Below are positions 1 to 64,000 of a stretch of DNA of 64,000 bases, in pieces. The translations under genes were made by a program, and so were the position numbers. Positions within the stretch are counted from its first letter, which is position 1; each line of letters opens with the position of its first letter. The DNA is from Komagataeibacter medellinensis NBRC 3288 (GTDB lineage: Bacteria > Pseudomonadota > Alphaproteobacteria > Acetobacterales > Acetobacteraceae). The stretch covers positions 375,001-439,000 of the forward strand of contig NC_016027.1 in NCBI RefSeq assembly GCF_000182745.2, given 5' to 3'. Under the pieces are notes generated by a model that made no database searches, had not been told where the DNA came from, and worked only from the letters and a program-made list of their open reading frames with translations.

Positions 1-309
1 GAGTTCCAGAACCGCAGCAGTGGCCGCAACATCAGCCAGCGCGGCGGTGATACGGTAACCGAACTGGGGGGAGCGACGCAGAAGGTGGGCTTCACTCCCG
101 ACAATTATATCAATCCCGGCCTCTGGCGTATTCCCTACCACCATCAGGGCCTGTGGGATGTGGTGCAGATGCATTGATTTATGCTACTGGACCCCAGACT
201 GGGCAAGATCGACTTTGATTGGATGATGAAGACCTATACCCGGTTTTACGGTACGGCCACGCAGCTCAACCTGTCGGTCCGGTCCGCCTTTGGTGTGGTG
301 GCTGGTTGA
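1..309 (+). pseudogene. C-terminal remnant of an unidentified protein, interrupted by TGA
   Basis: The window opens inside an open frame that runs 58 codons to a TGA at 175-177. The same frame then continues without another stop for 43 codons to a TGA at 307-309. The second part has an ATG at 181 but no recognisable ribosome-binding site. Both halves look coding (mixed, non-repetitive composition), so a single longer gene cut by a nonsense mutation is the simplest reading; a normal gene end at 177 followed by a chance frame is the alternative. I do not recognise the family, and the N-terminal part lies outside the window. Confidence 0.35.
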
Positions 310-348
310 AATCGAGATCATTGCCGCGCGTGCGCCGGGCAAATAGGT

Positions 349-380
349 CCCCCGTGCCGTAATCCTGTTATGGCAGGGGG
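349..380 (-). terminator. Hairpin downstream of the cytochrome c gene
   Basis: Five C at 349-353 pair with five G at 376-380, and the stem is extended by TGCC/GGCA and TAA/TTA pairs. It starts 15 bases past the stop of the minus-strand cytochrome gene. The T-tract on the minus strand is weak (CTATTT), so this is a plausible but imperfect intrinsic terminator. Confidence 0.4.
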
Positions 381-394
381 GTAGCCCTCTGTTT

Positions 395-853
395 TCAGGG
401 TAGCGGATGCTGGGCGTCTAGCGCCTTGCGCTTTTCTGCCACGGTGGTGGGGGTAAGGGATTCTGTGCGGCCAGCGGCGATATCGACTGCGGTAAACAGG
501 GTGGCATCCGGCCCTGCGGGCAGGCCCGCCACATGGTTCAGGATCGCCGCAATCTGGTCATCGGGCAGGGTCTTGAAGGGGGGCATGAACCCGGCATAGC
601 TGTTGCCCTGCGCGGTGATGGAACCCATGAGCCCGTTCAGGGCCACGGCAATCACGTAGTTCCTGCCTTCGGGCGTTGCGGCAATCTTGCCAATGCGCCC
701 GGCCAGCGGCGGGAACTGCCCCGGCAGGCCCTGTGCATTGCCCTGGTGGCATACACTGCAGTTGGCCTGGAACAGGGCCGGACCATCTGCGGCCAGGGCC
801 GGAGTTGCAAAAAGCGGCAGGCCATACAGTACGGCAGCAAGCATTTTCTTCAT
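395..853 (-). CDS. Monohaem c-type cytochrome, periplasmic
   Basis: This 152-residue protein has a clear Sec signal peptide (MKKMLAAVLYG then ATPALA, cleavage near residue 22). The haem-binding motif CSVCH spans residues 32-36, with His36 as proximal ligand. A Met in an MPPF context at residue 90 is the likely distal ligand, and the following LPDDQIAAILNHV is the usual C-terminal helix of class I cytochromes. The start has a GGGGA ribosome site 8 bases upstream. It should shuttle electrons in the periplasm, for example between a membrane dehydrogenase and an oxidase, but nothing in the neighbourhood names the partner. It appears to be a single-gene unit. Confidence 0.85.
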   Translation of the reverse strand: MKKMLAAVLYGLPLFATPALAADGPALFQANCSVCHQGNAQGLPGQFPPLAGRIGKIAATPEGRNYVIAVALNGLMGSITAQGNSYAGFMPPFKTLPDDQIAAILNHVAGLPAGPDATLFTAVDIAAGRTESLTPTTVAEKRKALDAQHPLP

Positions 854-1103
854 AAATCGTTCCCCATCAATATCTTTTCTAGCAGGCTGGAAAGCCGTTG
901 GCCATTTCCAGCAGCAGTATGCATCATGAAAATACCCCGGCCCTGTCTATGCATGCCCTGTGCAGAGCGGGGAAGGATAGGTCCGTTGGCATGATCGACC
1001 AATCAATTTTCCCGGGAAGAGTGTGTCATGATCGGGCGGAAACGTGCAATGGGGTCATGAACCGGTCCCTTTTCTGCTTTCTCTGCCGTAAGGTATGTGC
1101 AGA
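854..1103. other. Intergenic, no gene seen
   Basis: The stretch between the cytochrome start and the hairpin at 1104 holds only short frames without ribosome sites or recognisable protein. It must contain the promoter of the cytochrome gene on the minus strand, but I see no convincing -35/-10 pair. Confidence 0.4.
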
Positions 1104-1136
1104 ACATAAAAAAACGTCCCGCCAGCAGGCGGGACG
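1104..1136 (-). terminator. Intrinsic terminator of the 1256-1588 gene
   Basis: A 9-bp perfect stem (CGTCCCGCC at 1115-1123 with GGCGGGACG at 1128-1136, loop AGCA) is followed on the minus strand by a run of seven T. It lies about 120 bases downstream of the minus-strand gene that ends at 1256. Confidence 0.8.
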
Positions 1137-1255
1137 CCAAGTTTAGGGATTGGGAGACGTTGTGGTGTCACGAGATCCACATCCCATTAACTCCACCCGT
1201 GGATAATAGTTTTATTAAAATCGGATTAATCGAAAAAAACTGTCACCCTATGGGG

Positions 1256-1588
1256 TCAGGCACCATGCAGTAGGATCTGGCGCTGGACAAAAGGCAGCAT
1301 GACCATGATGCTCAGAAGCCCCAGTACAATGGTCATCCCTGCAAAGGTTGCCATGTGATGAGGATAGTCTTCCGTATACAGCAGGTCGCATACCCGGAAT
1401 ATCACGGCCTCGATCGCAAGACTGATCCCGATCGCGGGTTGGTGGAACAATGGACCTGCCAGCCACCATGCCATGGCACATAATAAGGTCATCACGGCGC
1501 TCGATCGTATCAGGAAAAAAAGGGCGCGTGCATGACTGCCTGACGTAAAGGGGATTGCGTATTCGCACCCTGCAGAAGGCAGGGACAT
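1256..1588 (-). CDS. Small integral membrane protein, function unknown
   Basis: The frame gives 110 residues. From about residue 25 it is strongly hydrophobic, with three likely membrane segments (around 25-48, 50-68 and 80-103). The first 23 residues are polar and may not be translated; Met33 (MTLLCAMAWW) is an alternative start, but it falls inside the first hydrophobic segment, so the long start is kept. I recognise no family; a PACE-type two-segment efflux protein came to mind, but the expected motif is not evident. A terminator lies downstream at 1104-1136, so this is probably its own transcript. Confidence 0.45.
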   Translation of the reverse strand: MSLPSAGCEYAIPFTSGSHARALFFLIRSSAVMTLLCAMAWWLAGPLFHQPAIGISLAIEAVIFRVCDLLYTEDYPHHMATFAGMTIVLGLLSIMVMLPFVQRQILLHGA

Positions 1589-1668
1589 TCGTGCCCCTGC
1601 TGGCCTGCAGGGTGGGCCTGCGTGTTGTCCGCGGGTTAGCCTGTGCGCCCGTGGGTCATCATCAGGTC

Positions 1669-2025
1669 TTATTGTGCAGCGGCGGGCGCGGCCTGCGCAG
1701 GCGTTGTGGTATCGGCTGTCATCTTGCCCGGCGTTGTGGAATGCTCGACATCATAAGCGGTTGCTTTCTGGATGTAGGTGCCCTTGGAGCCGGGGTGCTC
1801 CTGATCATACAGCGCGGCCTTGGCCTTGGCTTCCTTGCGGTATTCGTGGCGTTTGTACATGCCGGTAATACAGCCTGCCGCGGCACCAAGCATGGTGTGC
1901 TGGCCTGCAACATGGCCGCCCACGGCACCCACGGCACCGTATTTGAGGCAGCCACCGGGTTCGGCGCTGGCAGCGGTTGCACAGGTGATGGAGGCTACAG
2001 CCGCCAGCAGGGCTATCTTGCGCAT
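1669..2025 (-). CDS. Secreted glycine-rich small protein, function unknown
   Basis: The protein has 118 residues and a good Sec signal peptide (MRKIALLAAVASITCATAASA, cleavage after residue 21). The mature part begins with two cysteines and a GAVGAVGGHVAGQH stretch with small residues spaced like a glycine-zipper segment, followed by a charged region (KRHEYRKEAKAKA) and an Ala/Pro/Thr-rich tail. A ribosome site AGGAA lies 8 bases before the ATG. Glycine-zipper proteins often insert in or sit against the outer membrane; that role is only inferred. It lies upstream of, and on the same strand as, the 1256-1588 gene, about 80 bases apart. Confidence 0.6.
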   Translation of the reverse strand: MRKIALLAAVASITCATAASAEPGGCLKYGAVGAVGGHVAGQHTMLGAAAGCITGMYKRHEYRKEAKAKAALYDQEHPGSKGTYIQKATAYDVEHSTTPGKMTADTTTPAQAAPAAAQ

Positions 2026-2090
2026 CTGGTCATTCCTTTTGCGGATAAATGAAGTCAGGTTTCAAGGAATATCCGATGGGACATACTTTG

Positions 2091-4091
2091 TCACCTTCCC
2101 GCGATCGCCGTATCCGTTTTTTCGTGCTGGCTGACCGCGATGATGCGCAGGCAGGCCACAACTTCGCTCAGTAGCGCATGGTCTGCCCCGCTGGGGTGGC
2201 GGGTCTGCTCATAGCGAGCCCAGGCCAGTACATGTGTTACGGCGGGCGTGGCCTGTCCCTTATGCCAGCGCGCCAGGAAAAGGGCCACGACACGCCGCGT
2301 GCGCGGTGGCAATGAGCCTGAGCGCAGCAGGTCGCGCAGGCGGATGATGTATATGCCCACCGTCATGTCGGAAATCTGCTGTGTCAGACAGGCGCTGAGT
2401 ACTGGCGCGGGCAAGGCTGCCGCATGGAAGAGAATACGCACAAGGCTTGCCGCACAGCCCGATAGCCATGCCGGTGCATCCGTAAGCGCCTGGGGGCGGG
2501 CAAGGTTGCGCAGGCGCTGGCCAATCCATGCCATGGTACGGCGTATATGTACGTCCAGCCGAAAGGGAATCACCACCCGATAGGTCAGCAGGACAAAAAC
2601 GATGCTGCCCAGAAACGCCAGTGTGTTGTTGAGGAACCCGACCTCATCAAACCGACCCATGTTCATCGGCCCGATCAGCACCGGCAGGAACATGTTGAAC
2701 GAAAAGGCATAGCCTGCCAGTTCGGGCCTGCGTGCGGCAAGGCCGCCCACGGTCATGGGTATGATCAGGGCAAGGAGCAGGATCTCGGGCGCGGTAATGG
2801 CCGGTATGACCCACAATGCCAGCACGGCGGCGGTTGCCGCGCACCATAACCCGCCCTTGAGGAAGGGCGTGGTGGCTACCAGCGGGTTTTCGCGTGTGGC
2901 CATCAGGCCATAGATGAGTGCCACGAACGAGATGAAGGCAGACCCGTGGTGCCACGCCGTAACTTCCCACAGCCACCATGCTCCCATTATGGCGGCGGCG
3001 GAGCGGATACCGTTGTTCAGGGCTTCACGCACATGGCGGCGTGATGTCAGACTGAAGCGGAACCGGTCGCCATGGGGCGCTGTGGCGCAGGCCGTCATTT
3101 CACGCATGACAAGCCGCATTTCGCCCAGCAGGGCAGTGGTGATGGGCTGCCATTCCTTCCCCCCCGCAGGGTCCGGCATCGCATCGTGTTCAAGCCATGC
3201 CGCAAGCACGTGCCCAGGCACCTGCTCTTCATGCCCGGATGGAAGCTGCATGGGAGGACGAAGGATCTGGAGCGCACGCGCATGCGCCAGCATGACCAGC
3301 ATGCCCGCCAGCGCCCGGCGCGCGTGGTCGCCCACATGGTTGCGCGGTCCCAGTTCCAGAGCGCTGAATTCGATCTGCCCGCTGAAGGCCACGATCCGCC
3401 TGAGTAACGCGCTGGTCAGCGCCTGCTGTTCCGCTCCCGCCGCTGTGCACAACTGATGGGTGATGGTGTTGCAGGTGGCCTGAAAGGTCTCATCCAGGCG
3501 CGCCAGCAGTGCTGTGCGCGCATGTTCCACGATACGCGGCATGAACACCACAGCCAGCACTGCCTCGCACAGCACACCCAGTATGATGTAGCTGCTGCGG
3601 GCAACGCTGACGGCAAAGACATCATCGGGCTGGGTAATTGCGCCCGTGGCGATGATGGCTGAAGTAAAACCCGTAAGCACAAGCCCGTAGGCCCGGTACT
3701 GGTCCAGAAGGGTGGCTAGCGCGCAGCACAGCCCGATCCACAGGGCAAGAACGCAGAAAAACAGCCCCGGTGCCTGCGGAAAGGCCGCCATAAGGGTTAT
3801 GGCCGCAACGCCGCCCACCAGCGTGCCCACGATCCGCCACCGCGCCTTGGACAGGCTTTCCCCGCGTGAGGACTGGGCCACGACCCAGACCGTAAGCGGC
3901 GCCCATTGCGGGCTGTCCAGTTCCATCCACATGGCGATAAGGAGCGAGATGATGGCGGCCAGTGACGTGCGGAGAGCAAATGCCAGATCGGGCAGGGAAG
4001 GCGAATAGACCCATGAAAACCGCCGAACCAGGTGCCGCAGGCCGGTTGCGGGCTGTCCGAGCAGGGGAAATGCTGCGCCCTGTCCCCCCAT
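2091..4091 (-). CDS. FUSC-family inner-membrane transporter (aromatic acid exporter type)
   Basis: The product of about 666 residues has the FUSC/AaeB layout: an N-terminal cluster of membrane helices (AFALRTSLAAIISLLIAMWMELDSP and QWAPLTVWVVAQ are typical of helix 1-2), a long cytoplasmic middle domain, and a second hydrophobic cluster (ISFVALIYGLMATRENP onward) followed by a C-terminal soluble tail. Family members export p-hydroxybenzoate-like acids or fusaric acid, usually with a membrane-fusion partner; no partner gene is adjacent. The open frame extends to 4184, but an ATG at 4091 with AGGA seven bases upstream precedes the conserved region more sensibly than the proline-rich extension. 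Substrate is unknown. Confidence 0.8.
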   Translation of the reverse strand: MGGQGAAFPLLGQPATGLRHLVRRFSWVYSPSLPDLAFALRTSLAAIISLLIAMWMELDSPQWAPLTVWVVAQSSRGESLSKARWRIVGTLVGGVAAITLMAAFPQAPGLFFCVLALWIGLCCALATLLDQYRAYGLVLTGFTSAIIATGAITQPDDVFAVSVARSSYIILGVLCEAVLAVVFMPRIVEHARTALLARLDETFQATCNTITHQLCTAAGAEQQALTSALLRRIVAFSGQIEFSALELGPRNHVGDHARRALAGMLVMLAHARALQILRPPMQLPSGHEEQVPGHVLAAWLEHDAMPDPAGGKEWQPITTALLGEMRLVMREMTACATAPHGDRFRFSLTSRRHVREALNNGIRSAAAIMGAWWLWEVTAWHHGSAFISFVALIYGLMATRENPLVATTPFLKGGLWCAATAAVLALWVIPAITAPEILLLALIIPMTVGGLAARRPELAGYAFSFNMFLPVLIGPMNMGRFDEVGFLNNTLAFLGSIVFVLLTYRVVIPFRLDVHIRRTMAWIGQRLRNLARPQALTDAPAWLSGCAASLVRILFHAAALPAPVLSACLTQQISDMTVGIYIIRLRDLLRSGSLPPRTRRVVALFLARWHKGQATPAVTHVLAWARYEQTRHPSGADHALLSEVVACLRIIAVSQHEKTDTAIAGR

Positions 4092-4208
4092 TGTCCTGTG
4101 CCCCTGTATCGTATTCTGGTTCCATTTCCCCCGACCGGGCGAGAGATGCGCGCACCATGGGGGGCGAATGGTGCAGGGGTCCAATCGTTTGTCATGATGT
4201 GTTGATAA

Positions 4209-5148
4209 ATGGCGTTTATGATGGATATGTTACGCGCTGTCTGGCAGCCCGTAACCAGCAACGCGCGCCTCACCATGCCGATGCTGGCTCGCGAAAGCCG
4301 GTTTGATTTGGTTATGCTTGGTACATCCACGAGTTGCCTGATGCAGCCTGCCGTGCTGGATGGCCCGTTTGGGATACATTTTCTCAACATGACCATGAAC
4401 AATGCTCAACCCCATGAACAGTATCGACTGTTGCAGGAATTCGTCCGCCATCATCCCGACCCCAGGGTTATGATGGTGGCTATCGATCAATCATGGTGTC
4501 GTTGAACAGGAAGCCCTAGCCTGAGTAGATCTATCAGGACACTCCGTGGGGTAGGCTACCTGCATATGGCCAACCTGTATGCACTGTAGGAAGCAGCCAA
4601 TGAATTCATGCTCCAGCTTGGTTTGCGATATGCCTATTATGGTGAGAATGGCTATACGAATTTCGTGGGGGATGATCGTCTCTATACCCGCGCACGCGCT
4701 GACCAGGCATTTGCCGCATGGCCCTCCGAGCACATGCGGCCCCCGCCAGAACGGGTTGAGCCGGCCCCCGCTATGCGGAATACCTGTTCCTTGTTCTCCA
4801 TGCCGTGCCAGAAACGACATTGCCCATCCTGTGGTTTCTCCCCGTTCAGGCGACCCAGCATAACCCACAGGGGGTATGTATGACAGCATGGTTGCGGCCT
4901 GCCACCATTACGTACTGTCTGCTGCGGCAGCTACGGCCAACACGCTGGTACTGGATTTTGACATTCCCGGTCCGATTGTAAATGACCGTGACCTGTTCTG
5001 GGCTCCCATCCATTACTGGTTGATGACAGCCGACTGTATCATACATGATATTATTGCTGCGCTGTCGGATAGTATCCATGTATTGCCCGATTACAGGGTC
5101 ATCTCGCATCGGTTCATGCGGCAGGTGGCATCTGAAGAAGGAAAATAA
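4209..5148 (+). pseudogene. Decayed SGNH-hydrolase-like (AlgX/DltD-type) envelope protein gene
   Basis: The first 98 codons contain the blade typical of these proteins (FDLVMLGTSTSCLMQP, then LNMTMNNAQPHEQYRLLQEF). The frame is closed by TGA at 4503-4505. Coding resemblance resumes in the same frame at about 4560 (YAL, TAG, EAANEF, RYAYYGENGY) and switches frame near 4876, where the C-terminal block FWAPIHYWLMTADCIIHDI matches the usual 'HYR...va..I' end. At least two stops and one frameshift separate the pieces, so no intact product is possible. Intact relatives act on extracellular polysaccharide O-acylation or sit beside such genes. The family assignment is from motif resemblance only. Confidence 0.6.
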
Positions 5149-5365
5149 AGCTTGTTAACCGTATGATACAAACCAGTCGATAGCGCCTGCATGGGGGCAC
5201 CCTGCCGCCCTCAAGGTCAGGCAGAGGTAATATGTCCCATGCCGCGCGTATCAGATGCGGGAGAATGGCATGCATGGTCGTGGCGCTGCCATGATGTATC
5301 TGGTGAACAGGGCTTTCTTCCACTTGCGTGAAATGGACGCCCTGCCGGTGCACGGGATCAAACAG

Positions 5366-7051
5366 CTAGAATGTTATATTGCTGTGCAGGCCAAAGATCG
5401 CTTCGTCACCCACACGGCGCAGACCGGTCCAGTCGGGCGTTCCGCCCGAAGGGTGCCAGACGTACTGGAAGTCAGGCTGCATCACCATCCACGGCGTGAC
5501 CTGAGCCTGATAGGTCAGTTCCAGGTGGTTTTCATTGCCCTGCACAAGCGTCTGCCTGTCTCGATCAAATTGCCGCAGGCCAGAACTGGCGCGACCGATG
5601 CCCCAGCCCAGACCGATCGTATCGTTGTTACGCCCCCTGAACGGCGCCTTCAGGTTCAGTCCTGCGTCAATGGCGAAGCTGATCTGGTTACGATCGCCGC
5701 CATTACCGGTGGCGCGCACGAACACACCCACCGAGCGGGCGGATGTTAACGAGGGCCGCCAGATCATCTGGTCAATGATGCCGTAGACCATCCAGTTACC
5801 CCGGTCCCAGCGCGGGGTCAGGTCGCTTTCGGTGCTGGCGGGATTGACCGAGGCCGCACCCAGTGAGCCACCATTGCGGTTGTAGCGGTAGTCGGCGAAC
5901 TTCGCGGTATCATAGAACCCGCCCAGCTTGTACACGCCCGGCAGGCCGGGGTTCTTGGTCACGTTGGACATGTCGGCAGGCTGGGGGTTGAGCGCGTATT
6001 GCAGTTCGGTCATCAGCAGCGCCCCGGTGTTCATGTTGAAATTGGTACCGTTGGTGCCATCATAGGTCTGGCTGGTGGGGTCGGAATTGTAACCGCTGAG
6101 TGACCCGGTGGCCTGCTGGATGGGGGTGGAATTGTAACGGTTGCCCGGCGGGTTGTCGTCCGCTGCCGCAAACATGAAGGTGAACTTCTCGCTGGGCCGG
6201 TAGCGGATACGGATGGCGGGGGATGACAGCGGCCAGGACGGGCCGCCGCCATACAGGTTGACCGATGGCGCCATGGGCCAGCCGAAATTGGCGTTGAGGT
6301 AAAGCGAGGCGTAATCGCTGATCAGGAATTCGGTATCGAGATCCTGCTGCCCCACCTTTACATCCAGCTTGCCGCCAAGGAAGGACTGCTGGTACCACAG
6401 TTCGAACAGGCGGGTGGAGTGGTCGGCCTCGAACCCACTTATGGGGTTGAAGTTGGCCAGGTGGTCCTGCGAGATCGAGCGCCCGTGTATCTGCAGGGCG
6501 CTGACATTGAACAGGCCACCCTTCAGCCCGAACAGCTTTTCGGTATCGACGGTAAGTGTTGGCATGGTCACGCCATCATAGGACGGGCCGGTACCCGAGC
6601 CTGCCGCGCCATCATTACCCGAAGCCGAACCGCCAGTGCCGTTGCCCCACAGTTCATCGACTTCCTGGATGTCAAAACTGATGCCATGCCTGTACAGCCA
6701 TGGCCGCGCGCCCCACATGTTGCCCAGCAGGTTGCCGCTGGTGTCCAGCCTGTCGCCATCATCGGCGGCGGCTTCGTGTGCTTTCTGCGCATCAGCCTGC
6801 GCGCGTTCGGAATCCCGCACGGTGGCGGGGTCGATCTGCTGGATCAGCGGTGTGGAATTGCCAAGGCGGGCGCGGTCTTCCTCGATCTGGGTCTGGGCCA
6901 GGCCTGTTGCTGGAAATACCAGCCCCATGCCCAGCACACAGTATGCGGCCCGCAGGCAGCGACGATGCAGTGCTGTGTGAGGAGATGGGCAGGGTTGAAC
7001 GAAAAAACTGGATCCGGTCAACATGCGTTTTGTGAAAATGAGGTCAGGCAT
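5366..7051 (-). CDS. OprB-family carbohydrate-selective outer-membrane porin
   Basis: The 561-residue product carries a long signal region ending near ATGLAQ (about residue 53). It then shows OprB hallmarks: GNMWGARPWLYRHGISFDIQEVDELWGN near the mature start, a run of amphipathic beta strands with aromatic girdles, and a C-terminal strand ending in Phe (FGLHSNITF). OprB proteins are 16-stranded barrels that let glucose and other sugars cross the outer membrane toward periplasmic dehydrogenases, which fits an acetic acid bacterium. A coiled, Ala/Gln/Asp-rich segment (about residues 75-105) precedes the barrel and may bind peptidoglycan or form a periplasmic plug. The start at 7051 is accepted, with Met10 as alternative. 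A Fur-like site is present just upstream. Confidence 0.88.
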   Translation of the reverse strand: MPDLIFTKRMLTGSSFFVQPCPSPHTALHRRCLRAAYCVLGMGLVFPATGLAQTQIEEDRARLGNSTPLIQQIDPATVRDSERAQADAQKAHEAAADDGDRLDTSGNLLGNMWGARPWLYRHGISFDIQEVDELWGNGTGGSASGNDGAAGSGTGPSYDGVTMPTLTVDTEKLFGLKGGLFNVSALQIHGRSISQDHLANFNPISGFEADHSTRLFELWYQQSFLGGKLDVKVGQQDLDTEFLISDYASLYLNANFGWPMAPSVNLYGGGPSWPLSSPAIRIRYRPSEKFTFMFAAADDNPPGNRYNSTPIQQATGSLSGYNSDPTSQTYDGTNGTNFNMNTGALLMTELQYALNPQPADMSNVTKNPGLPGVYKLGGFYDTAKFADYRYNRNGGSLGAASVNPASTESDLTPRWDRGNWMVYGIIDQMIWRPSLTSARSVGVFVRATGNGGDRNQISFAIDAGLNLKAPFRGRNNDTIGLGWGIGRASSGLRQFDRDRQTLVQGNENHLELTYQAQVTPWMVMQPDFQYVWHPSGGTPDWTGLRRVGDEAIFGLHSNITF

Positions 7052-7076
7052 CAGATCCGTCCGTGATTAAAGTGTA

Positions 7077-7097
7077 ACTAATAATCACTCTCAATTG
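7077..7097 (-). promoter_or_regulatory. Possible Fur-box-like site upstream of the OprB porin
   Basis: Read on the minus strand, the core TGAGAGTGATTATTAGT resembles the common Fur-site form TGAGAATGATTATCAAT at about 14 of 17 positions by eye. It sits about 26 bases before the porin start. The match is imperfect and the palindrome is weak, unlike the clear site at 7874-7892. Confidence 0.3.
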
Positions 7098-7307
7098 CAT
7101 CTGCTTCGGAAGCCCGTCAATCATTCTTGCCATGCTTATATATCTACCCTGATACAATATAATAGAATGTTTTAAGCATGTCTTTTTGGTTGTATAATAA
7201 GAAGTATATACCTAAAAAATCTTGATTTTCCTGGCAGAAAACAGGCTGGAAAGGCTCGCGCAGGGTGTGCATGCCGGATATCGAGCATATGCACACCCTT
7301 TTGCCAT

Positions 7308-7826
7308 TCAGCGCAGGAAGACCTTGGGCACACCTTCACTGTTTAGGCATGACATTACCATCACGCCAGTCCACAGGCAGAGCGAGAGGCAGGCTCCGAT
7401 CCGCCCATGCAAGGAGGGGGTGTTACAACCTCGCAATACGGACAGGTAAACCGAGCGATGGCACCACCAGGCATTGAGCATGGCCAGTGTGATCAGTAGC
7501 AGCTTTGGGGTAAGATAGGCCCGGCTGCCAATATGCACCGGATCATAAAAGAACAGTATCACGCCAGTAACCATGGCAATGGCCAGGTTGATATGCAGCG
7601 GTTGCACCATAAGCTGGGCGGCGGGGGCAAGCTTGCCAGCCATGCGCCGGCTGAGGATACCGAAATCAAACAGCATATCCATGCCGAAAAACAGAGCCAT
7701 GCTGATGATATGGACAATGCGGATAAGATAATGCACCGGCTGTAGCCAGAAATGCAGCATACGACTATCCATCGCGGTAAGCAGGGCATAGGGCAGTCGC
7801 ATGAAGGCAAAGGGGTGGCTGATCAT
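7308..7826 (-). CDS. Integral membrane protein of a Fur-controlled divergent pair
   Basis: The product of 172 residues has about four hydrophobic segments (around 25-55, 72-100, 110-125 and 145-165), several His residues in or beside them (MLHFW, PVHYLIRIVHI, PLHIN) and a C-terminal GVMVMSCLNSEGVPKVFLR. The His placement is reminiscent of DUF6644/cytochrome-b-like small membrane proteins and could ligate haem or metal, but I cannot confirm a family. It is transcribed away from the P19-type iron protein gene, with a perfect Fur box between them, so it most likely serves iron acquisition or ferric reduction at low iron. Confidence 0.65.
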   Translation of the reverse strand: MISHPFAFMRLPYALLTAMDSRMLHFWLQPVHYLIRIVHIISMALFFGMDMLFDFGILSRRMAGKLAPAAQLMVQPLHINLAIAMVTGVILFFYDPVHIGSRAYLTPKLLLITLAMLNAWWCHRSVYLSVLRGCNTPSLHGRIGACLSLCLWTGVMVMSCLNSEGVPKVFLR

Positions 7827-7873
7827 GACAGGCAGTCTCCGTTACGTCGGACAGAGACATACCATCTGTTGAC

Positions 7874-7892
7874 AATGATAACAATTATCATT
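7874..7892. promoter_or_regulatory. Fur box in the divergent promoter
   Basis: AATGATAA and TTATCATT form perfect 8-bp inverted arms around a 3-base spacer, matching the classical Fur 19-mer pattern. A TTGACA hexamer (7869-7874) overlaps its left edge, so bound Fur would block a plus-strand promoter. It lies 48 bases from the minus-strand gene start and 119 bases from the plus-strand start. This is the best regulatory site in the window. Confidence 0.85.
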
Positions 7893-8010
7893 AACAGGCT
7901 TAACGGAACCAGCCGGATGGGAAGCTGTTACCGAGGCCATGGTGTTACTGTAAACAGAAATAAAAATGGATGCCCTGGCCCCGGCGCATAGAAATATGGA
8001 AACATTCAAT

Positions 8011-8538
8011 ATGAATAAAAAGCATATCGTTCTGGCTTTTCTGACAGCGGCGCTACCCGCTGGCGTAACGGCGGCCCAGGCGCGCGAATACCCGATAGGT
8101 GGTCCCGTTCAGGCCCATGATATGGAAATCGCTTCGAGTTACCTGACGGATATCATGGTCATGCCCATGCCTGCCGGTATGATCGACAATACAAAACCTG
8201 ATACCATCCATCTTGAAACCGATGTTCATGCCACCGCAGACAATGTATGGGGTTACCCCGATGGGGCATGGGTGCCCTACCTTGATATCGGTTATGTACT
8301 GACCAAGGATGGCACGCCGTGGAAAGCTGAAGGCAAGATGCATTTCATGACGGCCAAGGATGGCCCGCATTATGCCGATAACGTAAAAATGGACGGAGCC
8401 GGCCGTTATACGGTCGTGCTGACCTATTCCTCGCCTGAGCAGAATGGCTTTCTGCATCATGTGGACAAGGAGACGGGTACGCCGGGTTTCTGGCAGCCGT
8501 TTAGCGAAAAGTTCAACTTCGCCTATCCGCAGAAGTGA
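8011..8538 (+). CDS. P19/Tp34-type periplasmic iron-transport protein
   Basis: The 175-residue product begins with a Sec signal peptide (MNKKHIVLAFLTAALPAGVTAAQA, split here as MNKKHIVLAF plus LTAALPAGVTAAQA). The mature domain shows P19 family features: a Met-rich stretch (DIMVMPMPAGMID), HLETDVHAT with His residues for metal, WVPYLDIGYVLTKDG, MHFMTAKDGPHYADNVKM and GRYTVVLTY. Family members are dimeric periplasmic proteins that bind Fe and Cu and work with Ftr1-type or other inner-membrane partners. No Ftr1 is present; the divergent membrane protein may substitute. GGAA lies 9 bases before this ATG. The open frame extends upstream to 7966, but that extension lacks a ribosome site and would bury the signal peptide. 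Confidence 0.85.
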   Translation: MNKKHIVLAFLTAALPAGVTAAQAREYPIGGPVQAHDMEIASSYLTDIMVMPMPAGMIDNTKPDTIHLETDVHATADNVWGYPDGAWVPYLDIGYVLTKDGTPWKAEGKMHFMTAKDGPHYADNVKMDGAGRYTVVLTYSSPEQNGFLHHVDKETGTPGFWQPFSEKFNFAYPQK

Positions 8539-9150
8539 TTTCCCGACACGGAGCATGAAGACATGGGTGCCGCCATGTTACGCTTTTCTGGCGCAACGTG
8601 GCGGCGCAGACGGCATATCTGCCACATCATGATGGTGGTGGCGGTTGGTCTGCAATCCCAGTCTTTGTAGCAGGGTATTTTATCTGGCCCTGCCATAAGG
8701 TCTGGCGGATACAAGCAGGCTGGAACCTATGTCCTACCTGCTTTCTTGATCCTGCCATCATGGTGTTGCCCGGCCATGGATCGTATGTAAGCAGATACTG
8801 CAAAACCCGTATGGGTATGAAAAAGAGCACTGGATCGTGAACTGAAAGCGGTTAGTTTTTTCGGCTTCCTGCCTTCCCGACCATTTGACCCTTCAGGCTA
8901 CGGTCCTGCCGGCCGCCTGCATTCACGATGTTCCCCGGTAACGTCAATTACCACGGAAAATCTGGTGTCTGGTTATCTGGACCACAAGTAAACGCATTCA
9001 TCCCCTGTTCGATAATGAAGGGCTGACAGCACCGGATTTTGATGGTGTGTCAGTATATTCTTATATTAAAGCAGACTGTTGACGGGTTTCTCCCGCCAGT
9101 AACCCGATTCTGGTTGGTATTGTTATAACGTCGTCCCGGAATGGTGCGGT
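8539..9150. other. Intergenic, no gene supported
   Basis: A short ATG frame at 8563-8670 (35 codons, GGAG upstream) directly follows the iron-protein gene but ends at TAG and has no recognisable family; it could be the stub of a lost operon partner. The rest contains only short frames with stops in all phases. Confidence 0.35.
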
Positions 9151-9154
9151 AATG

Positions 9155-9649
9155 GAGGATAGCATCTGCGCGCAAACTGTATTCTCCTGACATATCATAT
9201 AAAATATGGCCTGCTATTGTTCCGCATCTGGTCCTGATACGTGATGATGTGGAGCAACGGCATGCCGTGTCAGCATTGCGCGCATTGCTCAATGGGTTAT
9301 GTGACGTGATCCATTACGGGATTGCGTGGCGTATCGTGCCGGACGACCTCTTTCCGTGGTTGGCGGTTCATCAGCATCTTGTTGCCGGGACGCAGGCGTG
9401 CAACCTGCCTGCGCTCCTGCATATGGTTGCGGCTGCCTGCCGGAAGCCACAACAGCTATAATATCGGCCCACACCCGAGGGCTCGCCTCCTGCCGGTTAC
9501 GATGGGACCAGGCGCAAATGGGGATCGATGCTGAATGGGACCATGGACATGCCGGGCCATCTGTTGACCGTGCGTGTGATGCCAGCCAATCGGCAGATCG
9601 CGCCGAGATCGGATGCCTTGCCGCCGCCATTCAGGATGCAGCGGCATAG
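9155..9649 (+). pseudogene. IS5-family transposase remnant
   Basis: Frame +3 reads RKLYSPDISYKIW, PAIVPHLVLIRDDVEQRHAV, LLNGLCDVIHYGIAWR and IVPDDLFPWLAVHQ, which is the standard N-terminal block of IS5-type transposases (RKxYPxDLTDxxW..., NGLRYVxRxGxAWRxxPxDLPPW). The middle is lost, and later frames recover the central block YDGTRRKWGSML and DMPGHLLTVRVMPAN, then DRAEIGCLAAAIQDA in another phase. At least two frameshifts and a deletion separate them. No terminal inverted repeats or target duplication were found. IS5-group elements such as IS1031 are common in Komagataeibacter, but I cannot assign a specific element. Confidence 0.75.
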
Positions 9650-10662
9650 AAGTGCTGAACTGACTTATTGTCAATGACGGTTATAAAGATAAATAACCTA
9701 CCAGAGCGGCAGGGGGTCGCACGGTTTTTCACATGAACACCTGCTGTCATGGGTTCGTCAAGAATGACGGGCGTTATAACGCGGCTTTCGCAAGTCTTTA
9801 TGCTCAGGAATGCCACTATATTTGTTCAAAGTGCATGATGCCCGGAAAGGGCAGGTGGGAATATTCGATATCGCCGCACCTGCCCGATCACAGTGTATTG
9901 ACACACACGGATTATGCCACGGTTCATGTCCAGTGATGTCTGTCAGGGTCCATATCTGTTACGGGACATGATGTAATATGGCTGGTATGCGTTGGACGTA
10001 TTGGTTAAAGGGTCTGTCTACTCTTCATGATGGCTGCCCTGGGGGAAGGGATCTCTTTTATATGATGGAACACAGGCAGTACATCTGATCACGGGAAGTA
10101 TTTGAATTTATCCGGCTACTGCATTTATACGCTCGTTATAATCATGAAAACACAGGGTCATTTTCATAATTGCGCATGAATGCTGCAATGGTGACGGATG
10201 CTTTTTGCAACGGACAATGGTATTGTCGAATGATCAGGGAAGGGACGATATGTCTTAAATATATAATACAGAAATTTTGCGTGCCATGTACAGAGATACA
10301 TGCGGGATTTATTTTTGATGCCCGAACTGGACCTGTATCAGGCACAAAATTATCGATAGATATAATAAGAATTTTTTAATTTTATTAAAAGGTTTGATAA
10401 TAATATCTATTTTTGTTCAATGGTCGTAAACGAAAATTGCATATAAGGGAAAAATTCGTTATTGGCTGGCATATTAGTTCCTATTCATGCCAGCTAGACA
10501 TGTCGGGTAGAATGCCTTGCAACCTATGTTAGAAAACATGCGCCGTCTGCCTGTAATTGGTATGGCATAAAAATACGGATAAAATGCTTTATTATGGTTG
10601 CATAATAGACCCATGATTATTACTGATAGGGAAGATGAGTCCCTTAATGGCAATCGACAGAG
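9650..10662. other. Gene-poor, AT-rich interval
   Basis: About 1 kb with low GC, especially 10130-10620, and only short frames lacking ribosome sites. The right end (about 10480-10662) should be the original upstream region of the mucR-type gene, because the IS66 insertion split the two. It contains AGAGGAAAG at 10659-10667, a probable ribosome-binding site now stranded from its gene. Confidence 0.5.
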
Positions 10663-10670
10663 GAAAGAAC
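10663..10670. repeat. Target-site duplication, left copy
   Basis: GAAAGAAC immediately precedes the left inverted repeat of the IS66 element and is identical to 13185-13192. IS66 elements duplicate 8 bp on insertion. Confidence 0.95.
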
Positions 10671-10726
10671 GTAACCGGCCGTTTGAGGCCGCCTTATGAT
10701 TGAGGATTGTGACTGGTAACTTACCG

Positions 10727-10762
10727 TCGTTAACGACGTCGTTAACGACGTCGTTATTGACG
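10727..10762. repeat. Three tandem copies of a palindromic 12-mer in the IS66 leader
   Basis: The unit GTCGTTAACGAC, itself a perfect palindrome, occurs at 10727-10738 and 10739-10750, with a third copy altered to GTCGTTATTGAC at 10751-10762. The array ends 17 bases before the tnpA start codon. It could bind a dimeric repressor such as TnpA, or fold in RNA to hide the tnpA ribosome site (GAGAGG at 10769-10774) from transcription entering from outside. Confidence 0.85.
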
Positions 10763-10779
10763 TCATTTGAGAGGTAAGA

Positions 10780-11139
10780 ATGACCCAGGAAATCCTGATT
10801 GGCGTTGAACGCCGCCGCCGCTGGTCGGATGAACGGAAGCTGGCGATACTGGCTGAAGTTGGTGTGGATGGAGCAAGTGTATCGGATGTGGCACGTCGAC
10901 ATGACCTGACCCGCCAACATCTTTACCAATGGCGGACGTCATTCCGTCAAAGACTATCTTCCCCAGATCAGTCTGTGGCGTTTGTTCCTGTTGCTTCAGT
11001 GACGACACCTGCTGTGGCATCTGGCGGTGATCCTGACGAACTGGCCATAGTGCTGCGCAATGGCCGTAGTATCAGGGTGACGGGACATCCTGCCGAAGAT
11101 CTTCTGGCCCGGGTCATCCGGATTGCGGAGACGGCATGA
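10780..11139 (+). CDS. tnpA: IS66 accessory protein TnpA (Orf1), helix-turn-helix
   Basis: The product of 119 residues has an N-terminal IS66 Orf1/IS3-Orf-A-like helix-turn-helix (residues about 10-55: RRRWSDERKLAILAEV, then VSDVARRHDLTRQHLYQWR). The C-terminal half (ELAIVLRNGRSIRVTGHPAEDLLARVIRIAE) is typical of IS66 TnpA. AGAGG lies six bases before the ATG. Its stop overlaps the tnpB start as ATGA, so the two are translationally coupled. TnpA is required for efficient IS66 transposition, although its exact role is unsettled. Confidence 0.92.
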   Translation: MTQEILIGVERRRRWSDERKLAILAEVGVDGASVSDVARRHDLTRQHLYQWRTSFRQRLSSPDQSVAFVPVASVTTPAVASGGDPDELAIVLRNGRSIRVTGHPAEDLLARVIRIAETA

Positions 11140-11483
11140 TTGGCGTGGGCAACGGCGTGCGTGTCTATCTGGCCTGCGGGGTGACCGATATGCGCAAGGG
11201 CATATCGGGTCTGGCAGCACTGGCACAGGACGTGCTGCGTCAGAACCCGACATCAGGGGCGCTCTTTGCCTTTCGTGGTCGCCGTGGGGACAGGATCAAG
11301 CTTCTGATGTGGGACGGTCAGGGGTTCTGTCTTTATTACAAGGTGCTTGAGAAGGGACGTTTTCCATGGCCGTCTCCGGCAGAGGGCGTTGCACGCCTGA
11401 CGACAGCACAGATGGCCATGCTGTGGGAAGGCATGGAGTGGAGACGCCCTTCCTGGTCTGCACCACCGTCTCGCGTGGCCTGA
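11136..11483 (+). CDS. tnpB: IS66 accessory protein TnpB (Orf2)
   Basis: The 115-residue product carries the IS66 Orf2-like signature: VRVYLACGVTDMRKGI, then SGLAALAQDVL, GALFAFRGRRGDRIKLLMWD, GFCLYYKVLEKGRFPWP. The reading frame begins within the last codons of tnpA (ATGA overlap). Length and motifs match the family, so it looks functional. The name TnpB here refers to the IS66 protein, not the RNA-guided nuclease of IS200/IS605 elements. Confidence 0.92.
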   Translation: MIGVGNGVRVYLACGVTDMRKGISGLAALAQDVLRQNPTSGALFAFRGRRGDRIKLLMWDGQGFCLYYKVLEKGRFPWPSPAEGVARLTTAQMAMLWEGMEWRRPSWSAPPSRVA

Positions 11484-11546
11484 TTTTTATGGCGTGAGAG
11501 TGCAGAACATTTTGAATTTTCTTAGGTTTTCTGCTATTTTTTCATA

Positions 11547-13157
11547 ATGACGTCTGCACCTGCGGTCCTGCCTGATGATCCGGATACCCTGAGGGAAATG
11601 ATTGTTTCCCTGCAGACCGAAGTGGCTCGGCTTTCTGCGTCAGCCCGTGCGTATGAAGCTCTTGTCCAGTCTCTCAAAATCCGGATCGCACGTCTTCAGA
11701 AACAGAAATTCGGGGCCAGTTCAGAAAAGATAGACCGTGAGATTGAACAACTCGAACTGCTCCTTGAAGATGTAAAAATCGCCATCGCGGCAGCCGATCC
11801 TTCTCCTGATATCAGGGAGCATGATGTCAGCGATGATGCACTCTCTCCCCCACGGCAGCGTGGCAAACCAAAGGTTTCTGACACGACACCACGGGAGCGT
11901 ATTGTTCTCGACCCAGGTGAGGCCTGTCCTGCCTGTGGCGGTCCCCTGCGTCTTGTAGGCGAAGATGTCACCGAAATACTGGACTTTATTGCGGCAAAAC
12001 TGAAAGTTGTCGAAACGGCACGGCTGAAGAAATCCTGCCGTCACTGCGAAACACTGGTGCAGCCTGAAGCACCGTCGCGCCCTGTCCCACGGGGGATGGC
12101 TGGCACCGGGCTTTTAGCCCATATCCTGGTCTCGAAATTCGATGACCACATTCCGCTTTATCGTCAGAATGAGATCTTTGCCCGTCAGGGTGTGGACATT
12201 CCCCGTTCAACCCTGATCGACTGGTGTGGTCAGGCCGTTGCCGTTCTGCGTCCTCTGACAGATCTGATCCGTCAGGATGTCGTAAAGGCAGACCTGCTAC
12301 ATGCTGATGATACACCCATCCAGGTTCTTGACCCCCGTCTGCGTCAGGCTGGCAAACCCCGGGGCGTGAAGGAAGGGCGGATCTGGAGCTATCTGCGCGA
12401 TCCCCGCCCATGGGGAGGGAGTGATCCGCCCGCCGTGGCCTACTGGTTCTCTCCCGATCGCAAGGGGATCAATCCCCAGACCCATCTGGCACAGTTCCGG
12501 GGCATTCTGCAGGCTGACGCCTACGCCGGGTTCAGGGATCTGTATAAACCAGACGCAACAGGAACCGTGCACGTGCGCGAAGCGGCCTGCTGGGCTCATC
12601 TCCGCCGGGCCTTCCATGATGTCTGGAAGGGCAGTGATTCGACAATCGCAAGGGAAGCACTTGAACAGATCGGAGAGCTCTACGATATCGAGCGCCAGAT
12701 CACCGGACACCCGGCCCCGTATCGTCTGGCTGTCCGACAGGAACAAAGCCGCCCCCGTGTCACAGCATTCCACGCATGGTGCGAAACACAGCTTGCCCGT
12801 ATCCCTGGAAAGGGGGAACTGGCAAAAGCGATCCGTTATGCGCTCAACCGGTGGAAGGCCTTTACCCTGTTCCTCGAAGATGGTCGTGTCGCCATCGACA
12901 ACAATCCTGCCGAACGCGCCATACGGCCCGTATGCGTGGGGCGAAAAAATTATCTCTTTGCCGGATCCGACACCGGGGGCGACAACATCGCTGATGCCAT
13001 GACGCTTATCGAAAGCGCAAAACTCTCCCGGCTTAATCCGCACGATTACCTCGCCGACGTCCTGGCCCGTATCAACGAGCACAAGATCAACCGGCTCCAC
13101 GAACTGTTGCCATGGAACTGGAAACCCGTGAATACACTGCACAGACAGGCCGCATAA
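11547..13157 (+). CDS. tnpC: IS66 transposase TnpC, DDE type
   Basis: The product of 536 residues is full length for IS66 transposases. An N-terminal coiled coil (residues about 10-75, EMIVSLQTEVARLSA and QKFGASSEKID) precedes a zinc-binding segment with CPACGG and CRHCE. The DDE core follows: first Asp in HADDTPIQVL, second Asp in LQADAYAGF, and Glu in DNNPAERAIRPV. The C-terminal IS66 domain ends near the stop, about 25 bases before the right inverted repeat. The gene starts 63 bases after tnpB. No frameshift is visible. Confidence 0.95.
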   Translation: MTSAPAVLPDDPDTLREMIVSLQTEVARLSASARAYEALVQSLKIRIARLQKQKFGASSEKIDREIEQLELLLEDVKIAIAAADPSPDIREHDVSDDALSPPRQRGKPKVSDTTPRERIVLDPGEACPACGGPLRLVGEDVTEILDFIAAKLKVVETARLKKSCRHCETLVQPEAPSRPVPRGMAGTGLLAHILVSKFDDHIPLYRQNEIFARQGVDIPRSTLIDWCGQAVAVLRPLTDLIRQDVVKADLLHADDTPIQVLDPRLRQAGKPRGVKEGRIWSYLRDPRPWGGSDPPAVAYWFSPDRKGINPQTHLAQFRGILQADAYAGFRDLYKPDATGTVHVREAACWAHLRRAFHDVWKGSDSTIAREALEQIGELYDIERQITGHPAPYRLAVRQEQSRPRVTAFHAWCETQLARIPGKGELAKAIRYALNRWKAFTLFLEDGRVAIDNNPAERAIRPVCVGRKNYLFAGSDTGGDNIADAMTLIESAKLSRLNPHDYLADVLARINEHKINRLHELLPWNWKPVNTLHRQAA

Positions 13158-13184
13158 TCAAGGCGGCCCAGAGCGGCCGGTTAC

Positions 13185-13192
13185 GAAAGAAC
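13185..13192. repeat. Target-site duplication, right copy
   Basis: GAAAGAAC directly follows the right inverted repeat and duplicates 10663-10670. It ends five bases before the TTG start of the mucR-type gene. Confidence 0.95.
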
Positions 13193-13197
13193 CGAAA

Positions 13198-13701
13198 TTG
13201 GATAATAAAGACATTCCGCATTCCGAACTGGTATCAATGACGACAGAGATCGTTGCAGCGCATACCAACCATAATACCGTTGCAATAGACCAGATCCCGC
13301 TACTCGTTGAGACAGTCTATGCTTCACTTAAGGGGCTTGGTGCTGAAAAGACGGTTGACCCCGCACCGCTGCAGCCCGCCGTGCCGATCAAGAAGTCCGT
13401 ATTCCCCGATTACGTGGTCTGTCTTGAAGACGGCAAGAAACTGAAGATGCTCAAGCGCCATCTGCAGACCGCTTATGGCATGACACCCGAACAGTATCGT
13501 GAAAAGTGGGGCCTGCCCGCCAATTATCCCATGACCGCACCGAACTATGCGGCCCATCGTTCCTCGCTGGCACAAAAGATTGGCCTGGGCCGCAAGGTTG
13601 TTGCGGCGCCTGAGCCTGAAGCGGTGGTGGAAGAACCCGCAAAGCCCGCGCGCAAGACCCGCGCACGCCGCAAGAAGGACACGGTCGAACTGGATGTGTA
13701 A
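13198..13701 (+). CDS. Ros/MucR-family transcriptional regulator
   Basis: The 167-residue product has the MucR layout: an N-terminal helical oligomerisation region (ELVSMTTEIVAAHTNHN, then IPLLVETVYASLKGL) and a C-terminal DNA-binding domain (VVCLEDGKKLKMLKRHL, then TPEQYREKWGLP and PNYAAHRSSLAQKIGLGR). In the zinc-finger position the second Cys is Asp and the last His appears to be Tyr, a variant seen in zinc-independent relatives of Ros. The tail is basic (ARKTRARRKK). Family members act as H-NS-like silencers of AT-rich DNA and of exopolysaccharide and motility genes. The start is a TTG with its likely ribosome site now beyond the IS66 insertion; an internal ATG at 13237 lacks a ribosome site but would spare most of the protein. 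Confidence 0.85.
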   Translation: MDNKDIPHSELVSMTTEIVAAHTNHNTVAIDQIPLLVETVYASLKGLGAEKTVDPAPLQPAVPIKKSVFPDYVVCLEDGKKLKMLKRHLQTAYGMTPEQYREKWGLPANYPMTAPNYAAHRSSLAQKIGLGRKVVAAPEPEAVVEEPAKPARKTRARRKKDTVELDV

Positions 13702-13719
13702 AAGCATTCTGCACGGCTG

Positions 13720-13763
13720 ATAAGAAAACACCCAACCCCGGCAGTGGGTTGGGTGTTTTCTTA
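13720..13763. terminator. Strong bidirectional intrinsic terminator after the mucR-type gene
   Basis: A stem of about 19 bp (ATAAGAAAACACCCAACCC with its exact complement ending at 13763) closes on a short loop and is flanked by A- and T-rich arms on both sides. It can terminate the regulator transcript on the plus strand and transcription arriving from the right. Confidence 0.9.
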
Positions 13764-13892
13764 TGTAGGAACCTGTTCGGTTATGCGGCAGTATCATTAT
13801 GGTTTGCCAGCAGGCAGAGGGCGCGGCCCCATGGTCTGCTGGTGTATTCCCGCATGTGGCCGGTCCCGGTCATAGCTGTATTTTGTGTAATG

Positions 13893-15890
13893 TCAGGGCA
13901 TGGTTCTGGTGTTATCGGTCCGGTCAGGCTCAGGGAGGGCATGATCGGGGTCCAGCGTAGCCCTGAGTACAGTCGGGCCGCCGGGAAAGGTTACGGTAAT
14001 ATGGTCTGTCAGGTGCCAGCTTTCCGTTGGAATCACCTGGTCCACATGGGTGCCATCCGTATAGTCCAGCCGCAATACAACCGGTAGCATAAGCTGCCCC
14101 TTGCTCCGCACACCGACCTGCATGCCCTGATGGGGGTCGTTATTGATGGGGGAGACGTCGGTCAGTGCATAATCGGGCCACCAGTTCTCGAAATACCAGC
14201 CACGCCAGAACCAGCCAAGGTCCTCGCCAGCTTCGCTGTTCATGAAGCGGAAAAAATCCGACGGTGCCGGGTGACGATAAGCCCATACTTTTATATAGCG
14301 TCGGAACGCGGCATCGAAGCGGTCGGGCCCAAGTATCTGTTCACGCAGCAGCATGAGGCCGTAGGCGCTTTTGAAATAAGAAACGGAATGTCGGTATTTC
14401 TCAGACACGAGTTCTGATGTCAGCATGAGCGGGGGCGCCTGCGGGTCGGTCAGAAGTGGTATGATGTCATCGGCGGGCCGACCGGTCTGTGGTGCGAATT
14501 CCGGGTCTTTCTTGGGGGCGTATTCACCATTATTGAAGTGTTGTGAGGCATAAGCGTCAATAAAGGTATTGAATCCCTCATCCATGAAGGCATGACGCCG
14601 CTCGTTGCTGCCCACGATCATGGGGAACCAGTCGTGGCCCAGTTCATGTGTTGTAATCCAGAACAGCATGGCATCACGGTCCTGCCAGCCATCAAAGACA
14701 ATGCCGGGATATTCCATACCCGCACCATGGCCACCCACATTGACCGCGTTGGGCCAGGGGTAGGCATACCATTGGCTGGAGAAATACTCGATTGCATGCT
14801 TCACGTATTGCGTTGATCGGTCCCATGCCTGCGCGCCCTGTCCCTCACGCGGGTAGACGGACATGGCCAGGCGGGGGACTGGCGCCATGCCGGGAGCAGG
14901 TTTGATCGGGGGCAGGTTCATGCCTGCCGCATCCCATATGAAGGCAGGCGAGGCGGCAAAGGAGATATCGCGCGTGTTTTCCATGCGAAAGTGCCATGTC
15001 TTTTCCCCACTTCGGGCGGCATGGCTTGCGGGGTCGGTCACATCCTGCGCGGTACGGATTTTGACCGTCGTATCGCTTCGTGCGGCCAGTGCCAGCCGCG
15101 CGCGCTCGGTCGGGGTCAAGACTTCAGCAGGATTGAGCAACGCGCCCGACCCTACAACCGTAAAGTTCCACGGAACGGTGACTGTATAGTCAAAATCCCC
15201 GTAATCCAGATAGAATTCCTGCCCCAGATAGGGCAACGTATCCCATCCCCTGCGCGCATCATAAACGCTCATGCGCGGATACCATTGCGCGACTTCAAAT
15301 ATATCTCCGTCCCTGACGCTGCTTACGGCCGTGCGACCGCCCCAGGTGCCGGGAATCGTATGGTGCCAGCGGATGCGGATCTGCACTTTATGCCCATGGG
15401 GCAGGGGGCTGCCGGGCAGCGCAAGCTGCATTCGGGTATCATTGATATGCGGCTCAAGCGGTGTTTCATGGCCGTCATGGATAAGGGTGACCAGTTCAAT
15501 CACCGCGCCATCGGTGGTATGGGCATGGCGTTCGGGGTTGGCAAAGCTGGCGCGCGAGCGGGCGCGGTAGATGTTCTGGTCAAGCTGTAACCAGAGTTCA
15601 TCCAGGCTGTCGGGGCTATTGTTGGTGTAGGTCAGTACCTCTTCCCCTGTCAGCACATGGGTGACGGGGTTGATGCGGGCATGGATCGCATAATCCGCGC
15701 GGTTCTGCCAGTAATCGGGCCCAGGCAGACCGGAGCCGGAAACATAGCGGTTGGGCGCGTCCGGCAGTTGCAACGTATCGAATACCCGGCGCATGATTGC
15801 TGAACCGGCCTGCATGTTTTGCGCTGGTGCCGCATGGGCCGTATTGCAGCCTGCCAGACACACGATGGCGGCCAATCTTCGGTACATCAT
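13893..15890 (-). CDS. M1-family metallopeptidase, probable lipoprotein
   Basis: The 665-residue product begins with a lipoprotein-type signal (MMYRRLAAIVCLAGC, lipobox LAGC). It then has an N-terminal beta-rich domain typical of aminopeptidase N relatives, and a catalytic domain with the zinc motif HELGH: His415, Glu416 and His419, with the third ligand Glu438 exactly 19 residues after the second His (MDEGF). VGGHGAGMEYPGIV supplies the GAMEN-like exopeptidase loop in modified form. It should trim peptides in the periplasm or at the outer membrane. The closest experimentally described relatives include leukotriene-A4-hydrolase-like bacterial M1 enzymes. It is separated from the TauE gene by about 90 bases on the same strand. 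Confidence 0.88.
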   Translation of the reverse strand: MMYRRLAAIVCLAGCNTAHAAPAQNMQAGSAIMRRVFDTLQLPDAPNRYVSGSGLPGPDYWQNRADYAIHARINPVTHVLTGEEVLTYTNNSPDSLDELWLQLDQNIYRARSRASFANPERHAHTTDGAVIELVTLIHDGHETPLEPHINDTRMQLALPGSPLPHGHKVQIRIRWHHTIPGTWGGRTAVSSVRDGDIFEVAQWYPRMSVYDARRGWDTLPYLGQEFYLDYGDFDYTVTVPWNFTVVGSGALLNPAEVLTPTERARLALAARSDTTVKIRTAQDVTDPASHAARSGEKTWHFRMENTRDISFAASPAFIWDAAGMNLPPIKPAPGMAPVPRLAMSVYPREGQGAQAWDRSTQYVKHAIEYFSSQWYAYPWPNAVNVGGHGAGMEYPGIVFDGWQDRDAMLFWITTHELGHDWFPMIVGSNERRHAFMDEGFNTFIDAYASQHFNNGEYAPKKDPEFAPQTGRPADDIIPLLTDPQAPPLMLTSELVSEKYRHSVSYFKSAYGLMLLREQILGPDRFDAAFRRYIKVWAYRHPAPSDFFRFMNSEAGEDLGWFWRGWYFENWWPDYALTDVSPINNDPHQGMQVGVRSKGQLMLPVVLRLDYTDGTHVDQVIPTESWHLTDHITVTFPGGPTVLRATLDPDHALPEPDRTDNTRTMP

Positions 15891-15983
15891 TCAGGGCCTT
15901 CTTATTTGTTGCAGGTACGATACGGTAGTGTAGCGGGTTGTCCGTAAAGCACAAATGCCTGTCGCAGGGCCTGATGCCGTTTT

Positions 15984-16784
15984 TTACATTACCTTCACGC
16001 CCACGGTTACAAGGATCACGGCCAGTATGACGCGCTGTACCCGGTCAGGTACGATACCCACGCACAGGCTACCCAGAATAATGCCGGGAATGGACCCGCA
16101 CAGTAACGAGGCGAGCAGGTTCATGTCGATATCGCCAATCCACCAATGTCCCATGCCCGCAATGGCGGTAAGGGGCACGGCGTGGGCAATATCGGAGCCG
16201 ACCAGGCGACGGAGTTCGATGGCGGGATAAAGAAAAATCAGGGCTGCCATGCCGATCGCCCCTGCCCCAACGGATGACAGGGTGACCATAACCCCCAGCA
16301 TCCCACCCAGCAGCGTGGTCAGATAACCCGTCATGGCAGGCGAGAGTTGACCCGCCCGGCGCCCTGACAGGGCTTGCAGCCGCTGGCGGAACAGCACGCT
16401 TGGCGCCGTAATGAGCAGCGCAATGCCCAGAGCTACCGAAATGACATGCGTAACCTGTGCGGATGGACTACCCGCCCAGTGCAGGATCGCAATCGTGAGC
16501 AGGGTAGCGGGTATGCTACCCAGGGCCAGCCGCCCGACCACACGCCATTCCACGCTCTGGCGGCGGCCATGGACCAGTGTACCGACCGTCTTGGTCAGTG
16601 CCGCATAAAGCAGGTCGGTCCCGACAGCGGCCTGTGGGTGGACCTTGAACAGCAGGATCAGCAGCGGTGTCATGAGCGACCCGCCCCCCACACCGGTCAT
16701 GCCCACAAGGAAACCGACGCCAAGACCGGAGAGGACATAAAGCAGATTGATCGATTCAGGCAGGGACATTGTGGCGGGCTTCAT
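15984..16784 (-). CDS. TauE/SafE-family sulfite/anion exporter-like permease
   Basis: The product of 266 residues has about eight hydrophobic segments and the family signature near the N terminus (GLGVGFLVGMTGVGGGSLMTPLLILLF), its internal repeat (LTTLLGGMLGVMVTLSSVGAGAIGMAAL), and a short polar centre. These proteins move sulfite, sulfoacetate or related organosulfur anions across the inner membrane. No sulfur-metabolism gene is adjacent, so the substrate is open. It is full length for the family and may be read with the M1 peptidase downstream. Confidence 0.85.
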   Translation of the reverse strand: MKPATMSLPESINLLYVLSGLGVGFLVGMTGVGGGSLMTPLLILLFKVHPQAAVGTDLLYAALTKTVGTLVHGRRQSVEWRVVGRLALGSIPATLLTIAILHWAGSPSAQVTHVISVALGIALLITAPSVLFRQRLQALSGRRAGQLSPAMTGYLTTLLGGMLGVMVTLSSVGAGAIGMAALIFLYPAIELRRLVGSDIAHAVPLTAIAGMGHWWIGDIDMNLLASLLCGSIPGIILGSLCVGIVPDRVQRVILAVILVTVGVKVM

Positions 16785-17176
16785 GGTTTGAGAATTACAT
16801 GGGCGGCTGCCTGACCGGCATGGTGAGGTGGATGACCAGTCAGGATTGAGGTCTCTTAAAACACATTTAAAAAAGTAATTTATACCATTTTTTTTGGATA
16901 TTATGTGAAATCAATATGGGAAATATGAGACTTTGTGAATGGGATTTCTGTATTTTTTAACAAAAAAATGTGTAAAAATAAAATCCACAACAACGATTGG
17001 TGTGGAAATAAGTGGGGCGTTATGCGTTTTTCAGATAACGCTCCCATAAAGTGCATGCGGCAGGACTGTCGTTGCTGGTCCGTATCGTAAGGGTGTCTTT
17101 TTGGGGACAGGGCCAGTCCAGCATATTTTTTTGACCGAGTTGCGAGAGTATCGTAACATCATGGCCCGAATTCTTT
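16785..17176. other. AT-rich divergent intergenic region
   Basis: This region lies between the TauE start (minus) and the peroxidase start (plus), with a very AT-rich core at 16855-17020 (long T and A runs). No frame with a ribosome site was found. It is a likely promoter region and, by composition, a possible target for an AT-binding silencer such as MucR. Confidence 0.4.
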
Positions 17177-18484
17177 TTGACCCGGCCTCGCGGACCCGCC
17201 AGGCTGCGGAGTGTGGTACGGGTGTCTTTACTGTCTAGCCGCGTCATATCCCGCCGTGCTGGTCTGCTGGCCATGGTCATTGCAATGATGCTGCCTCGTG
17301 CACTGCCAGGGCATGCACATGCAATAGATGGGGTTGTCCTGTCCCGCCCGCAAGCGCGTGCGCGTGCGATGGCGCTGAGCGCACTGGGGCGGGACCTGTT
17401 TCACGACCGGCACCTTTCGGCATCAGGACAGATGGCCTGTTCATCATGCCATGCGGATGGACAGGCCTATGCCCAGGCCAACGCTCTGTCCGTGCAGCCG
17501 GGTGGGCACCGGGCCGTGCCATCACTGAAATATCTGCAGGATGTTCCCCAGTTCACCGAGCATTTTTTTGATTCCGATGATGAGGCCGATGAAAGTATCG
17601 ATAATGGCCCTACCGGCGGCCTGACATGGGACGGGCGGGTCGATACGGCGCAGGCTCAGGCGCGGGTTCCCCTGCTGGCCCCGTATGAGATGGCCAATGC
17701 CAGTCCGGCCGACGTTGTCAGCCATGCGCTGGCGGCTGGGTATGGCCAGCGCATTGATGCCCTGCTGTTTTCTGCCCCCAATATGGAGACACGCTTTACC
17801 CTGATTGCCGAAGCCCTTGCGACCTACCAACAGGAAGAGCGGCTTTTTTATCCCTATACCAGCAAATACGATGCGGTGCTGGCAGGCCGGGCTAAACTGA
17901 CCGCGCGTGAATCACTGGGCCTGCGCCTGTTTGAACAGCCGGACAAAGGCAACTGCGCGTCTTGCCATGTTAGCGCACCGGGGGATGATGGCACGCCCCC
18001 GCAATTTACGGATTATGGCCTGATCGCTCTTGGCGTGCCCCGCAATATGCAGATTACGCTCAACCATGACCCGAATTACTTTGACATGGGCCTGTGCGGC
18101 CCCGATCGCACGGACCTGACCAACCACCCGGAATATTGCGGGTTGTTCCGCACCCCATCTCTACGCAATGTGGCGACGCGGCGTGTATTTTTTCATAACG
18201 GGATGATGCATTCCCTGCGTCAGGCGGTCGCGTTCTATGTGCTGCGTGATATCCGGCCACAGATGTGGTACCCAAAAGCACCGGACGGAACGGTTCGCAA
18301 GTATGATGACCTGCCGGCGCGCTACCATGCCAACATCAATATGGACCCGCCATTCGGTCCTCAGCCGGGTAACCGGCCAGTCCTGTCCGATGATGAGATC
18401 GATGCTATCGTCGCTTTCCTGAAAACCCTGACGGATGGTTATGCCACGCCTGGAACCTATAGGTCGCATGGCAGCGCTCCATAG
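17177..18484 (+). CDS. Dihaem cytochrome c peroxidase / MauG-family protein
   Basis: The 435-residue product has an N-terminal export signal; the hydrophobic part is RAGLLAMVIAMMLPRALPGHAHA, so an internal start (Met33, 17273) is possible. Two c-type haem sites are present: CSSCH near residue 91 and CASCH near residue 259. ALGRDLFHDRHLSASGQMACSSCH and TPSLRNVATRRVFFHNGMM are characteristic of the CcpA/MauG group, whose N-terminal haem is the peroxidatic one. It should reduce hydrogen peroxide in the periplasm using electrons from a small cytochrome, or modify a partner protein as MauG does. No amine dehydrogenase gene is nearby, favouring the peroxidase role. Confidence 0.85.
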   Translation: MTRPRGPARLRSVVRVSLLSSRVISRRAGLLAMVIAMMLPRALPGHAHAIDGVVLSRPQARARAMALSALGRDLFHDRHLSASGQMACSSCHADGQAYAQANALSVQPGGHRAVPSLKYLQDVPQFTEHFFDSDDEADESIDNGPTGGLTWDGRVDTAQAQARVPLLAPYEMANASPADVVSHALAAGYGQRIDALLFSAPNMETRFTLIAEALATYQQEERLFYPYTSKYDAVLAGRAKLTARESLGLRLFEQPDKGNCASCHVSAPGDDGTPPQFTDYGLIALGVPRNMQITLNHDPNYFDMGLCGPDRTDLTNHPEYCGLFRTPSLRNVATRRVFFHNGMMHSLRQAVAFYVLRDIRPQMWYPKAPDGTVRKYDDLPARYHANINMDPPFGPQPGNRPVLSDDEIDAIVAFLKTLTDGYATPGTYRSHGSAP

Positions 18485-18780
18485 TGACGGGGCAGGGGGC
18501 AGAAATATAAGGCGTCAGGTCGCCATGACAGGGGAGGGGTGGGCTGGTGGCCAGTTGCCTCCTGTGGGTCATTCATGCGGAAGGGCCAGTTGTGGCAGGT
18601 GCGCGCCTTTCGTCTGCGTGATCGGGGGTTACACCGTGACCGCCTGGTATGGAGGGGGTCCAGTCCCATCGCGGTCGCACTGCTGCATGCCTTCGGCGTT
18701 ATTGTGATGCACCCGGATCTGGCCTACATCAGGTGGCGTGGAATGTGTAAAAAGATCATGGCAGGGAAAAAGGCAGGGCA
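18485..18780. other. Intergenic, no gene supported
   Basis: Overlapping short frames exist on both strands, but none has a recognisable protein or a good ribosome site. It is treated as the spacer between the peroxidase and the small membrane protein. Confidence 0.35.
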
Positions 18781-19008
18781 ATGTTACAGATAATCCGGCA
18801 GATCAACGAAGGTCGGACACTGCTGATGAACGCAGGCGTTTTTCTGTGTGTTGTCGCCATGCTCGGGCTGGCCAACCTGTTCTGCCGTTTTGTGCTGCAT
18901 GCCGATCTGTCCTATCTCATGCCGTGGCTGCTGGGCGGGGCGGTGCTTTATGTGTTTGGGCCACCGCTGGTGCTGTGGCTGTTTACGGGCCGATCATCGG
19001 ACAGATAG
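18781..19008 (+). CDS. Small membrane protein, function unknown
   Basis: The frame gives 75 residues with two clear membrane segments (about 17-36 and 45-68, the second VLYVFGPPLVLWLF) and a short charged end. No family is recognised. The ribosome site (GGCAGGGC) is mediocre. The distinct hydrophobic pattern and absence of a competing frame favour a real gene. It converges with the thioredoxin-like gene downstream. Confidence 0.45.
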   Translation: MLQIIRQINEGRTLLMNAGVFLCVVAMLGLANLFCRFVLHADLSYLMPWLLGGAVLYVFGPPLVLWLFTGRSSDR

Positions 19009-19023
19009 GGGGCGCGCACCCTG

Positions 19024-19575
19024 TCATGAATGCTGCGCCCATTCATTAAGCAGATCGACCATAGCCTGCCCTGATAGGGTGCGGGCATTGCCCAGGGCAA
19101 TGGCCCCGTCGCGGTTCACAAGTTGCCCGTCGGGTGTCAGGACCAGCAGGGCGGGAATGGCGCTGATCGTCACGCCATAGTGCTGCGCAAGATCGGCATT
19201 GGTGTTGAAGCGTTCCCCTTCCACTGTTGGGCCCGCAGCACGATCGACATTGATCGTAACCACAATAAAGGTCTGGCTGACCCAGGCAGCAATGGCAGGT
19301 TGTGCCAGCACGCCTGCGAGTATGCGGCAGTCAGGGCACCAGTTGGCCCCGAAATCGAGTAACACTTTCCGCCCCGTCTGCCGCGCCTGCTGGAACGCGG
19401 CATCAATCGACTGCTGCGCGTCCTGTGCCGGGCCGTAGGGATGGCTGACCGGCACGATCGGTCCCGGACCAAAAGCCGGCGCGGGCTGTGCCGCGTAGGC
19501 AGCGGGAGCCATGAGCGCGCAGGCGGCTGCTGCCAGAACCGTTTTGTGGAAAAGGGAAGAATACGTCATGGGCAT
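19024..19575 (-). CDS. Secreted thioredoxin-fold protein
   Basis: The 183-residue product has a Sec signal peptide (LAAAACALMAPAAYA, cleavage near residue 28). The mature part is a thioredoxin domain: QQARQTGRKVLLDFGANWCPDCRIL with the redox pair WCPDC, VTINVDRA, and the cis-Pro loop AIPALLVLTPDG. These features match periplasmic thiol-disulfide proteins that use a peroxiredoxin- or TlpA-like fold. It may reduce or oxidise cytochrome apoproteins or envelope enzymes. It is monocistronic by layout. Confidence 0.82.
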   Translation of the reverse strand: MPMTYSSLFHKTVLAAAACALMAPAAYAAQPAPAFGPGPIVPVSHPYGPAQDAQQSIDAAFQQARQTGRKVLLDFGANWCPDCRILAGVLAQPAIAAWVSQTFIVVTINVDRAAGPTVEGERFNTNADLAQHYGVTISAIPALLVLTPDGQLVNRDGAIALGNARTLSGQAMVDLLNEWAQHS

Positions 19576-19783
19576 GGCTCCGGCTAATGGTCGCTGCCAG
19601 ATTATGCAGGTCCGATAAAAACATCAATTAAAATAGTTATATTTAAAAATAACTAAAAATAATGTCATTGCCATGTGCCTGTCGTCCCGCCCCGTTCCAT
19701 CTGCGGGAAATACGATGAGGCAGGTTCCGATAAATATGGACCAGCAGATGGACACGACGCAGGTGCGCGATTATTGAGGCGCA

Positions 19784-21070
19784 ATGTCACCTATCCCGTC
19801 TCCCCGTACCGTGCGGCTTGGCATGGATTTTGGCACGACCAACACGGTCGTGGTCCTGCTTGATGAACAGGGCAGGCCGCATTCCGCGCGCTTTTCCTTC
19901 CCTCATCATGCCGTATCGGAAACCTGCCGTACCCTCCTGTGCCTGTGGCAGGAGGAAGAGCGTGTGGGCCGCCCCGTCATACATGAGGCAATCGGGGCAG
20001 CCGCGATCGACGCCTATCTGGAAGACCCGGCGGAAAGCCGTCTGGTCATGTCTATGAAGTCCTATCTGGCACAGGCCTCCTTCCGCCAGACACGGCTGCT
20101 GGGTCAGGTCATGACGCTGGAAATGCTGATTGCCCGTTTCCTGTCCTGCCTCATGCGCACGATCGGGATCGACCCGGCCCATGTGGAGGTAACCGTTGGC
20201 CGGCCGGTGCATTTTGCAGGCGAACTGGCGGATGATGCGCTGGGGGAACAGCGCCTGCGCGAAGGGTTCCGACTGGCAGGGTTTGGCGAGATCAATGTGG
20301 CGCTGGAGCCCGAGGCCGCGGGCTGGCACTTCGCCCAGCGGTTGCGCGCACCCGCCACGGTGCTGGTGGGTGATTTTGGCGGCGGCACGAGCGATTTTTC
20401 CATCCTGCGCTTTGACCCCGCCAAACCCCGCCAGGCCGAACCGCTGGGCTATGCTGGTGTGGGCATTGCGGGCGACCAGTTTGACTACCGCATCATTGAC
20501 CGGGTCATTGCGCCAGCACTGGGGCGCAACAGTACCTATCGTGTTATGGGTGGCCAGCCGCTGCCGGTTCCGGCGCAATGGTATGCAAGCCTTGGGCGCT
20601 GGCACCGTCTGGCGCTCATGCGTACGCCGCAGACCTTGCGCGATATTGCCGATGTGGCCCGTACGGCGTCCGAGCCAGAAAAGCTGCACGCCCTGATGGA
20701 TATTATCGACAACCAGCAGGGGCAGGCGCTGTACCGTGCCGTGGGTGAGGCCAAACGTGAACTGTCCAGTGCGGATCGCACGATGCTGGACTATACCTAC
20801 CGCGACGTAAAGATCCGCCGCGAGATTACCCGTGCGGAATTTGAAGGCTGGATTGCCCCGGACCTGCAGCGTTTTGATGATGCGGTCGGCACGGCGCTGG
20901 AACGCGCCAGCCTGCCCGCCAGCGCCATTGACCGTGTGTTCCTTACCGGCGGCACATCCTTCGTGCCCGCCGTGCGGGACCTGTTTGACCGGCGGTTCGG
21001 GCATGAGCGGGTCGATACAGGCAACGAATTCGTATCGGTAGCCGAAGGGCTGGCCCTGATGAATCGCTAG
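19784..21070 (+). CDS. YegD-type Hsp70-like ATPase
   Basis: The product of 428 residues matches the YegD branch of the actin/Hsp70 ATPase fold. The phosphate-1 loop is LGMDFGTTNTVVVL (about residues 12-25), phosphate-2 is VGDFGGGTSDFSIL (about 194-207), and the adenosine motif is VFLTGGTSFVPAVRDLF near the C terminus. It lacks the C-terminal substrate-binding domain of DnaK, as YegD proteins do. A GAGG site lies seven bases before the ATG. The role of YegD proteins is poorly defined; chaperone activity is assumed from the fold. The long antisense frame across this gene is an artefact of its high third-position GC. Confidence 0.85.
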   Translation: MSPIPSPRTVRLGMDFGTTNTVVVLLDEQGRPHSARFSFPHHAVSETCRTLLCLWQEEERVGRPVIHEAIGAAAIDAYLEDPAESRLVMSMKSYLAQASFRQTRLLGQVMTLEMLIARFLSCLMRTIGIDPAHVEVTVGRPVHFAGELADDALGEQRLREGFRLAGFGEINVALEPEAAGWHFAQRLRAPATVLVGDFGGGTSDFSILRFDPAKPRQAEPLGYAGVGIAGDQFDYRIIDRVIAPALGRNSTYRVMGGQPLPVPAQWYASLGRWHRLALMRTPQTLRDIADVARTASEPEKLHALMDIIDNQQGQALYRAVGEAKRELSSADRTMLDYTYRDVKIRREITRAEFEGWIAPDLQRFDDAVGTALERASLPASAIDRVFLTGGTSFVPAVRDLFDRRFGHERVDTGNEFVSVAEGLALMNR

Positions 21071-21072
21071 GG

Positions 21073-21172
21073 CAGATGCTGTTTGAATGCGTGCATTCAA
21101 ACAGGTGGAAATGCCCGTAAAAGCAATAAATCAGAACATTTTCACCGAACCAGCTTTCGGTAAAAATGTTCT
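21073..21172 (+). repeat. 100-bp two-hairpin interspersed repeat, copy 1
   Basis: Hairpin 1 has perfect 12-bp arms (CTGTTTGAATGC at 21079-21090 with GCATTCAAACAG at 21093-21104). Hairpin 2 spans 21133-21172, with AGAACATTTT and ACCGAA pairing to TTCGGT and AAAAATGTTCT. The unit is also present at 29395-29494 in the opposite orientation and at the same length. Both sit just after a gene stop, and the copies differ mostly at paired positions. Confidence 0.88.
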
Positions 21173-21254
21173 GGTCCGGCCACTTTCCGCCCCTGGAAAC
21201 GCAAGAAGGCGGCGTGTCATGTAAACGCGCTGCCCCCTTGTGATCTGCGGCATG

Positions 21255-21278
21255 GCGTGGCCCGCTGGCGGGCCACGC
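21255..21278. terminator. Hairpin at the 3' end of the TonB-receptor gene
   Basis: A perfect 11-bp stem (GCGTGGCCCGC with GCGGGCCACGC) with a 2-base spacer starts nine bases beyond the receptor stop on the minus strand. There is no T-tract, so it may protect the 3' end rather than terminate, or need Rho. Confidence 0.55.
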
Positions 21279-21286
21279 TTGCGCGG

Positions 21287-23749
21287 TTAGAACTGTGCGG
21301 AAACCGAACCGAAGAATTCACGCGGTGCGGCTACGTACAGGTTTGCATTGTCATCACCGCTGACACTTGCGGCACCAAAGACACCACCGATGTAGTTCTT
21401 GTTGAACAGATTGGTGATGCCGAAAGTTGCCTTGATGTTCTGGGCAAAGCCAACCTTGCCGAAGTTGTAGCTGCCGTTGAGGTTGGAGGTCCAGTACGCG
21501 GGGATGTACTGGTCGTTGGTGTAGGTCATGGCCCGGCGGCTGGTATAGGTCACGTTAAAGTTGAACATGGCCCGGTGCCAGTTATAGGTCAGGTTCGCCT
21601 TGTACATGAACTTGGGGTAGTAAACCTGATGCTTGCCCTTCAGGCTGATATTGGTTCCACCATTGGAAATGCCGCCTTCGTAAACAGCATTGTTCCAACT
21701 GAAGCTGTTGGAGATTTCCAGCCCCTTGACTGGCCGGATCGCACCCATCACATCGGCACCGTTCATGGTTTCACGCCCGACATTGGCTACGGCCCCAAAA
21801 ATATTGCCGGTCGAGCCTTCGGTCACGGTTGCAATGCGGTTGTAGTAATCCGTGTGATAGAAATCGACACTGCCGGTGAACAGATGGGAATTGTAGCGAT
21901 AGCCCACAACATAGTTCCAGGTCCGTTCCGGCTTCAGGCTGTTCTTGTTGGCATCGAATACCGACTGCGCGGACATGGAAGAGGAACCAAGCCCGCCCCA
22001 GACTGTGCCTGAGCTGCTCTGCTGTCCGTAATCATAGGCGCGCATGTTCTCCGCGATATCGAAATACACTTCATGGTGGTCCCTGAAGTGATAATCGAAA
22101 TTGAAGTGCGGCAGGAAGGCGTTGGCCGCCGTCATGTTGCCCGATGCGGGATGGCTGTAATACGTGTTCCAGTTGGAATATAGTGCCGTGTTATCGACCT
22201 TCGTGCCGCCATGTGTTGATTGCAGCAGTGAACGGAACCCGGCGCTGACTGTCATGCCTGGAATGATGTGATACGTGTCCTGCAGGTAGAACTGGAACGT
22301 ATTGGTGTTGAATGAATCCGAGTACCACGTCGCTGCTTCCGATGACTTGAAGCCACCGAGCGAGGGGTGGGCGGTATCCACGCCATCTTCATACATGCGC
22401 ATGGGGTAGTTGAAGGAATCATTTTCGTACCAGATGCCGGTCTGGATGTCGTTGTCATGTACCTTGATGTTGAAGCTCTGGGTAAAGCCGATACGACGAA
22501 CATCGGGGTGGCCGGATTCCAACGCCATGTCAACGCCACTGGTGGGGGAGACCAGGAAGGGGTTGGTTCCGTTATAGTCACCGTTGGAGACGTGTGCGTA
22601 GCCCACCGTCTTGGAGGTTACGTTATGGAACAGTTCAAACTCACCCGTAATGGCGGAAAGATAGTTACGCTGTGACTGCGTGCTGTCGTATGCGTAGTCA
22701 CCAATCTCGTCATTGCTCAGAATGCCCTGCAGGTTTGAGGGTACACCGCCATTCTGGGCATAATAGGCGTATTCTTTGGCAAGGGCATAATTGGGCTTGA
22801 GGTAAGTGGTGTCACGCCCCATCTTCTGCCACATGTTCTTGGTCAGACCCATGTAGTTGTACTGGTCAAAATCCGAATAATCGAAAATCGCGGTAATCTT
22901 GCCGCGGTCGCCCACGGGCTGGACCAGCTTGAAGTTGGCCTGCAGTTCCTGCTGGTCGCCATAGCCCTTCCACAGATCCTGGGCGGTGCGGGCGAAGGAG
23001 GCATAGAACTTGGTGCCAGTCGAATTCAGAACGCCGCTATCCACGCGCGCGAAGGTACGGAAGGCATTGTAGCTGCCGAATGTCTGGCTAATGCGGCCGC
23101 CCGCCTTGTTCTTGGGGTCGGACGAGGTATAGGTCAGCGCGCCGCCCAGCGTCTGGGCCGATGGCGTATCCAGCGCGCCAGCACCCTGGGACATGGTCAT
23201 GCCCGACACGTTTTCCTGAATTTCCATCTGGTCCACGCTCAGGCCGTTCCAGTTATGGAAACCCTGCCCACCCATGGGGATACCATCGAGCGTTGCACCC
23301 AGTTGTGACTGGTTGAAGCCGCGCACGTACAGCGTGTTCGCCACCGTATCGAGACCGAAGGCATCATCTGAAGCAAAGTTGGCCCCCGGTGTGGTCAGCG
23401 CCAGGATCTGGTTCGGGCTTGTGCCTTCAACAAAATGGTCCATCTGCTCGCGGGTTACCGCCTGCACCGCGTTATGGGTGCGCACGCGGCCAACGCTTAC
23501 CTTCAGGCTTTCAGGTGTGGATGATGCGGCGACGGGGGTCGTATCATGGTGGGCGGGTGCCCGCGTGGCCGTGCGTGCGTGGGTGGCGGTTGTACTGCCC
23601 CGGTGGGCACGCGGTGCGGCGGCCGTGTCACTTGTCTGACCTGCAGCAATAGCGGCCGGCCCGACAGACAGAAGCCACACGAATGTGGACCCGGCCAGAA
23701 GGGGGCGTCGAGCCAGCCGTCGTCTTTGCCGTCGCATTGTATTTGGCAT
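21287..23749 (-). CDS. TonB-dependent outer-membrane receptor
   Basis: The 820-residue product has a signal peptide (LLAGSTFVWLLSVGPAAIAAG), an Ala/Thr/His/Arg-rich linker (about 37-78), a TonB-box-like ESLKVSVGR, and a plug domain (VTREQMDHFVEGTSPNQIL, then NTLYVRGFNQSQLGATLDGIPMGGQG). The long beta-barrel ends in Phe after FFGSVSAQF. LFNKNYIGGVFG near the end is the usual last-strands motif. No STN signalling domain is present. Such receptors import ferric siderophores, cobalamin or sugars; no Fur box is visible upstream, so iron is not assured. It appears monocistronic. Confidence 0.9.
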   Translation of the reverse strand: MPNTMRRQRRRLARRPLLAGSTFVWLLSVGPAAIAAGQTSDTAAAPRAHRGSTTATHARTATRAPAHHDTTPVAASSTPESLKVSVGRVRTHNAVQAVTREQMDHFVEGTSPNQILALTTPGANFASDDAFGLDTVANTLYVRGFNQSQLGATLDGIPMGGQGFHNWNGLSVDQMEIQENVSGMTMSQGAGALDTPSAQTLGGALTYTSSDPKNKAGGRISQTFGSYNAFRTFARVDSGVLNSTGTKFYASFARTAQDLWKGYGDQQELQANFKLVQPVGDRGKITAIFDYSDFDQYNYMGLTKNMWQKMGRDTTYLKPNYALAKEYAYYAQNGGVPSNLQGILSNDEIGDYAYDSTQSQRNYLSAITGEFELFHNVTSKTVGYAHVSNGDYNGTNPFLVSPTSGVDMALESGHPDVRRIGFTQSFNIKVHDNDIQTGIWYENDSFNYPMRMYEDGVDTAHPSLGGFKSSEAATWYSDSFNTNTFQFYLQDTYHIIPGMTVSAGFRSLLQSTHGGTKVDNTALYSNWNTYYSHPASGNMTAANAFLPHFNFDYHFRDHHEVYFDIAENMRAYDYGQQSSSGTVWGGLGSSSMSAQSVFDANKNSLKPERTWNYVVGYRYNSHLFTGSVDFYHTDYYNRIATVTEGSTGNIFGAVANVGRETMNGADVMGAIRPVKGLEISNSFSWNNAVYEGGISNGGTNISLKGKHQVYYPKFMYKANLTYNWHRAMFNFNVTYTSRRAMTYTNDQYIPAYWTSNLNGSYNFGKVGFAQNIKATFGITNLFNKNYIGGVFGAASVSGDDNANLYVAAPREFFGSVSAQF

Positions 23750-24751
23750 CAGATGAACTTCCCAATCGCACCTGGCGGCATGAAACGTAAGGCTACGTGC
23801 TTCTTCATGCCGTCATATTGTTGATGTTCACATTGCGCGGAATTGGGAAACATGAATGCCTTGTTCATTCTTCTTCCTTCCTGGTGGCCGTGTCTGTTTG
23901 AATATCGACTACTGCAATGTGCTTTCCATTGGCTTTCATTACAGTATCAGAAGGGAGAATATTCAATGCCGAAAAGAAAACGTACCACATCGTGTCGGCA
24001 AATGTGTTCGAAATGCAACATTTAGTATACATTATTCAAAACCTAACTTTTGTCTAGGCTAAAGTATGTGCCGCGTTCGCGGGATATGCAGGGAATCTGG
24101 CAATGGTAGATCTTTGTATATATTACAAAAAACACTTTTATGAATTTAATATTATATCTTTGTTGAAAGACTTGACGCAATATAAATTCGATAGCGCTCT
24201 TGATTCATGCAGTAATAAAAATGGTCTGCCATTTGTAATTACAGTACACACATAAAAATGGACGTTCAGATGGCATAAAAAAAATGCAATCTACATCTTT
24301 CCATAAAAAACAGCAGCGATGCCCGTGCGTATTGTCCGTCATGCTGTGTGTGACCGCAATGCCACACGCGGGGTATTGCGTTTTTTGTCAACGTGTTGTG
24401 TGAAAAAAATAGTACGAAGCAGAATAGGTAATTCACGCATGCGTGCATAGGGGCGCGTTACAGCATGCACCTGCGCCCATGGTAAGGCTATGCAGGTTTT
24501 ATTTCTAATTATGTAAAGTTAAATAAAAACGAAACTTTTGTGGTCCTGATCAGGGACGAAAAACGTTACGATACTGCTTCCGAAGCCGCGGTTGCAGCAC
24601 TCTGGCAAACACGGTCCGGCACATGCCGCCAGACCAGCATGAGGCGTGTACCGTTTTTTGTGTGTTTCTCCTACTTGGGAACAGGGGGGGAGCATGTATG
24701 ATTGCGGCAACGTAAATAATACCTTGTCACAAATTGTGGAGTGATACTGAA
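23750..24751. other. 1-kb intergenic region holding an orphan terminator
   Basis: No frame in this divergent region has a recognisable product or a ribosome site. The core 23960-24350 is AT-rich. The only clear signal is the intrinsic terminator at 24355-24386 on the plus strand, which has no gene upstream of it, so a small RNA transcribed from within 24000-24350 is possible. Confidence 0.4.
24355..24386 (+). terminator. Orphan intrinsic terminator
   Basis: A 9-bp stem (CGCAATGCC with GGTATTGCG, one G-U pair) with a 8-base loop is followed directly by six T. The nearest plus-strand gene upstream ends at 21070, across an oppositely oriented receptor gene, so it does not terminate any annotated transcript. 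Confidence 0.6.
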
Positions 24752-26728
24752 GTGAAACGGCTTTCCTGGCGGCATCTGCCTTCGTCCCTGGCAGTCATGA
24801 TGGCTGCATGTGTCTCTTCGGGGCCGCTTGCGGCGCAGGCTCCGGCGGACCGTGCCGATACGTCGTCCCTGAGTGTCCAGACCGGGTCCGACATTCCCGC
24901 ACAGGTCATCTTTCCCACTACCGCACGCAACTATATCAAGCGCGACGTGATGATCCCGATGCGCGATGGCGTGAAACTGCATACGGTCATTGTCATTCCA
25001 AAAGATGCGTCCGGTGCGCCCATGCTACTGACCCGCACGCCTTACCATGCATCGGAACGCGCAAACCGCATTCCCGATGCACCCGACATCCGTTCCATCC
25101 TGCCGCAGGGTGATGATGCGTTTGTCGAAGCCGGCTACATCCGCATCTTTCAGGATATCCGTGGCAAATACGGGTCGGAGGGGGATTATGTCATGACCCG
25201 TCCGCCCCGTGGTCCACTCAACCCCAGCAAAACGGACGAGACAACCGATGCATGGGACACGATCGAGTGGCTGGTCCACAACGTGCCGCAGAGCAACGGG
25301 CGCGTCGGCATGCTGGGTTCGTCGTATGAAGGGTTCACGGTTGTTATGGCGCTGCTTGACCCGCATCCGGCGCTAAAGGTCACGGCCCCCGAAAGCCCCA
25401 TGGTTGATGGCTGGATGGGTGATGACTGGTACCATTACGGCGCCTTCCGCCAGGGGGGGCTGGACTACTTTACCGCCCAGATGACCGTGCGCGGGGAAGG
25501 CCACACCATTCCGCGCATCGACCATGATGACTACACCAATTTCCTGACGGCCGGTTCAGCAGCCCAGTTTGCGCATGATGCGGGGCTGGACCAGTTCCCG
25601 TGGTGGCAGCGTATGCTGGCGCACCCCGCTTATGATGCATTCTGGCAGCAGCAGGCGCTCGACCACCTGCTGGCCCGGCGCAAGGCCACCGTGCCGATGC
25701 TGTGGGAACAGGGCCTGTGGGACCAGGAGGACATGTGGGGCGCCATCCATTCCTGGCAGGCGCTACAGGCGGAAAAGCCTGCGGTGCCCAACGTGCTGGT
25801 CATGGGGCCGTGGCGACACAGCCAGGTGAACTATAATGGCTCGACGCTGGGACCGCTGCAGTGGAATGGCGATACCGCATCGCAGTTCCGCCACGAGGTG
25901 CTGCGTCCATTCTTTGACCAGTACCTGCGCCCTGGTTCCGCTCCGGTTCACCTGCCACAGGCCATCATCTATAACACCGGTGAAAACCACTGGGACCATA
26001 TCGACCACTGGCCCAGCGCGTGCGAGGCACACTGCACCCATCCGCTACAGGCTTTCTATGTGCAGGCGGACCATGGGCTTTCCACCAGCAGACCCACTCA
26101 GTCCATGCAGGGCGGCCAGGGGATGGACCAGTACATATCCGACCCGGCGCATCCGGTACCCTTCCTGCCACGCCCGTTTGCCTTCCCCACCGATTCAGAC
26201 CGCTGGAAGACATGGCTGGTGCAGGATCAGCGCTTTGCCGAAAGTCGCCCCGATGTGCTGACCTATGAAAGCCCGGTGCTGAGTGCCCCGGTCAAGGTAA
26301 GTGGCGTCCCGGTGGCCGACCTGTATGCGGCAACAACCGGGTCGGATGCGGACTGGGTGGTCAAGGTGATTGATGTCAATCCCCCCACTACCGCCGACCG
26401 GCCCGAGATGGGGGGATATGAACTGGCGGTTTCCATGGATATCTTCCGTGGCCGTTATCGGCAGGGTTTTGACAGGCCTATGGCTGTAACCCCCGGCGCA
26501 GTCACGCAGTATCGCTTCACGCTGCCTGCCGTGAACCATGTGTTTGAGCCCGGTCACCGGATCATGGTCCAGATCCAGTCCAGCCAGTTCCCGCTGTATG
26601 ACCGTAACCCGCAGAAATTCGTGCCCAATATCCTCAAGGCCAGCAGGGAGGATTATATCCCGGCAACCCAGAGCATCTATCGCGATCCCACGCATGCCAG
26701 CGCGGTATGGCTACCGGTGGTGCCCTGA
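24752..26728 (+). CDS. aehA: Alpha-amino-acid ester hydrolase (CocE/NonD family)
   Basis: The 658-residue product matches Acetobacter turbidans AehA throughout (for example RDGVKLHTVIVIPK, then YIRIFQDIRGKYGS, SSYEGFTVVMALLDPHPALKV, MVDGWMGDDWYHYGAFRQG). The catalytic Ser191 (GSSYEG), Asp324 (GLWDQED) and His356 (GPWRHS) lie exactly 14 positions before the known Ser205, Asp338 and His370. The enzyme hydrolyses and transfers alpha-amino acyl groups from esters and can make or cleave ampicillin-type beta-lactams. A signal sequence (SLAVMMAACVSSGPLAAQA) implies periplasmic location. GTG at 24752 has GGAG ten bases upstream; a TTG at 24734 is an alternative. Natural substrate is unknown. Confidence 0.93.
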   Translation: MKRLSWRHLPSSLAVMMAACVSSGPLAAQAPADRADTSSLSVQTGSDIPAQVIFPTTARNYIKRDVMIPMRDGVKLHTVIVIPKDASGAPMLLTRTPYHASERANRIPDAPDIRSILPQGDDAFVEAGYIRIFQDIRGKYGSEGDYVMTRPPRGPLNPSKTDETTDAWDTIEWLVHNVPQSNGRVGMLGSSYEGFTVVMALLDPHPALKVTAPESPMVDGWMGDDWYHYGAFRQGGLDYFTAQMTVRGEGHTIPRIDHDDYTNFLTAGSAAQFAHDAGLDQFPWWQRMLAHPAYDAFWQQQALDHLLARRKATVPMLWEQGLWDQEDMWGAIHSWQALQAEKPAVPNVLVMGPWRHSQVNYNGSTLGPLQWNGDTASQFRHEVLRPFFDQYLRPGSAPVHLPQAIIYNTGENHWDHIDHWPSACEAHCTHPLQAFYVQADHGLSTSRPTQSMQGGQGMDQYISDPAHPVPFLPRPFAFPTDSDRWKTWLVQDQRFAESRPDVLTYESPVLSAPVKVSGVPVADLYAATTGSDADWVVKVIDVNPPTTADRPEMGGYELAVSMDIFRGRYRQGFDRPMAVTPGAVTQYRFTLPAVNHVFEPGHRIMVQIQSSQFPLYDRNPQKFVPNILKASREDYIPATQSIYRDPTHASAVWLPVVP

Positions 26729-28257
26729 GCGCGGAGATGGACGACCATATTAGTCAAAAGGGCACGGGCGAGCTTCCCGTGCCCGACCTGTGCCCCGAAA
26801 GCCGGGGGCCGGCCTTCCATGTCGTGCTGGCGATCGAGATATGGGAGCGATTTGGTTTTTATGGCATGCAGGCCATCCTGCTGCTGTACATGATCCAGAA
26901 ACTGGGCCTGCAGGACATGCAGGCCAACATGCTGTGGGGCAGCTTTGCCGCCATGACCTATGCTGCCCCGGTTGCAGGTGGCTGGCTGGGGGACCGGGTT
27001 CTCGGCTCGCGCCGTACGATGGTCGTGGGGGGCATCGTGCTGGCGTCGGGTTACCTGCTGCTGGGCATGCTCGTGGGCACCACCCAGGCCCTGTTTGTGA
27101 ACATGGCAGTGATTGCGGTTGGCAATGGCCTGTTCAAACCCAATTCATGCAACATGGTCAACATCATCTATCGTGGGCAGGACCAGAAGCTGGATGTGGC
27201 GTTCACGATCTACTATATGTCGGTCAATATTGGCTCCACCTTCTCGCTTTTCCTTGTACCTCTCGTGCAGCAGTCCTATGGCTGGGGGGCGGCATTCATC
27301 TTTTGCGGCCTGGGGCTGCTGCTGGGGGTTGGGGGGTACTTCATCCGCCGCAGTCGGCTGGCGGCCATTGGCACAGTATCCGATTTCAGGCCGGTACCAT
27401 GGCGGCACGGGTTGCTGGTGGCGGGCGGTGCCGTGGCCGTGACTGCGCTGATGGCGCTGGTCTTTGCCTCTGCCTCCATTCAGGGGGTGCTGGTGGTGGC
27501 CTCCGGTATCACGATCATCCTGGCCTGGGCGGTCGTTTATGCACGTGCGGCCGTGCACGAACGGACGGGGCTGCGGATCATGTACCTGCTGACCTTTCAG
27601 GTGGCGCTGTATTTCGTGTTCTACCAGCAGATGGTCACCTCCCTGACCCTGTTCGCACTACGCAACGTGAACAAGGATTTTACGCTGTGGGGCTTGCATC
27701 TCTTTTCCATGTCGGCCGGGCAGTTCCAGGTATTCAATCCGGTATGGATCATGCTGGGTACGCCAATGCTGATTGCAGCCTATAACTGGCTGGGGCGGCG
27801 GGATGCGGATATCAGCATCGCAGGCAAATTCGTCATCGGTTTTTTCTGTGTCACGCTCTCGTTCCTGGCCTGGTGGCTCAGTACCGTGCTGTCATCTTCG
27901 GATCATGTCTCGCCGTGGGTCATGCTGTTCGGTTACGGTCCGCTTTCCATAGGCGAACTCATGATCAACAGCCTCGGACTTGCGGCCATTGCACGCTATG
28001 TACCCGTGCGGATCAGCGCGTTCATGGCCGGGTGCTATTATGTCCTGGTCGGCTTTGCCATGTATGTTGGCAGCATTGTCGCCAACATGGCGGCGGTGGA
28101 TAACGCGGCAGGTCTGGACGCGGCGCGGACGCTGGTGATCTATGGCAGCCTGTTCCGTACCCTTGCCTTCATGGCGGGTGGGGCCACGGTTATGTTTGCC
28201 TTGCTGTTGCCCATGGTCAGGCGGTGGGAAGGGGCCAATGCCATGGCAGAACGGTAA
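26707..28257 (+). CDS. POT-family proton/peptide symporter
   Basis: The product of 516 residues has the proton-dependent oligopeptide transporter pattern: EIWERFGFYGMQAILLLYM in helix 1 (the ExxER-type motif), GGWLGDRVLGSRRTMVVGG between helices 2 and 3, FKPNSCNMV, and about 12-14 membrane segments. The reading frame overlaps the last 22 bases of aehA; a second ATG at 26737 would remove the overlap, but neither has a good ribosome site, which suggests translational coupling. Pairing with a periplasmic amino-acyl ester hydrolase suggests that di- or tripeptide-like products enter through this carrier. Confidence 0.88.
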   Translation: MATGGALSAEMDDHISQKGTGELPVPDLCPESRGPAFHVVLAIEIWERFGFYGMQAILLLYMIQKLGLQDMQANMLWGSFAAMTYAAPVAGGWLGDRVLGSRRTMVVGGIVLASGYLLLGMLVGTTQALFVNMAVIAVGNGLFKPNSCNMVNIIYRGQDQKLDVAFTIYYMSVNIGSTFSLFLVPLVQQSYGWGAAFIFCGLGLLLGVGGYFIRRSRLAAIGTVSDFRPVPWRHGLLVAGGAVAVTALMALVFASASIQGVLVVASGITIILAWAVVYARAAVHERTGLRIMYLLTFQVALYFVFYQQMVTSLTLFALRNVNKDFTLWGLHLFSMSAGQFQVFNPVWIMLGTPMLIAAYNWLGRRDADISIAGKFVIGFFCVTLSFLAWWLSTVLSSSDHVSPWVMLFGYGPLSIGELMINSLGLAAIARYVPVRISAFMAGCYYVLVGFAMYVGSIVANMAAVDNAAGLDAARTLVIYGSLFRTLAFMAGGATVMFALLLPMVRRWEGANAMAER

Positions 28258-28441
28258 CTGCCTTGCCCGGTGGCCAGAAGGGCTTTGCCATGTTTGATGG
28301 CGGAGCCGACCCGCAGGGTTGTGGCATGCCTATGGCAAGGACATGCAGGACCATGAATGCCAGGTTCAGAATGTTCCGGTCCGCTACGCCATCAGGGTGG
28401 ATAGGGGCCAGACAGACCTACATGAGGGGAGGGTATTTTAC

Positions 28442-28470
28442 GTTTCCCTGTCGTGTCATAACAGGGAAAC
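28442..28470. promoter_or_regulatory. Inverted repeat upstream of xylitol dehydrogenase
   Basis: GTTTCCCTGT (28442-28451) and ACAGGGAAAC (28461-28470) are perfect 10-bp arms separated by nine bases. No T-tract follows on either strand. It lies about 100 bases before the xdh start in a 316-bp gene-free gap, so an operator for a dimeric regulator is more likely than a terminator. Confidence 0.55.
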
Positions 28471-28573
28471 CGGGAAGATGTATGAGCGTTTCATACAATC
28501 ACGCGCGGGAGTGGACAGGCATTCCGGCATTTTCAGCCTACACTGAACGTGCGCAACAACCAGGGAAGCATAC

Positions 28574-29374
28574 ATGTCTGCAGAACATCTGCCGTTTTCG
28601 GGAAAAGTAGCGCTTGTAACCGGTGCGGCCGGGAATATCGGTCTTGCAACCGCTGAACATCTGGCTGCGATGGGTGCTGATCTGGCACTGCTGGACCTTG
28701 ATCATGAAAAACTGGAGCAGGCGCGCACGGGGTTGGGTGGCCATGACGTGCGCATCAACATCTATACCTGTGATGTGATGGATGGTGGGCAGGTCAGCCA
28801 AACGGTTGATACCGTGGTGCGTGAACTGGGGCAGATCGATTTCCTGTTCAACAATGCGGGCTATCAGGGTGCTTTCGCTCCCGTGCAGGATTATCCAGAT
28901 GATGATTTTGCCCGGGTCATGAACATCAACGTATGTGGTGCCTTCCATGTGCTGCGTTACGTGGCGCAGCACATGATCACGCGCAAGTTCGGGCGAATCG
29001 TTAATACCGCAAGCATGGCGGGCGTGCAGGGGCCGCCAAACATGGCGGGATATGCGGCATCGAAGTTTGCCATTGTCGGCCTGACCGAAGTGGCGGCCAA
29101 GGATCTTGCACCTCACAACATTCGTGTTAACGCCATCAGCCCGGCCTTCATGGGGCCGGGTTTCATGTGGGACCGGCAGGTGGAACTGCAGGCCAGGGCA
29201 GGCAGCCAGTATTATTCCACCGACCCCAAGGAAGTCGCACAGCAGATGATCAGCAGCGTTCCCATGCGCCGCTATGGCAATATTGATGAGATACCGGGCG
29301 TGGTGGCCTTTCTACTGGGTGAGGATTCCAGCTACATGACCGGTGTAAACCTACCCATTTCCGGCGGGATCTGA
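28574..29374 (+). CDS. xdh: NAD-dependent xylitol dehydrogenase (SDR family)
   Basis: The 266-residue classical SDR has TGAAGNIG near residue 17 for cofactor binding, NNAGYQGAFAPVQDYP, the catalytic Ser in NTASMAGV and the YAASK pair. It matches the Gluconobacter oxydans xylitol dehydrogenase over nearly its whole length, including GPGFMWDRQVELQA, STDPKEVAQQMI, SVPMRRYGNIDEIPGVVAFLLG and the end MTGVNLPISGGI. It oxidises xylitol to D-xylulose and works reversibly. An acidic Asp after the second strand (LLDLDHE) fits NAD preference. AGGGAA lies upstream of the ATG. It stands alone with its own upstream inverted repeat. Confidence 0.9.
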   Translation: MSAEHLPFSGKVALVTGAAGNIGLATAEHLAAMGADLALLDLDHEKLEQARTGLGGHDVRINIYTCDVMDGGQVSQTVDTVVRELGQIDFLFNNAGYQGAFAPVQDYPDDDFARVMNINVCGAFHVLRYVAQHMITRKFGRIVNTASMAGVQGPPNMAGYAASKFAIVGLTEVAAKDLAPHNIRVNAISPAFMGPGFMWDRQVELQARAGSQYYSTDPKEVAQQMISSVPMRRYGNIDEIPGVVAFLLGEDSSYMTGVNLPISGGI

Positions 29375-29394
29375 CCGGGCGGGTACGGTAGGCC

Positions 29395-29494
29395 AGAGCA
29401 TTTCTATCGAAAACCGGTTCGGTAAAGATGCTCTAATTTATTGTTTTTACGAGCATCTTCACCTGTCTGGATGCACGCATTCAGACAGGATCTG
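29395..29494 (-). repeat. 100-bp two-hairpin interspersed repeat, copy 2
   Basis: The reverse complement of this stretch aligns without gaps to 21073-21172. Hairpin arms are CTGTCTGGATGC with GCATTCAGACAG, and AGAGCAT with ATGCTCT. Compared with copy 1, paired changes T-A to C-G and A-T to G-C keep both stems. It begins 21 bases after the xdh stop. Confidence 0.88.
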
Positions 29495-29638
29495 TTCTGG
29501 CATACTGCCGGGTTGGGGTTTTTTACACAACAATATTGCTTGAATTATGGAAATCATAGAATTTTCAACACAGCGAACAGAAATATGTTTTCATAAGTTA
29601 TGAATAATATCCATTTTAGCTCCCAATCCAACAGCCTG

Positions 29639-30130
29639 TTAGAAGGCAGCGCAGCTTGCCGTAACCACCAGCCCCACGGATTGCTGGGCAAAGCGCGTGC
29701 GGTAGGTCTGTCGGATGGTCTCAAGCCGTGTCTGTAGGTCTGGTGCGGGTGGGGTCACGATCCATACGATGCGTGAAGGCTCCCGCCCGATCTGGCCGCT
29801 TGTACGGTTCTGCCACTGGCCATCGCCGCGCAGCACTGTCAGGCCTGCGGGAAAGCGCGGGGTCACGACTTCACGCATGAAGGCGTTCCATTCGTGCCGG
29901 TTGATACGCCTGCCATCATTGGGACGGCGCATGCCGAACATGAGGGTGATTTCCAGTTGCGGTTCTGCCTGTAGTCCCATGCATTGTGCAGGAGGCGTGG
30001 GTAAGGCCGTATCGGTTGCCCATGCCAGCCCGGGCTGCGTGGCAAGGCCGCCCAGCAGCGCCAGCAGGGTAAGGAACCGGCCCCGCCATGCCCGGATGGG
30101 GCGGGAAGAAGATGTACCTGCTGTTGTCAC
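29639..30130 (-). CDS. DUF3574-family secreted protein
   Basis: The 163-residue product has an N-terminal hydrophobic signal (FLTLLALLGGLATQPGLAWA). The mature part shows the DUF3574 pattern: LEITLMFGMRRPNDGRRINRHEWNAFMREVVTPRFPAGLTV, then GDGQWQ, EPSRIVWIV, and IRQTYRTRFAQQSVGLV. Function of the family is unknown; members are small envelope proteins. A Cys near residue 50 pairs by position with Cys160, possibly as a disulfide. It is preceded on the same strand by the VOC gene and the reductase remnant. Confidence 0.78.
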   Translation of the reverse strand: MTTAGTSSSRPIRAWRGRFLTLLALLGGLATQPGLAWATDTALPTPPAQCMGLQAEPQLEITLMFGMRRPNDGRRINRHEWNAFMREVVTPRFPAGLTVLRGDGQWQNRTSGQIGREPSRIVWIVTPPAPDLQTRLETIRQTYRTRFAQQSVGLVVTASCAAF

Positions 30131-30211
30131 GATCCTGTCCTTTTTTCCTGCCAGTGTGGATGATCGCGGCAGAATATGGGCTTTGCCGGGTTCGTGCCAG
30201 TCCCGGCAGGC

Positions 30212-30472
30212 TTACACCGTATGGCGCAGGACCAGTTCACCCATCTGCCGCGCCAGACCTACGGCCACCACGCCCACTTGGCGCACACCCTGCCGCTGTG
30301 TGGCCGGAAAACTGAAACCGTTCAGATCCTCTTCAATCGTGACCCGGTCAAAAGGTTCCTGATAGCTGGCATATTCCAGCTTGCGGCCAAACTGCTGGGT
30401 CCAGAACCATGGAATGGTGGCAGCCCAGGCGGTCTGGCGTGGTTTCAGGCCGTTACGCGATAGAGCGCGCAT
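30212..30472 (-). pseudogene. C-terminal remnant of a ferredoxin-reductase-like FAD enzyme
   Basis: The 86-residue frame carries IPWFWTQQFGRKLEYASY, then DRVTIEEDLNGFSF and VGVVAVGLARQMGELV. That order (PWFWSDQY..., D.V, fsvfy..., lvGv.avn..re.) is the C-terminal domain of rubredoxin/ferredoxin reductases. The FAD and NAD domains that should precede it are absent; the upstream DNA is the intact VOC gene, whose last 28 bases overlap this frame. A stand-alone protein of this domain would have no cofactor site, so I treat it as a deletion remnant. Confidence 0.5.
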
Positions 30473-30828
30473 AGCTTGTTGCCGGTCGGGTCGCGCAGAT
30501 AGGCCAGGTACAGGTCGCCCGTTGACATGTGACGGATGCCCGGCGGGTCTTCACAGGGCACGCCACCATTGGCCACGCCGGCTGCATGCCAGGCATCGAC
30601 CGCCTGTTCGGAACCGGCGACAAAGCCGATGGTGCCTCCGTTGGCCGCTGTGGCGGGCTGGCCGTTGACGGGGCGGGTCACGATCAGGCGCCCGTGATCG
30701 GTCGTGTAGACCAGACGCCCCTTGGCATTAATGCCCGATGGGGCAATGCCAAGTGCGCCCAAGGTTGTATCATAGAATTTCTTGGAGGCCGCGATGTCAT
30801 TGGAACCCAGGGTAATATGGCTGAACAT
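30445..30828 (-). CDS. VOC-superfamily (glyoxalase/dioxygenase-like) protein
   Basis: The 127-residue product starts MFSHITLGSNDIAASKKFYDTTLGALG and ends with AYLRDPTGNKLCALYRVT, the paired beta-alpha-beta-beta-beta modules of the vicinal oxygen chelate fold. The metal-ligand candidates are His4 and the terminal DPTGN region. AGGAAG lies six bases before this ATG; the longer open frame to 30993 adds 55 low-quality residues and is rejected. Substrate is unknown; small stand-alone members often detoxify electrophiles or bind antibiotics. Confidence 0.8.
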   Translation of the reverse strand: MFSHITLGSNDIAASKKFYDTTLGALGIAPSGINAKGRLVYTTDHGRLIVTRPVNGQPATAANGGTIGFVAGSEQAVDAWHAAGVANGGVPCEDPPGIRHMSTGDLYLAYLRDPTGNKLCALYRVTA

Positions 30829-31011
30829 GGATGCTTCCTGTATGATGTAAAGGAATCCGATCATGGCACGGCGGTTGCCCCGTTCCCAGCCCGTCTTGCC
30901 ACGCGGGCCGGGAACGGGCATGGATCGGGTGACGGATGTCTGCAACATTCTGTCATGACCGCCGTCATGGCTGGTCCTGAGCTGCTGCCGCATAGACTGA
31001 AAAGGGAAATC

Positions 31012-31701
31012 ATGCGTTTTATTGCTTCACTGGCCGTTGTGACCGGCCTGGCTATGGCCGCCCCTCTGGGTGCTCAGGCGGCATCGCTGCATACGGATTG
31101 GGAAAAATACAAGGCCACCCGCGCCTTCAATCATCTTTCGGCCGATGGCCAGCGTGCGATGGTCGATATCCTGAATGCAAAGCAGGTGCTTGATTCAGGC
31201 CAGACCGAGCAGGCCATACCTGCGCTGTACGATGCAACCAAACGGCTGACGGCGGCAGGCAAGGCCAATGCCAAGTTCATGGCGGCCGAAACCACGCTGC
31301 ATCCCGCCCCGCAGCATCCTGCTGCCAGCACCCACGTACCAGGCACCACACCCGTGACCTGGATCCCCGTGGGGGGCGAGATCGTGGGCAGCGAGACCCT
31401 TGCGCCGGAAAAGAAAGCTGCCATCGCTACCGCCAATACCCAGCTCAAGACGGGCAACACCCAGCAGGCGGCCCAGAGCCTTCAGGTTGTAGGGGAAGAT
31501 GCCGACTTCATCATGGCGCTGGCACCGCTTGAACAGACACAGGGCGCGATCAACCGCGCCAGCGTGTTTACCGAAGCCCGTAATCCGAAAGCAGCTTCGG
31601 CCGCCCTGCAGCAGGCGCTGGATGGACTGGTGTTCGTATCGGAAGATTTTGCCGAAACGGTCATGCCGCACGGCGGCAAAAGCGCTTCGCACGGTAAGTA
31701 A
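31012..31701 (+). CDS. YfdX-family stress protein
   Basis: The 229-residue product has a Sec signal peptide (MRFIASLAVVTGLAMAAPLGAQA). The mature part has the YfdX features: a helical DAKQxL-like stretch (RAMVDILNAKQVLDSGQTEQAIPALYDATKRL split here at ILNAKQVLDSGQ), WIPVGGEIVGSETL, and repeat helices (ATANTQLKTGN, QALDGLVFVSEDF). In enteric bacteria yfdX is under EvgA control and is linked to acid and antibiotic tolerance. AAAAGGGA precedes the ATG; the upstream extension of the frame to 30529 is antisense to the VOC gene and is ignored. Confidence 0.85.
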   Translation: MRFIASLAVVTGLAMAAPLGAQAASLHTDWEKYKATRAFNHLSADGQRAMVDILNAKQVLDSGQTEQAIPALYDATKRLTAAGKANAKFMAAETTLHPAPQHPAASTHVPGTTPVTWIPVGGEIVGSETLAPEKKAAIATANTQLKTGNTQQAAQSLQVVGEDADFIMALAPLEQTQGAINRASVFTEARNPKAASAALQQALDGLVFVSEDFAETVMPHGGKSASHGK

Positions 31702-31736
31702 GGCTACGATCCGCCGGAGCATTGCGCCTCGGCGGG

Positions 31737-32160
31737 TCACTCCCCGCTCGCTTGCTTTTTCTTACGCTCGACATCCACGCCCATGCGCTGGAACCCCTCC
31801 GGCGAGAGCACGATCAGTGTGGCCACCACCAGCCAAACCTGCAGGGTAGAGGATAGCCGTCGGGTCACTGACCTTGGTCTCGAAAACACCCATAAGCCTT
31901 TCTATGAACACGGCTATGATGATGGTGATGAATTTGGTCAGGCTGACACGGGCCTCGCCCAGGCTTTTTTTGCTGCTGGTCTGGCTCATCTTCTTTTCGA
32001 TAAAATACTTGGCCACTTTAAATACCGCGACCGAAATCATCCCAGCGTGCCCAGCAGGTCCACCATCCCGAAAGTAAGAAGTGCCAGAACCAGCAATATA
32101 AGCATGATGTTGTCGTATGCATAGGCAGAGCGTGAGAGGATCTGAAACGTATATTTTCCT
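31737..32160 (-). pseudogene. Frameshifted small membrane protein gene
   Basis: Three reading-frame pieces on the minus strand join into one sensible protein: YAYDNIMLILLVLALLTFGMVDLLGTLG, then ISVAVFKVAKYFIEKKM and KFITIIIAVFIERLMGVFETKVSDPTAI, then TLQVWLVVATLIVLSPEGFQRMGVDVERKKK ending at TGA (31739-31737). Frames change near 32037 and near 31845. The joined product would have three membrane helices. Two frameshifts make it a pseudogene, unless they are sequencing errors. No family name is known to me. Confidence 0.6.
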
Positions 32161-32474
32161 GCTACGCTGCACTGTCACACATGCGCGACATTCTCCCCCC
32201 GTTTCAAGCGGACGGATCGAAAACGGGGAGGTTGATACTATGGCAGAAATATGAATTCGTATCTTTATATTATAAAATTGATATGAATTGATTTCCGTCT
32301 GTGGTGAATATTCATTTTTTTATTTTTTATGGTAAGGAAACTGGTGACAAAAAAACACGTTCTGGTCTTCACAGCGCGTATTGCCGGTGATTGCTTTCCT
32401 GGTCAGCCGCTATGGGCAGCAGGGAAAAACAAGGGTCCCGTGTCGCCGCTGTGATCTGCAAAAGGTGAACGATC
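32161..32474. other. Intergenic, promoter region of the KGG-protein gene
   Basis: AT-rich at 32240-32340, with no frame that looks coding. It probably contains the stress promoter of the KGG-repeat gene that starts at 32475, but I see no confident -35/-10 or heat-shock sigma motif. Confidence 0.35.
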
Positions 32475-32741
<267 letters not shown>

Positions 32742-32860
32742 GCCTGCCTGGCGGAACCCAAAAGGGTTCCGCCTTCCACTGTTCATGCCGCACGGTAGGG
32801 GCGATATGGCACACTCCCGTGCAGGCAAAGCTTTTCTCCTTGTGTGGAAAGTAATGTCCA

Positions 32861-33394
32861 ATGAATAAAAGAAAAATGGCAATACTGGGCCTGGCGCTCT
32901 GCATATCCGTGCCAGCCATAGCGCAATCCGTACCGGAAAAGACAGGAATCAACTCCCTGATGGGGGTGGCACCGCGCACGGCCGATTTCGTCAAGATTGC
33001 AACGATAAACGACATGTTTGAAATACAGTCCAGCGAGCTGGCATTGCAGAACCACGATCCTGCACTAACGGCTTTCGCAACACAGATGATCGAGGACCAT
33101 AAAAAGACATCTGCCGCGCTGAAGGACCAGTTGCGTAGCGGCACTGTGCAACTTGCCCCGCCCACCGCGCTTGATGAAAGCCATCAGGATATGCTGGACA
33201 AGCTCAAAACCCTGCACGGTCGCGATTTTGCCCTGCAGTACCGCAGTGATCAGATCGAGGTCCACCAGGATGCCGTATCCCTGTTCCGCCGCTATGGGGA
33301 AGGGGGGGAGAATGCGGGCCTGAAAACCTGGGCCAGCAATACCGTGCCCACGCTTGAAAGCCATCTGCAGGCGGCCCGTGCACTGCCACAGTGA
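32861..33394 (+). CDS. DUF4142 ferritin-like secreted protein
   Basis: The 177-residue product has a Sec signal (MAILGLALCISVPAIAQS). The mature domain is DUF4142: DFVKIATINDMFEIQSSELALQNH, then ALTAFATQMIEDHKKTSAALK, LDKLKTLHGRDFALQYRSDQIEVHQDAVSLFRRY and TLESHLQAARAL. The four-helix arrangement with Glu/His in helices 1, 2 and 4 resembles ferritin-like proteins, and DUF4142 proteins are abundant in acid-tolerant and soil alphaproteobacteria. Role is unknown; oxidative or acid stress is inferred from context with YfdX. Confidence 0.82.
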   Translation: MNKRKMAILGLALCISVPAIAQSVPEKTGINSLMGVAPRTADFVKIATINDMFEIQSSELALQNHDPALTAFATQMIEDHKKTSAALKDQLRSGTVQLAPPTALDESHQDMLDKLKTLHGRDFALQYRSDQIEVHQDAVSLFRRYGEGGENAGLKTWASNTVPTLESHLQAARALPQ

Positions 33395-33505
33395 AGGCAT
33401 GACGTGTTTTCATCATAAGGCGGCCGGCCTGCGCCATAACCGGATGCAGGTTCCATGAGGGGTACTTTCTCACAGGTCGGCTGAATACACGAAGGGAACA
33501 TTCCA

Positions 33506-33691
33506 ATGAAATCCTGGCCAGTTGAAACGGATCCGTCGTCATCCTCCTTCAGACCAGAGCGTGCGCCCCCGCTTACAACACACCAGCAGAAAAGACATGT
33601 GGTTATTGTAGGTGGCATGATCGTGTTCTTTGTCACGCTCATTGTTATGGCCTGTTTGTACTTCCCACGTATTCCACTTCCGCGGTTCTGA
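33506..33691 (+). CDS. Small single-pass membrane protein
   Basis: The frame gives 61 residues: a polar N terminus of about 30 residues, one membrane segment (VVIVGGMIVFFVTLIVMACLYF) and a short PRIPLPRF end. AAGGGA is well placed before the ATG at 33506. No family is recognised. Charge distribution puts the N terminus in the cytoplasm. Confidence 0.5.
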   Translation: MKSWPVETDPSSSSFRPERAPPLTTHQQKRHVVIVGGMIVFFVTLIVMACLYFPRIPLPRF

Positions 33692-33949
33692 GATGATGCG
33701 CCTGCGGGCAGATGATCGCTGTCATGCAACACGGGCAGGCCCGTGCAGACAGGTCATCTGTTGCGCAGGGAAATGCAGGGGATGGGCGCCGAACATAGAT
33801 CCCGCGTCTCAACTGGCCTGCATGGCCTGTCCTGGCGCATTCTAACGGGGTTTGGATCGTGCAATACATCACACGCAATGGCGAGCATGGTTTTGGCTGC
33901 GTGGATCAGGCCCTATGGGTGCGCCACTCCTGCCCTGTGCCACCATCTG
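33692..33949. other. Intergenic, possibly IS-derived
   Basis: No coding signal is evident. The right part may be the degraded middle of the IS5-type remnant that follows, but I could not match it to specific transposase motifs. Confidence 0.3.
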
Positions 33950-34253
33950 TTATGATAAGGACCGGCGTACCTGCGCAGGTCGCCCCATGCATCCTGAACC
34001 AGTGCGAGCAGTCGTTCCCACACGCCCGGTTTCGCCCAGTGGATGAAAAGCTGCGGCGCCCATCACCAGGACCCAGTTCAGTGAGAATGCTCCGCCATTA
34101 CGCACCATTCTCATGAAGCCAGAAAATCGCTGCTATCGTGTGCCGCAGATCATGGAGCGGTGTCTTGCCCTTTGGGCGAAACGCCTCAATCATAGGTTTC
34201 CAGATCGCCTATGTCTCGTCCGTAAAGGTACCTGTTCCGTCTTTTTCTTCCAT
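33950..34253 (-). pseudogene. IS5-family (IS427-like) transposase remnant
   Basis: Reading the minus strand from ATG at 34253 gives FTDET, TAG, AIWKPMIEAFRPKGKTPLHD, LRHTIAAIFWLHENGA, TAA, WRSILTELGP; after a frameshift it gives LFIHWAKPGVWERLLALVQDA. This is the N-terminal block of an IS5-family transposase in which a Trp codon became TAG and a Lys codon became TAA. The remainder and the inverted repeats are missing. It differs from the remnant at 9155-9649, so two distinct IS5-type elements have decayed in this window. Confidence 0.75.
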
Positions 34254-34281
34254 TTTTACAATATGGGAAGAATTTCAATAT

Positions 34282-34698
34282 CTAACAGACCTTAATCATA
34301 CGTGACGGGTTCAGCATGCGTTTCATCTTCCCTGCGCATGCTGTAGTATTGATGCGCGGTAATGTGTGCTTGGGTGCAAGCCAGTCGGGTATGGTACTGA
34401 TTTCATCATACCTGCCCATTACAAGTAGCACACTATCAAGGTCAAAGGTGGCCATGCCATCCGGCCCGGTTGTGGTGCGGTAGTACAGCAGCAGTCCCGC
34501 CATCATATATTCGTATGTTTCAATCTCCAGCTATAGGTCGGGCTGGGTTGCGACAGGGTTGGCGCGCACGCGGTCCATATGCTCCCATATCCCGCTCAGG
34601 CCACCAATTTCCTTGAAATCTATCACGATGGTGTATTGGTGGCGTGTCAGGATGATCGTATCCACCGCATCGGCGCGGATGGGAGCCTATGTTGTCAT
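34282..34698 (-). pseudogene. Hypothetical gene with two in-frame TAG codons
   Basis: A single frame from ATG 34698 to the stop at 34282 reads VDTIILTRHQYTIVIDFKE and IGGLSGIWEHMDRVRANP, then ETYEYMMAGLLLYY, ATFDLDSVLLVMGRYDEI and STIPDWLAPKHTL, with TAG codons after residue 3 and near residue 62. The protein of about 138 residues has mixed composition typical of real coding sequence, but I recognise no family. It lies among other decayed genes, so nonsense decay is the best reading. Confidence 0.5.
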
Positions 34699-34728
34699 GT
34701 GCTCCTTCTCCGATGCTGCGCCAGCGTA

Positions 34729-35156
34729 TCAGGTAACGGGGGTGAGCAGGGGCCGGCCCGCAAAATGGGCGACAAGGTTGTCCACCACCAGATTACCCAT
34801 GGCCAGCCGTATCTCTCCCATGGGCTAGCCCGGTGAGGCTGCATTACCATGCGCGGTGACTCGCGCAGCGCCTGCAGCACGTCGGGTTCATGGGTGAACA
34901 CATCCAGCCCCACTCCCTCCAGCGTGCCCTGTTGCAGTGTCGTGACCAGCGCGTCCTCATCCACCACCGAACCACGTGCGACATTGACCAGGAAACCATC
35001 CGGCCCCAGCGCAGCCAGTACCGCTGCATTGACCAGATGCAGCGATCCCGTCCCGTCGGATGCGGCTACAACCAGAATGTCACTGTCCCGCGCAAGCGTC
35101 ACCAAATCAGGCACGAAACGGCAATCGGTCAGGGTGGTGCTGGATGGCATGGGCAT
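34729..35156 (-). pseudogene. Truncated D-2-hydroxyacid dehydrogenase gene
   Basis: The frame contains VTLARDSDILVVAASDGTG, then LVNAAVLAALGPDGFLVNVARGSVVDEDALV, GVGLDVFTHEP and VMQPHRAS, which are the NAD-domain and catalytic Arg/Glu/His blocks of hydroxypyruvate/glyoxylate reductases. About 170 N-terminal residues are absent. A frameshift after PHRAS moves the real end (IRLAMGNLVVDNLV, then AHFAGRPLLTPVT) into another phase that stops at 34731-34729. No active enzyme can result. Confidence 0.8.
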
Positions 35157-35229
35157 GACGCAGTGTTTCCCGCTTGGAGTAAGGCATGCACGTTGTCATG
35201 GCTTGCACGATGAAGCCATGCGGGCGCAG

Positions 35230-36231
35230 TTACCCCTGTGTGGGCTGCGGGCCAGGCGGGAGCGGGAAGTGGCAGGCAACCGCGTGGTCAGGATGCAAGG
35301 GGCGCAGCACCGGGTCTTCATGCGCGCAGCGTGCCTGTGCATGGGGGCAGCGCGCGTGAAAGCGGCAGCCGATGCGCGGAGCGGTGGGGCTTGGCGCATC
35401 GCCCCGCAGCGCCAGCGCGTATGTATTCCCCACCACAGCCTGTGGCACGGCGGCCGTCAGGGCTGCGGTATAGGGATGGGCGGGATGGTGTAGCACAGCG
35501 TCCGTCTCCCCCAGTTCCACAATGGCACCCAGGTACATGACCGCCACCCGGTTGGAGATCTGCCGCACCACCGCCAGGTCGTGAGCGATGAATACATAGG
35601 TCAGCCCCAGTTCGCGTTGCAGGTCGGCAAACAGGTTGACGATCTGCGCCTGTACCGACACATCCAGTGCCGAGACCGGTTCATCCGCCACCACCAGTCG
35701 GGGCGAGAGCGCGAGTGCGCGGGCTATGTTGATGCGCTGGCGCTGCCCGCCCGAAAATTCGTGCGGATAGCGCGTCAGGGCTTGCGCGGGCAGGCCAACC
35801 AGGTCCATGAGTTCATGCAGCCGGGCGGCAATCGTGGCGGTGGAGCGCTTGCGCCCGTCCGCGCCGGGATGGACCCGCAATGGTTCGGCCAGCAGGTCAT
35901 CGATCCGGCGGCGGGGGTTGAGCGCGGCACTGGAGTCCTGGAACACCATCTGCATGCGCGGCCGCAGCGCGCGCAGCCTGCGTTCGGGCAGGGTGGTGAT
36001 ATCACGCCCCTCAAACAATATCCGCCCCGAGGTAGGGTCGGCCAGCCGCAGCATGCATCGCCCCAGCGTGGACTTGCCACAACCGGATTCCCCGACCAGT
36101 CCCAGCATCTCGCCGGGCCTGACACGCAGCGAGAGACCATCCACCGCGCGTAGCATGCGACCATGCGGCAGATGGTAGGTCTTGCGCAGGTCGCGCAGTT
36201 CCAGCACGGGCGTAAGGGATGTTCCGGTCAT
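35230..36231 (-). CDS. Oligopeptide-type ABC transporter ATPase (DppF/OppF-like)
   Basis: The 333-residue product has Walker A GLVGESGCGKST, Q-loop VFQDSSAALNP, signature FSGGQRQRINIARALA, Walker B LVVADEPVSALDV and the H-loop IAHDLAVV. The C-terminal oligopeptide-ABC domain includes GCRFHARCPHAQ, a Cys motif found in these ATPases. The ATG at 36231 overlaps the TGA of the previous ATPase (ATGA); the longer frame to 36513 is antisense-like and discarded. It pairs with the upstream ATPase to power the two permeases of the operon. Confidence 0.9.
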   Translation of the reverse strand: MTGTSLTPVLELRDLRKTYHLPHGRMLRAVDGLSLRVRPGEMLGLVGESGCGKSTLGRCMLRLADPTSGRILFEGRDITTLPERRLRALRPRMQMVFQDSSAALNPRRRIDDLLAEPLRVHPGADGRKRSTATIAARLHELMDLVGLPAQALTRYPHEFSGGQRQRINIARALALSPRLVVADEPVSALDVSVQAQIVNLFADLQRELGLTYVFIAHDLAVVRQISNRVAVMYLGAIVELGETDAVLHHPAHPYTAALTAAVPQAVVGNTYALALRGDAPSPTAPRIGCRFHARCPHAQARCAHEDPVLRPLHPDHAVACHFPLPPGPQPTQG

Positions 36232-37253
36232 GCGGTGCGTCCTGCCATGCCCTGTACGCGCGGGGGCAGGGGTATGCCTTCGGCTGGCAGAACGCAGGCG
36301 GCCTGCTGGTCCGGGCCGGTAGGCACCAGCGGCGGTGGGGTGGTGGCACAGGTGGTATGGGCATGCGGGCAGCGCGGGGCAAACGCACAGCCTGCGGGGC
36401 GAGATGCGGGCAGGGGGGGCGCGCCTTCTATGGCAGGCAGGCGGGCAGGGCGTGCGCCGTACAGGGGCGGGATGGCATCCAGCAGGGCTGCGGTATAGGG
36501 GTGGCTGGGCCACTCAAACACGGCTTCGGTCGGGCCATATTCGGCCACGCGACCGGAATAGAGCACAAGCGTGCGCGCACATGTCTGGGCCACGACCCCC
36601 ATGTCATGCGTGATGAGCAGCACGGAAGTACCATGCGTGCCGCGAAGTCGGCGTAGCAGGTCCAGGATCTGGGCCTGTACGGTCACGTCCAACGCGGTTG
36701 TCGGCTCATCGGCGACAAGCAGGGCGGGACTGCACGAAAGCGCCATGGCGATCATCGCGCGCTGTCGCAGCCCGCCAGAGAGTTGGTGGGGATAGCGCTC
36801 CGCCGCCTGCGCGGGGTCGGGCACGCCCATGTCATCCAGCAGTTGCACAGTGCGGGCGCGGGCAGTGCTGCGGGAGACCTTTTCATGCGCGCGGATCTGT
36901 TCGTCAATCTGCCAGCCTATAGTGTAGACGGGGGTAAACGCCGTCATCGGGTCCTGGAAGATCATGGCGATGTCACGCCCGCGCAGGCGGCGCAACTGCC
37001 GTGGCGGCATGCCCACCAGTTCGCGCCCCCGGAACAGGGCGGAACCCGTTATCCGCACGCCGGGGCTGTCGATCAGCCCCATCAGCGCCATGGCCGTGAC
37101 CGACTTGCCCGACCCGGATTCCCCCACCAGTCCCAGGATCTCGCCGGGCTGCATGTCAAAGGAGACATGCTCCACAATCGGGACCATTCGGCCATGTACA
37201 GGAAAGCTGACACACAGGTCACGTACGGACAGTAGCGGGGTGTCAGCGGGCAT
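36228..37253 (-). CDS. Oligopeptide-type ABC transporter ATPase (DppD/OppD-like)
   Basis: The 341-residue product has Walker A GLVGESGSGKSV, Q-loop IFQDPMTAFTPVY, signature LSGGLRQRAMIAMAL, Walker B LLVADEPTTALDV and LITHDMGVV. It also has the C-terminal GCAFAPRCPHAH motif of OppD/DppD. The start at 37253 (MPADTPLL) overlaps the end of the permease gene by 11 bases; the open frame continues to 37301 but only over permease sequence. Stop and start of the next ATPase overlap as ATGA, so all four ABC genes are coupled. Confidence 0.9.
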   Translation of the reverse strand: MPADTPLLSVRDLCVSFPVHGRMVPIVEHVSFDMQPGEILGLVGESGSGKSVTAMALMGLIDSPGVRITGSALFRGRELVGMPPRQLRRLRGRDIAMIFQDPMTAFTPVYTIGWQIDEQIRAHEKVSRSTARARTVQLLDDMGVPDPAQAAERYPHQLSGGLRQRAMIAMALSCSPALLVADEPTTALDVTVQAQILDLLRRLRGTHGTSVLLITHDMGVVAQTCARTLVLYSGRVAEYGPTEAVFEWPSHPYTAALLDAIPPLYGARPARLPAIEGAPPLPASRPAGCAFAPRCPHAHTTCATTPPPLVPTGPDQQAACVLPAEGIPLPPRVQGMAGRTA

Positions 37254-38217
37254 CTCGCACCCTCGGGTCAAGGAACAGGTAGACAACATCCACCACCGCA
37301 TTGGCCAGTACCACGAAAATGGCGGAATACATGACCGTTGCCATGATGACCGGCAGGTCGAGCATGGTCAGCGCCCGATAGGTCAGTCGGCCCACACCGG
37401 GCAGGCCGAACACCACTTCGGTCAGAAGCGCGCCGCCACCGGCAAGCTGGGCAAAATCCAGCCCGAACAGCGAGATGAACGTGACCATGGATGTACGCAG
37501 CCCGTGGCGCAGCAGCACCCGCGCGGGGGAGAGACCCTTGGCGCGTGCGGTACGCATGAAGTCCTCGCCCGCCAGTGCCACAAGGTCATAGCGGAGCACG
37601 CGGCTATAAATGCCAATGAACATGACCGCCAGCACCACCCATGGAATGACCAGTGCGCGGAACCACCCCAGCGGGTCCTGTGTAAAGGGCACATAGCCCA
37701 GCCCCGGCACCCACGAGAACAGCCATGTGTCATGATAGCGGCTTTGCGTAACCAGATTGGTCACCTGTCCCAGCCAGAACACGGGTATGGAAATGCCCAC
37801 CAGCCCCAGCACCATCAGGCTGCGGTCCACCCACGTATCCTTCATGGCGGCCGCCAGCGTGCCCATGGCAATGGAAATCGTAACCCATATCACCGCCGCA
37901 CCGCCCACCAGACATGCCGTAACCGGGGCGGCCTGCATGATTCCAGGTACCACAGCCTGCCCCCGATTGGCGTAGGATGCAAGGTCGCGGGTGATGAACA
38001 GCTTCTTCATCATGATGGCGTACTGCACCGGCAGCGGGCGGTCGAAGCCGTATTCGTGGCGCACTTTCTCCATGACCTGGGGGGAAGCGTTGCGCCCGGC
38101 AATGCGCGCTGTGGGGTCGGCGCCGGGGGTGGCGAAAAACACGCCAAACACCAGCACGGACACCCCAAACAGCACAAGGGCCGTCTGGGCCGCCCGGCGC
38201 AACAGGGCCACCATCAT
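37243..38217 (-). CDS. Oligopeptide-type ABC transporter permease (DppB/OppB-like)
   Basis: The 324-residue product starts MMVALLRRAAQTALVLFGVSVLVFG, the N-terminal helix of DppB permeases. The EAA loop region follows near DFMRTARAKGLSPARVLLRHGLR, then LLTEVVFGLPGVGRLTYRAL. Six membrane segments are visible. The ATG overlaps the TGA of the upstream permease (ATGA). A much longer open frame exists to 38835 but its first 200 residues are the shadow of the upstream gene. This is one half of the membrane channel. Confidence 0.9.
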   Translation of the reverse strand: MMVALLRRAAQTALVLFGVSVLVFGVFFATPGADPTARIAGRNASPQVMEKVRHEYGFDRPLPVQYAIMMKKLFITRDLASYANRGQAVVPGIMQAAPVTACLVGGAAVIWVTISIAMGTLAAAMKDTWVDRSLMVLGLVGISIPVFWLGQVTNLVTQSRYHDTWLFSWVPGLGYVPFTQDPLGWFRALVIPWVVLAVMFIGIYSRVLRYDLVALAGEDFMRTARAKGLSPARVLLRHGLRTSMVTFISLFGLDFAQLAGGGALLTEVVFGLPGVGRLTYRALTMLDLPVIMATVMYSAIFVVLANAVVDVVYLFLDPRVRDAR

Positions 38218-39215
38218 GACGTTCGCCGCCCGCTGTCGCGTACGTCCAGCGCATCGCGTAGCCCGTCGCCCAGTATGTTCAGCGCCAGCACCACGATCAC
38301 GATGGCAAGCCCCGGCGCCACGGCCACCATGGGGCGGGTGTAGATCAGACCCTGCCCATCCTGGATGATGGTGCCCCACGAGGCCTGCGGCGCCTGCACG
38401 CCCAGCGAGAGGAAGGACAGCGCGCTTTCCGCCAACAGCGCCAGCGCCATGACCAGCGGCCCGAGCATGACCAGCGTGGTAGCCAGGTTGGGCAGGATGT
38501 CGCGCAGCATGATCCGCCACACCGGCACGCCCAGCCCGCGTGCTGCGGTCACAAACTCGGCCTGCCGCAATGCCATTACGCGGCCCCGTATGGGACGGGC
38601 GGCATAGGGCACGTAAACCAGTGCGATGATGAAGATCGGGACCAGCAGGCTGTCCGCATGCACCACGAACGGCCCCAGCCGCATGCTCTGGCTGACCATG
38701 ATGATGGAAAGCGAGATGGCGAAGAGATAGACCGGTACCGCCCACATGATATCCATGAGCCGCGAGATGACGGCATCGGCCACGCCGCCAAGGAACCCCG
38801 CCGCCACACCGGCCATCCCCGCCAGTAGCAGGCACAGCACGGCAGCCCCAGCCGAGATGAGCAGGGAATTGCGCCCGCCATAAAGCAGCCTTGCCGCCAC
38901 ATCGCGCCCCTGGCTGTCAGCGCCCAGCAGGTAGGCCGCCCGCCCCGTTGGCCCGATGGGGCTGAGGCCAAGGTGTAGCGGGTTGTCATTGGGCTGCATG
39001 ATGTCCACTTCCTGCCCATCCAGCATGATCGTGCCCGCCACGTTGGAGGCAAACGGGTCGGTATGCGCCACATGCTGGGCATAAAATGGGGCGAGAAGGC
39101 TGGCCAGCACCACCAGCACCAGTACTCCCAGTGCCGCCATGGCCGGGATGTTACGCGCAAGGCCCGTGGCCGCCTGCCGCCACGGCCCCGATGCCGGATG
39201 GGGGGATGCGGGCAT
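38214..39215 (-). CDS. Oligopeptide-type ABC transporter permease (DppC/OppC-like)
   Basis: The 333-residue product has the DppC pattern: an N-terminal helix (IPAMAALGVLVLVVLASLLAPF), a periplasmic stretch, LLGADSQGRDVAARLLYGGRNSLLIS, and the EAA loop EFVTAARGLGVPVWRIMLRDILPN. It is followed by LSFLSLGVQAPQASWGTIIQDGQ. Its ATG begins on the base after the TGA of the GH32 gene, so the transporter is welded to the fructanase gene with no spacer. Confidence 0.9.
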   Translation of the reverse strand: MPASPHPASGPWRQAATGLARNIPAMAALGVLVLVVLASLLAPFYAQHVAHTDPFASNVAGTIMLDGQEVDIMQPNDNPLHLGLSPIGPTGRAAYLLGADSQGRDVAARLLYGGRNSLLISAGAAVLCLLLAGMAGVAAGFLGGVADAVISRLMDIMWAVPVYLFAISLSIIMVSQSMRLGPFVVHADSLLVPIFIIALVYVPYAARPIRGRVMALRQAEFVTAARGLGVPVWRIMLRDILPNLATTLVMLGPLVMALALLAESALSFLSLGVQAPQASWGTIIQDGQGLIYTRPMVAVAPGLAIVIVVLALNILGDGLRDALDVRDSGRRTS

Positions 39216-40934
39216 TCAGGTGGCAGCCGTCATGCGCGGCATGGTCTTGCGTAGCGGGTACAGGTTCAGGCTGCCGATCGTAGCTCCCGCGCCATTGGCC
39301 TCAAGGCGCAGGAATTCAAGCGGGCTTGCGGGGAAGACGAGCGCCGTGCCCACCGCCAGACCCCCATCGGCAAAGATTTCCAGCGTGCAGGCATCCAGCA
39401 CGATACGGATCTCGAAATGCCGGTCATCGGGGGCCAGCGCGGTCGAGAACTGGCCGGTGAAGAACGGCTGGGCAAAGCCTGCAAGGTTGCTGCGGTCCAG
39501 CCACAACTGGCCTGAGAACGCATCAAAGCCGATGGTCAGCTTCTCGCCCCCTTCGTTACCGAAGGTGATGATGAAGCGCCCGGTGCGTCCTTTATCCCCC
39601 GGATTCAGGCCGTGTGGGCGTTCATCCACGGTCACACTCATGCACAGTTCCACCGCCCGACCCTGCGGCAGGCTCACCTGCCGGCTTTCGCCCGCGGCAA
39701 GCCTGCCTGCGGGGCAGGCGAGCGGAGTATCGCGCAGGGTGTTCAGCCCGCGCGGGGTCTGGGCCAGGCGCAGGCCGCCGGTAAAGTCGCGCCTGAGCAC
39801 CATCGTGCGGGGCAGGGTCATGGCGCCGCGCCAGCTCTGCGTAGGCAGTTCCTGCGCGTACTGCCAGTTGCCCAGCCAGGCAATGGACACTGCTTCCGCG
39901 CCGGGCATGTTGCTGTAGACCTGAAGTGCGTAGGCATCCTTGGCGAAGTCGGTCAGGCCGATCACGGTATTATCGGGGATAAAGCGCGTGCCGTCGAACT
40001 GGCCAACAAAATACTGTGTGATGCTGCCGCCAGTGGGGGCACCGGGATTGACCGACACGAACAGCATCCAGCGCGTGCCCCCGCCTTCGACCGCAACCTC
40101 GATCAGGTTGGGGCATTCATAATCCACACCAAACAGACCCGATGGGCCAAAGTCGCTCAGGTGCACCCAATGCACCAGGTCGATCGAGGCATAGAACGCA
40201 ATCTGGTGCAGCCGTGACTTCGCCACCACCATGACCCACCGCCCGGTCGGCTTGTGAAAGCATACCTGCGGGTCACGGAAGGAATTGCTGCTGATATCGA
40301 GTACCGGATTGCGGGCATATTCTTCAAATGTCTGGCCATTGTCGTAGCTGGTGGCCAGGTACTGCGCCTGGGCATGCGGGCTTGCGCGGGTGTACAGCGC
40401 CACCATGCCGCCCTGTGGCGTCCTGAACAGGCCGCTGGCGTTATGGGAATCCATGACCGCGCAACCGGTAAAGGCCTCGCCCGCCCCGGTCTCGTCCAGT
40501 GCAATGGGCTGGTCCGTCCAGTGCAGCAGGTCGGGGCTGGTGGCATGCCCCCAGTGTACATGACCCGCATAGGGGGCAAAGGGATTGTACTGGTAATACA
40601 GATGGTACTGCGTGCCATCGAAAACTAGCCCGTTCGGATCGTTCATGAAACCCGTGGTGGGGGTGAAATGGATCGTGGGTCGGTAGGGCATGTCAATTTC
40701 CGTTTTCATAACGGGGTGGGGCATGCCACCGGGCTGGTCAGCGGGGGAGGGATGGGATGCATTGGGTTCGTCCCCCCGTGTGTTATCGGGTGCCTGAGGG
40801 GGCAGAGGTGTGGCAGGGCCAGATGATGGTGGCGTATTCGCCCCTGCACCCTGTGCAAGCCCGCCCGTGCCAAGGACAGCAAAGGAGGACAGGGCGGCGC
40901 GGCAACTGAGGCGGGGAGGGGAGGCATCCGTCAT
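39216..40934 (-). CDS. Exported GH32 fructan hydrolase (levanase/inulinase type)
   Basis: The 572-residue product has an export-type N terminus (RAALSSFAVLGTGGLAQGAGA), a low-complexity linker rich in Pro, Thr and Ser, then the GH32 five-blade propeller. The catalytic set is visible: nucleophile Asp99 in MNDPNG, transition-state stabiliser Asp221 in FRDPQV, and acid/base Glu273 in YECPNL. A C-terminal beta-sandwich follows (LEIFADGGLAVGTALVF). It should release fructose or short fructans from levan, inulin or sucrose, as the exolevanase LsdB does in Gluconacetobacter diazotrophicus. The start at 40934 is chosen over 41075 because upstream residues look untranslated. Confidence 0.88.
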   Translation of the reverse strand: MTDASPPRLSCRAALSSFAVLGTGGLAQGAGANTPPSSGPATPLPPQAPDNTRGDEPNASHPSPADQPGGMPHPVMKTEIDMPYRPTIHFTPTTGFMNDPNGLVFDGTQYHLYYQYNPFAPYAGHVHWGHATSPDLLHWTDQPIALDETGAGEAFTGCAVMDSHNASGLFRTPQGGMVALYTRASPHAQAQYLATSYDNGQTFEEYARNPVLDISSNSFRDPQVCFHKPTGRWVMVVAKSRLHQIAFYASIDLVHWVHLSDFGPSGLFGVDYECPNLIEVAVEGGGTRWMLFVSVNPGAPTGGSITQYFVGQFDGTRFIPDNTVIGLTDFAKDAYALQVYSNMPGAEAVSIAWLGNWQYAQELPTQSWRGAMTLPRTMVLRRDFTGGLRLAQTPRGLNTLRDTPLACPAGRLAAGESRQVSLPQGRAVELCMSVTVDERPHGLNPGDKGRTGRFIITFGNEGGEKLTIGFDAFSGQLWLDRSNLAGFAQPFFTGQFSTALAPDDRHFEIRIVLDACTLEIFADGGLAVGTALVFPASPLEFLRLEANGAGATIGSLNLYPLRKTMPRMTAAT

Positions 40935-41361
40935 GGACCCAAGACTATACCGATGCGCGGATGCCACCAAATGGTTTTGCGCCATGCGCAGACCGCGTGG
41001 GGGCGGGTATAGGGAGAGTTCCATTAAAAATGGTTTCATTAAATATAAGTAATTGTATAGAATAATTTCCTTCATGAAAACTTATTTTAAATATTAATCA
41101 TACATACTTTGTCAAAAATCTGTATCTGTTGTTGCAGGTAGATGCCGCATGACCCCATGCCGGCCCGCCCCAGACCGACCCATGCCGGAGTGCCCTGCCA
41201 TGCCCTGTTATATCAGTACACACCCCGCGTTATAAAGCCGTGGCCAGCCCTGCTGGCGGCCTTTTGCCAACAGACATAATAAAAAAACCATATCAACATG
41301 AATTGCAGGCTACAGGCCACGTCATGAAATGGTTTTTATAATACAGGGAATTTCCCGACCC
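40935..41361. other. Divergent intergenic region between the GH32 and RND operons
   Basis: About 430 bases without coding signal, AT-rich at 41040-41120. It must hold promoters for both operons. I see no convincing operator palindrome and no regulator gene for either operon nearby. Confidence 0.4.
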
Positions 41362-44300
41362 ATGAATGCCATCGTAGTTACCGCGCTACGTCGGCCCTAT
41401 ACCTTTGTGGTGCTATCGATCCTTATTGTGGTCTTTGGCATCATGTCGGTATTGCGCACGCCGACGGACGTATTCCCCAACATAAAAATACCGGTCGTGT
41501 CCGTTGTCTGGACCTATGGCGGTATGCTGCCGGAAGAATTTGCGGGTCGTATCATCTACAATTACGAACTGATGGTGACCTCCACTGTGGAGGGTATCGA
41601 ACATATGGAAAGCAGTTCGTATTACGGGCGCGGTATCGTCAATATATACTTTCAGCCCGGCACCGATATTGGCAAGGCGGAAGCAGAAGTCACCGCCATA
41701 TCGCAGACGGTTATAAAACAGCTTCCTGAAAATATCCCATCCCCCATGGTGATGAGCCTTGATGCTTCCTCCGTGCCGGTACTCACGCTTCAGGTCACGT
41801 CTGACAAACAGACACCATCCGACCTGTTCAAGCTGGCGATGATCCGCGTCCGTCCGCTGCTGGTCACCGTGCCCGGCGCCGTGGTGCCGCAGGCTTATGG
41901 CGGCATGGACAGTTTTGTCATGGTCGCACTCAACCAGCAGCAGCTACAGGCGCATCACCTGTCGGCCATGGACGTGCAGAACGCCCTGCGCGGGCAGAAT
42001 ATCGTGCTGCCAGCGGGGGACCAGAAAATCTCGGCCACCGACTGGATGGTGCAGACCAACGCTACGCCGCGATCCATGAAGGAACTGGGCGATATTCCCG
42101 TCAAGCGCGTGGGCAATGCGGTGATTTATGTCCATGACGTGGCCGAAGTCTATCGCGGTGGCCACCCGCAGACCAACCTTGTGCTGGTGAAGGGCAAGCA
42201 GGGGGTGGAGATTGTCGTGATGAAAAGCGGCGATGCCTCGACGCTGGATGTGGTGGCGGGGGCCAAGGCGCTTCTGCCGCGTATCCAGAAACTGCTGCCG
42301 CCGGATGTGAAGGTCAGCATACTGGGCGATGCCTCGATCTTCGTGAAGGATTCCATCTTCGACGTGGTGCGCGAAATGCTCACGGCGGCCGCCCTGACCG
42401 GCATGGTGGTGCTTTTGTTCCTGGGGTCATGGCGGCCCACGGTCATCATCGCCACTTCCATCCCTCTGGCCATCCTGTGCGCCATTATCGGCCTGCATTG
42501 GGCGGGGCAGACAATCAATGTCATGACGCTGGGCGGCCTGGCGCTGGCGGTAGGCATTCTGGTGGATGACGCTACGGTGATGATCGAGAACATCGACGCG
42601 CATCTGGAAATGGGCAAGTCGCTGGAACCCGCGATCATCGACGCGGCGAACCAGATCGTCATTCCCACCTTTGTCGCCACCACCTGCATCTGCATTGTCT
42701 GGCTGCCGCTGTTTGGGCTGAGCGGGGTTGCAGGCTGGCTGTTCATGCCCATGGCGGAAGCCATCATCTTCGCCATGATCGCGTCTTTCATCCTCTCGCG
42801 CACACTGGTGCCGACCATGGCCAAATATCTGCTGGCCGGTCACAGCGTGACAGGACATGGAGATTCCCACCATTGCGAACCGCAGGTCCACAACCTGCAA
42901 TATCCCAAGCGCCTGCCCGAACGCTTTCAGCAGGCGTTTGAGCGCGGGTTCAACACCTTCCGTGAAAGCTATGCGGGCGTGCTGGAGCGCGCAATCGCGG
43001 GGCGCAGGCGGTTCGTGGGCGTGTTTCTTGGCGTCTCGGTGTGTTCACTGGGGCTGTACCTGGTCGCGGGGCGGGATTTCTTCCCCGAGACCAAGTCGGG
43101 CACGATCCAGATGCACATGCGCGCACCCCTTGGCACCCGCATAGAGGTGGCGGGACGTGAGGCATCGTTGGTGGAAGACCGGATCAACCAACTGTTTCCC
43201 GGCAAGGTGGAAAGCATGATCGAAAACTGCGGTCTGCCCGAAGGTGCCCATAACCAGGCCTTCATCCCCACCCCCACCATCGGCACGCAGGATTGCGACA
43301 TCACCATTGCGCTCAAGGATGAGGAAACACCTGTGTGGGATGACCGCACCATTCTGCGCCATGACCTGTCAGAACGCTTTCCCGGCACAGTCTTTACCTT
43401 CCAGCCTGCCGACCTTACGGCACGGATCCTGAACTTCGGATCACCCGCACCCATCGACATCCAGATTTCGGGGCCGGACCTGCGCGACAATTACGATTAT
43501 GCCCGCCTGCTGGTAAACCGCCTGCGTGGCGTGCCGGGGGCAGCCGACGTGGTGATCCAGCAGACCATGAAAACGCCGACCCTGTTCGTGCAGGGCAACC
43601 GCACCTTCAGCCAGGCCACCGGCATGACGGAAGCGGACCTTGCCAATAACGAACTCATGACGCTTTCAGGCAGCCAGACAGTGGACCCGCAATACTGGCT
43701 GGACCCGGCCACGGGCATCACCTTTCCGCTTAATGTGTATGTATCACAGGACCAGCTGACACATTTCAACAACCTCATGACCATTCCGGTGGACAAGGGC
43801 GATGGTGACCCGCAGGGGCGGCACATGCAGTTACTGGGCGGTATCAGCAATGTTAGCGCCACGGGCACGCCGGGACAGGTCTCGCACTTCAACTCCATGC
43901 CTGAAGTGGACATCTATGTCTCTGCCGAGGGCGCGGATCTGGGGCAGGTCACGACAGGCGTGCAGCATGTGCTGGACCAGACGCAGAACAAGGTGCCATC
44001 CACCGCCGCCGTGGTCATGCGCGGCCAGACTGAGACCATGCGCCATGCCTATGTTGAACTGGTGTTCGGGCTGGTGGTGTCGGTGCTGCTGATCTACCTG
44101 CTGATCGTGGTCAATTTTCAGTCATGGCTGGACCCGTTCATCATCATCTCGGCCCTTCCGGGTGCGCTGGCCGGTATCGCATGGGCGCTGTTCCTGACGC
44201 ATACGCGGCTTTCGGTTCCCGCACTGACGGGGGCGATCATGTGCATGGGCACCGCCACGGCCAATTCCATCCTTGTGGTGTCCTTCGCGCGTGAACGGAT

Positions 44301-44553
44301 CGAGGAACATGGCGATGCGCTACGTGCGGCGCTGGAGGCAGGTTACGGCCGTATCCGCCCGGTGCTGATGACGGCACTGGCCATGGTGATTGGCATGGTG
44401 CCCATGGCCATGAGCAATTCACAGAATGCGCCATTGGGCCGCGCTGTCATTGGCGGGTTGCTGGTGGCCACCGTCTCCACACTTTTGTTCGTGCCGTGTG
44501 TTTACGCAATTCTGCACAACCGTCCGTCCCGCAGCCGTGGGGAAGTGAACTGA
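41362..44553 (+). CDS. RND (HAE1-type) multidrug efflux pump, inner-membrane subunit
   Basis: The 1063-residue product has the RND plan: helix 1 (RRPYTFVVLSILIVVFGIMSV), FPNIKIPVVSVVWTYGGMLPEE, a first large periplasmic loop, helices 2-6 with the proton-relay pair in VGILVDDATVMIEN, and a second repeat ending in the helix 10-12 cluster (AIMCMGTATANSILVV, then GMVPMAMSN). Two Pro-rich periplasmic loops are full length. ATG 41362 with AGGGAA upstream is preferred over 41329. The subunit takes substrates from the inner membrane and periplasm and passes them to the outer-membrane channel. Substrate is unknown; solvents, organic acids or dyes are possible. Confidence 0.92.
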   Translation: MNAIVVTALRRPYTFVVLSILIVVFGIMSVLRTPTDVFPNIKIPVVSVVWTYGGMLPEEFAGRIIYNYELMVTSTVEGIEHMESSSYYGRGIVNIYFQPGTDIGKAEAEVTAISQTVIKQLPENIPSPMVMSLDASSVPVLTLQVTSDKQTPSDLFKLAMIRVRPLLVTVPGAVVPQAYGGMDSFVMVALNQQQLQAHHLSAMDVQNALRGQNIVLPAGDQKISATDWMVQTNATPRSMKELGDIPVKRVGNAVIYVHDVAEVYRGGHPQTNLVLVKGKQGVEIVVMKSGDASTLDVVAGAKALLPRIQKLLPPDVKVSILGDASIFVKDSIFDVVREMLTAAALTGMVVLLFLGSWRPTVIIATSIPLAILCAIIGLHWAGQTINVMTLGGLALAVGILVDDATVMIENIDAHLEMGKSLEPAIIDAANQIVIPTFVATTCICIVWLPLFGLSGVAGWLFMPMAEAIIFAMIASFILSRTLVPTMAKYLLAGHSVTGHGDSHHCEPQVHNLQYPKRLPERFQQAFERGFNTFRESYAGVLERAIAGRRRFVGVFLGVSVCSLGLYLVAGRDFFPETKSGTIQMHMRAPLGTRIEVAGREASLVEDRINQLFPGKVESMIENCGLPEGAHNQAFIPTPTIGTQDCDITIALKDEETPVWDDRTILRHDLSERFPGTVFTFQPADLTARILNFGSPAPIDIQISGPDLRDNYDYARLLVNRLRGVPGAADVVIQQTMKTPTLFVQGNRTFSQATGMTEADLANNELMTLSGSQTVDPQYWLDPATGITFPLNVYVSQDQLTHFNNLMTIPVDKGDGDPQGRHMQLLGGISNVSATGTPGQVSHFNSMPEVDIYVSAEGADLGQVTTGVQHVLDQTQNKVPSTAAVVMRGQTETMRHAYVELVFGLVVSVLLIYLLIVVNFQSWLDPFIIISALPGALAGIAWALFLTHTRLSVPALTGAIMCMGTATANSILVVSFARERIEEHGDALRAALEAGYGRIRPVLMTALAMVIGMVPMAMSNSQNAPLGRAVIGGLLVATVSTLLFVPCVYAILHNRPSRSRGEVN

Positions 44554-45740
44554 TGTCCACCCAGAAAAACAGAAAAATCATCATGTTGGCAGGCGCCGCC
44601 GTTATTGTGGGGTGGTGCGGGTACCTGCTGGTCGAGCGCGTGCAGCATGCTGCCGCCCTGCGGCGGGAAGCTGCCATTGCCTCCGTGCCCGATGTCATGG
44701 TCATCTCGCCGCGCCACGAAGCCCGCCATGTCAGTCTCGACCTGCCCGGCACGGTGGAGGCATGGTACCAGGCCCCCATCTACCCGCAGGCGTCGGGTTA
44801 CGTGCGCATGTGGTACAAGGATTATGGCGCGCGCGTTGCGGCAGGCGACGTGCTGGCGGAAATCAACACCCCCGGACTTGATGCCCAGTTCGCGCAGGCG
44901 CAGGCGGACCTGCAATCCTCGCAGGCGAAATACGACCTTGCGGTTGTCACGGCCCAGCGCTGGCGCTTGATGGGTAAGTCACAGGCAGTATCGGGCCAGT
45001 CGGTATCCGTGCAGGATGCGAACGAGAAATCCGCCGCAGCGGATCTTGAAGCAGCCCGCCACAATCTTGACCGCTACGCAGCCCTTGAACGCTTCAAGGT
45101 CATTGTCGCCCCGTTTGACGGTGTGGTGACGGAGCGCGACATCAACGTGGGCGATTACGTGCATGAAGGCGGTGGCAACCTGAATGCTACGGGTGCGGCC
45201 AGCGAACTGTTCAGCGTGGCCGATACGCACCAGATGCGGCTGTTCGTCTCGATCCCTGAAAACATGTCCTACATCCTCCAGCCCGGCCTTCAGGCCAGCG
45301 TACAGGTGCCGCAGTTCCCTGACCGCAGGTTCGAGGCGAAGTTCCTGACCGTATCGGGCGGTTACGACCCCGATACCCGCACCAGCGTGAGCGAGTTCGT
45401 GATTGACAATGCGGACCATGCCCTGTGGCCCGGAACATTCGCTGCCGTTACCCTGACAGCACCCGAACAGGCTGCCCACCAGACCATACCCACCGGTGCG
45501 CTGGTGTTTCAGGAACACGGGATGCAGGTGGCCGTGGTGGATGCGCAGAATCACGCGCATTTCCACACCATAACCGTGGGCCGCATGGGCGATGGGGCGA
45601 CACAGGTGCTTTCAGGCATCACCCCAGGTGATCGGATCATCGACAACCCGCCGGCCGACCTGCTGGAAGGCGAGAGCGTGCACGTGGTCCAGCCCGTGGC
45701 CGGATACAGCAATGACACCGATGAAAAGGACGATGAATGA
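44553..45740 (+). CDS. RND periplasmic adaptor (membrane fusion protein)
   Basis: The 395-residue product has an N-terminal membrane anchor (IIMLAGAAVIVGWCGYLLV), a lipoyl half-motif (YPQASGYVRMWYKDYGARVAAGDVLAEI), an alpha-hairpin (AQFAQAQADLQSSQAKYDLA onward), the second lipoyl half (FKVIVAPFDGVVTERDINVGDYV) and beta-barrel and membrane-proximal domains. The ATG shares one base with the TGA of the pump gene, so translation is coupled. It bridges the pump to the outer-membrane channel. Confidence 0.92.
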   Translation: MSTQKNRKIIMLAGAAVIVGWCGYLLVERVQHAAALRREAAIASVPDVMVISPRHEARHVSLDLPGTVEAWYQAPIYPQASGYVRMWYKDYGARVAAGDVLAEINTPGLDAQFAQAQADLQSSQAKYDLAVVTAQRWRLMGKSQAVSGQSVSVQDANEKSAAADLEAARHNLDRYAALERFKVIVAPFDGVVTERDINVGDYVHEGGGNLNATGAASELFSVADTHQMRLFVSIPENMSYILQPGLQASVQVPQFPDRRFEAKFLTVSGGYDPDTRTSVSEFVIDNADHALWPGTFAAVTLTAPEQAAHQTIPTGALVFQEHGMQVAVVDAQNHAHFHTITVGRMGDGATQVLSGITPGDRIIDNPPADLLEGESVHVVQPVAGYSNDTDEKDDE

Positions 45741-47323
45741 TGACCCGCCGCATGCGTCGTTCCGTATGCAGGGGCGGTGCGTCCGTCCTTGCACTCGTGT
45801 CACTGGCGGGGTGCGATCTGGCTCCCGTCTATCATGCGCCGCACTATGTCGTTCCCGCCACATGGCAGGGGCAGGCCCCTTTTGCCGTGGCCCAGCCTAT
45901 GGATGACCACATTCCCGCCAACTGGTGGACCGGCTTTGCCGACCCCCGGCTTGATGAACTCGAAGCCCTCGCCACCGACCATAACGGGGATCTGCAGGCA
46001 GCCAGCGAGCGGTTTTTGCAGGCGCGCGCGATCGTAAGCGAGGCCCGTGCCGACCTGTTGCCCCATTTCGGGCTAGCCTTTGGCGGCAGTAACAACAAAA
46101 GCTCGGCCGAGCGGCTGTTCCGCTACAAGGGGCCGATCACGGATTCAGATGAATTCTATGGCGGCATGGCATCGTGGGAGCCGGATTTCTGGTCCTCCAT
46201 CCGCAACCGCGTGCGCCTGCAGAAGGATTACGCGCAGGAAGCTGCGGCGCAGTACGCTTCTGCCCGGCTCAGCCTGCAGGCGGAACTGGCCAGTGATTAT
46301 TTTACCCTGCGCGGGCTGGATGCGCAGGCGGCGATCTATACCCAGTCCATCGGGTATTATCAGGAATCCCTGCGCGTGACCCGCACAAGACTGGTGGATC
46401 AGGCGGCATCGCAGTTGGATGTGGCCCGTGCAGAAAACCAGCTTTACACCACACAGGCCCGCCTGCTGGACATTCAGGCCCAGCGTGAGGTGATGGAGCA
46501 TGCCATCGCCGTGCTGGTCAATGTCGCCCCATCATCCTTCCACATTGCAGCGGATTCGCATCTCAATGCCACCCGTTCTGCGCTGTCCACCCCCATGCCA
46601 TCGGATCTGTTGCAGCGCCGGCCAGATGTTGCCGTAGCCGAACGGCAGATGGCACAGGCCAACCGGGCCATCGGCATCGCACGCGCTGCGTTCTATCCGC
46701 ATGTCTCGTTCCAGATGAATGGCGGGTTTGATGACAATGGCTTCAACCTTGCCAACCTTGCCAATTCCATGTGGTCCTATGGCGCGACTGTGACCATGCC
46801 GGTGTTTGAAGGGGGCCTGCGCCGCGCGCAGTTGCAACAGAGCTGGTCCGCATACCGTGAAACCCGCGACCATTACCGCATGACGGTGCTTGCCGCCTTC
46901 CGTGATGTGGAAGATGGCCTGTCACGTACAAGGCGGCTGGATGGCGAGAACGAACGCCTGCACGCCGCCGTGGGGGCGGCCAGCCAGACACAGGACATTA
47001 CAATGAACCTGTACAAGGGCGGGCTTGCCACCTACCTGGATGTGCTGATTGCCCAGGTCAGCACGCTGGATGCCCGCATACAGCAGGTGGAGGTCCAGAC
47101 CCGTTACCTGCAAGCCCGCATCGGCCTGATCCGTGCATGTGGCGGCGGGTGGGATGCAGCCCAGTTGCCTGCGCCCAACCGCCTGTTCTCGGTTGATCCG
47201 CTGCAATATTCCGGCCTACATAACGCCCACCCTGCAGGTGACGTACCCGCCCCTCACAGCCACGGACCGGACGGGGATGATGACCTGACCGGACCAGTGC
47301 TGACGCCGGGCCTGCGCCAGTAA
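45737..47323 (+). CDS. Outer-membrane efflux lipoprotein (NodT/OprM type)
   Basis: The 528-residue product has a lipoprotein signal (VLALVSLAGC, lipobox near residue 27) and two repeats of the outer-membrane-factor fold, with WWTGFADPRLDELEALA, then SEARADLLPHFGL, LLQRRPDVAVAERQMAQANRAIGIARAAFYP and GLATYLDVLIAQVSTL. The start overlaps the end of the adaptor gene by four bases. With the two genes upstream it makes a complete tripartite pump. The tail after residue 490 is Pro/His-rich and unusually long. Confidence 0.92.
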   Translation: MMTRRMRRSVCRGGASVLALVSLAGCDLAPVYHAPHYVVPATWQGQAPFAVAQPMDDHIPANWWTGFADPRLDELEALATDHNGDLQAASERFLQARAIVSEARADLLPHFGLAFGGSNNKSSAERLFRYKGPITDSDEFYGGMASWEPDFWSSIRNRVRLQKDYAQEAAAQYASARLSLQAELASDYFTLRGLDAQAAIYTQSIGYYQESLRVTRTRLVDQAASQLDVARAENQLYTTQARLLDIQAQREVMEHAIAVLVNVAPSSFHIAADSHLNATRSALSTPMPSDLLQRRPDVAVAERQMAQANRAIGIARAAFYPHVSFQMNGGFDDNGFNLANLANSMWSYGATVTMPVFEGGLRRAQLQQSWSAYRETRDHYRMTVLAAFRDVEDGLSRTRRLDGENERLHAAVGAASQTQDITMNLYKGGLATYLDVLIAQVSTLDARIQQVEVQTRYLQARIGLIRACGGGWDAAQLPAPNRLFSVDPLQYSGLHNAHPAGDVPAPHSHGPDGDDDLTGPVLTPGLRQ

Positions 47324-47372
47324 GGCGCGTAAGCCGCTATCGCTGATATACCAACGAACAAACACACAAAAA

Positions 47373-47400
47373 CGGGTAGGTGGTCGTAACCACCTACCCG
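47373..47400 (-). terminator. Strong intrinsic terminator of the fkbM-type gene
   Basis: A perfect 12-bp stem (CGGGTAGGTGGT with ACCACCTACCCG, loop CGTA) is followed on the minus strand by five T. It starts ten bases past the methyltransferase stop, and may also catch plus-strand transcripts of the efflux operon, which ends 50 bases to the left. Confidence 0.9.
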
Positions 47401-47409
47401 CTGATTTAC

Positions 47410-48261
47410 CTATTTTCGTGACATAAGAATGTTGCCGCGACTACGTGCCTTTTGATGATAGCCAACTTGGGTCAGTTTGCTCATCAGGTCTGATTGCCAG
47501 CGATCACGCTCACTGTATTCCATGATGATGTGATCAGGTAACAGGCTGGCAGGAGCCGTACTCAAAAAGGGCAGTAAAGCTTTATCCTCATACCCTTCAA
47601 TATCTATCTTCAACACATTGACCTTGTTGACATTCAACTCCGTCAATATATCCAGCAAAGGCCGGATACGAACGGTCTCTCCTTTACCCTGACCAATGGT
47701 GCCACCACCGTAATCCATGTTCGTCTGGATCAGGGTGCCGGTTTCATCTCTTTCACCTACGGCTACTTTAACCAAACATGCTGCACTACCATTGAGAAAC
47801 ATGTTGTTACATAACCTCTCAAAGAGAATGGTGTTTGGTTCAATAGCGATGATACGGGCCTGCTTGGTAACAGCAAACAGGGAAAAGAACCCCATGTTGG
47901 CACCAATATCGAGGAAGGTGCCACCAGTAGGGAGGCACTTGTCCAGCCACCTCCACTCTTTGGCGTTGTAGCAATTACCACAGACCGCCGACTTGGCATC
48001 AGTCTGGTTGTCTTGAGGGTAAAACCGAACCTTCAACCCAAACAGGTAGGAATCAACAGGTCCTCCTTTACACTCCTGCTTGAACCTTTCGACAAAGGGA
48101 CGCCTCAATTTCATATATCCAAACGAGGTATTGAAAAAGATGTAGCGTATCCATTGCTGTGTTTTGGTAGGAGGGTAAGTACCAAAGGGCTGTATGTTTA
48201 CGTTATGTTCCTGAATAGGCACAACGAATGGCGGTGATTCCGCCACCTTTTGAAGCATCAT
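47410..48261 (-). CDS. FkbM-family SAM-dependent methyltransferase
   Basis: The 283-residue product has the FkbM core: GGTFLDIGANMGFFSLFAVTK (SAM motif I), IIAIEPNTILFERLCNN, VAVGERDETGTLI and VLKIDIEGYEDKAL. A conserved N-terminal segment (about residues 30-95) with CGNCYN is unlike the core and unassigned. Members O-methylate sugars of polysaccharides or glycolipids, or secondary metabolites. GC content and codon choice are visibly lower than in the surrounding genes, suggesting horizontal origin. No good ribosome site precedes ATG 48261, and the leader forms alternative stems. Confidence 0.85.
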   Translation of the reverse strand: MMLQKVAESPPFVVPIQEHNVNIQPFGTYPPTKTQQWIRYIFFNTSFGYMKLRRPFVERFKQECKGGPVDSYLFGLKVRFYPQDNQTDAKSAVCGNCYNAKEWRWLDKCLPTGGTFLDIGANMGFFSLFAVTKQARIIAIEPNTILFERLCNNMFLNGSAACLVKVAVGERDETGTLIQTNMDYGGGTIGQGKGETVRIRPLLDILTELNVNKVNVLKIDIEGYEDKALLPFLSTAPASLLPDHIIMEYSERDRWQSDLMSKLTQVGYHQKARSRGNILMSRK

Positions 48262-48271
48262 TATTCACCAT

Positions 48272-48479
48272 GTTTCATCGCCCTACGACAGGCGTGTTTG
48301 AGCAGCAACGCCTCCTGGCGTCGGGTGGGTCGTAGCGTGTGAAACAAGGTAAACTCACGCCCTACCTATTCCCCCAGACGACAAACAGTAATCACTGTTC
48401 ACCGCTGGACTATAGTCCGGGTGTTGTATTCGGCAGGCCACCCGACATAGGGGCCTCCTTGTTTCAACGGCGCTACGAC
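48272..48479 (-). other. Structured leader with three related inverted-repeat segments
   Basis: Read on the minus strand, segment A (48479-48457) starts GTCGTAGCG and ends TGAAACAAGG. Segment B (48349-48329) is its complement, CCTTGTTTCA, CA, CGCTACGAC, giving 10 + 9 paired bases. Segment C (48289-48272), GTCGTAGGGCGATGAAAC, can pair with the same part of B (7 + 6 bp) and ends 11 bases before the fkbM start codon. Smaller hairpins GGACTATAGTCC and AACAGT-ACTGTT lie between A and B. The A:B and B:C pairings exclude one another, as in attenuators. A short degenerate mobile element with inverted ends is the other reading. Confidence 0.5.
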
Positions 48480-48623
48480 ACGCCACTTTTAATGTAGCAC
48501 ATGTAGGGCAGCACTACTACAGGCAAAGATAATATATTGATTTATAAATGAATTATAAAAATATAATTTGATTTTTTGGCAACCATATTAATATGATGGA
48601 ACGATTTTTGAGTTGTGTTCATG
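48480..48623. other. AT-rich spacer and probable fkbM promoter region
   Basis: Between the leader and the end of the isomerase gene lies AT-rich DNA without coding signal. A TTGCCT hexamer (about 48527-48522 on the minus strand) could be a -35 element, but the -10 is unclear. Confidence 0.3.
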
Positions 48624-49892
48624 CTAGTTGTCCAGAAGGGTAACGGCGGTGGCAAAGCTGGGTGCAAGGGGCAGCAGCGGTGATATGGTGGCCTGCCATG
48701 CGTGGTACAGGTCTGCCTTGCCGGCATAAACGGCGCTGGAAGGGTAATTGTGTTCGTCCAGTTCCTGTATCCATCCGCCCTGTCTGCGGTCTATCATGTA
48801 GGTATCGATATAATCCCAGATCGTGCGGTACCAGTGCTCATAGCGCGCGTGTCCGGTCCGTTTGAGTAGGGCAGCGGCGGCGGTCAGCGCTTCGGCCTGG
48901 CACCAGTGCGGGCGGTTGTGCACGACCGGCCTGCGCGCCCAGTCGATTGTATAAAGCAGGCCGGGCGCGCCATCACGCTGCCAGCCATTGTTCATGCCGC
49001 TGTGGAACAGTTCGACCGCATCTTCCACCAGCCATGGCGGAGCATGGCCTTCCGTGCGTAGCAGGGCGGCTTCCAACTTGAGCAACAGGTGCGCCCATTC
49101 CACAAAATGCCCCGGTGTCATGCCGTAGGGGCGCAGGGCATCGGTGGGCTTGTTCTGGTGGTAGGCCCTGAGCACCTCCCAGTTGCGGTTGTAGTGCTCG
49201 GGCAGACAGTAGCCCCCGTCACGCGCATGGGTGTGAATGAAGCGTTCGGCAACACGCAGCGCCCGGTGCCGCCATACCGCATTGCCGGTTACGTCCGCCA
49301 CCGCCATGCAGGCCTCGACGGAATGCATGTTGGCGTTCGCACCCCGGTAATCTTCTTCATCCGACCAGTCCGCGGCAAAACTTTCACGAAACACGCCTTC
49401 CGCCTCGCTCCAGAAATGTCGCTCCCATATGGTCAGCGCCGAATCAAGCAGTTCATGCGCCCCCGCAATTCCGGCAACACGCGCCGATGATGCGGCAAGC
49501 GCTATGAAAGCATGCAGGTAGGCCTGCTTGCGCGAATTTTCAGGTGGGGCTCCTGCCACAGTTGGGGTCAGGTACCAGCCTCCATGGTCGTGATCCTCTA
49601 GCGCGCCGCGCAGGCAGGCCACGCCATGGGCGGCCAGCGGTGCGCAACCGGGCAGGCCACGGCCCATGGCCACGGCGTAGACATGGGTCATGCGCGCGGT
49701 GAGCGTGCTGTCGGCCACGGCATCGGGCTGTAGCCGCCCGTCATCGCCAAGGGCGGAAAAGCCATGGGGCACGCGCGATGGCTTGGAGAAATCCAACAGG
49801 CGCTGACCTTGCATGTCCAGCCAGCGGCGATGCGGCCCAAGGCGTAGCCACGAGGTGACCGGCAGCATCAGCGCCGGCAGGGCCTCAGCCAT
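48624..49892 (-). CDS. AGE-family sugar isomerase/epimerase
   Basis: The 422-residue product has the alpha/alpha-barrel pattern of N-acylglucosamine 2-epimerase relatives and sulfoquinovose/mannose isomerases: FSKPSRVPHGFSALGDDGRL, MHSVEACMAVADVT, PGHFVEWAHLLLKLE, WARRPVVHNRPHWCQAEALTAA and QELDEHNYPSSAVYAGKADLYHAWQA. The His and Glu residues in these blocks are the usual catalytic set. YihS- and YcaA-type enzymes interconvert mannose, fructose and glucose or sulfoquinovose. Its start lies inside the end of the SDR gene (8-bp overlap), so the two are co-translated. Confidence 0.85.
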   Translation of the reverse strand: MAEALPALMLPVTSWLRLGPHRRWLDMQGQRLLDFSKPSRVPHGFSALGDDGRLQPDAVADSTLTARMTHVYAVAMGRGLPGCAPLAAHGVACLRGALEDHDHGGWYLTPTVAGAPPENSRKQAYLHAFIALAASSARVAGIAGAHELLDSALTIWERHFWSEAEGVFRESFAADWSDEEDYRGANANMHSVEACMAVADVTGNAVWRHRALRVAERFIHTHARDGGYCLPEHYNRNWEVLRAYHQNKPTDALRPYGMTPGHFVEWAHLLLKLEAALLRTEGHAPPWLVEDAVELFHSGMNNGWQRDGAPGLLYTIDWARRPVVHNRPHWCQAEALTAAAALLKRTGHARYEHWYRTIWDYIDTYMIDRRQGGWIQELDEHNYPSSAVYAGKADLYHAWQATISPLLPLAPSFATAVTLLDN

Positions 49893-50745
49893 TGATGATC
49901 ATTCCACCATTGACGTGGATCGTCTGCCCCGTGACGTAGGATGAATCCCGTGCCGCCAGATAGACATAGGCCGGGCCCAGTTCGCTTGGCTGGCCCACGC
50001 GCTGCATGGGCGTATTCTTGCCCAGGTCAGCTACCGCCTGCGGGTCCACCGGCCCCCAGCTTGCGGGTTGCAGCGGGGTCCAGACCGGGCCGGGGGCCAC
50101 CGCGTTGACCCGTATGCCCTTTGGTGCAAGTTGCAGCGCCAGGGCGCGGGTAAAGCCCATTTCCGCCGCCTTGGTTGTAGTATAGGCCACCAGTGACGTA
50201 TTGCCCGCAAAGGCATTGATGGATGATGTATTGATGATCACGCTATCCTGTCCCAGATGGGGAAGGGCTGCGCGGGTAATATAGAAATAGCCGTTGATGT
50301 TCACATCCATGTGGCGCTGCCACTGGGCATCGGTAATGTCGGTCAGGTCATTGCTGACATACTGTACCCCGGCGTTGTTCACCACGATATCAAGGCCGCC
50401 GAATGTTTCTACCGTGCGGGTGACTGCATCTGTGCACACGGCACTGTCCGATACGTCACCACGGATGGCAAGGCCGCGCACGCCTTCGGCTTCCACAAGG
50501 CGGATGGTCTCGCGCGCATCCTCATCCTCTTCAAGGTAGAGTATGCCGACATCCGCCCCTTCACGGGCGAAATGCAGGGCAGCGGCCCGCCCGATGCCAC
50601 TATCCCCACCCGTAATGAGTGCCCTGCGGCCTGCCAGCTTGCCGCTGCCTTTGTAATCGGGGCGGATGTGCTCGGCTGGCGGGTCCATCAGGCGTTCGAT
50701 ACCGGGCTGGTGCGGCTGGCTCTGGGGCGGGATCGTCTTGGTCAT
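49885..50745 (-). CDS. SDR-family oxidoreductase (YghA/glucose dehydrogenase-like)
   Basis: The 286-residue product has the extended N terminus of the YghA/GsiB-type SDR group (PPQSQPHQPGIERLMDPPAE) followed by RRALITGGDSGIGRAAALHFA, VVNNAGVQYV, the catalytic Ser in INTSSINAF and YTTTK, and ends with HVNGGMIING. It probably oxidises an aldose or alcohol with NAD(P). GGAGAG lies six bases before ATG 50745; the longer frame to 50787 is rejected. Coupling to the AGE-family isomerase suggests that the two act on the same sugar. Confidence 0.85.
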   Translation of the reverse strand: MTKTIPPQSQPHQPGIERLMDPPAEHIRPDYKGSGKLAGRRALITGGDSGIGRAAALHFAREGADVGILYLEEDEDARETIRLVEAEGVRGLAIRGDVSDSAVCTDAVTRTVETFGGLDIVVNNAGVQYVSNDLTDITDAQWQRHMDVNINGYFYITRAALPHLGQDSVIINTSSINAFAGNTSLVAYTTTKAAEMGFTRALALQLAPKGIRVNAVAPGPVWTPLQPASWGPVDPQAVADLGKNTPMQRVGQPSELGPAYVYLAARDSSYVTGQTIHVNGGMIING

Positions 50746-50977
50746 GGTCTCTCCGGTATGGCTGTTGGAGGGGCAATGCCCGATCAACGCTATGGGAGAG
50801 GTATATGTTGCATGCTGATTGCATGCCCCCTGTCACAATAAAAACAATATGGAGCAGCAGTAATATTAATAAAACAGAAGTATTTTCAGGCCACGATCCA
50901 CAGTCCGGGTGTGGCCTGCCACTTTACAGGTGCGAGGCCCGCAGCAGCGGCCATGCCGTGCCACGAGCAGGGTAATC

Positions 50978-52003
50978 TTAGGCGGAGGGTGCGGCTGCCG
51001 CATCGATCTCCAGCGCCAGCGTGGCCATGCGCACCGCGCCCGCCTTGCTGGCCGCACCACAGATGAAGCGGGCAGGGTGGGCAAATACCGCATCGGACAC
51101 GCCTGATACCTTGGCCAGCGCTTCGCCTTCCAGCCCGCGCCATGCGTCTGGCAGGGATACGCGCTGGCCGAAGTCACCGCGCGTGGGCGGCACGGCCTTG
51201 ACGTTCCACCGATCGCGCCCGGCAGGGGAGACGACATAGACCACCGGCAGGTCGTGCTCGAAAATCACCTTTTCCGTTGGCATGCCCGTATCCATGATCA
51301 GGATGCGCTTGTCCTGTGCCGCCTCATAGGCTGCCAGTACGCGGCTTGCAGCCTTCAGGCTGGCGCGCACGCGGTCCACCATGTTGACCAGATAGCCCGC
51401 AATCGTGGTGGCAGCCTGGGAAAAGCCCGCGCTCTCGCGCGCACGGGCCTGTTCGGGGCCGTACAGCTCGGCCGTATCCCATGCGGGACGGCAGGCGGAT
51501 ACGATATCGGCCAGTGACAGCTTGCCCATCTTTGCCACGCCATTGTCATCCTGATCGATCGGCAGGACCAGTGACTTGTCAATCGCCTGCCAGATGGCGG
51601 GGAGTTCCGCCTCATCTACCGGGGTGGCCAACATGTTGCGGATGGCAGCAATGCCGTAATCCTTCCACAACAGCCCTGCCGCGCTGTAGGGCGTGCCGTC
51701 CTCACGCAGGGGCTTATCCTTCATGTGATGGTCATAACGGCCTGCGGCGGGGTCATGCCGGCCGCCTACGTCAAATACGATATTGGCGGCAGCAATTCGC
51801 TCCGGCGTGCGCGTACGGGTGAAGTGCAACCGGTCCCCCGGCGTATTGGCCATCACACGCCCCGCCAGATCTCCCTGCGGTGCAAGGGCGTAATGCAGGA
51901 TCACATAGCCCAGCGTTTCATCCAGATGGAAATTCCCCGAATGAGTCACGGCAGTGACGGTGACCGTATCATTATCAAGACCGAAGGGTGTGTGTTGGGA
52001 CAT
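50978..52003 (-). CDS. MYG1-family DHH-like exonuclease
   Basis: The 341-residue product starts with THSGNFHLDETLGYVIL, then VFDVGGRHDPAAGRYDHHMKDKP, and has the metal-binding HxD and DHH-type residues of MYG1 proteins (HSGNFHLDE, DVGG, YDHH). Later blocks include ILIMDTGMPTEKVIFE and VVSPAGRDRWNVKAVPP, ending GAVRMATLALEI. Eukaryotic MYG1 is a 3'-5' RNA exonuclease; bacterial members are common but little studied. The start at 52003 (MSQHTPFG) is chosen over 52144 because the upstream residues have no family match. Confidence 0.85.
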   Translation of the reverse strand: MSQHTPFGLDNDTVTVTAVTHSGNFHLDETLGYVILHYALAPQGDLAGRVMANTPGDRLHFTRTRTPERIAAANIVFDVGGRHDPAAGRYDHHMKDKPLREDGTPYSAAGLLWKDYGIAAIRNMLATPVDEAELPAIWQAIDKSLVLPIDQDDNGVAKMGKLSLADIVSACRPAWDTAELYGPEQARARESAGFSQAATTIAGYLVNMVDRVRASLKAASRVLAAYEAAQDKRILIMDTGMPTEKVIFEHDLPVVYVVSPAGRDRWNVKAVPPTRGDFGQRVSLPDAWRGLEGEALAKVSGVSDAVFAHPARFICGAASKAGAVRMATLALEIDAAAAPSA

Positions 52004-52173
52004 ATGTGAACCTGCCGCGGGAATGGGATGGGAAACTGGTTGCCCCCTCATGCCGCAAAGGCGGAGACAAGACAATATCCCCCCATGCCGGTCGGGCCAT
52101 CCGTCCGGGTCTGGTGGCCCATGTCCCGGTGGGCGGAGGATCACATCCGTCCACCGGAGATACTCAGCATGCG

Positions 52174-52506
52174 TTACAGTGGCGTGCCGGTCAGGTCTTC
52201 AAGCAGGCTGTCAAGAAAGGTGTGGGGGCGTCCAGCCTTGCCCGGCTGGTCGGGGGTGGTGGCCTCGACTGGTGGGGCGGGCGGGGTGCGGCCTGCGGCC
52301 AGATCCCACAGATACTGGGCGCGTGTGCGTTCCGCCTGCATGGACACGGCGGCCTCGCGCAGTCTGTTTAGTGCGGTGCGCGCGTCTTCATTGCCTTTCT
52401 GGGCAAGGGGAATCAGCGCTTCGGCCGCATCGCTTACACGGGCCTGGCTTTCCTCGATCTGGGTGCCCAGACTGAAATAGGCTTCCGCCACGGCTTTCGG
52501 GTCCAT
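52174..52506 (-). CDS. Small helical protein, function unknown
   Basis: The frame gives 110 residues, with a helical, coiled-coil-like first 70 residues (AEAYFSLGTQIEESQARV, then DAAEALIPLAQKGNEDARTALNRLREA) and a Pro-rich tail. A purine-rich AGAGAGA precedes the ATG. No signal peptide, membrane segment or family is recognised. It lies between MYG1 and the small lipoprotein on the same strand. Confidence 0.55.
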   Translation of the reverse strand: MDPKAVAEAYFSLGTQIEESQARVSDAAEALIPLAQKGNEDARTALNRLREAAVSMQAERTRAQYLWDLAAGRTPPAPPVEATTPDQPGKAGRPHTFLDSLLEDLTGTPL

Positions 52507-52614
52507 GATCTCTCTCCACGGTCATTGTCGGGGCAGGGTAACGCAATCATGGTGCATGCGGCAGATGGTGCAGGCATGGCAGCCATACGCTGTCCGGCCA
52601 GCATGTCTGCCACC

Positions 52615-52800
52615 CTACCACCGGCCGCCGCCACCGCCCATCGGGCCGCCACGGTAAGGTCTGCCGCCACGGCGGTCATAGCCATCATGGTAATAACCAC
52701 CATGGTTCCAGCTCCGGTCATGGTGGTGACGGGGGCCGTAGCACCCGGCAAGCGATACCGCCATGGCCAGCGTGGCCATAATCTTCAGGGTGTGGCGCAT
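52615..52800 (-). CDS. Small His/Gly/Tyr-rich lipoprotein
   Basis: The 61-residue product starts MRHTLKIMATLAMAVSLAGC with a perfect lipobox (SLAGC), so the mature protein begins at Cys20 with YGPRHHHDRSWNHGGYYHDGYD and a Gly/Arg-rich end. An ideal AGGAGG lies six bases before the ATG; the longer frame to 52839 is rejected for lack of one. Mature composition suggests metal or nucleic-acid stickiness, but the function is unknown. It is too short for most gene finders. Confidence 0.6.
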   Translation of the reverse strand: MRHTLKIMATLAMAVSLAGCYGPRHHHDRSWNHGGYYHDGYDRRGGRPYRGGPMGGGGGRW

Positions 52801-52904
52801 CGGAACCTCCTGTAACATGAAGCAGGTGGAACGCGGCATGATGGCCAGAGTTCTGGGCAGCCAGCGTTCGGGGCAGCAGCCATCAGGGCGGGAGGGGGAC
52901 CGGT

Positions 52905-53606
52905 TCAGGGTGCGGTATCAACCAGTACGATCTCGGCATCCCCCAGCGCGCGCACACGCAGCACGGCGGTGTCGGAAATGGCCGCGCCATCACGCTCGCC
53001 TACCCGCAAGCCCTCTATTTCTACCGCGCCACGCGCGGGGACAAGATAGCCCAACCGTTCATTTCCCAGCGGGTATTCCACCACTTCACCATTACGCAGT
53101 GTGGCGCCCAGCACACGTGCATCGGTATTGATGGGCAGCGCGTCGGTATCTTCCTTATGGCCTGATGCCAGTACCACAAACCGCCCCGCGCGCTCGCCGC
53201 GCGGGAAAGCCCGCGTTCCCCATGAGGGCGCATGCCCCGTGCGGTCGGGCATGATCCAGATCTGGAAAAGCCGCGTGGGCACATTATCGCGGTTGTATTC
53301 GCTGTGGCGGATACCGGTGCCAGCCGACATGACCTGCACGTCGCCCGCTTCCGTCCGGCCAGTATTGCCCAGGCTGTCCTGATGCGTGATGGCCCCTTCG
53401 CGCACGTAGGTGATGATTTCCATGTCACGGTGCGGGTGGGTGCCAAAGCCTGTGTTGGGGGCGATCATGTCATCATTCCACACTCGCAGCGCGCCCCAGT
53501 GCATGCGCGCGGGATCATGGTAACTGGCGAAGGAGAAATGATGCCGGGCATCCAGCCAGCCATGGTCGGCATGGCCCAGCCTGTCAAAGGGACGGATCTC
53601 GATCAT
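52905..53606 (-). CDS. Pirin-family protein (YhhW-like bicupin)
   Basis: The 233-residue product has the pirin bicupin: GWLDARHHFSFASYHDP, then GFGTHPHRDMEIITYV with the metal ligands His-x-His, VMSAGTGIRHSEYN and the C-terminal cupin (ARGAVEIEGLRVGERDG). YhhW-type pirins have quercetinase activity in vitro, and pirins are often induced by electrophile stress. AAGG lies four bases before ATG 53606. It is divergent from a LysR regulator with a shared 15-bp palindrome. Confidence 0.88.
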   Translation of the reverse strand: MIEIRPFDRLGHADHGWLDARHHFSFASYHDPARMHWGALRVWNDDMIAPNTGFGTHPHRDMEIITYVREGAITHQDSLGNTGRTEAGDVQVMSAGTGIRHSEYNRDNVPTRLFQIWIMPDRTGHAPSWGTRAFPRGERAGRFVVLASGHKEDTDALPINTDARVLGATLRNGEVVEYPLGNERLGYLVPARGAVEIEGLRVGERDGAAISDTAVLRVRALGDAEIVLVDTAP

Positions 53607-53680
53607 CTGCCTTAACTCCATTTTCCGTTTGCGTGCTGGCATGTTAACGCGGGATTTCTATGGTATATATGGAAATGAAT

Positions 53681-53695
53681 GAAACCTACCGTTTC
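53681..53695. promoter_or_regulatory. LysR-type operator, copy 1 (pirin/lysR promoter)
   Basis: GAAACCTACCGTTTC has 5-bp perfect arms (GAAAC/GTTTC) around CTACC. It is centred midway between the divergent starts of the pirin gene (75 bases) and the LysR gene (77 bases). The identical 15-mer recurs at 55445-55459. Confidence 0.75.
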
Positions 53696-53771
53696 TGAAT
53701 ATTGCACATAAAGACAAGGTTCCGGTTGTCGGTTATGGAAACGATGGATGGAGCGCATTGCTTGAGGATGC

Positions 53772-54716
53772 ATGATGAGACTGCCCGACCTGGAAGCCTG
53801 GGCCATTTTTGCAAAAGTGGCCGAACGTGGCTCCTTTGCCCGCGCGGCGGAGGAGATCCAGCTTTCCAAACCCACCGTATCCAAGGCCGTAAGTCGGCTT
53901 GAGCAGGCGCTGGGGGTTGCGCTGTTCAACCGCAATTCCCGCCAGATGTCCCTGACCGAGACGGGCCGCGCGCTGCTGGGTCATGCCAGCCGTATTCTGG
54001 CCGAGGCCGAAGCTGCCGAGACCGAAGCCCGTGGCGGCACGCTGGTGCCATCCGGCCTGATCCGCATTGCCGCCCCCATGACATTCGGGGTGCGTCACCT
54101 TGCCCCGTTGCTGCCGGGTTTCCTGCGCCAGTACCCTCAGGTCGACATCACCATGGATTACAGCGATGCGCTGGTGGACCTTGTAGCCGGGGGGTATGAC
54201 ATCGCGCTGCGGATCGCGGCACTGGCGGATTCCGCCCTGCGGGCGCGGCGGTTGTGCGGTGTGCGGCTGGTACTGGTTGCATCTCCCGCTTACGTGGCGC
54301 AGATCGGCCATCCTGATGACCCGCGTGCACTGGAGGGGCACAGGAGCTTTGTCTACACCAACACCTCCGCGCCGGGCATGATCCGCCTGCATGAGCGGGT
54401 GAGCGGGCGGGAATACGTGCTGTCACAGACGGCGCGCCTGCGCTCGGACAATGCGGAGGCCTTCCTACCCGCGCTGGAGGCGGGGCTGGGGTTCGGGCTG
54501 TTCCCGGAGTTCATGGTGTGGAAGGGGTTGCAGGCCGGACGCATCATCCGCCTGCTCCCGCAATGGGAGGCGGACCCGGTAGCACTTTATCTGGTCACAC
54601 CCGCCAGCACGCTGCGTCCCATGCGGGTCACGACGTTCATCGATTATCTGGCAGGCGCGTTCGCACGCCCGCCATGGGAGCATCAGGACGCTCCCGCCCA
54701 TTCTGGTGCCGCATGA
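53772..54716 (+). CDS. LysR-family transcriptional regulator
   Basis: The 314-residue product has the N-terminal winged helix-turn-helix ([42 protein letters not shown], broken here at AEEIQ) and the substrate-binding domain ([25 protein letters not shown], then [19 protein letters not shown]). GAGG lies upstream of the ATG pair. It is divergent from pirin and convergent with wrbA. LysR proteins of this layout often sense a quinone or aromatic inducer and activate the neighbouring detoxification genes. Confidence 0.9.
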
Positions 54717-54723
54717 AAGAACA

Positions 54724-54745
54724 CCCCCGGCCTTATGGCCGGGGG
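54724..54745. terminator. Hairpin between lysR and wrbA
   Basis: CCCCCGGCC and GGCCGGGGG form a 9-bp GC stem with loop TTAT, eight bases after the lysR stop. The T-tract downstream on the plus strand is poor (GTCCATCCAGCTTTT). It separates convergent transcripts. Confidence 0.7.
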
Positions 54746-54774
54746 CGTCCATCCAGCTTTTGCGTGGTAATGGT

Positions 54775-55377
54775 TCAGGCGAGCCGGCGCGCCAGGTCGG
54801 CCACATGCTGGCCAAGGAATTTCGCCCCGTCCAGTTCATTGGCGCTGGGCTGGCGGGAGCCGTCGCCTGCCGCGATTGTGGTTGCGCCATAAGGGGCACC
54901 GCCGGTCACTTCATCCAGCTTCAACTGCCCCTGAAAGCTGTAGGGCAGGCCGGTAATGACCATGCCATGGTGGATCAGGTTGGTCAGGATTGAAAACAGC
55001 GTCGTCTCCTGCCCGCCATGCTGGCTGGCGGTAGAGGTAAACGCCGCCCCCACCTTGCCCACCAGCGCGCCCTTGAGCCACAGTCCGCCTGTCTGGTCCC
55101 AGAAATTGGCCATCTGTGAGGGTATGCGGCCAAAGCGGGTCGGGGCCCCCACGATGATCGCATCATACTCCGCCAGTTCGGCGGTGGTGGCGAGGGGGGC
55201 GGCCTGTTCGGTCTTGAAGTGGTGGGCCTTCGCCACATCCTCGGGCACCAGTTCAGGCACGCGCTTGACATCGGCTTCCAGGCCGCCCGCGCGCACGCCT
55301 TCGGCCACTGCGTGGGCCATCGTCTCGATATGGCCGTAGGTGGAATAATACAGAACAAGAACCTTGGGCATTTTCAT
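54775..55377 (-). CDS. wrbA: WrbA-type NAD(P)H:quinone oxidoreductase
   Basis: The 200-residue flavodoxin-like product matches Wrb[24 protein letters not shown] (FMN phosphate loop), [51 protein letters not shown] and the end [16 protein letters not shown]. It reduces quinones by two electrons and protects against oxidative stress; WrbA is tetrameric and cytoplasmic. The start at 55377 (MKMPKVLV) is accepted, with Met3 as alternative. The upstream palindrome at 55445-55459 equals the one in the pirin/lysR promoter. Confidence 0.92.
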
Positions 55378-55444
55378 GGTCTCCCGTTATGGCGTGAAGG
55401 TCTCAACACTATCGTGCCCCGGTCTTGCCGATACCCCAAATACG

Positions 55445-55459
55445 GAAACCTACCGTTTC
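55445..55459. promoter_or_regulatory. LysR-type operator, copy 2 (wrbA promoter)
   Basis: The same 15-mer GAAACCTACCGTTTC as at 53681-53695, with the arms extended to GGAAAC/GTTTCC (55444-55460). It is centred about 75 bases upstream of the wrbA start, the same distance as in the pirin promoter. Confidence 0.75.
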
Positions 55460-55478
55460 CGATCTTTTGGGCGTGCGT

Positions 55479-55935
55479 CTACAGTTCGGTCCACTGGCGC
55501 GGCAGGTTGTGACAGGTAGCGGTCAGCCCCAGCTTGCCGGGACGCTTATCGGGCAGGGCCTTGCGGATTTCGATGACCGAGCAGTCAAACTGGTAGGGCA
55601 GGGTGTGCTGCACGTCGTTGCGGATCATGGAGTGCGACCAGAAGAATGCCGCCCACCTGCTGCCGCGCGTGCCTTTATGTACGCTGTGCAGGATCGTGGC
55701 GGGGTTAAGCACCATGGCACCCGCAGGCACCCGGATACGCTGGGTGCCATAAGTATTCTGAATGATCAGTTCACCGCCTTCATATTCATCCAGTTCGCTC
55801 AGGAACAGGGTGAAGGGACATATTGGTGCGGATGCGGACCCGGTGCCGGGCAGGGAGCGGATGCCCGTGTCGTCGCAGTTGAGCAGCGGGTTGCGCCCCA
55901 GTATTTGCAGCACCGGTCGGCCAGTTCGGAGCAGC
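55479..55935 (-). pseudogene. Decayed PKHD-type Fe(II)/2-oxoglutarate hydroxylase gene
   Basis: The frame contains TLFLSELDEYEGGELIIQ, then NTYGTQRIRVPAGAMVLNPATILHSV, WAAFFWSHSMIRNDVQHTL and CSVIEIRKALPDKRPG, the C-terminal half of PiuC/YbiX-type PKHD hydroxylases. Two compensating frameshifts lie just upstream: IRSLPGTG is followed by nonsense in this frame, while RVRIRTNMSL (the expected block with the iron ligand region) is in the next frame, and the frame returns at TLFLSE. The HxD iron motif is replaced by CDD. The N-terminal half is missing. Such enzymes usually accompany siderophore receptors. Confidence 0.7.
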
Positions 55936-56132
55936 AGAACAATGCACCCCTGTGCGTGCCAGTGCTTCAGGCTGGCCTGTATCAGGTTTTTGCCGTGCCA
56001 TCATAACGCACCGGCTGGCTGAACAGGTAGCCACCGATCGGGGCTTAGGGTTTCATGCCTGACCATCCCACAGACCATGCTGCACGGAAATGGGGGAGAC
56101 GGGCAAAAAGTGTACCCGCCACCCGCGCAGGG

Positions 56133-57608
56133 CTATGCCTGTTCGCGCCAGAGGCTGACCGCGTCAATCCCTGCCCTGAGCAGGGTCTGCGCCTGTTCGG
56201 GGCTGTCGGCCTCCACATAGACCCGCAGTTCCGGTGCGTTGCCCGAAGGGCGCAGGTGGACGACCCTGCCATCGGCAAAGGTCATGCGCAGGCCATCGGT
56301 TTCATCTACGCTGGCAAGCGGGCCGCAGATTTTGCACAGGCCCAGCGCCTCGGCTCCCTGTACGGGGTCTTCGCTCAGACGCGCAATCCGGTCTCTGCTC
56401 TGTGCGGTGGGCATTTCAACCAGCCGGTCGCTCAGGGTAAAGCGGGGCGGCAGGGTGCGCACCAGTTCAGCCAGATCCATGCCCGCGTCGCGTGCGGCGA
56501 CCAGCGCGCACAGCATGGGCAGCACGGAATCACGGGTGGGTAGGGCGCGCAGAGTGCGGCCATTGCGTGTCACGTCGCTGCCCAGCAGGAAGCCACCATT
56601 GGCTTCGTACCCGACCGAAGGCAGGCTACCAGCGGCGGCGGCTTCGGTCATGGCGGCAACCACGAAGGGCGAGCCGATGCGGGTGCGCCGCACATCACTG
56701 GCAAAGCCCGAGAGTTCCAGCGCGCTATTGCTGCTAACCGGCGTGGTCACGGCGCAGGCGCCCAGAAAGCGCGCGGCCAGAATGCCCAGCACATCGCCCC
56801 GCAGCCAGTCCCCCGCACGGTCGGCCAGGAGGGGGCGGTCGGAATCGCCATCGGTGGTCAGGATCGCATCAAGCTCACCATCGCTCGCCCACTGGCGCGC
56901 CAGGGTGGCATCCTCGGGGCGGACGGCTTCGGTATCGACGGGAATAAAATCCTCCATCCGGCCAAGCGGTACGGCACGGCCACCCAGCGCTTCGACAATA
57001 TGCACCAGCACGTCACGCCCCACGGCGGAATGCTGGTAGATGCCAAGGGTCAGGCCAGACAGGGCATCAGAACCGAAAAAATCACGGTAGCGAGCGATAA
57101 AGCCGGGCACGACATCGGTCACGGGTGGCAGGATTGGGGGGGATATGAGCGCAGCACTGCCATCAAACAGGCTATCGGGAAGGTCCACATCTTCCTCACG
57201 CATCGCAGCTTCATCGGATTTGAGGAATTCCCCATGCGCGCGATTGAACTTTATGCCGTTGCGGTCCGCCGGAATATGGCTGCCTGTGACCATGAGCGAA
57301 GGGATGCCCCGGCCAAAGGCATACAGGCACAGCGCTGGCGTTGGCACGAAACCGCAGAAGACCGGCCGCCCCCCCATGTGGGTGATGGCCGCGACACAGG
57401 CGCGCAGGATGTGCGGCGTGCTGGGCCGCAGGTCTCCCGCTACGGCAACATCTGTGCCGGGTGCGAACTCACCCAAGGTGGCCAGATGCCGGAGGTAGCC
57501 CACCGTATAGGCGAAGCAAACGCGATCCGTCATGGCGGTAACAAGGCCGCGCGCGCCGCTGGTCCCGAACGCGACGCCAGAGTGCTGCATCCACTGGGCT
57601 ATTTTCAT
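56133..57608 (-). CDS. Phosphohexomutase (phosphomannomutase/phosphoglucomutase)
   Basis: The 491-residue product has all four mutase signatures: N-terminal FGTSGARGLV, the phospho-acceptor Ser110 in TGSHIPADRNG, the metal loop DGDSDRP, the sugar-binding EANGG, and the phosphate-binding RPSGNAPELR near the C terminus. It interconverts hexose 1- and 6-phosphates and would feed GDP-mannose or UDP-glucose for exopolysaccharide or cellulose. It is monocistronic by layout, with about 280 bases of gene-free DNA upstream. Confidence 0.9.
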   Translation of the reverse strand: MKIAQWMQHSGVAFGTSGARGLVTAMTDRVCFAYTVGYLRHLATLGEFAPGTDVAVAGDLRPSTPHILRACVAAITHMGGRPVFCGFVPTPALCLYAFGRGIPSLMVTGSHIPADRNGIKFNRAHGEFLKSDEAAMREEDVDLPDSLFDGSAALISPPILPPVTDVVPGFIARYRDFFGSDALSGLTLGIYQHSAVGRDVLVHIVEALGGRAVPLGRMEDFIPVDTEAVRPEDATLARQWASDGELDAILTTDGDSDRPLLADRAGDWLRGDVLGILAARFLGACAVTTPVSSNSALELSGFASDVRRTRIGSPFVVAAMTEAAAAGSLPSVGYEANGGFLLGSDVTRNGRTLRALPTRDSVLPMLCALVAARDAGMDLAELVRTLPPRFTLSDRLVEMPTAQSRDRIARLSEDPVQGAEALGLCKICGPLASVDETDGLRMTFADGRVVHLRPSGNAPELRVYVEADSPEQAQTLLRAGIDAVSLWREQA

Positions 57609-57891
57609 AAGGTCTTTCTCGCATCTGTCATCGTATCGGACTGGTTCCCAAGGCTACACGATAAGGAGCGTCTGCGCACGCCTCATGTCATGTCCCTGCC
57701 GAAGGGCAATATGGGCATGGGGAAATATGGCATGACAAAGGCCATGCTACATGCAGGAAAACGGTGCGGGGTGGAAAGGTGGCGCATATGTATCCATGTA
57801 AGAAATCTTTCGGTTTTCAAGAAAAAATGAAACCGTTTCTCCTGTCGTTGCGTTTATTACTCTATCGGTATTCAGGATCAATAGGGAGGGG

Positions 57892-58065
57892 ATGATGGCA
57901 AACCTGGTTCATTTTCTGCAGTATGTTGCGCTCAAGCAGTATTTCGACATGCGCGACCAGCAGGCCCGCGGCATCGTAGCCGTGTCAGTTGTCAGTCCTG
58001 TACCCCCGGCCGGGCGCGGGGTGGAGGCAGACCGACATCGCGTCGTACGCATTCAAGCAGAATAA
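57892..58065 (+). CDS. Possible 57-residue small protein
   Basis: An ATG-ATG start with GGGAGG three bases upstream opens a 57-codon frame: MMANLVHFLQYVALKQYFDM, then RDQQARGIVAVSVVSP and VEADRHRVVRIQAE. The first 20 residues are amphipathic, not a signal peptide. Its end overlaps the 3' end of the convergent gene by 13 bases. No family is recognised. The ribosome site is the main evidence. Confidence 0.4.
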   Translation: MMANLVHFLQYVALKQYFDMRDQQARGIVAVSVVSPVPPAGRGVEADRHRVVRIQAE

Positions 58066-58430
58066 CACAGTCCCGCCTGCCATTCCCCGCCGCCATCGCG
58101 GGCGGCGCGCCCGTCGCGCAGCCTGCGGGCCTGTTTCGGCGAGAGCGTGCTGCAGCAGGCATGGATGGCGTCTGCACCCAGCGTGGTGGCAATGCCACCG
58201 GGACCGAAGGTCAGAACCTGTGCAGCGGCATCATCAAACAGCATGGAAAAGACGATGTTCGCCCCCTGTGCCGCGGCGGGCGGGGTAGGGGCCAGGGTTG
58301 CGCCCTGTGCCAGCAGGTCATCCACCCTGGCGGCAATGCGGTTGTACACGCATAGCCCATGCCCTGCCGCCAGCAGGCGTTGCGCCATGGAGTGCCCCAT
58401 GGCGCCCAGCCCGACAAACCCGATCTTCAT
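58053..58430 (-). pseudogene. Truncated NAD-binding beta-hydroxyacid dehydrogenase gene
   Basis: The frame has the full N-terminal Rossmann domain of the 6-phosphogluconate/3-hydroxyisobutyrate dehydrogenase group: MKIGFVGLGAMGHSMAQRLL, then VYNRIAARVDDLLAQGA, IVFSMLFDDAAAQVL and DAIHACCSTLSPKQARRL. It ends after 125 residues, where relatives continue for about 160 more with the catalytic Lys helix. Residues after about 108 no longer match. This is a 3' truncation. Confidence 0.7.
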
Positions 58431-58523
58431 GACCTGACTCCCATTTCCTGTTTTTCCTTACTGGGCTGAACGTGCGTGGTGGGGCGCGGAAACAGGGCAT
58501 GGGGAATTTTCAGGCCGGGCAGG

Positions 58524-59579
58524 TCATGCGCTCTGGGGCATGGTCGCCATGTCGATCACGAAGCGGTATTTCACATCCGAACGCAGCATGCGTGTGTATG
58601 CGGTTTCGATCTCGTCCATGCGGATCATCTCGATATCCGCCGTGATGTTGTGCTTGCCGCAGAAATCCAGCATTTCCTGCGTTTCGGGAATACCGCCAAT
58701 CAGAGAACCGGCAAAGCTGCGGCGCTTCATGAGCAGGCTGAACACGGAAACCGGCAGCGGCTTTTCCGGCGCGCCCACCTGCACCATCGTACCATCGCGC
58801 TTGAGCAGGTCCAGATAGGCGTTGATGTCATGGTCCGCCGCCACGGCATCAAGAATGAAGTCGAACTGCCCGCGCTCTTTCGCCATCGCATCGGCGTCCT
58901 TTGACAGCACGACCTCATGCGCGCCCAGACGCAGGCCATCGGCTATCTTGCCGGGCGATGTAGTGAACAATACCACTTCCGCCCCCAGCGCACGGGCGAA
59001 CTTGACCCCCATGTGGCCCAGCCCACCCAGCCCGACAATGCCAACACGCTGGCCGGGTCCGACCTTCCACTTGCGCAGCGGTGACCATGTGGTAATGCCC
59101 GCACACAGCAGCGGGCTGGCTGCCGCCGGGTCCAGGGTGTCGGGCACGCGCAGCACGAAGGACTGGTCAACTACCACGGCGCGCGAATAACCGCCAAACG
59201 TAATGCCGCGGCCGTGCCGGTCTTCGCCATTATAGGTGGCAACAAAACCGACCTCGCAATACTGCTCCAGCCCCTCGCGGCAGCTGGCGCATTCACGACA
59301 CGAATCAACCAGGCAGCCCACGCCAACCATATCGCCTTTTTTGAAACGGGTGACCGACGTCCCCGTTTCAGCTACCCGGCCTACGATTTCATGACCCGGA
59401 ATGCAGGGATAGATCGTATTGTGCCATTCATTACGTGCCTGATGCAGGTCGGAATGGCACACGCCGCAGTACAGGATATCGATCCGTACGTCATCAGGCC
59501 CGGTTTCGCGCCGCTCGAAGGTAAAGGGCTTGAGTGGGGCATCGGCCGCTGTTGCGGCATAGCCGACACATGAAAGCAT
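58524..59579 (-). CDS. Zinc-dependent alcohol dehydrogenase (YahK/CAD type)
   Basis: The 351-residue product has the catalytic zinc ligands (GVCHSDLHQARNEW, GHEIVG), the structural zinc cysteines (CLVDSCRECASCREGLEQYC) and the NADP-binding GLGGLGHMGVKFARALG. It matches the YahK/cinnamyl-alcohol-dehydrogenase group, which reduces a wide range of aldehydes with NADPH. The N terminus CVGYAATAADAPLKPF is typical. It lies 23 bases after the aldo/keto reductase gene on the same strand. Confidence 0.9.
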   Translation of the reverse strand: MLSCVGYAATAADAPLKPFTFERRETGPDDVRIDILYCGVCHSDLHQARNEWHNTIYPCIPGHEIVGRVAETGTSVTRFKKGDMVGVGCLVDSCRECASCREGLEQYCEVGFVATYNGEDRHGRGITFGGYSRAVVVDQSFVLRVPDTLDPAAASPLLCAGITTWSPLRKWKVGPGQRVGIVGLGGLGHMGVKFARALGAEVVLFTTSPGKIADGLRLGAHEVVLSKDADAMAKERGQFDFILDAVAADHDINAYLDLLKRDGTMVQVGAPEKPLPVSVFSLLMKRRSFAGSLIGGIPETQEMLDFCGKHNITADIEMIRMDEIETAYTRMLRSDVKYRFVIDMATMPQSA

Positions 59580-59602
59580 TCTGGAGTCCTTCCGTTTTCT
59601 GT

Positions 59603-60658
59603 TCAGGCGGATTTGGGTTTCTCGCCCGCCATGGCGCCCGTACGGTAGCCGCCCTGGCGTTCGATCATCCAGCCAGGGTATTCCGGGGGCAGGGCACTGA
59701 CATGATCAAGGGCCGCCAGTTCCACTTCGGATAATGTGATCGCTGTGGCGGCCAGGTTGTCGGTCAACTGTTCGGGGCGGCGGGCCCCCATGATGACGGT
59801 GGTGACCACCTTCTGGTGCAAAAGCCATGCCAGGGCGATCTGCGCCACGCTGCATCCGTGGGCTGCGGCCATGGGGCGCATGGCATCAATCACGTCAAAG
59901 GCGCGTTCGCGGTTGACGGGTGGAAAATCGAAATTCGCCCGCCGTCCGTCACCCGTCATGGATGTGCCATCACGATTGTACTTGCCCGACAGCAGGCCAC
60001 CGGCCAGCGGGCTCCAGACCATCAGCCCCACCTGTTCGGACAGCAGCATGGGAGCCAGTTCACGCTCCAGGTCGCGCCCGGCAAGGGTATAGTACGCCTG
60101 CAGCGAGCGCAGTGGGGCAAGGTTTTTGCGCTCGGCAATGCCCAGCGCCTTGGCAATCTGCCATGCCGCCCAGTTCGATACACCAACATAGCGCACATCC
60201 CCACTGCGCACGAGTGTATCGAGCGCCTCCATGGTCTCCTCGATCGGTGTCAGGGGGTCCACGCCATGGATCTGGTACAGGTCGATATGCTCAAGCTGCA
60301 GCCGCTTCAGGCTGGCGCGCGCCTGCGCCAGGATATGGGCGCGCGAGGCGCCGCGTGCGTTGGGGCCGGCACCCATGGGGCCAAGCACCTTGGTGGCGAT
60401 CACCACATCATCGCGCGCAACGCCAAGGTTGCGCAGCGCCTGGCCCGTGATCTGCTCGGACTGGCCGGCAGCATACACGTTGGCCGTATCGATGAAGTTG
60501 ACCCCGGCATCGAGCGCGGTACGCACAAGCCCGTCCGCGTGTTTCTGGTCCAGGCCGCCCATTTCCTTCCATATGCCGTCATTGCCGCCAAATGTCATGG
60601 TGCCGAGGCACAGTTCGGACACCAGGAGGCCGGTCTGGCCCAGTGGGTTGTATTTCAT
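59603..60658 (-). CDS. Aldo/keto reductase
   Basis: The 351-residue product is a TIM-barrel AKR with the catalytic set Asp (FIDTANVYAAGQSE), Tyr in the same block, Lys (VIATKVLGP) and His (YQIHGVDPLTPIEETMEALD). It also has VSNWAAWQIAKALG and the cofactor region AGGLLSGKYNRDG. The group reduces aldehydes and ketones with NADPH. With the alcohol dehydrogenase downstream and a divergent AraC regulator upstream it forms an aldehyde-detoxification unit. Confidence 0.9.
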   Translation of the reverse strand: MKYNPLGQTGLLVSELCLGTMTFGGNDGIWKEMGGLDQKHADGLVRTALDAGVNFIDTANVYAAGQSEQITGQALRNLGVARDDVVIATKVLGPMGAGPNARGASRAHILAQARASLKRLQLEHIDLYQIHGVDPLTPIEETMEALDTLVRSGDVRYVGVSNWAAWQIAKALGIAERKNLAPLRSLQAYYTLAGRDLERELAPMLLSEQVGLMVWSPLAGGLLSGKYNRDGTSMTGDGRRANFDFPPVNRERAFDVIDAMRPMAAAHGCSVAQIALAWLLHQKVVTTVIMGARRPEQLTDNLAATAITLSEVELAALDHVSALPPEYPGWMIERQGGYRTGAMAGEKPKSA

Positions 60659-60839
60659 CGCTGTTCCCGCGGTTCAGGGGCGCCCGGTCCCATGCGGCTC
60701 CGGGCTGGTGGGACATCATGCCGTGCATGGCAGGGCTTGCATACAGAGATACGATCTGATCCTTGCACGATCCTATCATAGTGACGGCCTGAGCCTGTTG
60801 GTGCCATACCGGACCTGCCACCATGATGATAGAGAAAAC

Positions 60840-61754
60840 ATGATGTCCCAGCCACTCATGACCCTGCGCCAGACCATGGCCCGGCATGCCACGGGCCTGC
60901 AGACCGAAACACCCGTGCCGGGGCTGGTCCTTTTCCATTCGGTGGGGCAGACCCTGCCTATGGAAAGCGTGTACCGCCCCCGGTTGTGCATGATCGTGCA
61001 GGGCAGCAAGCAGGTCAGGCTGGGCACGCGGGTCTTTACCTATGATACGCGCAAATACCTGATCGCAACCGTAGACCTGCCGGTTACCAGTTGTGTCACG
61101 CAGGCAAGTGCGGACATGCCCTACCTGTCGCTCAGCCTTGACCTTGACCCGGCCGAGGTCGCGGCCCTGCTGCTGGGCGCACCACCGGTCGCAACGGACG
61201 CGCGCATGTCTCCCGGCCTTGCGGTCAGCGCATTGACGGATGACCTGCTGTGCCCCATGGCGCGTCTGGTCAACCTGCTGGACCGGACAGGGGATATCCC
61301 GGTTCTGGCACCGCTTATCAAGCGCGAGATCCTCTATCGTCTGCTGCAGGGCGAACAGGGCGGGCAGTTGCGCCAGATTGCCCTGGCTGGCAGCCACCTG
61401 TCGCAGGTCAGCGGGGCCATTGCATGGATACGCCAGCATTACGCGCAGGCGTTCGATGTAGATACCCTGGCGCGGCAGACCGGCATGAGCACGCCCTCGT
61501 TCTACCGCCATTTTCGCGCGGTCACCATGATGAGTCCACTGCAGTACAGGACGCGCATCCGCCTGCATGAAGCGCGCAGGCGGATGGTGAGTGTGGGCGA
61601 AGATGCCGCCAGGGCGGGCTTTGCGGTGGGGTATGAAAGCCCGTCGCAGTTCAGCCGTGACTATCGCCGCCTTTTTGGCGTTCCACCCGCACGCGATGTG
61701 GCCGCGCTGCGCGCCACGCTACGTGCGATGCCGCAGCGTCAGCAGGCAGGGTAG
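60840..61754 (+). CDS. AraC-family regulator (AraC_N plus HTH, YqhC-like)
   Basis: The 304-residue product has the AraC_N domain (PVPGLVLFHSVGQTLPMESVYRPRLCMIVQGSKQVRLG) and a C-terminal double helix-turn-helix (AFDVDTLARQTGMSTPSFYRHFRAVTMMSPLQYRTRIRLHEAR, then AARAGFAVGYESPSQFSRDYRRLFG). The start at 60840 (MMSQPLM) has AGAGA upstream; the long frame beginning at 60231 is antisense-like and rejected. It is divergent from the aldo/keto reductase and alcohol dehydrogenase genes, the same layout as YqhC with YqhD and DkgA, so aldehyde-induced activation is the natural hypothesis. Confidence 0.88.
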   Translation: MMSQPLMTLRQTMARHATGLQTETPVPGLVLFHSVGQTLPMESVYRPRLCMIVQGSKQVRLGTRVFTYDTRKYLIATVDLPVTSCVTQASADMPYLSLSLDLDPAEVAALLLGAPPVATDARMSPGLAVSALTDDLLCPMARLVNLLDRTGDIPVLAPLIKREILYRLLQGEQGGQLRQIALAGSHLSQVSGAIAWIRQHYAQAFDVDTLARQTGMSTPSFYRHFRAVTMMSPLQYRTRIRLHEARRRMVSVGEDAARAGFAVGYESPSQFSRDYRRLFGVPPARDVAALRATLRAMPQRQQAG

Positions 61755-61968
61755 TACGGGCCATTGCGGCCTTGTGCCGCGCATAATACTTGCCTGCAGG
61801 GCACATGAATAAAGTTGCACCCAATAAATGTATTAACAGAATTGTCGTATGCGCATACCTTGATTTACTTTGTAACCTTCCAAAAATTTTTTTTTGTATT
61901 GCGTCGTGATGGTTATTGTTTCCATGCATAACATATTCTAGGGATGCAGCATTGCCGGGGAGTATGAG

Positions 61969-62682
61969 ATGGCACGAAAGAAGACCATTTATCATCTTAC
62001 AAAAGGGCTGCGCGACAGGGTGGATGCCTTCATCATGCGCCAGTCCCTCCTGCCCGACCAGGCGGTGTTTGACCCTTCCATCATGCCATGGGTCAGCATG
62101 CTGGAGCGGAACTGGGAAAACATCCGTGATGAAGCCCTGCGGGTGGGCGTGGGCAACATTCCTTCACTGGGGGATATCTCACCCGATCACGGGCGTATTG
62201 CGGCGGACAGGCGCTGGCATTCCTTCTTTCTGGAAGGATACGGCTACAAGCGGCAGGAAAACCGTGCCCGCGTGCCGCTTACGGCAACCCTGATCGATCA
62301 TATCCCGGATCTGTGCACCGCCAGTTTCTCGGTGCTGGAAGCAGGCTGCCACATCCCGCGCCATCGCGGCATGACCAAGGGCATGCTGACCTATCATCTG
62401 GCCCTGCGTGTTCCCGCGGACCGCGAAAACTGCTGGATCCAGATCGAGGAAGGGGAAAAGCTTCATGTCTGCCCATGGACCGATGGTCATTCCCTCCTGT
62501 TTGATGACACCTATAATCACGAAGTCTGGAACAACACGGATCAGGACCGCTATGTCCTGCTCATACAGGTCAGGCGGCCCTGCCGGTGGCCGGCACGGCT
62601 GCTTATGAGCCTGTTTTTCGTGGGCGTGCGCTATTCACGCTTTGTGCAGGATATCCGCAAAAACCTTGATCGGCGGGGGTAG
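61969..62682 (+). CDS. Aspartyl/asparaginyl beta-hydroxylase family protein (LpxO-like)
   Basis: The 237-residue product has the family blocks FDPSIMPWVSMLERNWENIRDEAL, then RWHSFFLEGYGYKRQENRARVPLT, EAGCHIPRHRGMTKGMLTYHLAL and HSLLFDDTYNHEVWNNTDQDRYVLLIQVRRP, with the iron ligands in PRHRG and YNHE. A C-terminal hydrophobic segment (LLMSLFFVGV) may anchor it to the membrane as in LpxO, which hydroxylates a lipid A acyl chain with Fe(II) and 2-oxoglutarate. An alternative is hydroxylation of another lipid, such as ceramide or ornithine lipid. Confidence 0.82.
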   Translation: MARKKTIYHLTKGLRDRVDAFIMRQSLLPDQAVFDPSIMPWVSMLERNWENIRDEALRVGVGNIPSLGDISPDHGRIAADRRWHSFFLEGYGYKRQENRARVPLTATLIDHIPDLCTASFSVLEAGCHIPRHRGMTKGMLTYHLALRVPADRENCWIQIEEGEKLHVCPWTDGHSLLFDDTYNHEVWNNTDQDRYVLLIQVRRPCRWPARLLMSLFFVGVRYSRFVQDIRKNLDRRG

Positions 62683-62705
62683 GGATATGCCGCGCGCATG
62701 CCTGC

Positions 62706-62870
62706 CTAATCCTGGCAGGCCAGGCGCAGGATGGTCTTTATGTTGAAGTCAAGCCGTTCCCGCAATGCTTCGGGTGCCGCACCGGTATAACAGTTGGTAA
62801 AACAGTAATAGCAGGCCGATGCAATGGTGATATTGACCTGAATCGCATTCAGCGCGGAGCAACAGTGTTA
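62706..62870 (-). pseudogene. TetR-family regulator C-terminal remnant
   Basis: One minus-strand frame ending at TAG (62708-62706) reads SALNAIQVNITIASACYYCFTN, then CYTGAAPEALRERLDFNIKTILRLACQ, the standard C-terminal helices of TetR-type regulators (vqf.Isi.a..yy.fsNr.tg....lreRldFNi.tilRl). No helix-turn-helix or start codon is found upstream, so the rest has been deleted. Confidence 0.55.
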
Positions 62871-63168
62871 AAGACAGCGTTTTTTACAGGTGTCCAGAAA
62901 ACCAACCTTGAATAAAAACAATCAATCCTATTTTCTGGCATCCATGCCGAGAAGATGCGGAAGGGTTGTACTTCATAAATCTGCCCATCAATGTCTTTCC
63001 CGTTCCGCGTGAGCCGCGTGTCTTCAGTTTTATTCATTAATATAGTGTGGCGGGAGATCAGGGCGTTTTCTCATAATATGGCAATCTGTCCATGCATGCG
63101 GTAGCGCACCCTTGTGGGGGCGAGTGGGCAAGGATGACATAATATGTCAAAAACGATATCCTCCCCGT
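62871..63168. other. Intergenic, no gene seen
   Basis: AT-rich at 62900-63060 with no coding signal beyond short frames. It contains the upstream region of the DUF2252 gene; AAGGATGACA at 63130-63139 may be a remnant ribosome site in the wrong phase. Confidence 0.35.
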
Positions 63169-64000
63169 ATGAAACCAGCACGCTCCCCCCTGTCCCGCCC
63201 GCAGCCCGATGCCTGTGACCTGAGCCGCCGGGCGCGTTATGAATACGGCGCCGCTCTGCGCAAGGGCACGGCGCGTGCGCGCCATGGCCTGTGGCACGCG
63301 CCCCACGGGCGACCGGACCCGGTTGGGGTACTCATTGCCCAAGGTACTTCGCGCATACAGGACCTGCTGCCGGTCCGGTATGCGCGCATGCTGGTATCGC
63401 CCTTTGCCTTCCTGCGCGGGGCGGCGACAATCATGGCCGGCGACCTTGCCCATACACCTGCGGCCGGTCCGATGGTGCAGGGTTGCGGTGACTGCCATCT
63501 GGCCAATTTTGGAAGCTATGCCTCGGCCGAGGGAACGCCGGTCTTCGATATCAACGACTTTGACGAAACGCTGCCCGCCCCGTTTGAATGGGACATCAAG
63601 CGCCTTGGCACATCGCTGGTGCTGGCGGGGCGGCAGGGTGGCCTGTCCGATGGCGCAAGCCGCCGGCTTGCGGTCACCATGGCGCAGGCCTACGCTACGG
63701 AAATGAAACGGCTTTCGCTGTTTTCGCCGCTGGAAGTATGGGCCAATCCGATTAACCTGTCCGCCGCCATTGCAGGCTTTGCCAGCAAACAGGCCCGTAC
63801 ACAGGCACAGGCCCTGCTGGCGCAACGCATGGAAAGTGCGCGCGGTCATTACGGCCTTGTCGATACCCGCCAGCCCATGCCCGCCCTGCGTGAGCGCCGG
63901 CCACTGGTCATGCGCCTGCCCGCGCATGATGATGTGATCCGGAAAGCCTTTGCCCGCTACGTGGCAACACAGCCTGCGGAACTTGGGGTGCTGCTGGCAC
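63169..64000 (+). CDS. DUF2252-family protein, cut by the window edge
   Basis: A continuous frame from ATG 63169 runs past base 64000, giving 277 residues so far. It shows the DUF2252 blocks RYARMLVSPFAFLRGAATIMAGDLA, then VQGCGDCHLANFGSYAS, PVFDINDFDETLPAPFEWDIKRLGTSLVLAGRQ and RHPLV-like REDRRPLV at the position given by ERRPLV. The GDCHLxNFG and DxNDFDE motifs suggest a kinase-like fold with unknown substrate. The ribosome site is weak. The minus-strand frame across this region is a shadow. Confidence 0.82.
   Translation, partial: MKPARSPLSRPQPDACDLSRRARYEYGAALRKGTARARHGLWHAPHGRPDPVGVLIAQGTSRIQDLLPVRYARMLVSPFAFLRGAATIMAGDLAHTPAAGPMVQGCGDCHLANFGSYASAEGTPVFDINDFDETLPAPFEWDIKRLGTSLVLAGRQGGLSDGASRRLAVTMAQAYATEMKRLSLFSPLEVWANPINLSAAIAGFASKQARTQAQALLAQRMESARGHYGLVDTRQPMPALRERRPLVMRLPAHDDVIRKAFARYVATQPAELGVLLA

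Follow-up and report, generated by a model that had tools for sequence, protein, structure and literature searches.

Insertion sequences (IS) are a described source of strain variation in Komagataeibacter, and the loss of cellulose production in this genus has been linked to them in the portions of the literature available to us (PMC7347698; PMC13028821). A comparable case is known from Sinorhizobium meliloti, whose widely used strains Rm1021/Rm2011 carry an IS in a regulator locus, expR102::ISRm2011-1, and are described, in the part of the source at hand, as expR-deficient (PMC2848241). As to regulators of the Ros/MucR family, MucR of Brucella is reported to repress its own gene and to bind several sites in its own promoter (PMC5881533). 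The locus that we describe here lies in K. medellinensis NBRC 3288, whose genome comprises 3,513,191 bases in 8 contigs, at positions 375001-439000 of contig NC_016027.1; this 64-kb stretch is referred to below as the window, and positions are counted from its first base. Like the cellulose cases it belongs to the same genus and concerns IS-driven strain variation, but those insertions fall in cellulose genes and have a known phenotype, whereas the IS described here adjoins a regulator without one. Like the S. meliloti strains, NBRC 3288 is a strain with an IS at a regulator locus, yet here the IS sits in the leader and leaves the coding sequence whole. With Brucella MucR the regulator shares its family, and autoregulation of the Komagataeibacter gene is putative. 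That an IS66 element has entered the leader of a conserved regulator gene is, as such, an event of a known and ordinary kind.

The insertion sequence occupies 10671-13184 (2514 bp) on the + strand, in the same orientation as the Ros/MucR gene that follows it. Everything that marks the IS66 family is present: terminal inverted repeats, which are imperfect and identical over their first 11 bases, the accessory genes tnpA (10780-11139, +; NF047595 IS66_ISRel24_TnpA, 90.5 bits against a cut-off of 74) and tnpB (11136-11483, +; PF05717, 132.4 bits; NF033819, 122.1 bits), the DDE transposase gene tnpC (11547-13157, +; PF03050, 328.2 bits; NF033517, 443.4 bits), and an 8-bp target duplication, the three products each scoring above the curated cut-offs of Pfam and NCBIfam. 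A target duplication of 8 bp is the value of the IS66 family. In its three-gene layout, terminal repeats and 8-bp duplication the element is like the IS66 group with ISRel24-type TnpA, from which we noticed no notable difference. Ahead of tnpA, at 10725-10750, repeated CGTCGTTAACGACG units make a strong terminator-like hairpin. The exact 8-bp duplications described in the original prediction were confirmed as GAAAGAAC at 10663-10670 (left copy, +) and 13185-13192 (right copy, +); as this sequence occurs just three times on the + strand of the window (10663, 13185 and 54715), its pairing exactly at both ends of the IS is not due to chance. A search of the genome with the element gave 16 rows, eight of them full copies with 100% identity and an exact 8-bp duplication at every one (8/8), and the other eight being 38-base matches to the element's own opposite strand. 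Since the eight full copies are identical and each is still bounded by its exact duplication, we conclude that the IS66 burst was recent, as had been proposed for the insertion at this locus. Two of the copies (L041 and L045) have the same target sequence and may therefore not be independent insertions; their near-identical flanks resemble, by eye, the transposase genes of another IS, which suggests a nested element that was later duplicated. Another identical copy (L040 1501-4014, G000:C3:3064378-3066891) splits a gene that has matches to TPR repeats in its right part. In the accessible part of an NBRC 3288 paper bcsCII is stated to be disrupted by an insertion sequence (PMC6528568), and we infer that this copy is the element in question. 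Outside the genome, 17 plasmid records match the element, nine of them over at least 80% of its length with 86.6-94.9% identity; eight of these near full-length relatives are on Acetobacter plasmids and one is on a Komagataeibacter plasmid.

The gene to the right of the element (13198-13701, +) has 167 codons, a TTG start and an intact reading frame. Its assignment to the Ros/MucR type was borne out by the domain search, in which the product matched PF05443 ROS_MUCR with 163.8 bits (cut-off 25.4) over profile positions 2-123 of 123, and by comparison with the Ros structure 2jsp (E 2.1e-25). The zinc ligands of Ros are two Cys and two His. The regulator lacks this ligand set, as it differs from Ros at the second and fourth ligand positions, the second Cys being Asp and the last His-His pair being Ala-Tyr. 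All seven Ros/MucR proteins of this genome that were compared (the product of 13198-13701 together with L001, L002 and L004-L007, a partial eighth match being left out) share the pattern CLEDG...RHL, in which Asp takes the place of the second Cys and neither position of the last pair is His. According to the title of a paper from 2009, some family members can dispense with zinc; zinc binding is thus no defining trait of the family, and the assignment based on the domain stands. In total the genome holds eight ROS_MUCR matches, namely the regulator described here and seven further ones, one of them partial, and, by a rough reading of the protein search across the genus, two other chromosomal Ros/MucR types may be widespread in it. 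A title search of the literature on Komagataeibacter, bacterial cellulose and acetic acid bacteria brought up no work on a Ros/MucR gene, and the word MucR is absent from the main text of the NBRC 3288 genome papers and reviews PMC6559206, PMC13028821, PMC7347698 and PMC6528568.

We compared the locus by protein search across 19 Komagataeibacter genomes including NBRC 3288, with one genome per species, among them K. rhaeticus LMG 22126 (G008) and K. oboediens LMG 18849 (G007). An orthologue was present in 18 of the 19, with 84-94% identity in the 17 relatives. In G002, a many-contig draft, the protein search found weaker paralogue-like matches but no orthologue, and the Ros/MucR leader was likewise not found. 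A wider family search of 150 genomes, at the strict limit of 1e-65, matched three and is uninformative on distant orthologues. In every relative that keeps the gene (17/17) the leader runs on into the gene without a break at the insertion point, so that the empty site anticipated in related strains exists throughout. Alignment to the 17 relatives delimits an AT-rich conserved leader at 10434-10636 (+), upstream of the IS, which is the putative control region of the Ros/MucR gene; GC content is 0.37 for 10401-10662 as against 0.59 for the window. Conservation is strongest from -80 to -40 before the TTG (10596-10636), where 30/40 columns are invariant in the 18 genomes, while 3/20 are invariant from -40 to -20 and, further upstream beyond -80, 0-6 per 20 columns. 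Searched genome-wide with up to three mismatches, the core of this block had no copy besides the locus itself. We infer that the block is the promoter/operator of the Ros/MucR gene.

This reading depends on where the gene starts. The TTG is kept in 18/18 genomes and is preceded by AGGAAAG in 18/18. If the gene instead began at the in-frame upstream ATG at 10613, the IS would interrupt coding sequence and not a leader; joining the flanks does give an open frame from this ATG through the TTG, and the ATG shows no variation in the alignment and shares the frame of the gene in 11/18 genomes. However, its frame is broken in the other 7/18 (L012, L013, L014, L017, L018, L023 and L025) by insertions of one base each at three distinct sites, and the codon pattern is absent upstream of the TTG, with variable columns distributed over the codon phases as 14/12/7 in the 63 upstream columns versus 2/1/10 over the opening 60 bases of the coding sequence. 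On these two grounds we rule out ATG 10613 as the true start and consider an interrupted coding sequence extremely improbable. Translation most likely starts at the TTG at 13198, with its conserved AGGAAAG, which makes the conserved DNA upstream of it a leader and control region.

The insertion displaces this leader by 2522 bp. Its right duplication ends five bases (13193-13197) before the TTG, as had been noted, and retains GAAAG, the part of the ancestral ribosome site AGAGGAAAG that is left; the site is trimmed and not fully removed. The original prediction that the gene was cut off from both its promoter and its ribosome site is thus upheld as regards the conserved leader, but overstated as regards the ribosome site. 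Predicted pairing with an assumed anti-SD tail falls from -8.6 kcal/mol for the ancestral site to -5.1 kcal/mol after the insertion; pattern searches for the 16S 3' end in the NBRC 3288 genome did not find it. Among 2000 random 20-mers of the window, 14.55% pair as strongly as the native site and 51.2% as strongly as the post-insertion site. The loss is clear against the ancestral site, and -5.1 kcal/mol is near the weakest native values, which span -5.7 to -10.4 kcal/mol in the 17 relatives, with 10/17 at -5.7 to -5.9. With a residual pairing so similar to what these 10 relatives have natively, translation may be little affected. The junction also contains a candidate hairpin, CGGTT (13178-13182)/AACCG (13190-13194), at 13178-13194 (+), spanning the right duplication. 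In a fold of 13140-13260 (121 nt) the CGGUU/AACCG hairpin was formed, with a z of -2.08 for the whole stretch and 3/200 shuffles as stable, and in a fold of a shorter stretch of 75 nt it was absent; having formed in one of two folds, it is uncertain. The 22 open codons before the TTG include no ATG, GTG or TTG, and the internal ATG at 13237, put forward earlier as another possible start, is present and in frame.

As to transcription, a consensus scan for E. coli-type promoters gave no + strand match between 11906 and the gene. The scan yielded two matches where a mean of 2.1 is expected by chance; a count at the chance level does not locate the native promoter and leaves room for another in the IS end. 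Terminator-like sites numbered seven on both strands of the region, against a mean of 2.8 in shuffles; on the + strand two such hairpins lie in the left IS end (10676-10691 and 10725-10750), while between tnpC and the TTG the scan found none. The IS runs in the direction of the gene, for which reason transcripts of tnpABC that continue into it would be the simplest transcript source. The explanation that we favor, and hold to be reasonably probable, is that a recent transposition brought in the IS66 element, oriented like the gene, and separated the conserved leader from the TTG start; that the gene thereby would have lost its own promoter and any self-regulation; that it would be weakly expressed from transcripts reading through tnpABC and translated from TTG 13198 and occasionally from ATG 13237; and that the strain would be hypomorphic or misregulated for one Ros/MucR protein, probably buffered by the paralogues. 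Judged from the sequence, the effect of the insertion is most likely a reduced or rewired, transposon-dependent expression.

Two other outcomes have to be weighed against this. The allele may be null, with too little read-through and too poor a ribosome site for any protein to be made, and the strain may simply do without it. Leader and ribosome-site core are displaced, and loss of the gene seems tolerated in G002, unless its draft assembly misses the gene; however, the frame is still open, the scan gave no + strand terminator-like site from tnpC to the gene, and the changes in its own lineage (three synonymous and three non-synonymous) are too few to indicate decay. Two sister lineages show seven synonymous and one non-synonymous change, and four and one, so the direction in NBRC 3288 would be towards more protein change, but the numbers are too few. 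A looser count (19 synonymous and 8 non-synonymous versus 16 and 1) ran in the same direction and was discarded, as it was polarised on two species and miscalled at least one ancestral state, that of codon 23. A null allele appears unlikely to us. Slightly less likely again is normal or even raised expression, in which transcription from or through the IS would be constitutive and GAAAG with the TTG would suffice for translation; the common orientation of tnpABC and the gene and the nearness of the residual pairing to native values in 10/17 relatives speak for it, whereas the two + strand hairpins of the left IS end and the possible hairpin at the ribosome site, present in the 121-nt and absent in the 75-nt fold, speak against it. 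Weak, transposon-dependent expression remains our preferred reading.

A different IS was noticed in the same leader in K. oboediens (G007; L015, L071), where it splits the leader roughly 120 bp ahead of the orthologous TTG; its terminus reads GAGCCTGATC, TAA is duplicated (3 bp), and the strongest leader block is left in place. The element resembles IS1031. In G002 (L068) an IS end like that of K. oboediens, 98% identical over 102 bases, adjoins the conserved neighbouring peptidase gene. An IS-linked lesion at the Ros/MucR locus is thus seen in 3/19 species genomes. Komagataeibacter genomes are rich in IS, with 50 to 181 counted in each of 18 genomes (PMC13028821); given this and the many-contig draft of G002, the three lesions may be due to chance or partly to an assembly gap. 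A bolder reading, which we regard as highly improbable, starts from the position of the IS immediately behind the Ros/MucR control region and in the orientation of the gene: the native, perhaps self-repressed promoter would now drive tnpABC together with the regulator as a feedback operon, bringing the mobility of the element under a host silencer, and the locus may in addition be one that IS elements hit repeatedly across Komagataeibacter.

The cellulose loss of NBRC 3288 is attributed, in the available portions of the relevant papers, to a deletion in bcsBI, given as 17 bp (PMC7347698) or 18 bp (PMC6559206), and revertants with 1-bp bcsBI deletions are reported to regain cellulose (PMC7347698, likewise in extract). 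If these revertants carried the IS66 insertion, then the insertion does not prevent cellulose synthesis. With seven further Ros/MucR matches in the genome and the cellulose loss ascribed to bcsBI, the change in a global regulon that the original prediction considered is hypothetical. NBRC 3288 has served in published studies of vinegar fermentation and of cellulose, and its genome has a leader insertion in a conserved regulator; if expression of this regulator is altered, results obtained with this strain may not transfer to other Komagataeibacter. At the same time, the natural leader-insertion allele offers a comparison for the study of Ros/MucR proteins in acetic acid bacteria.
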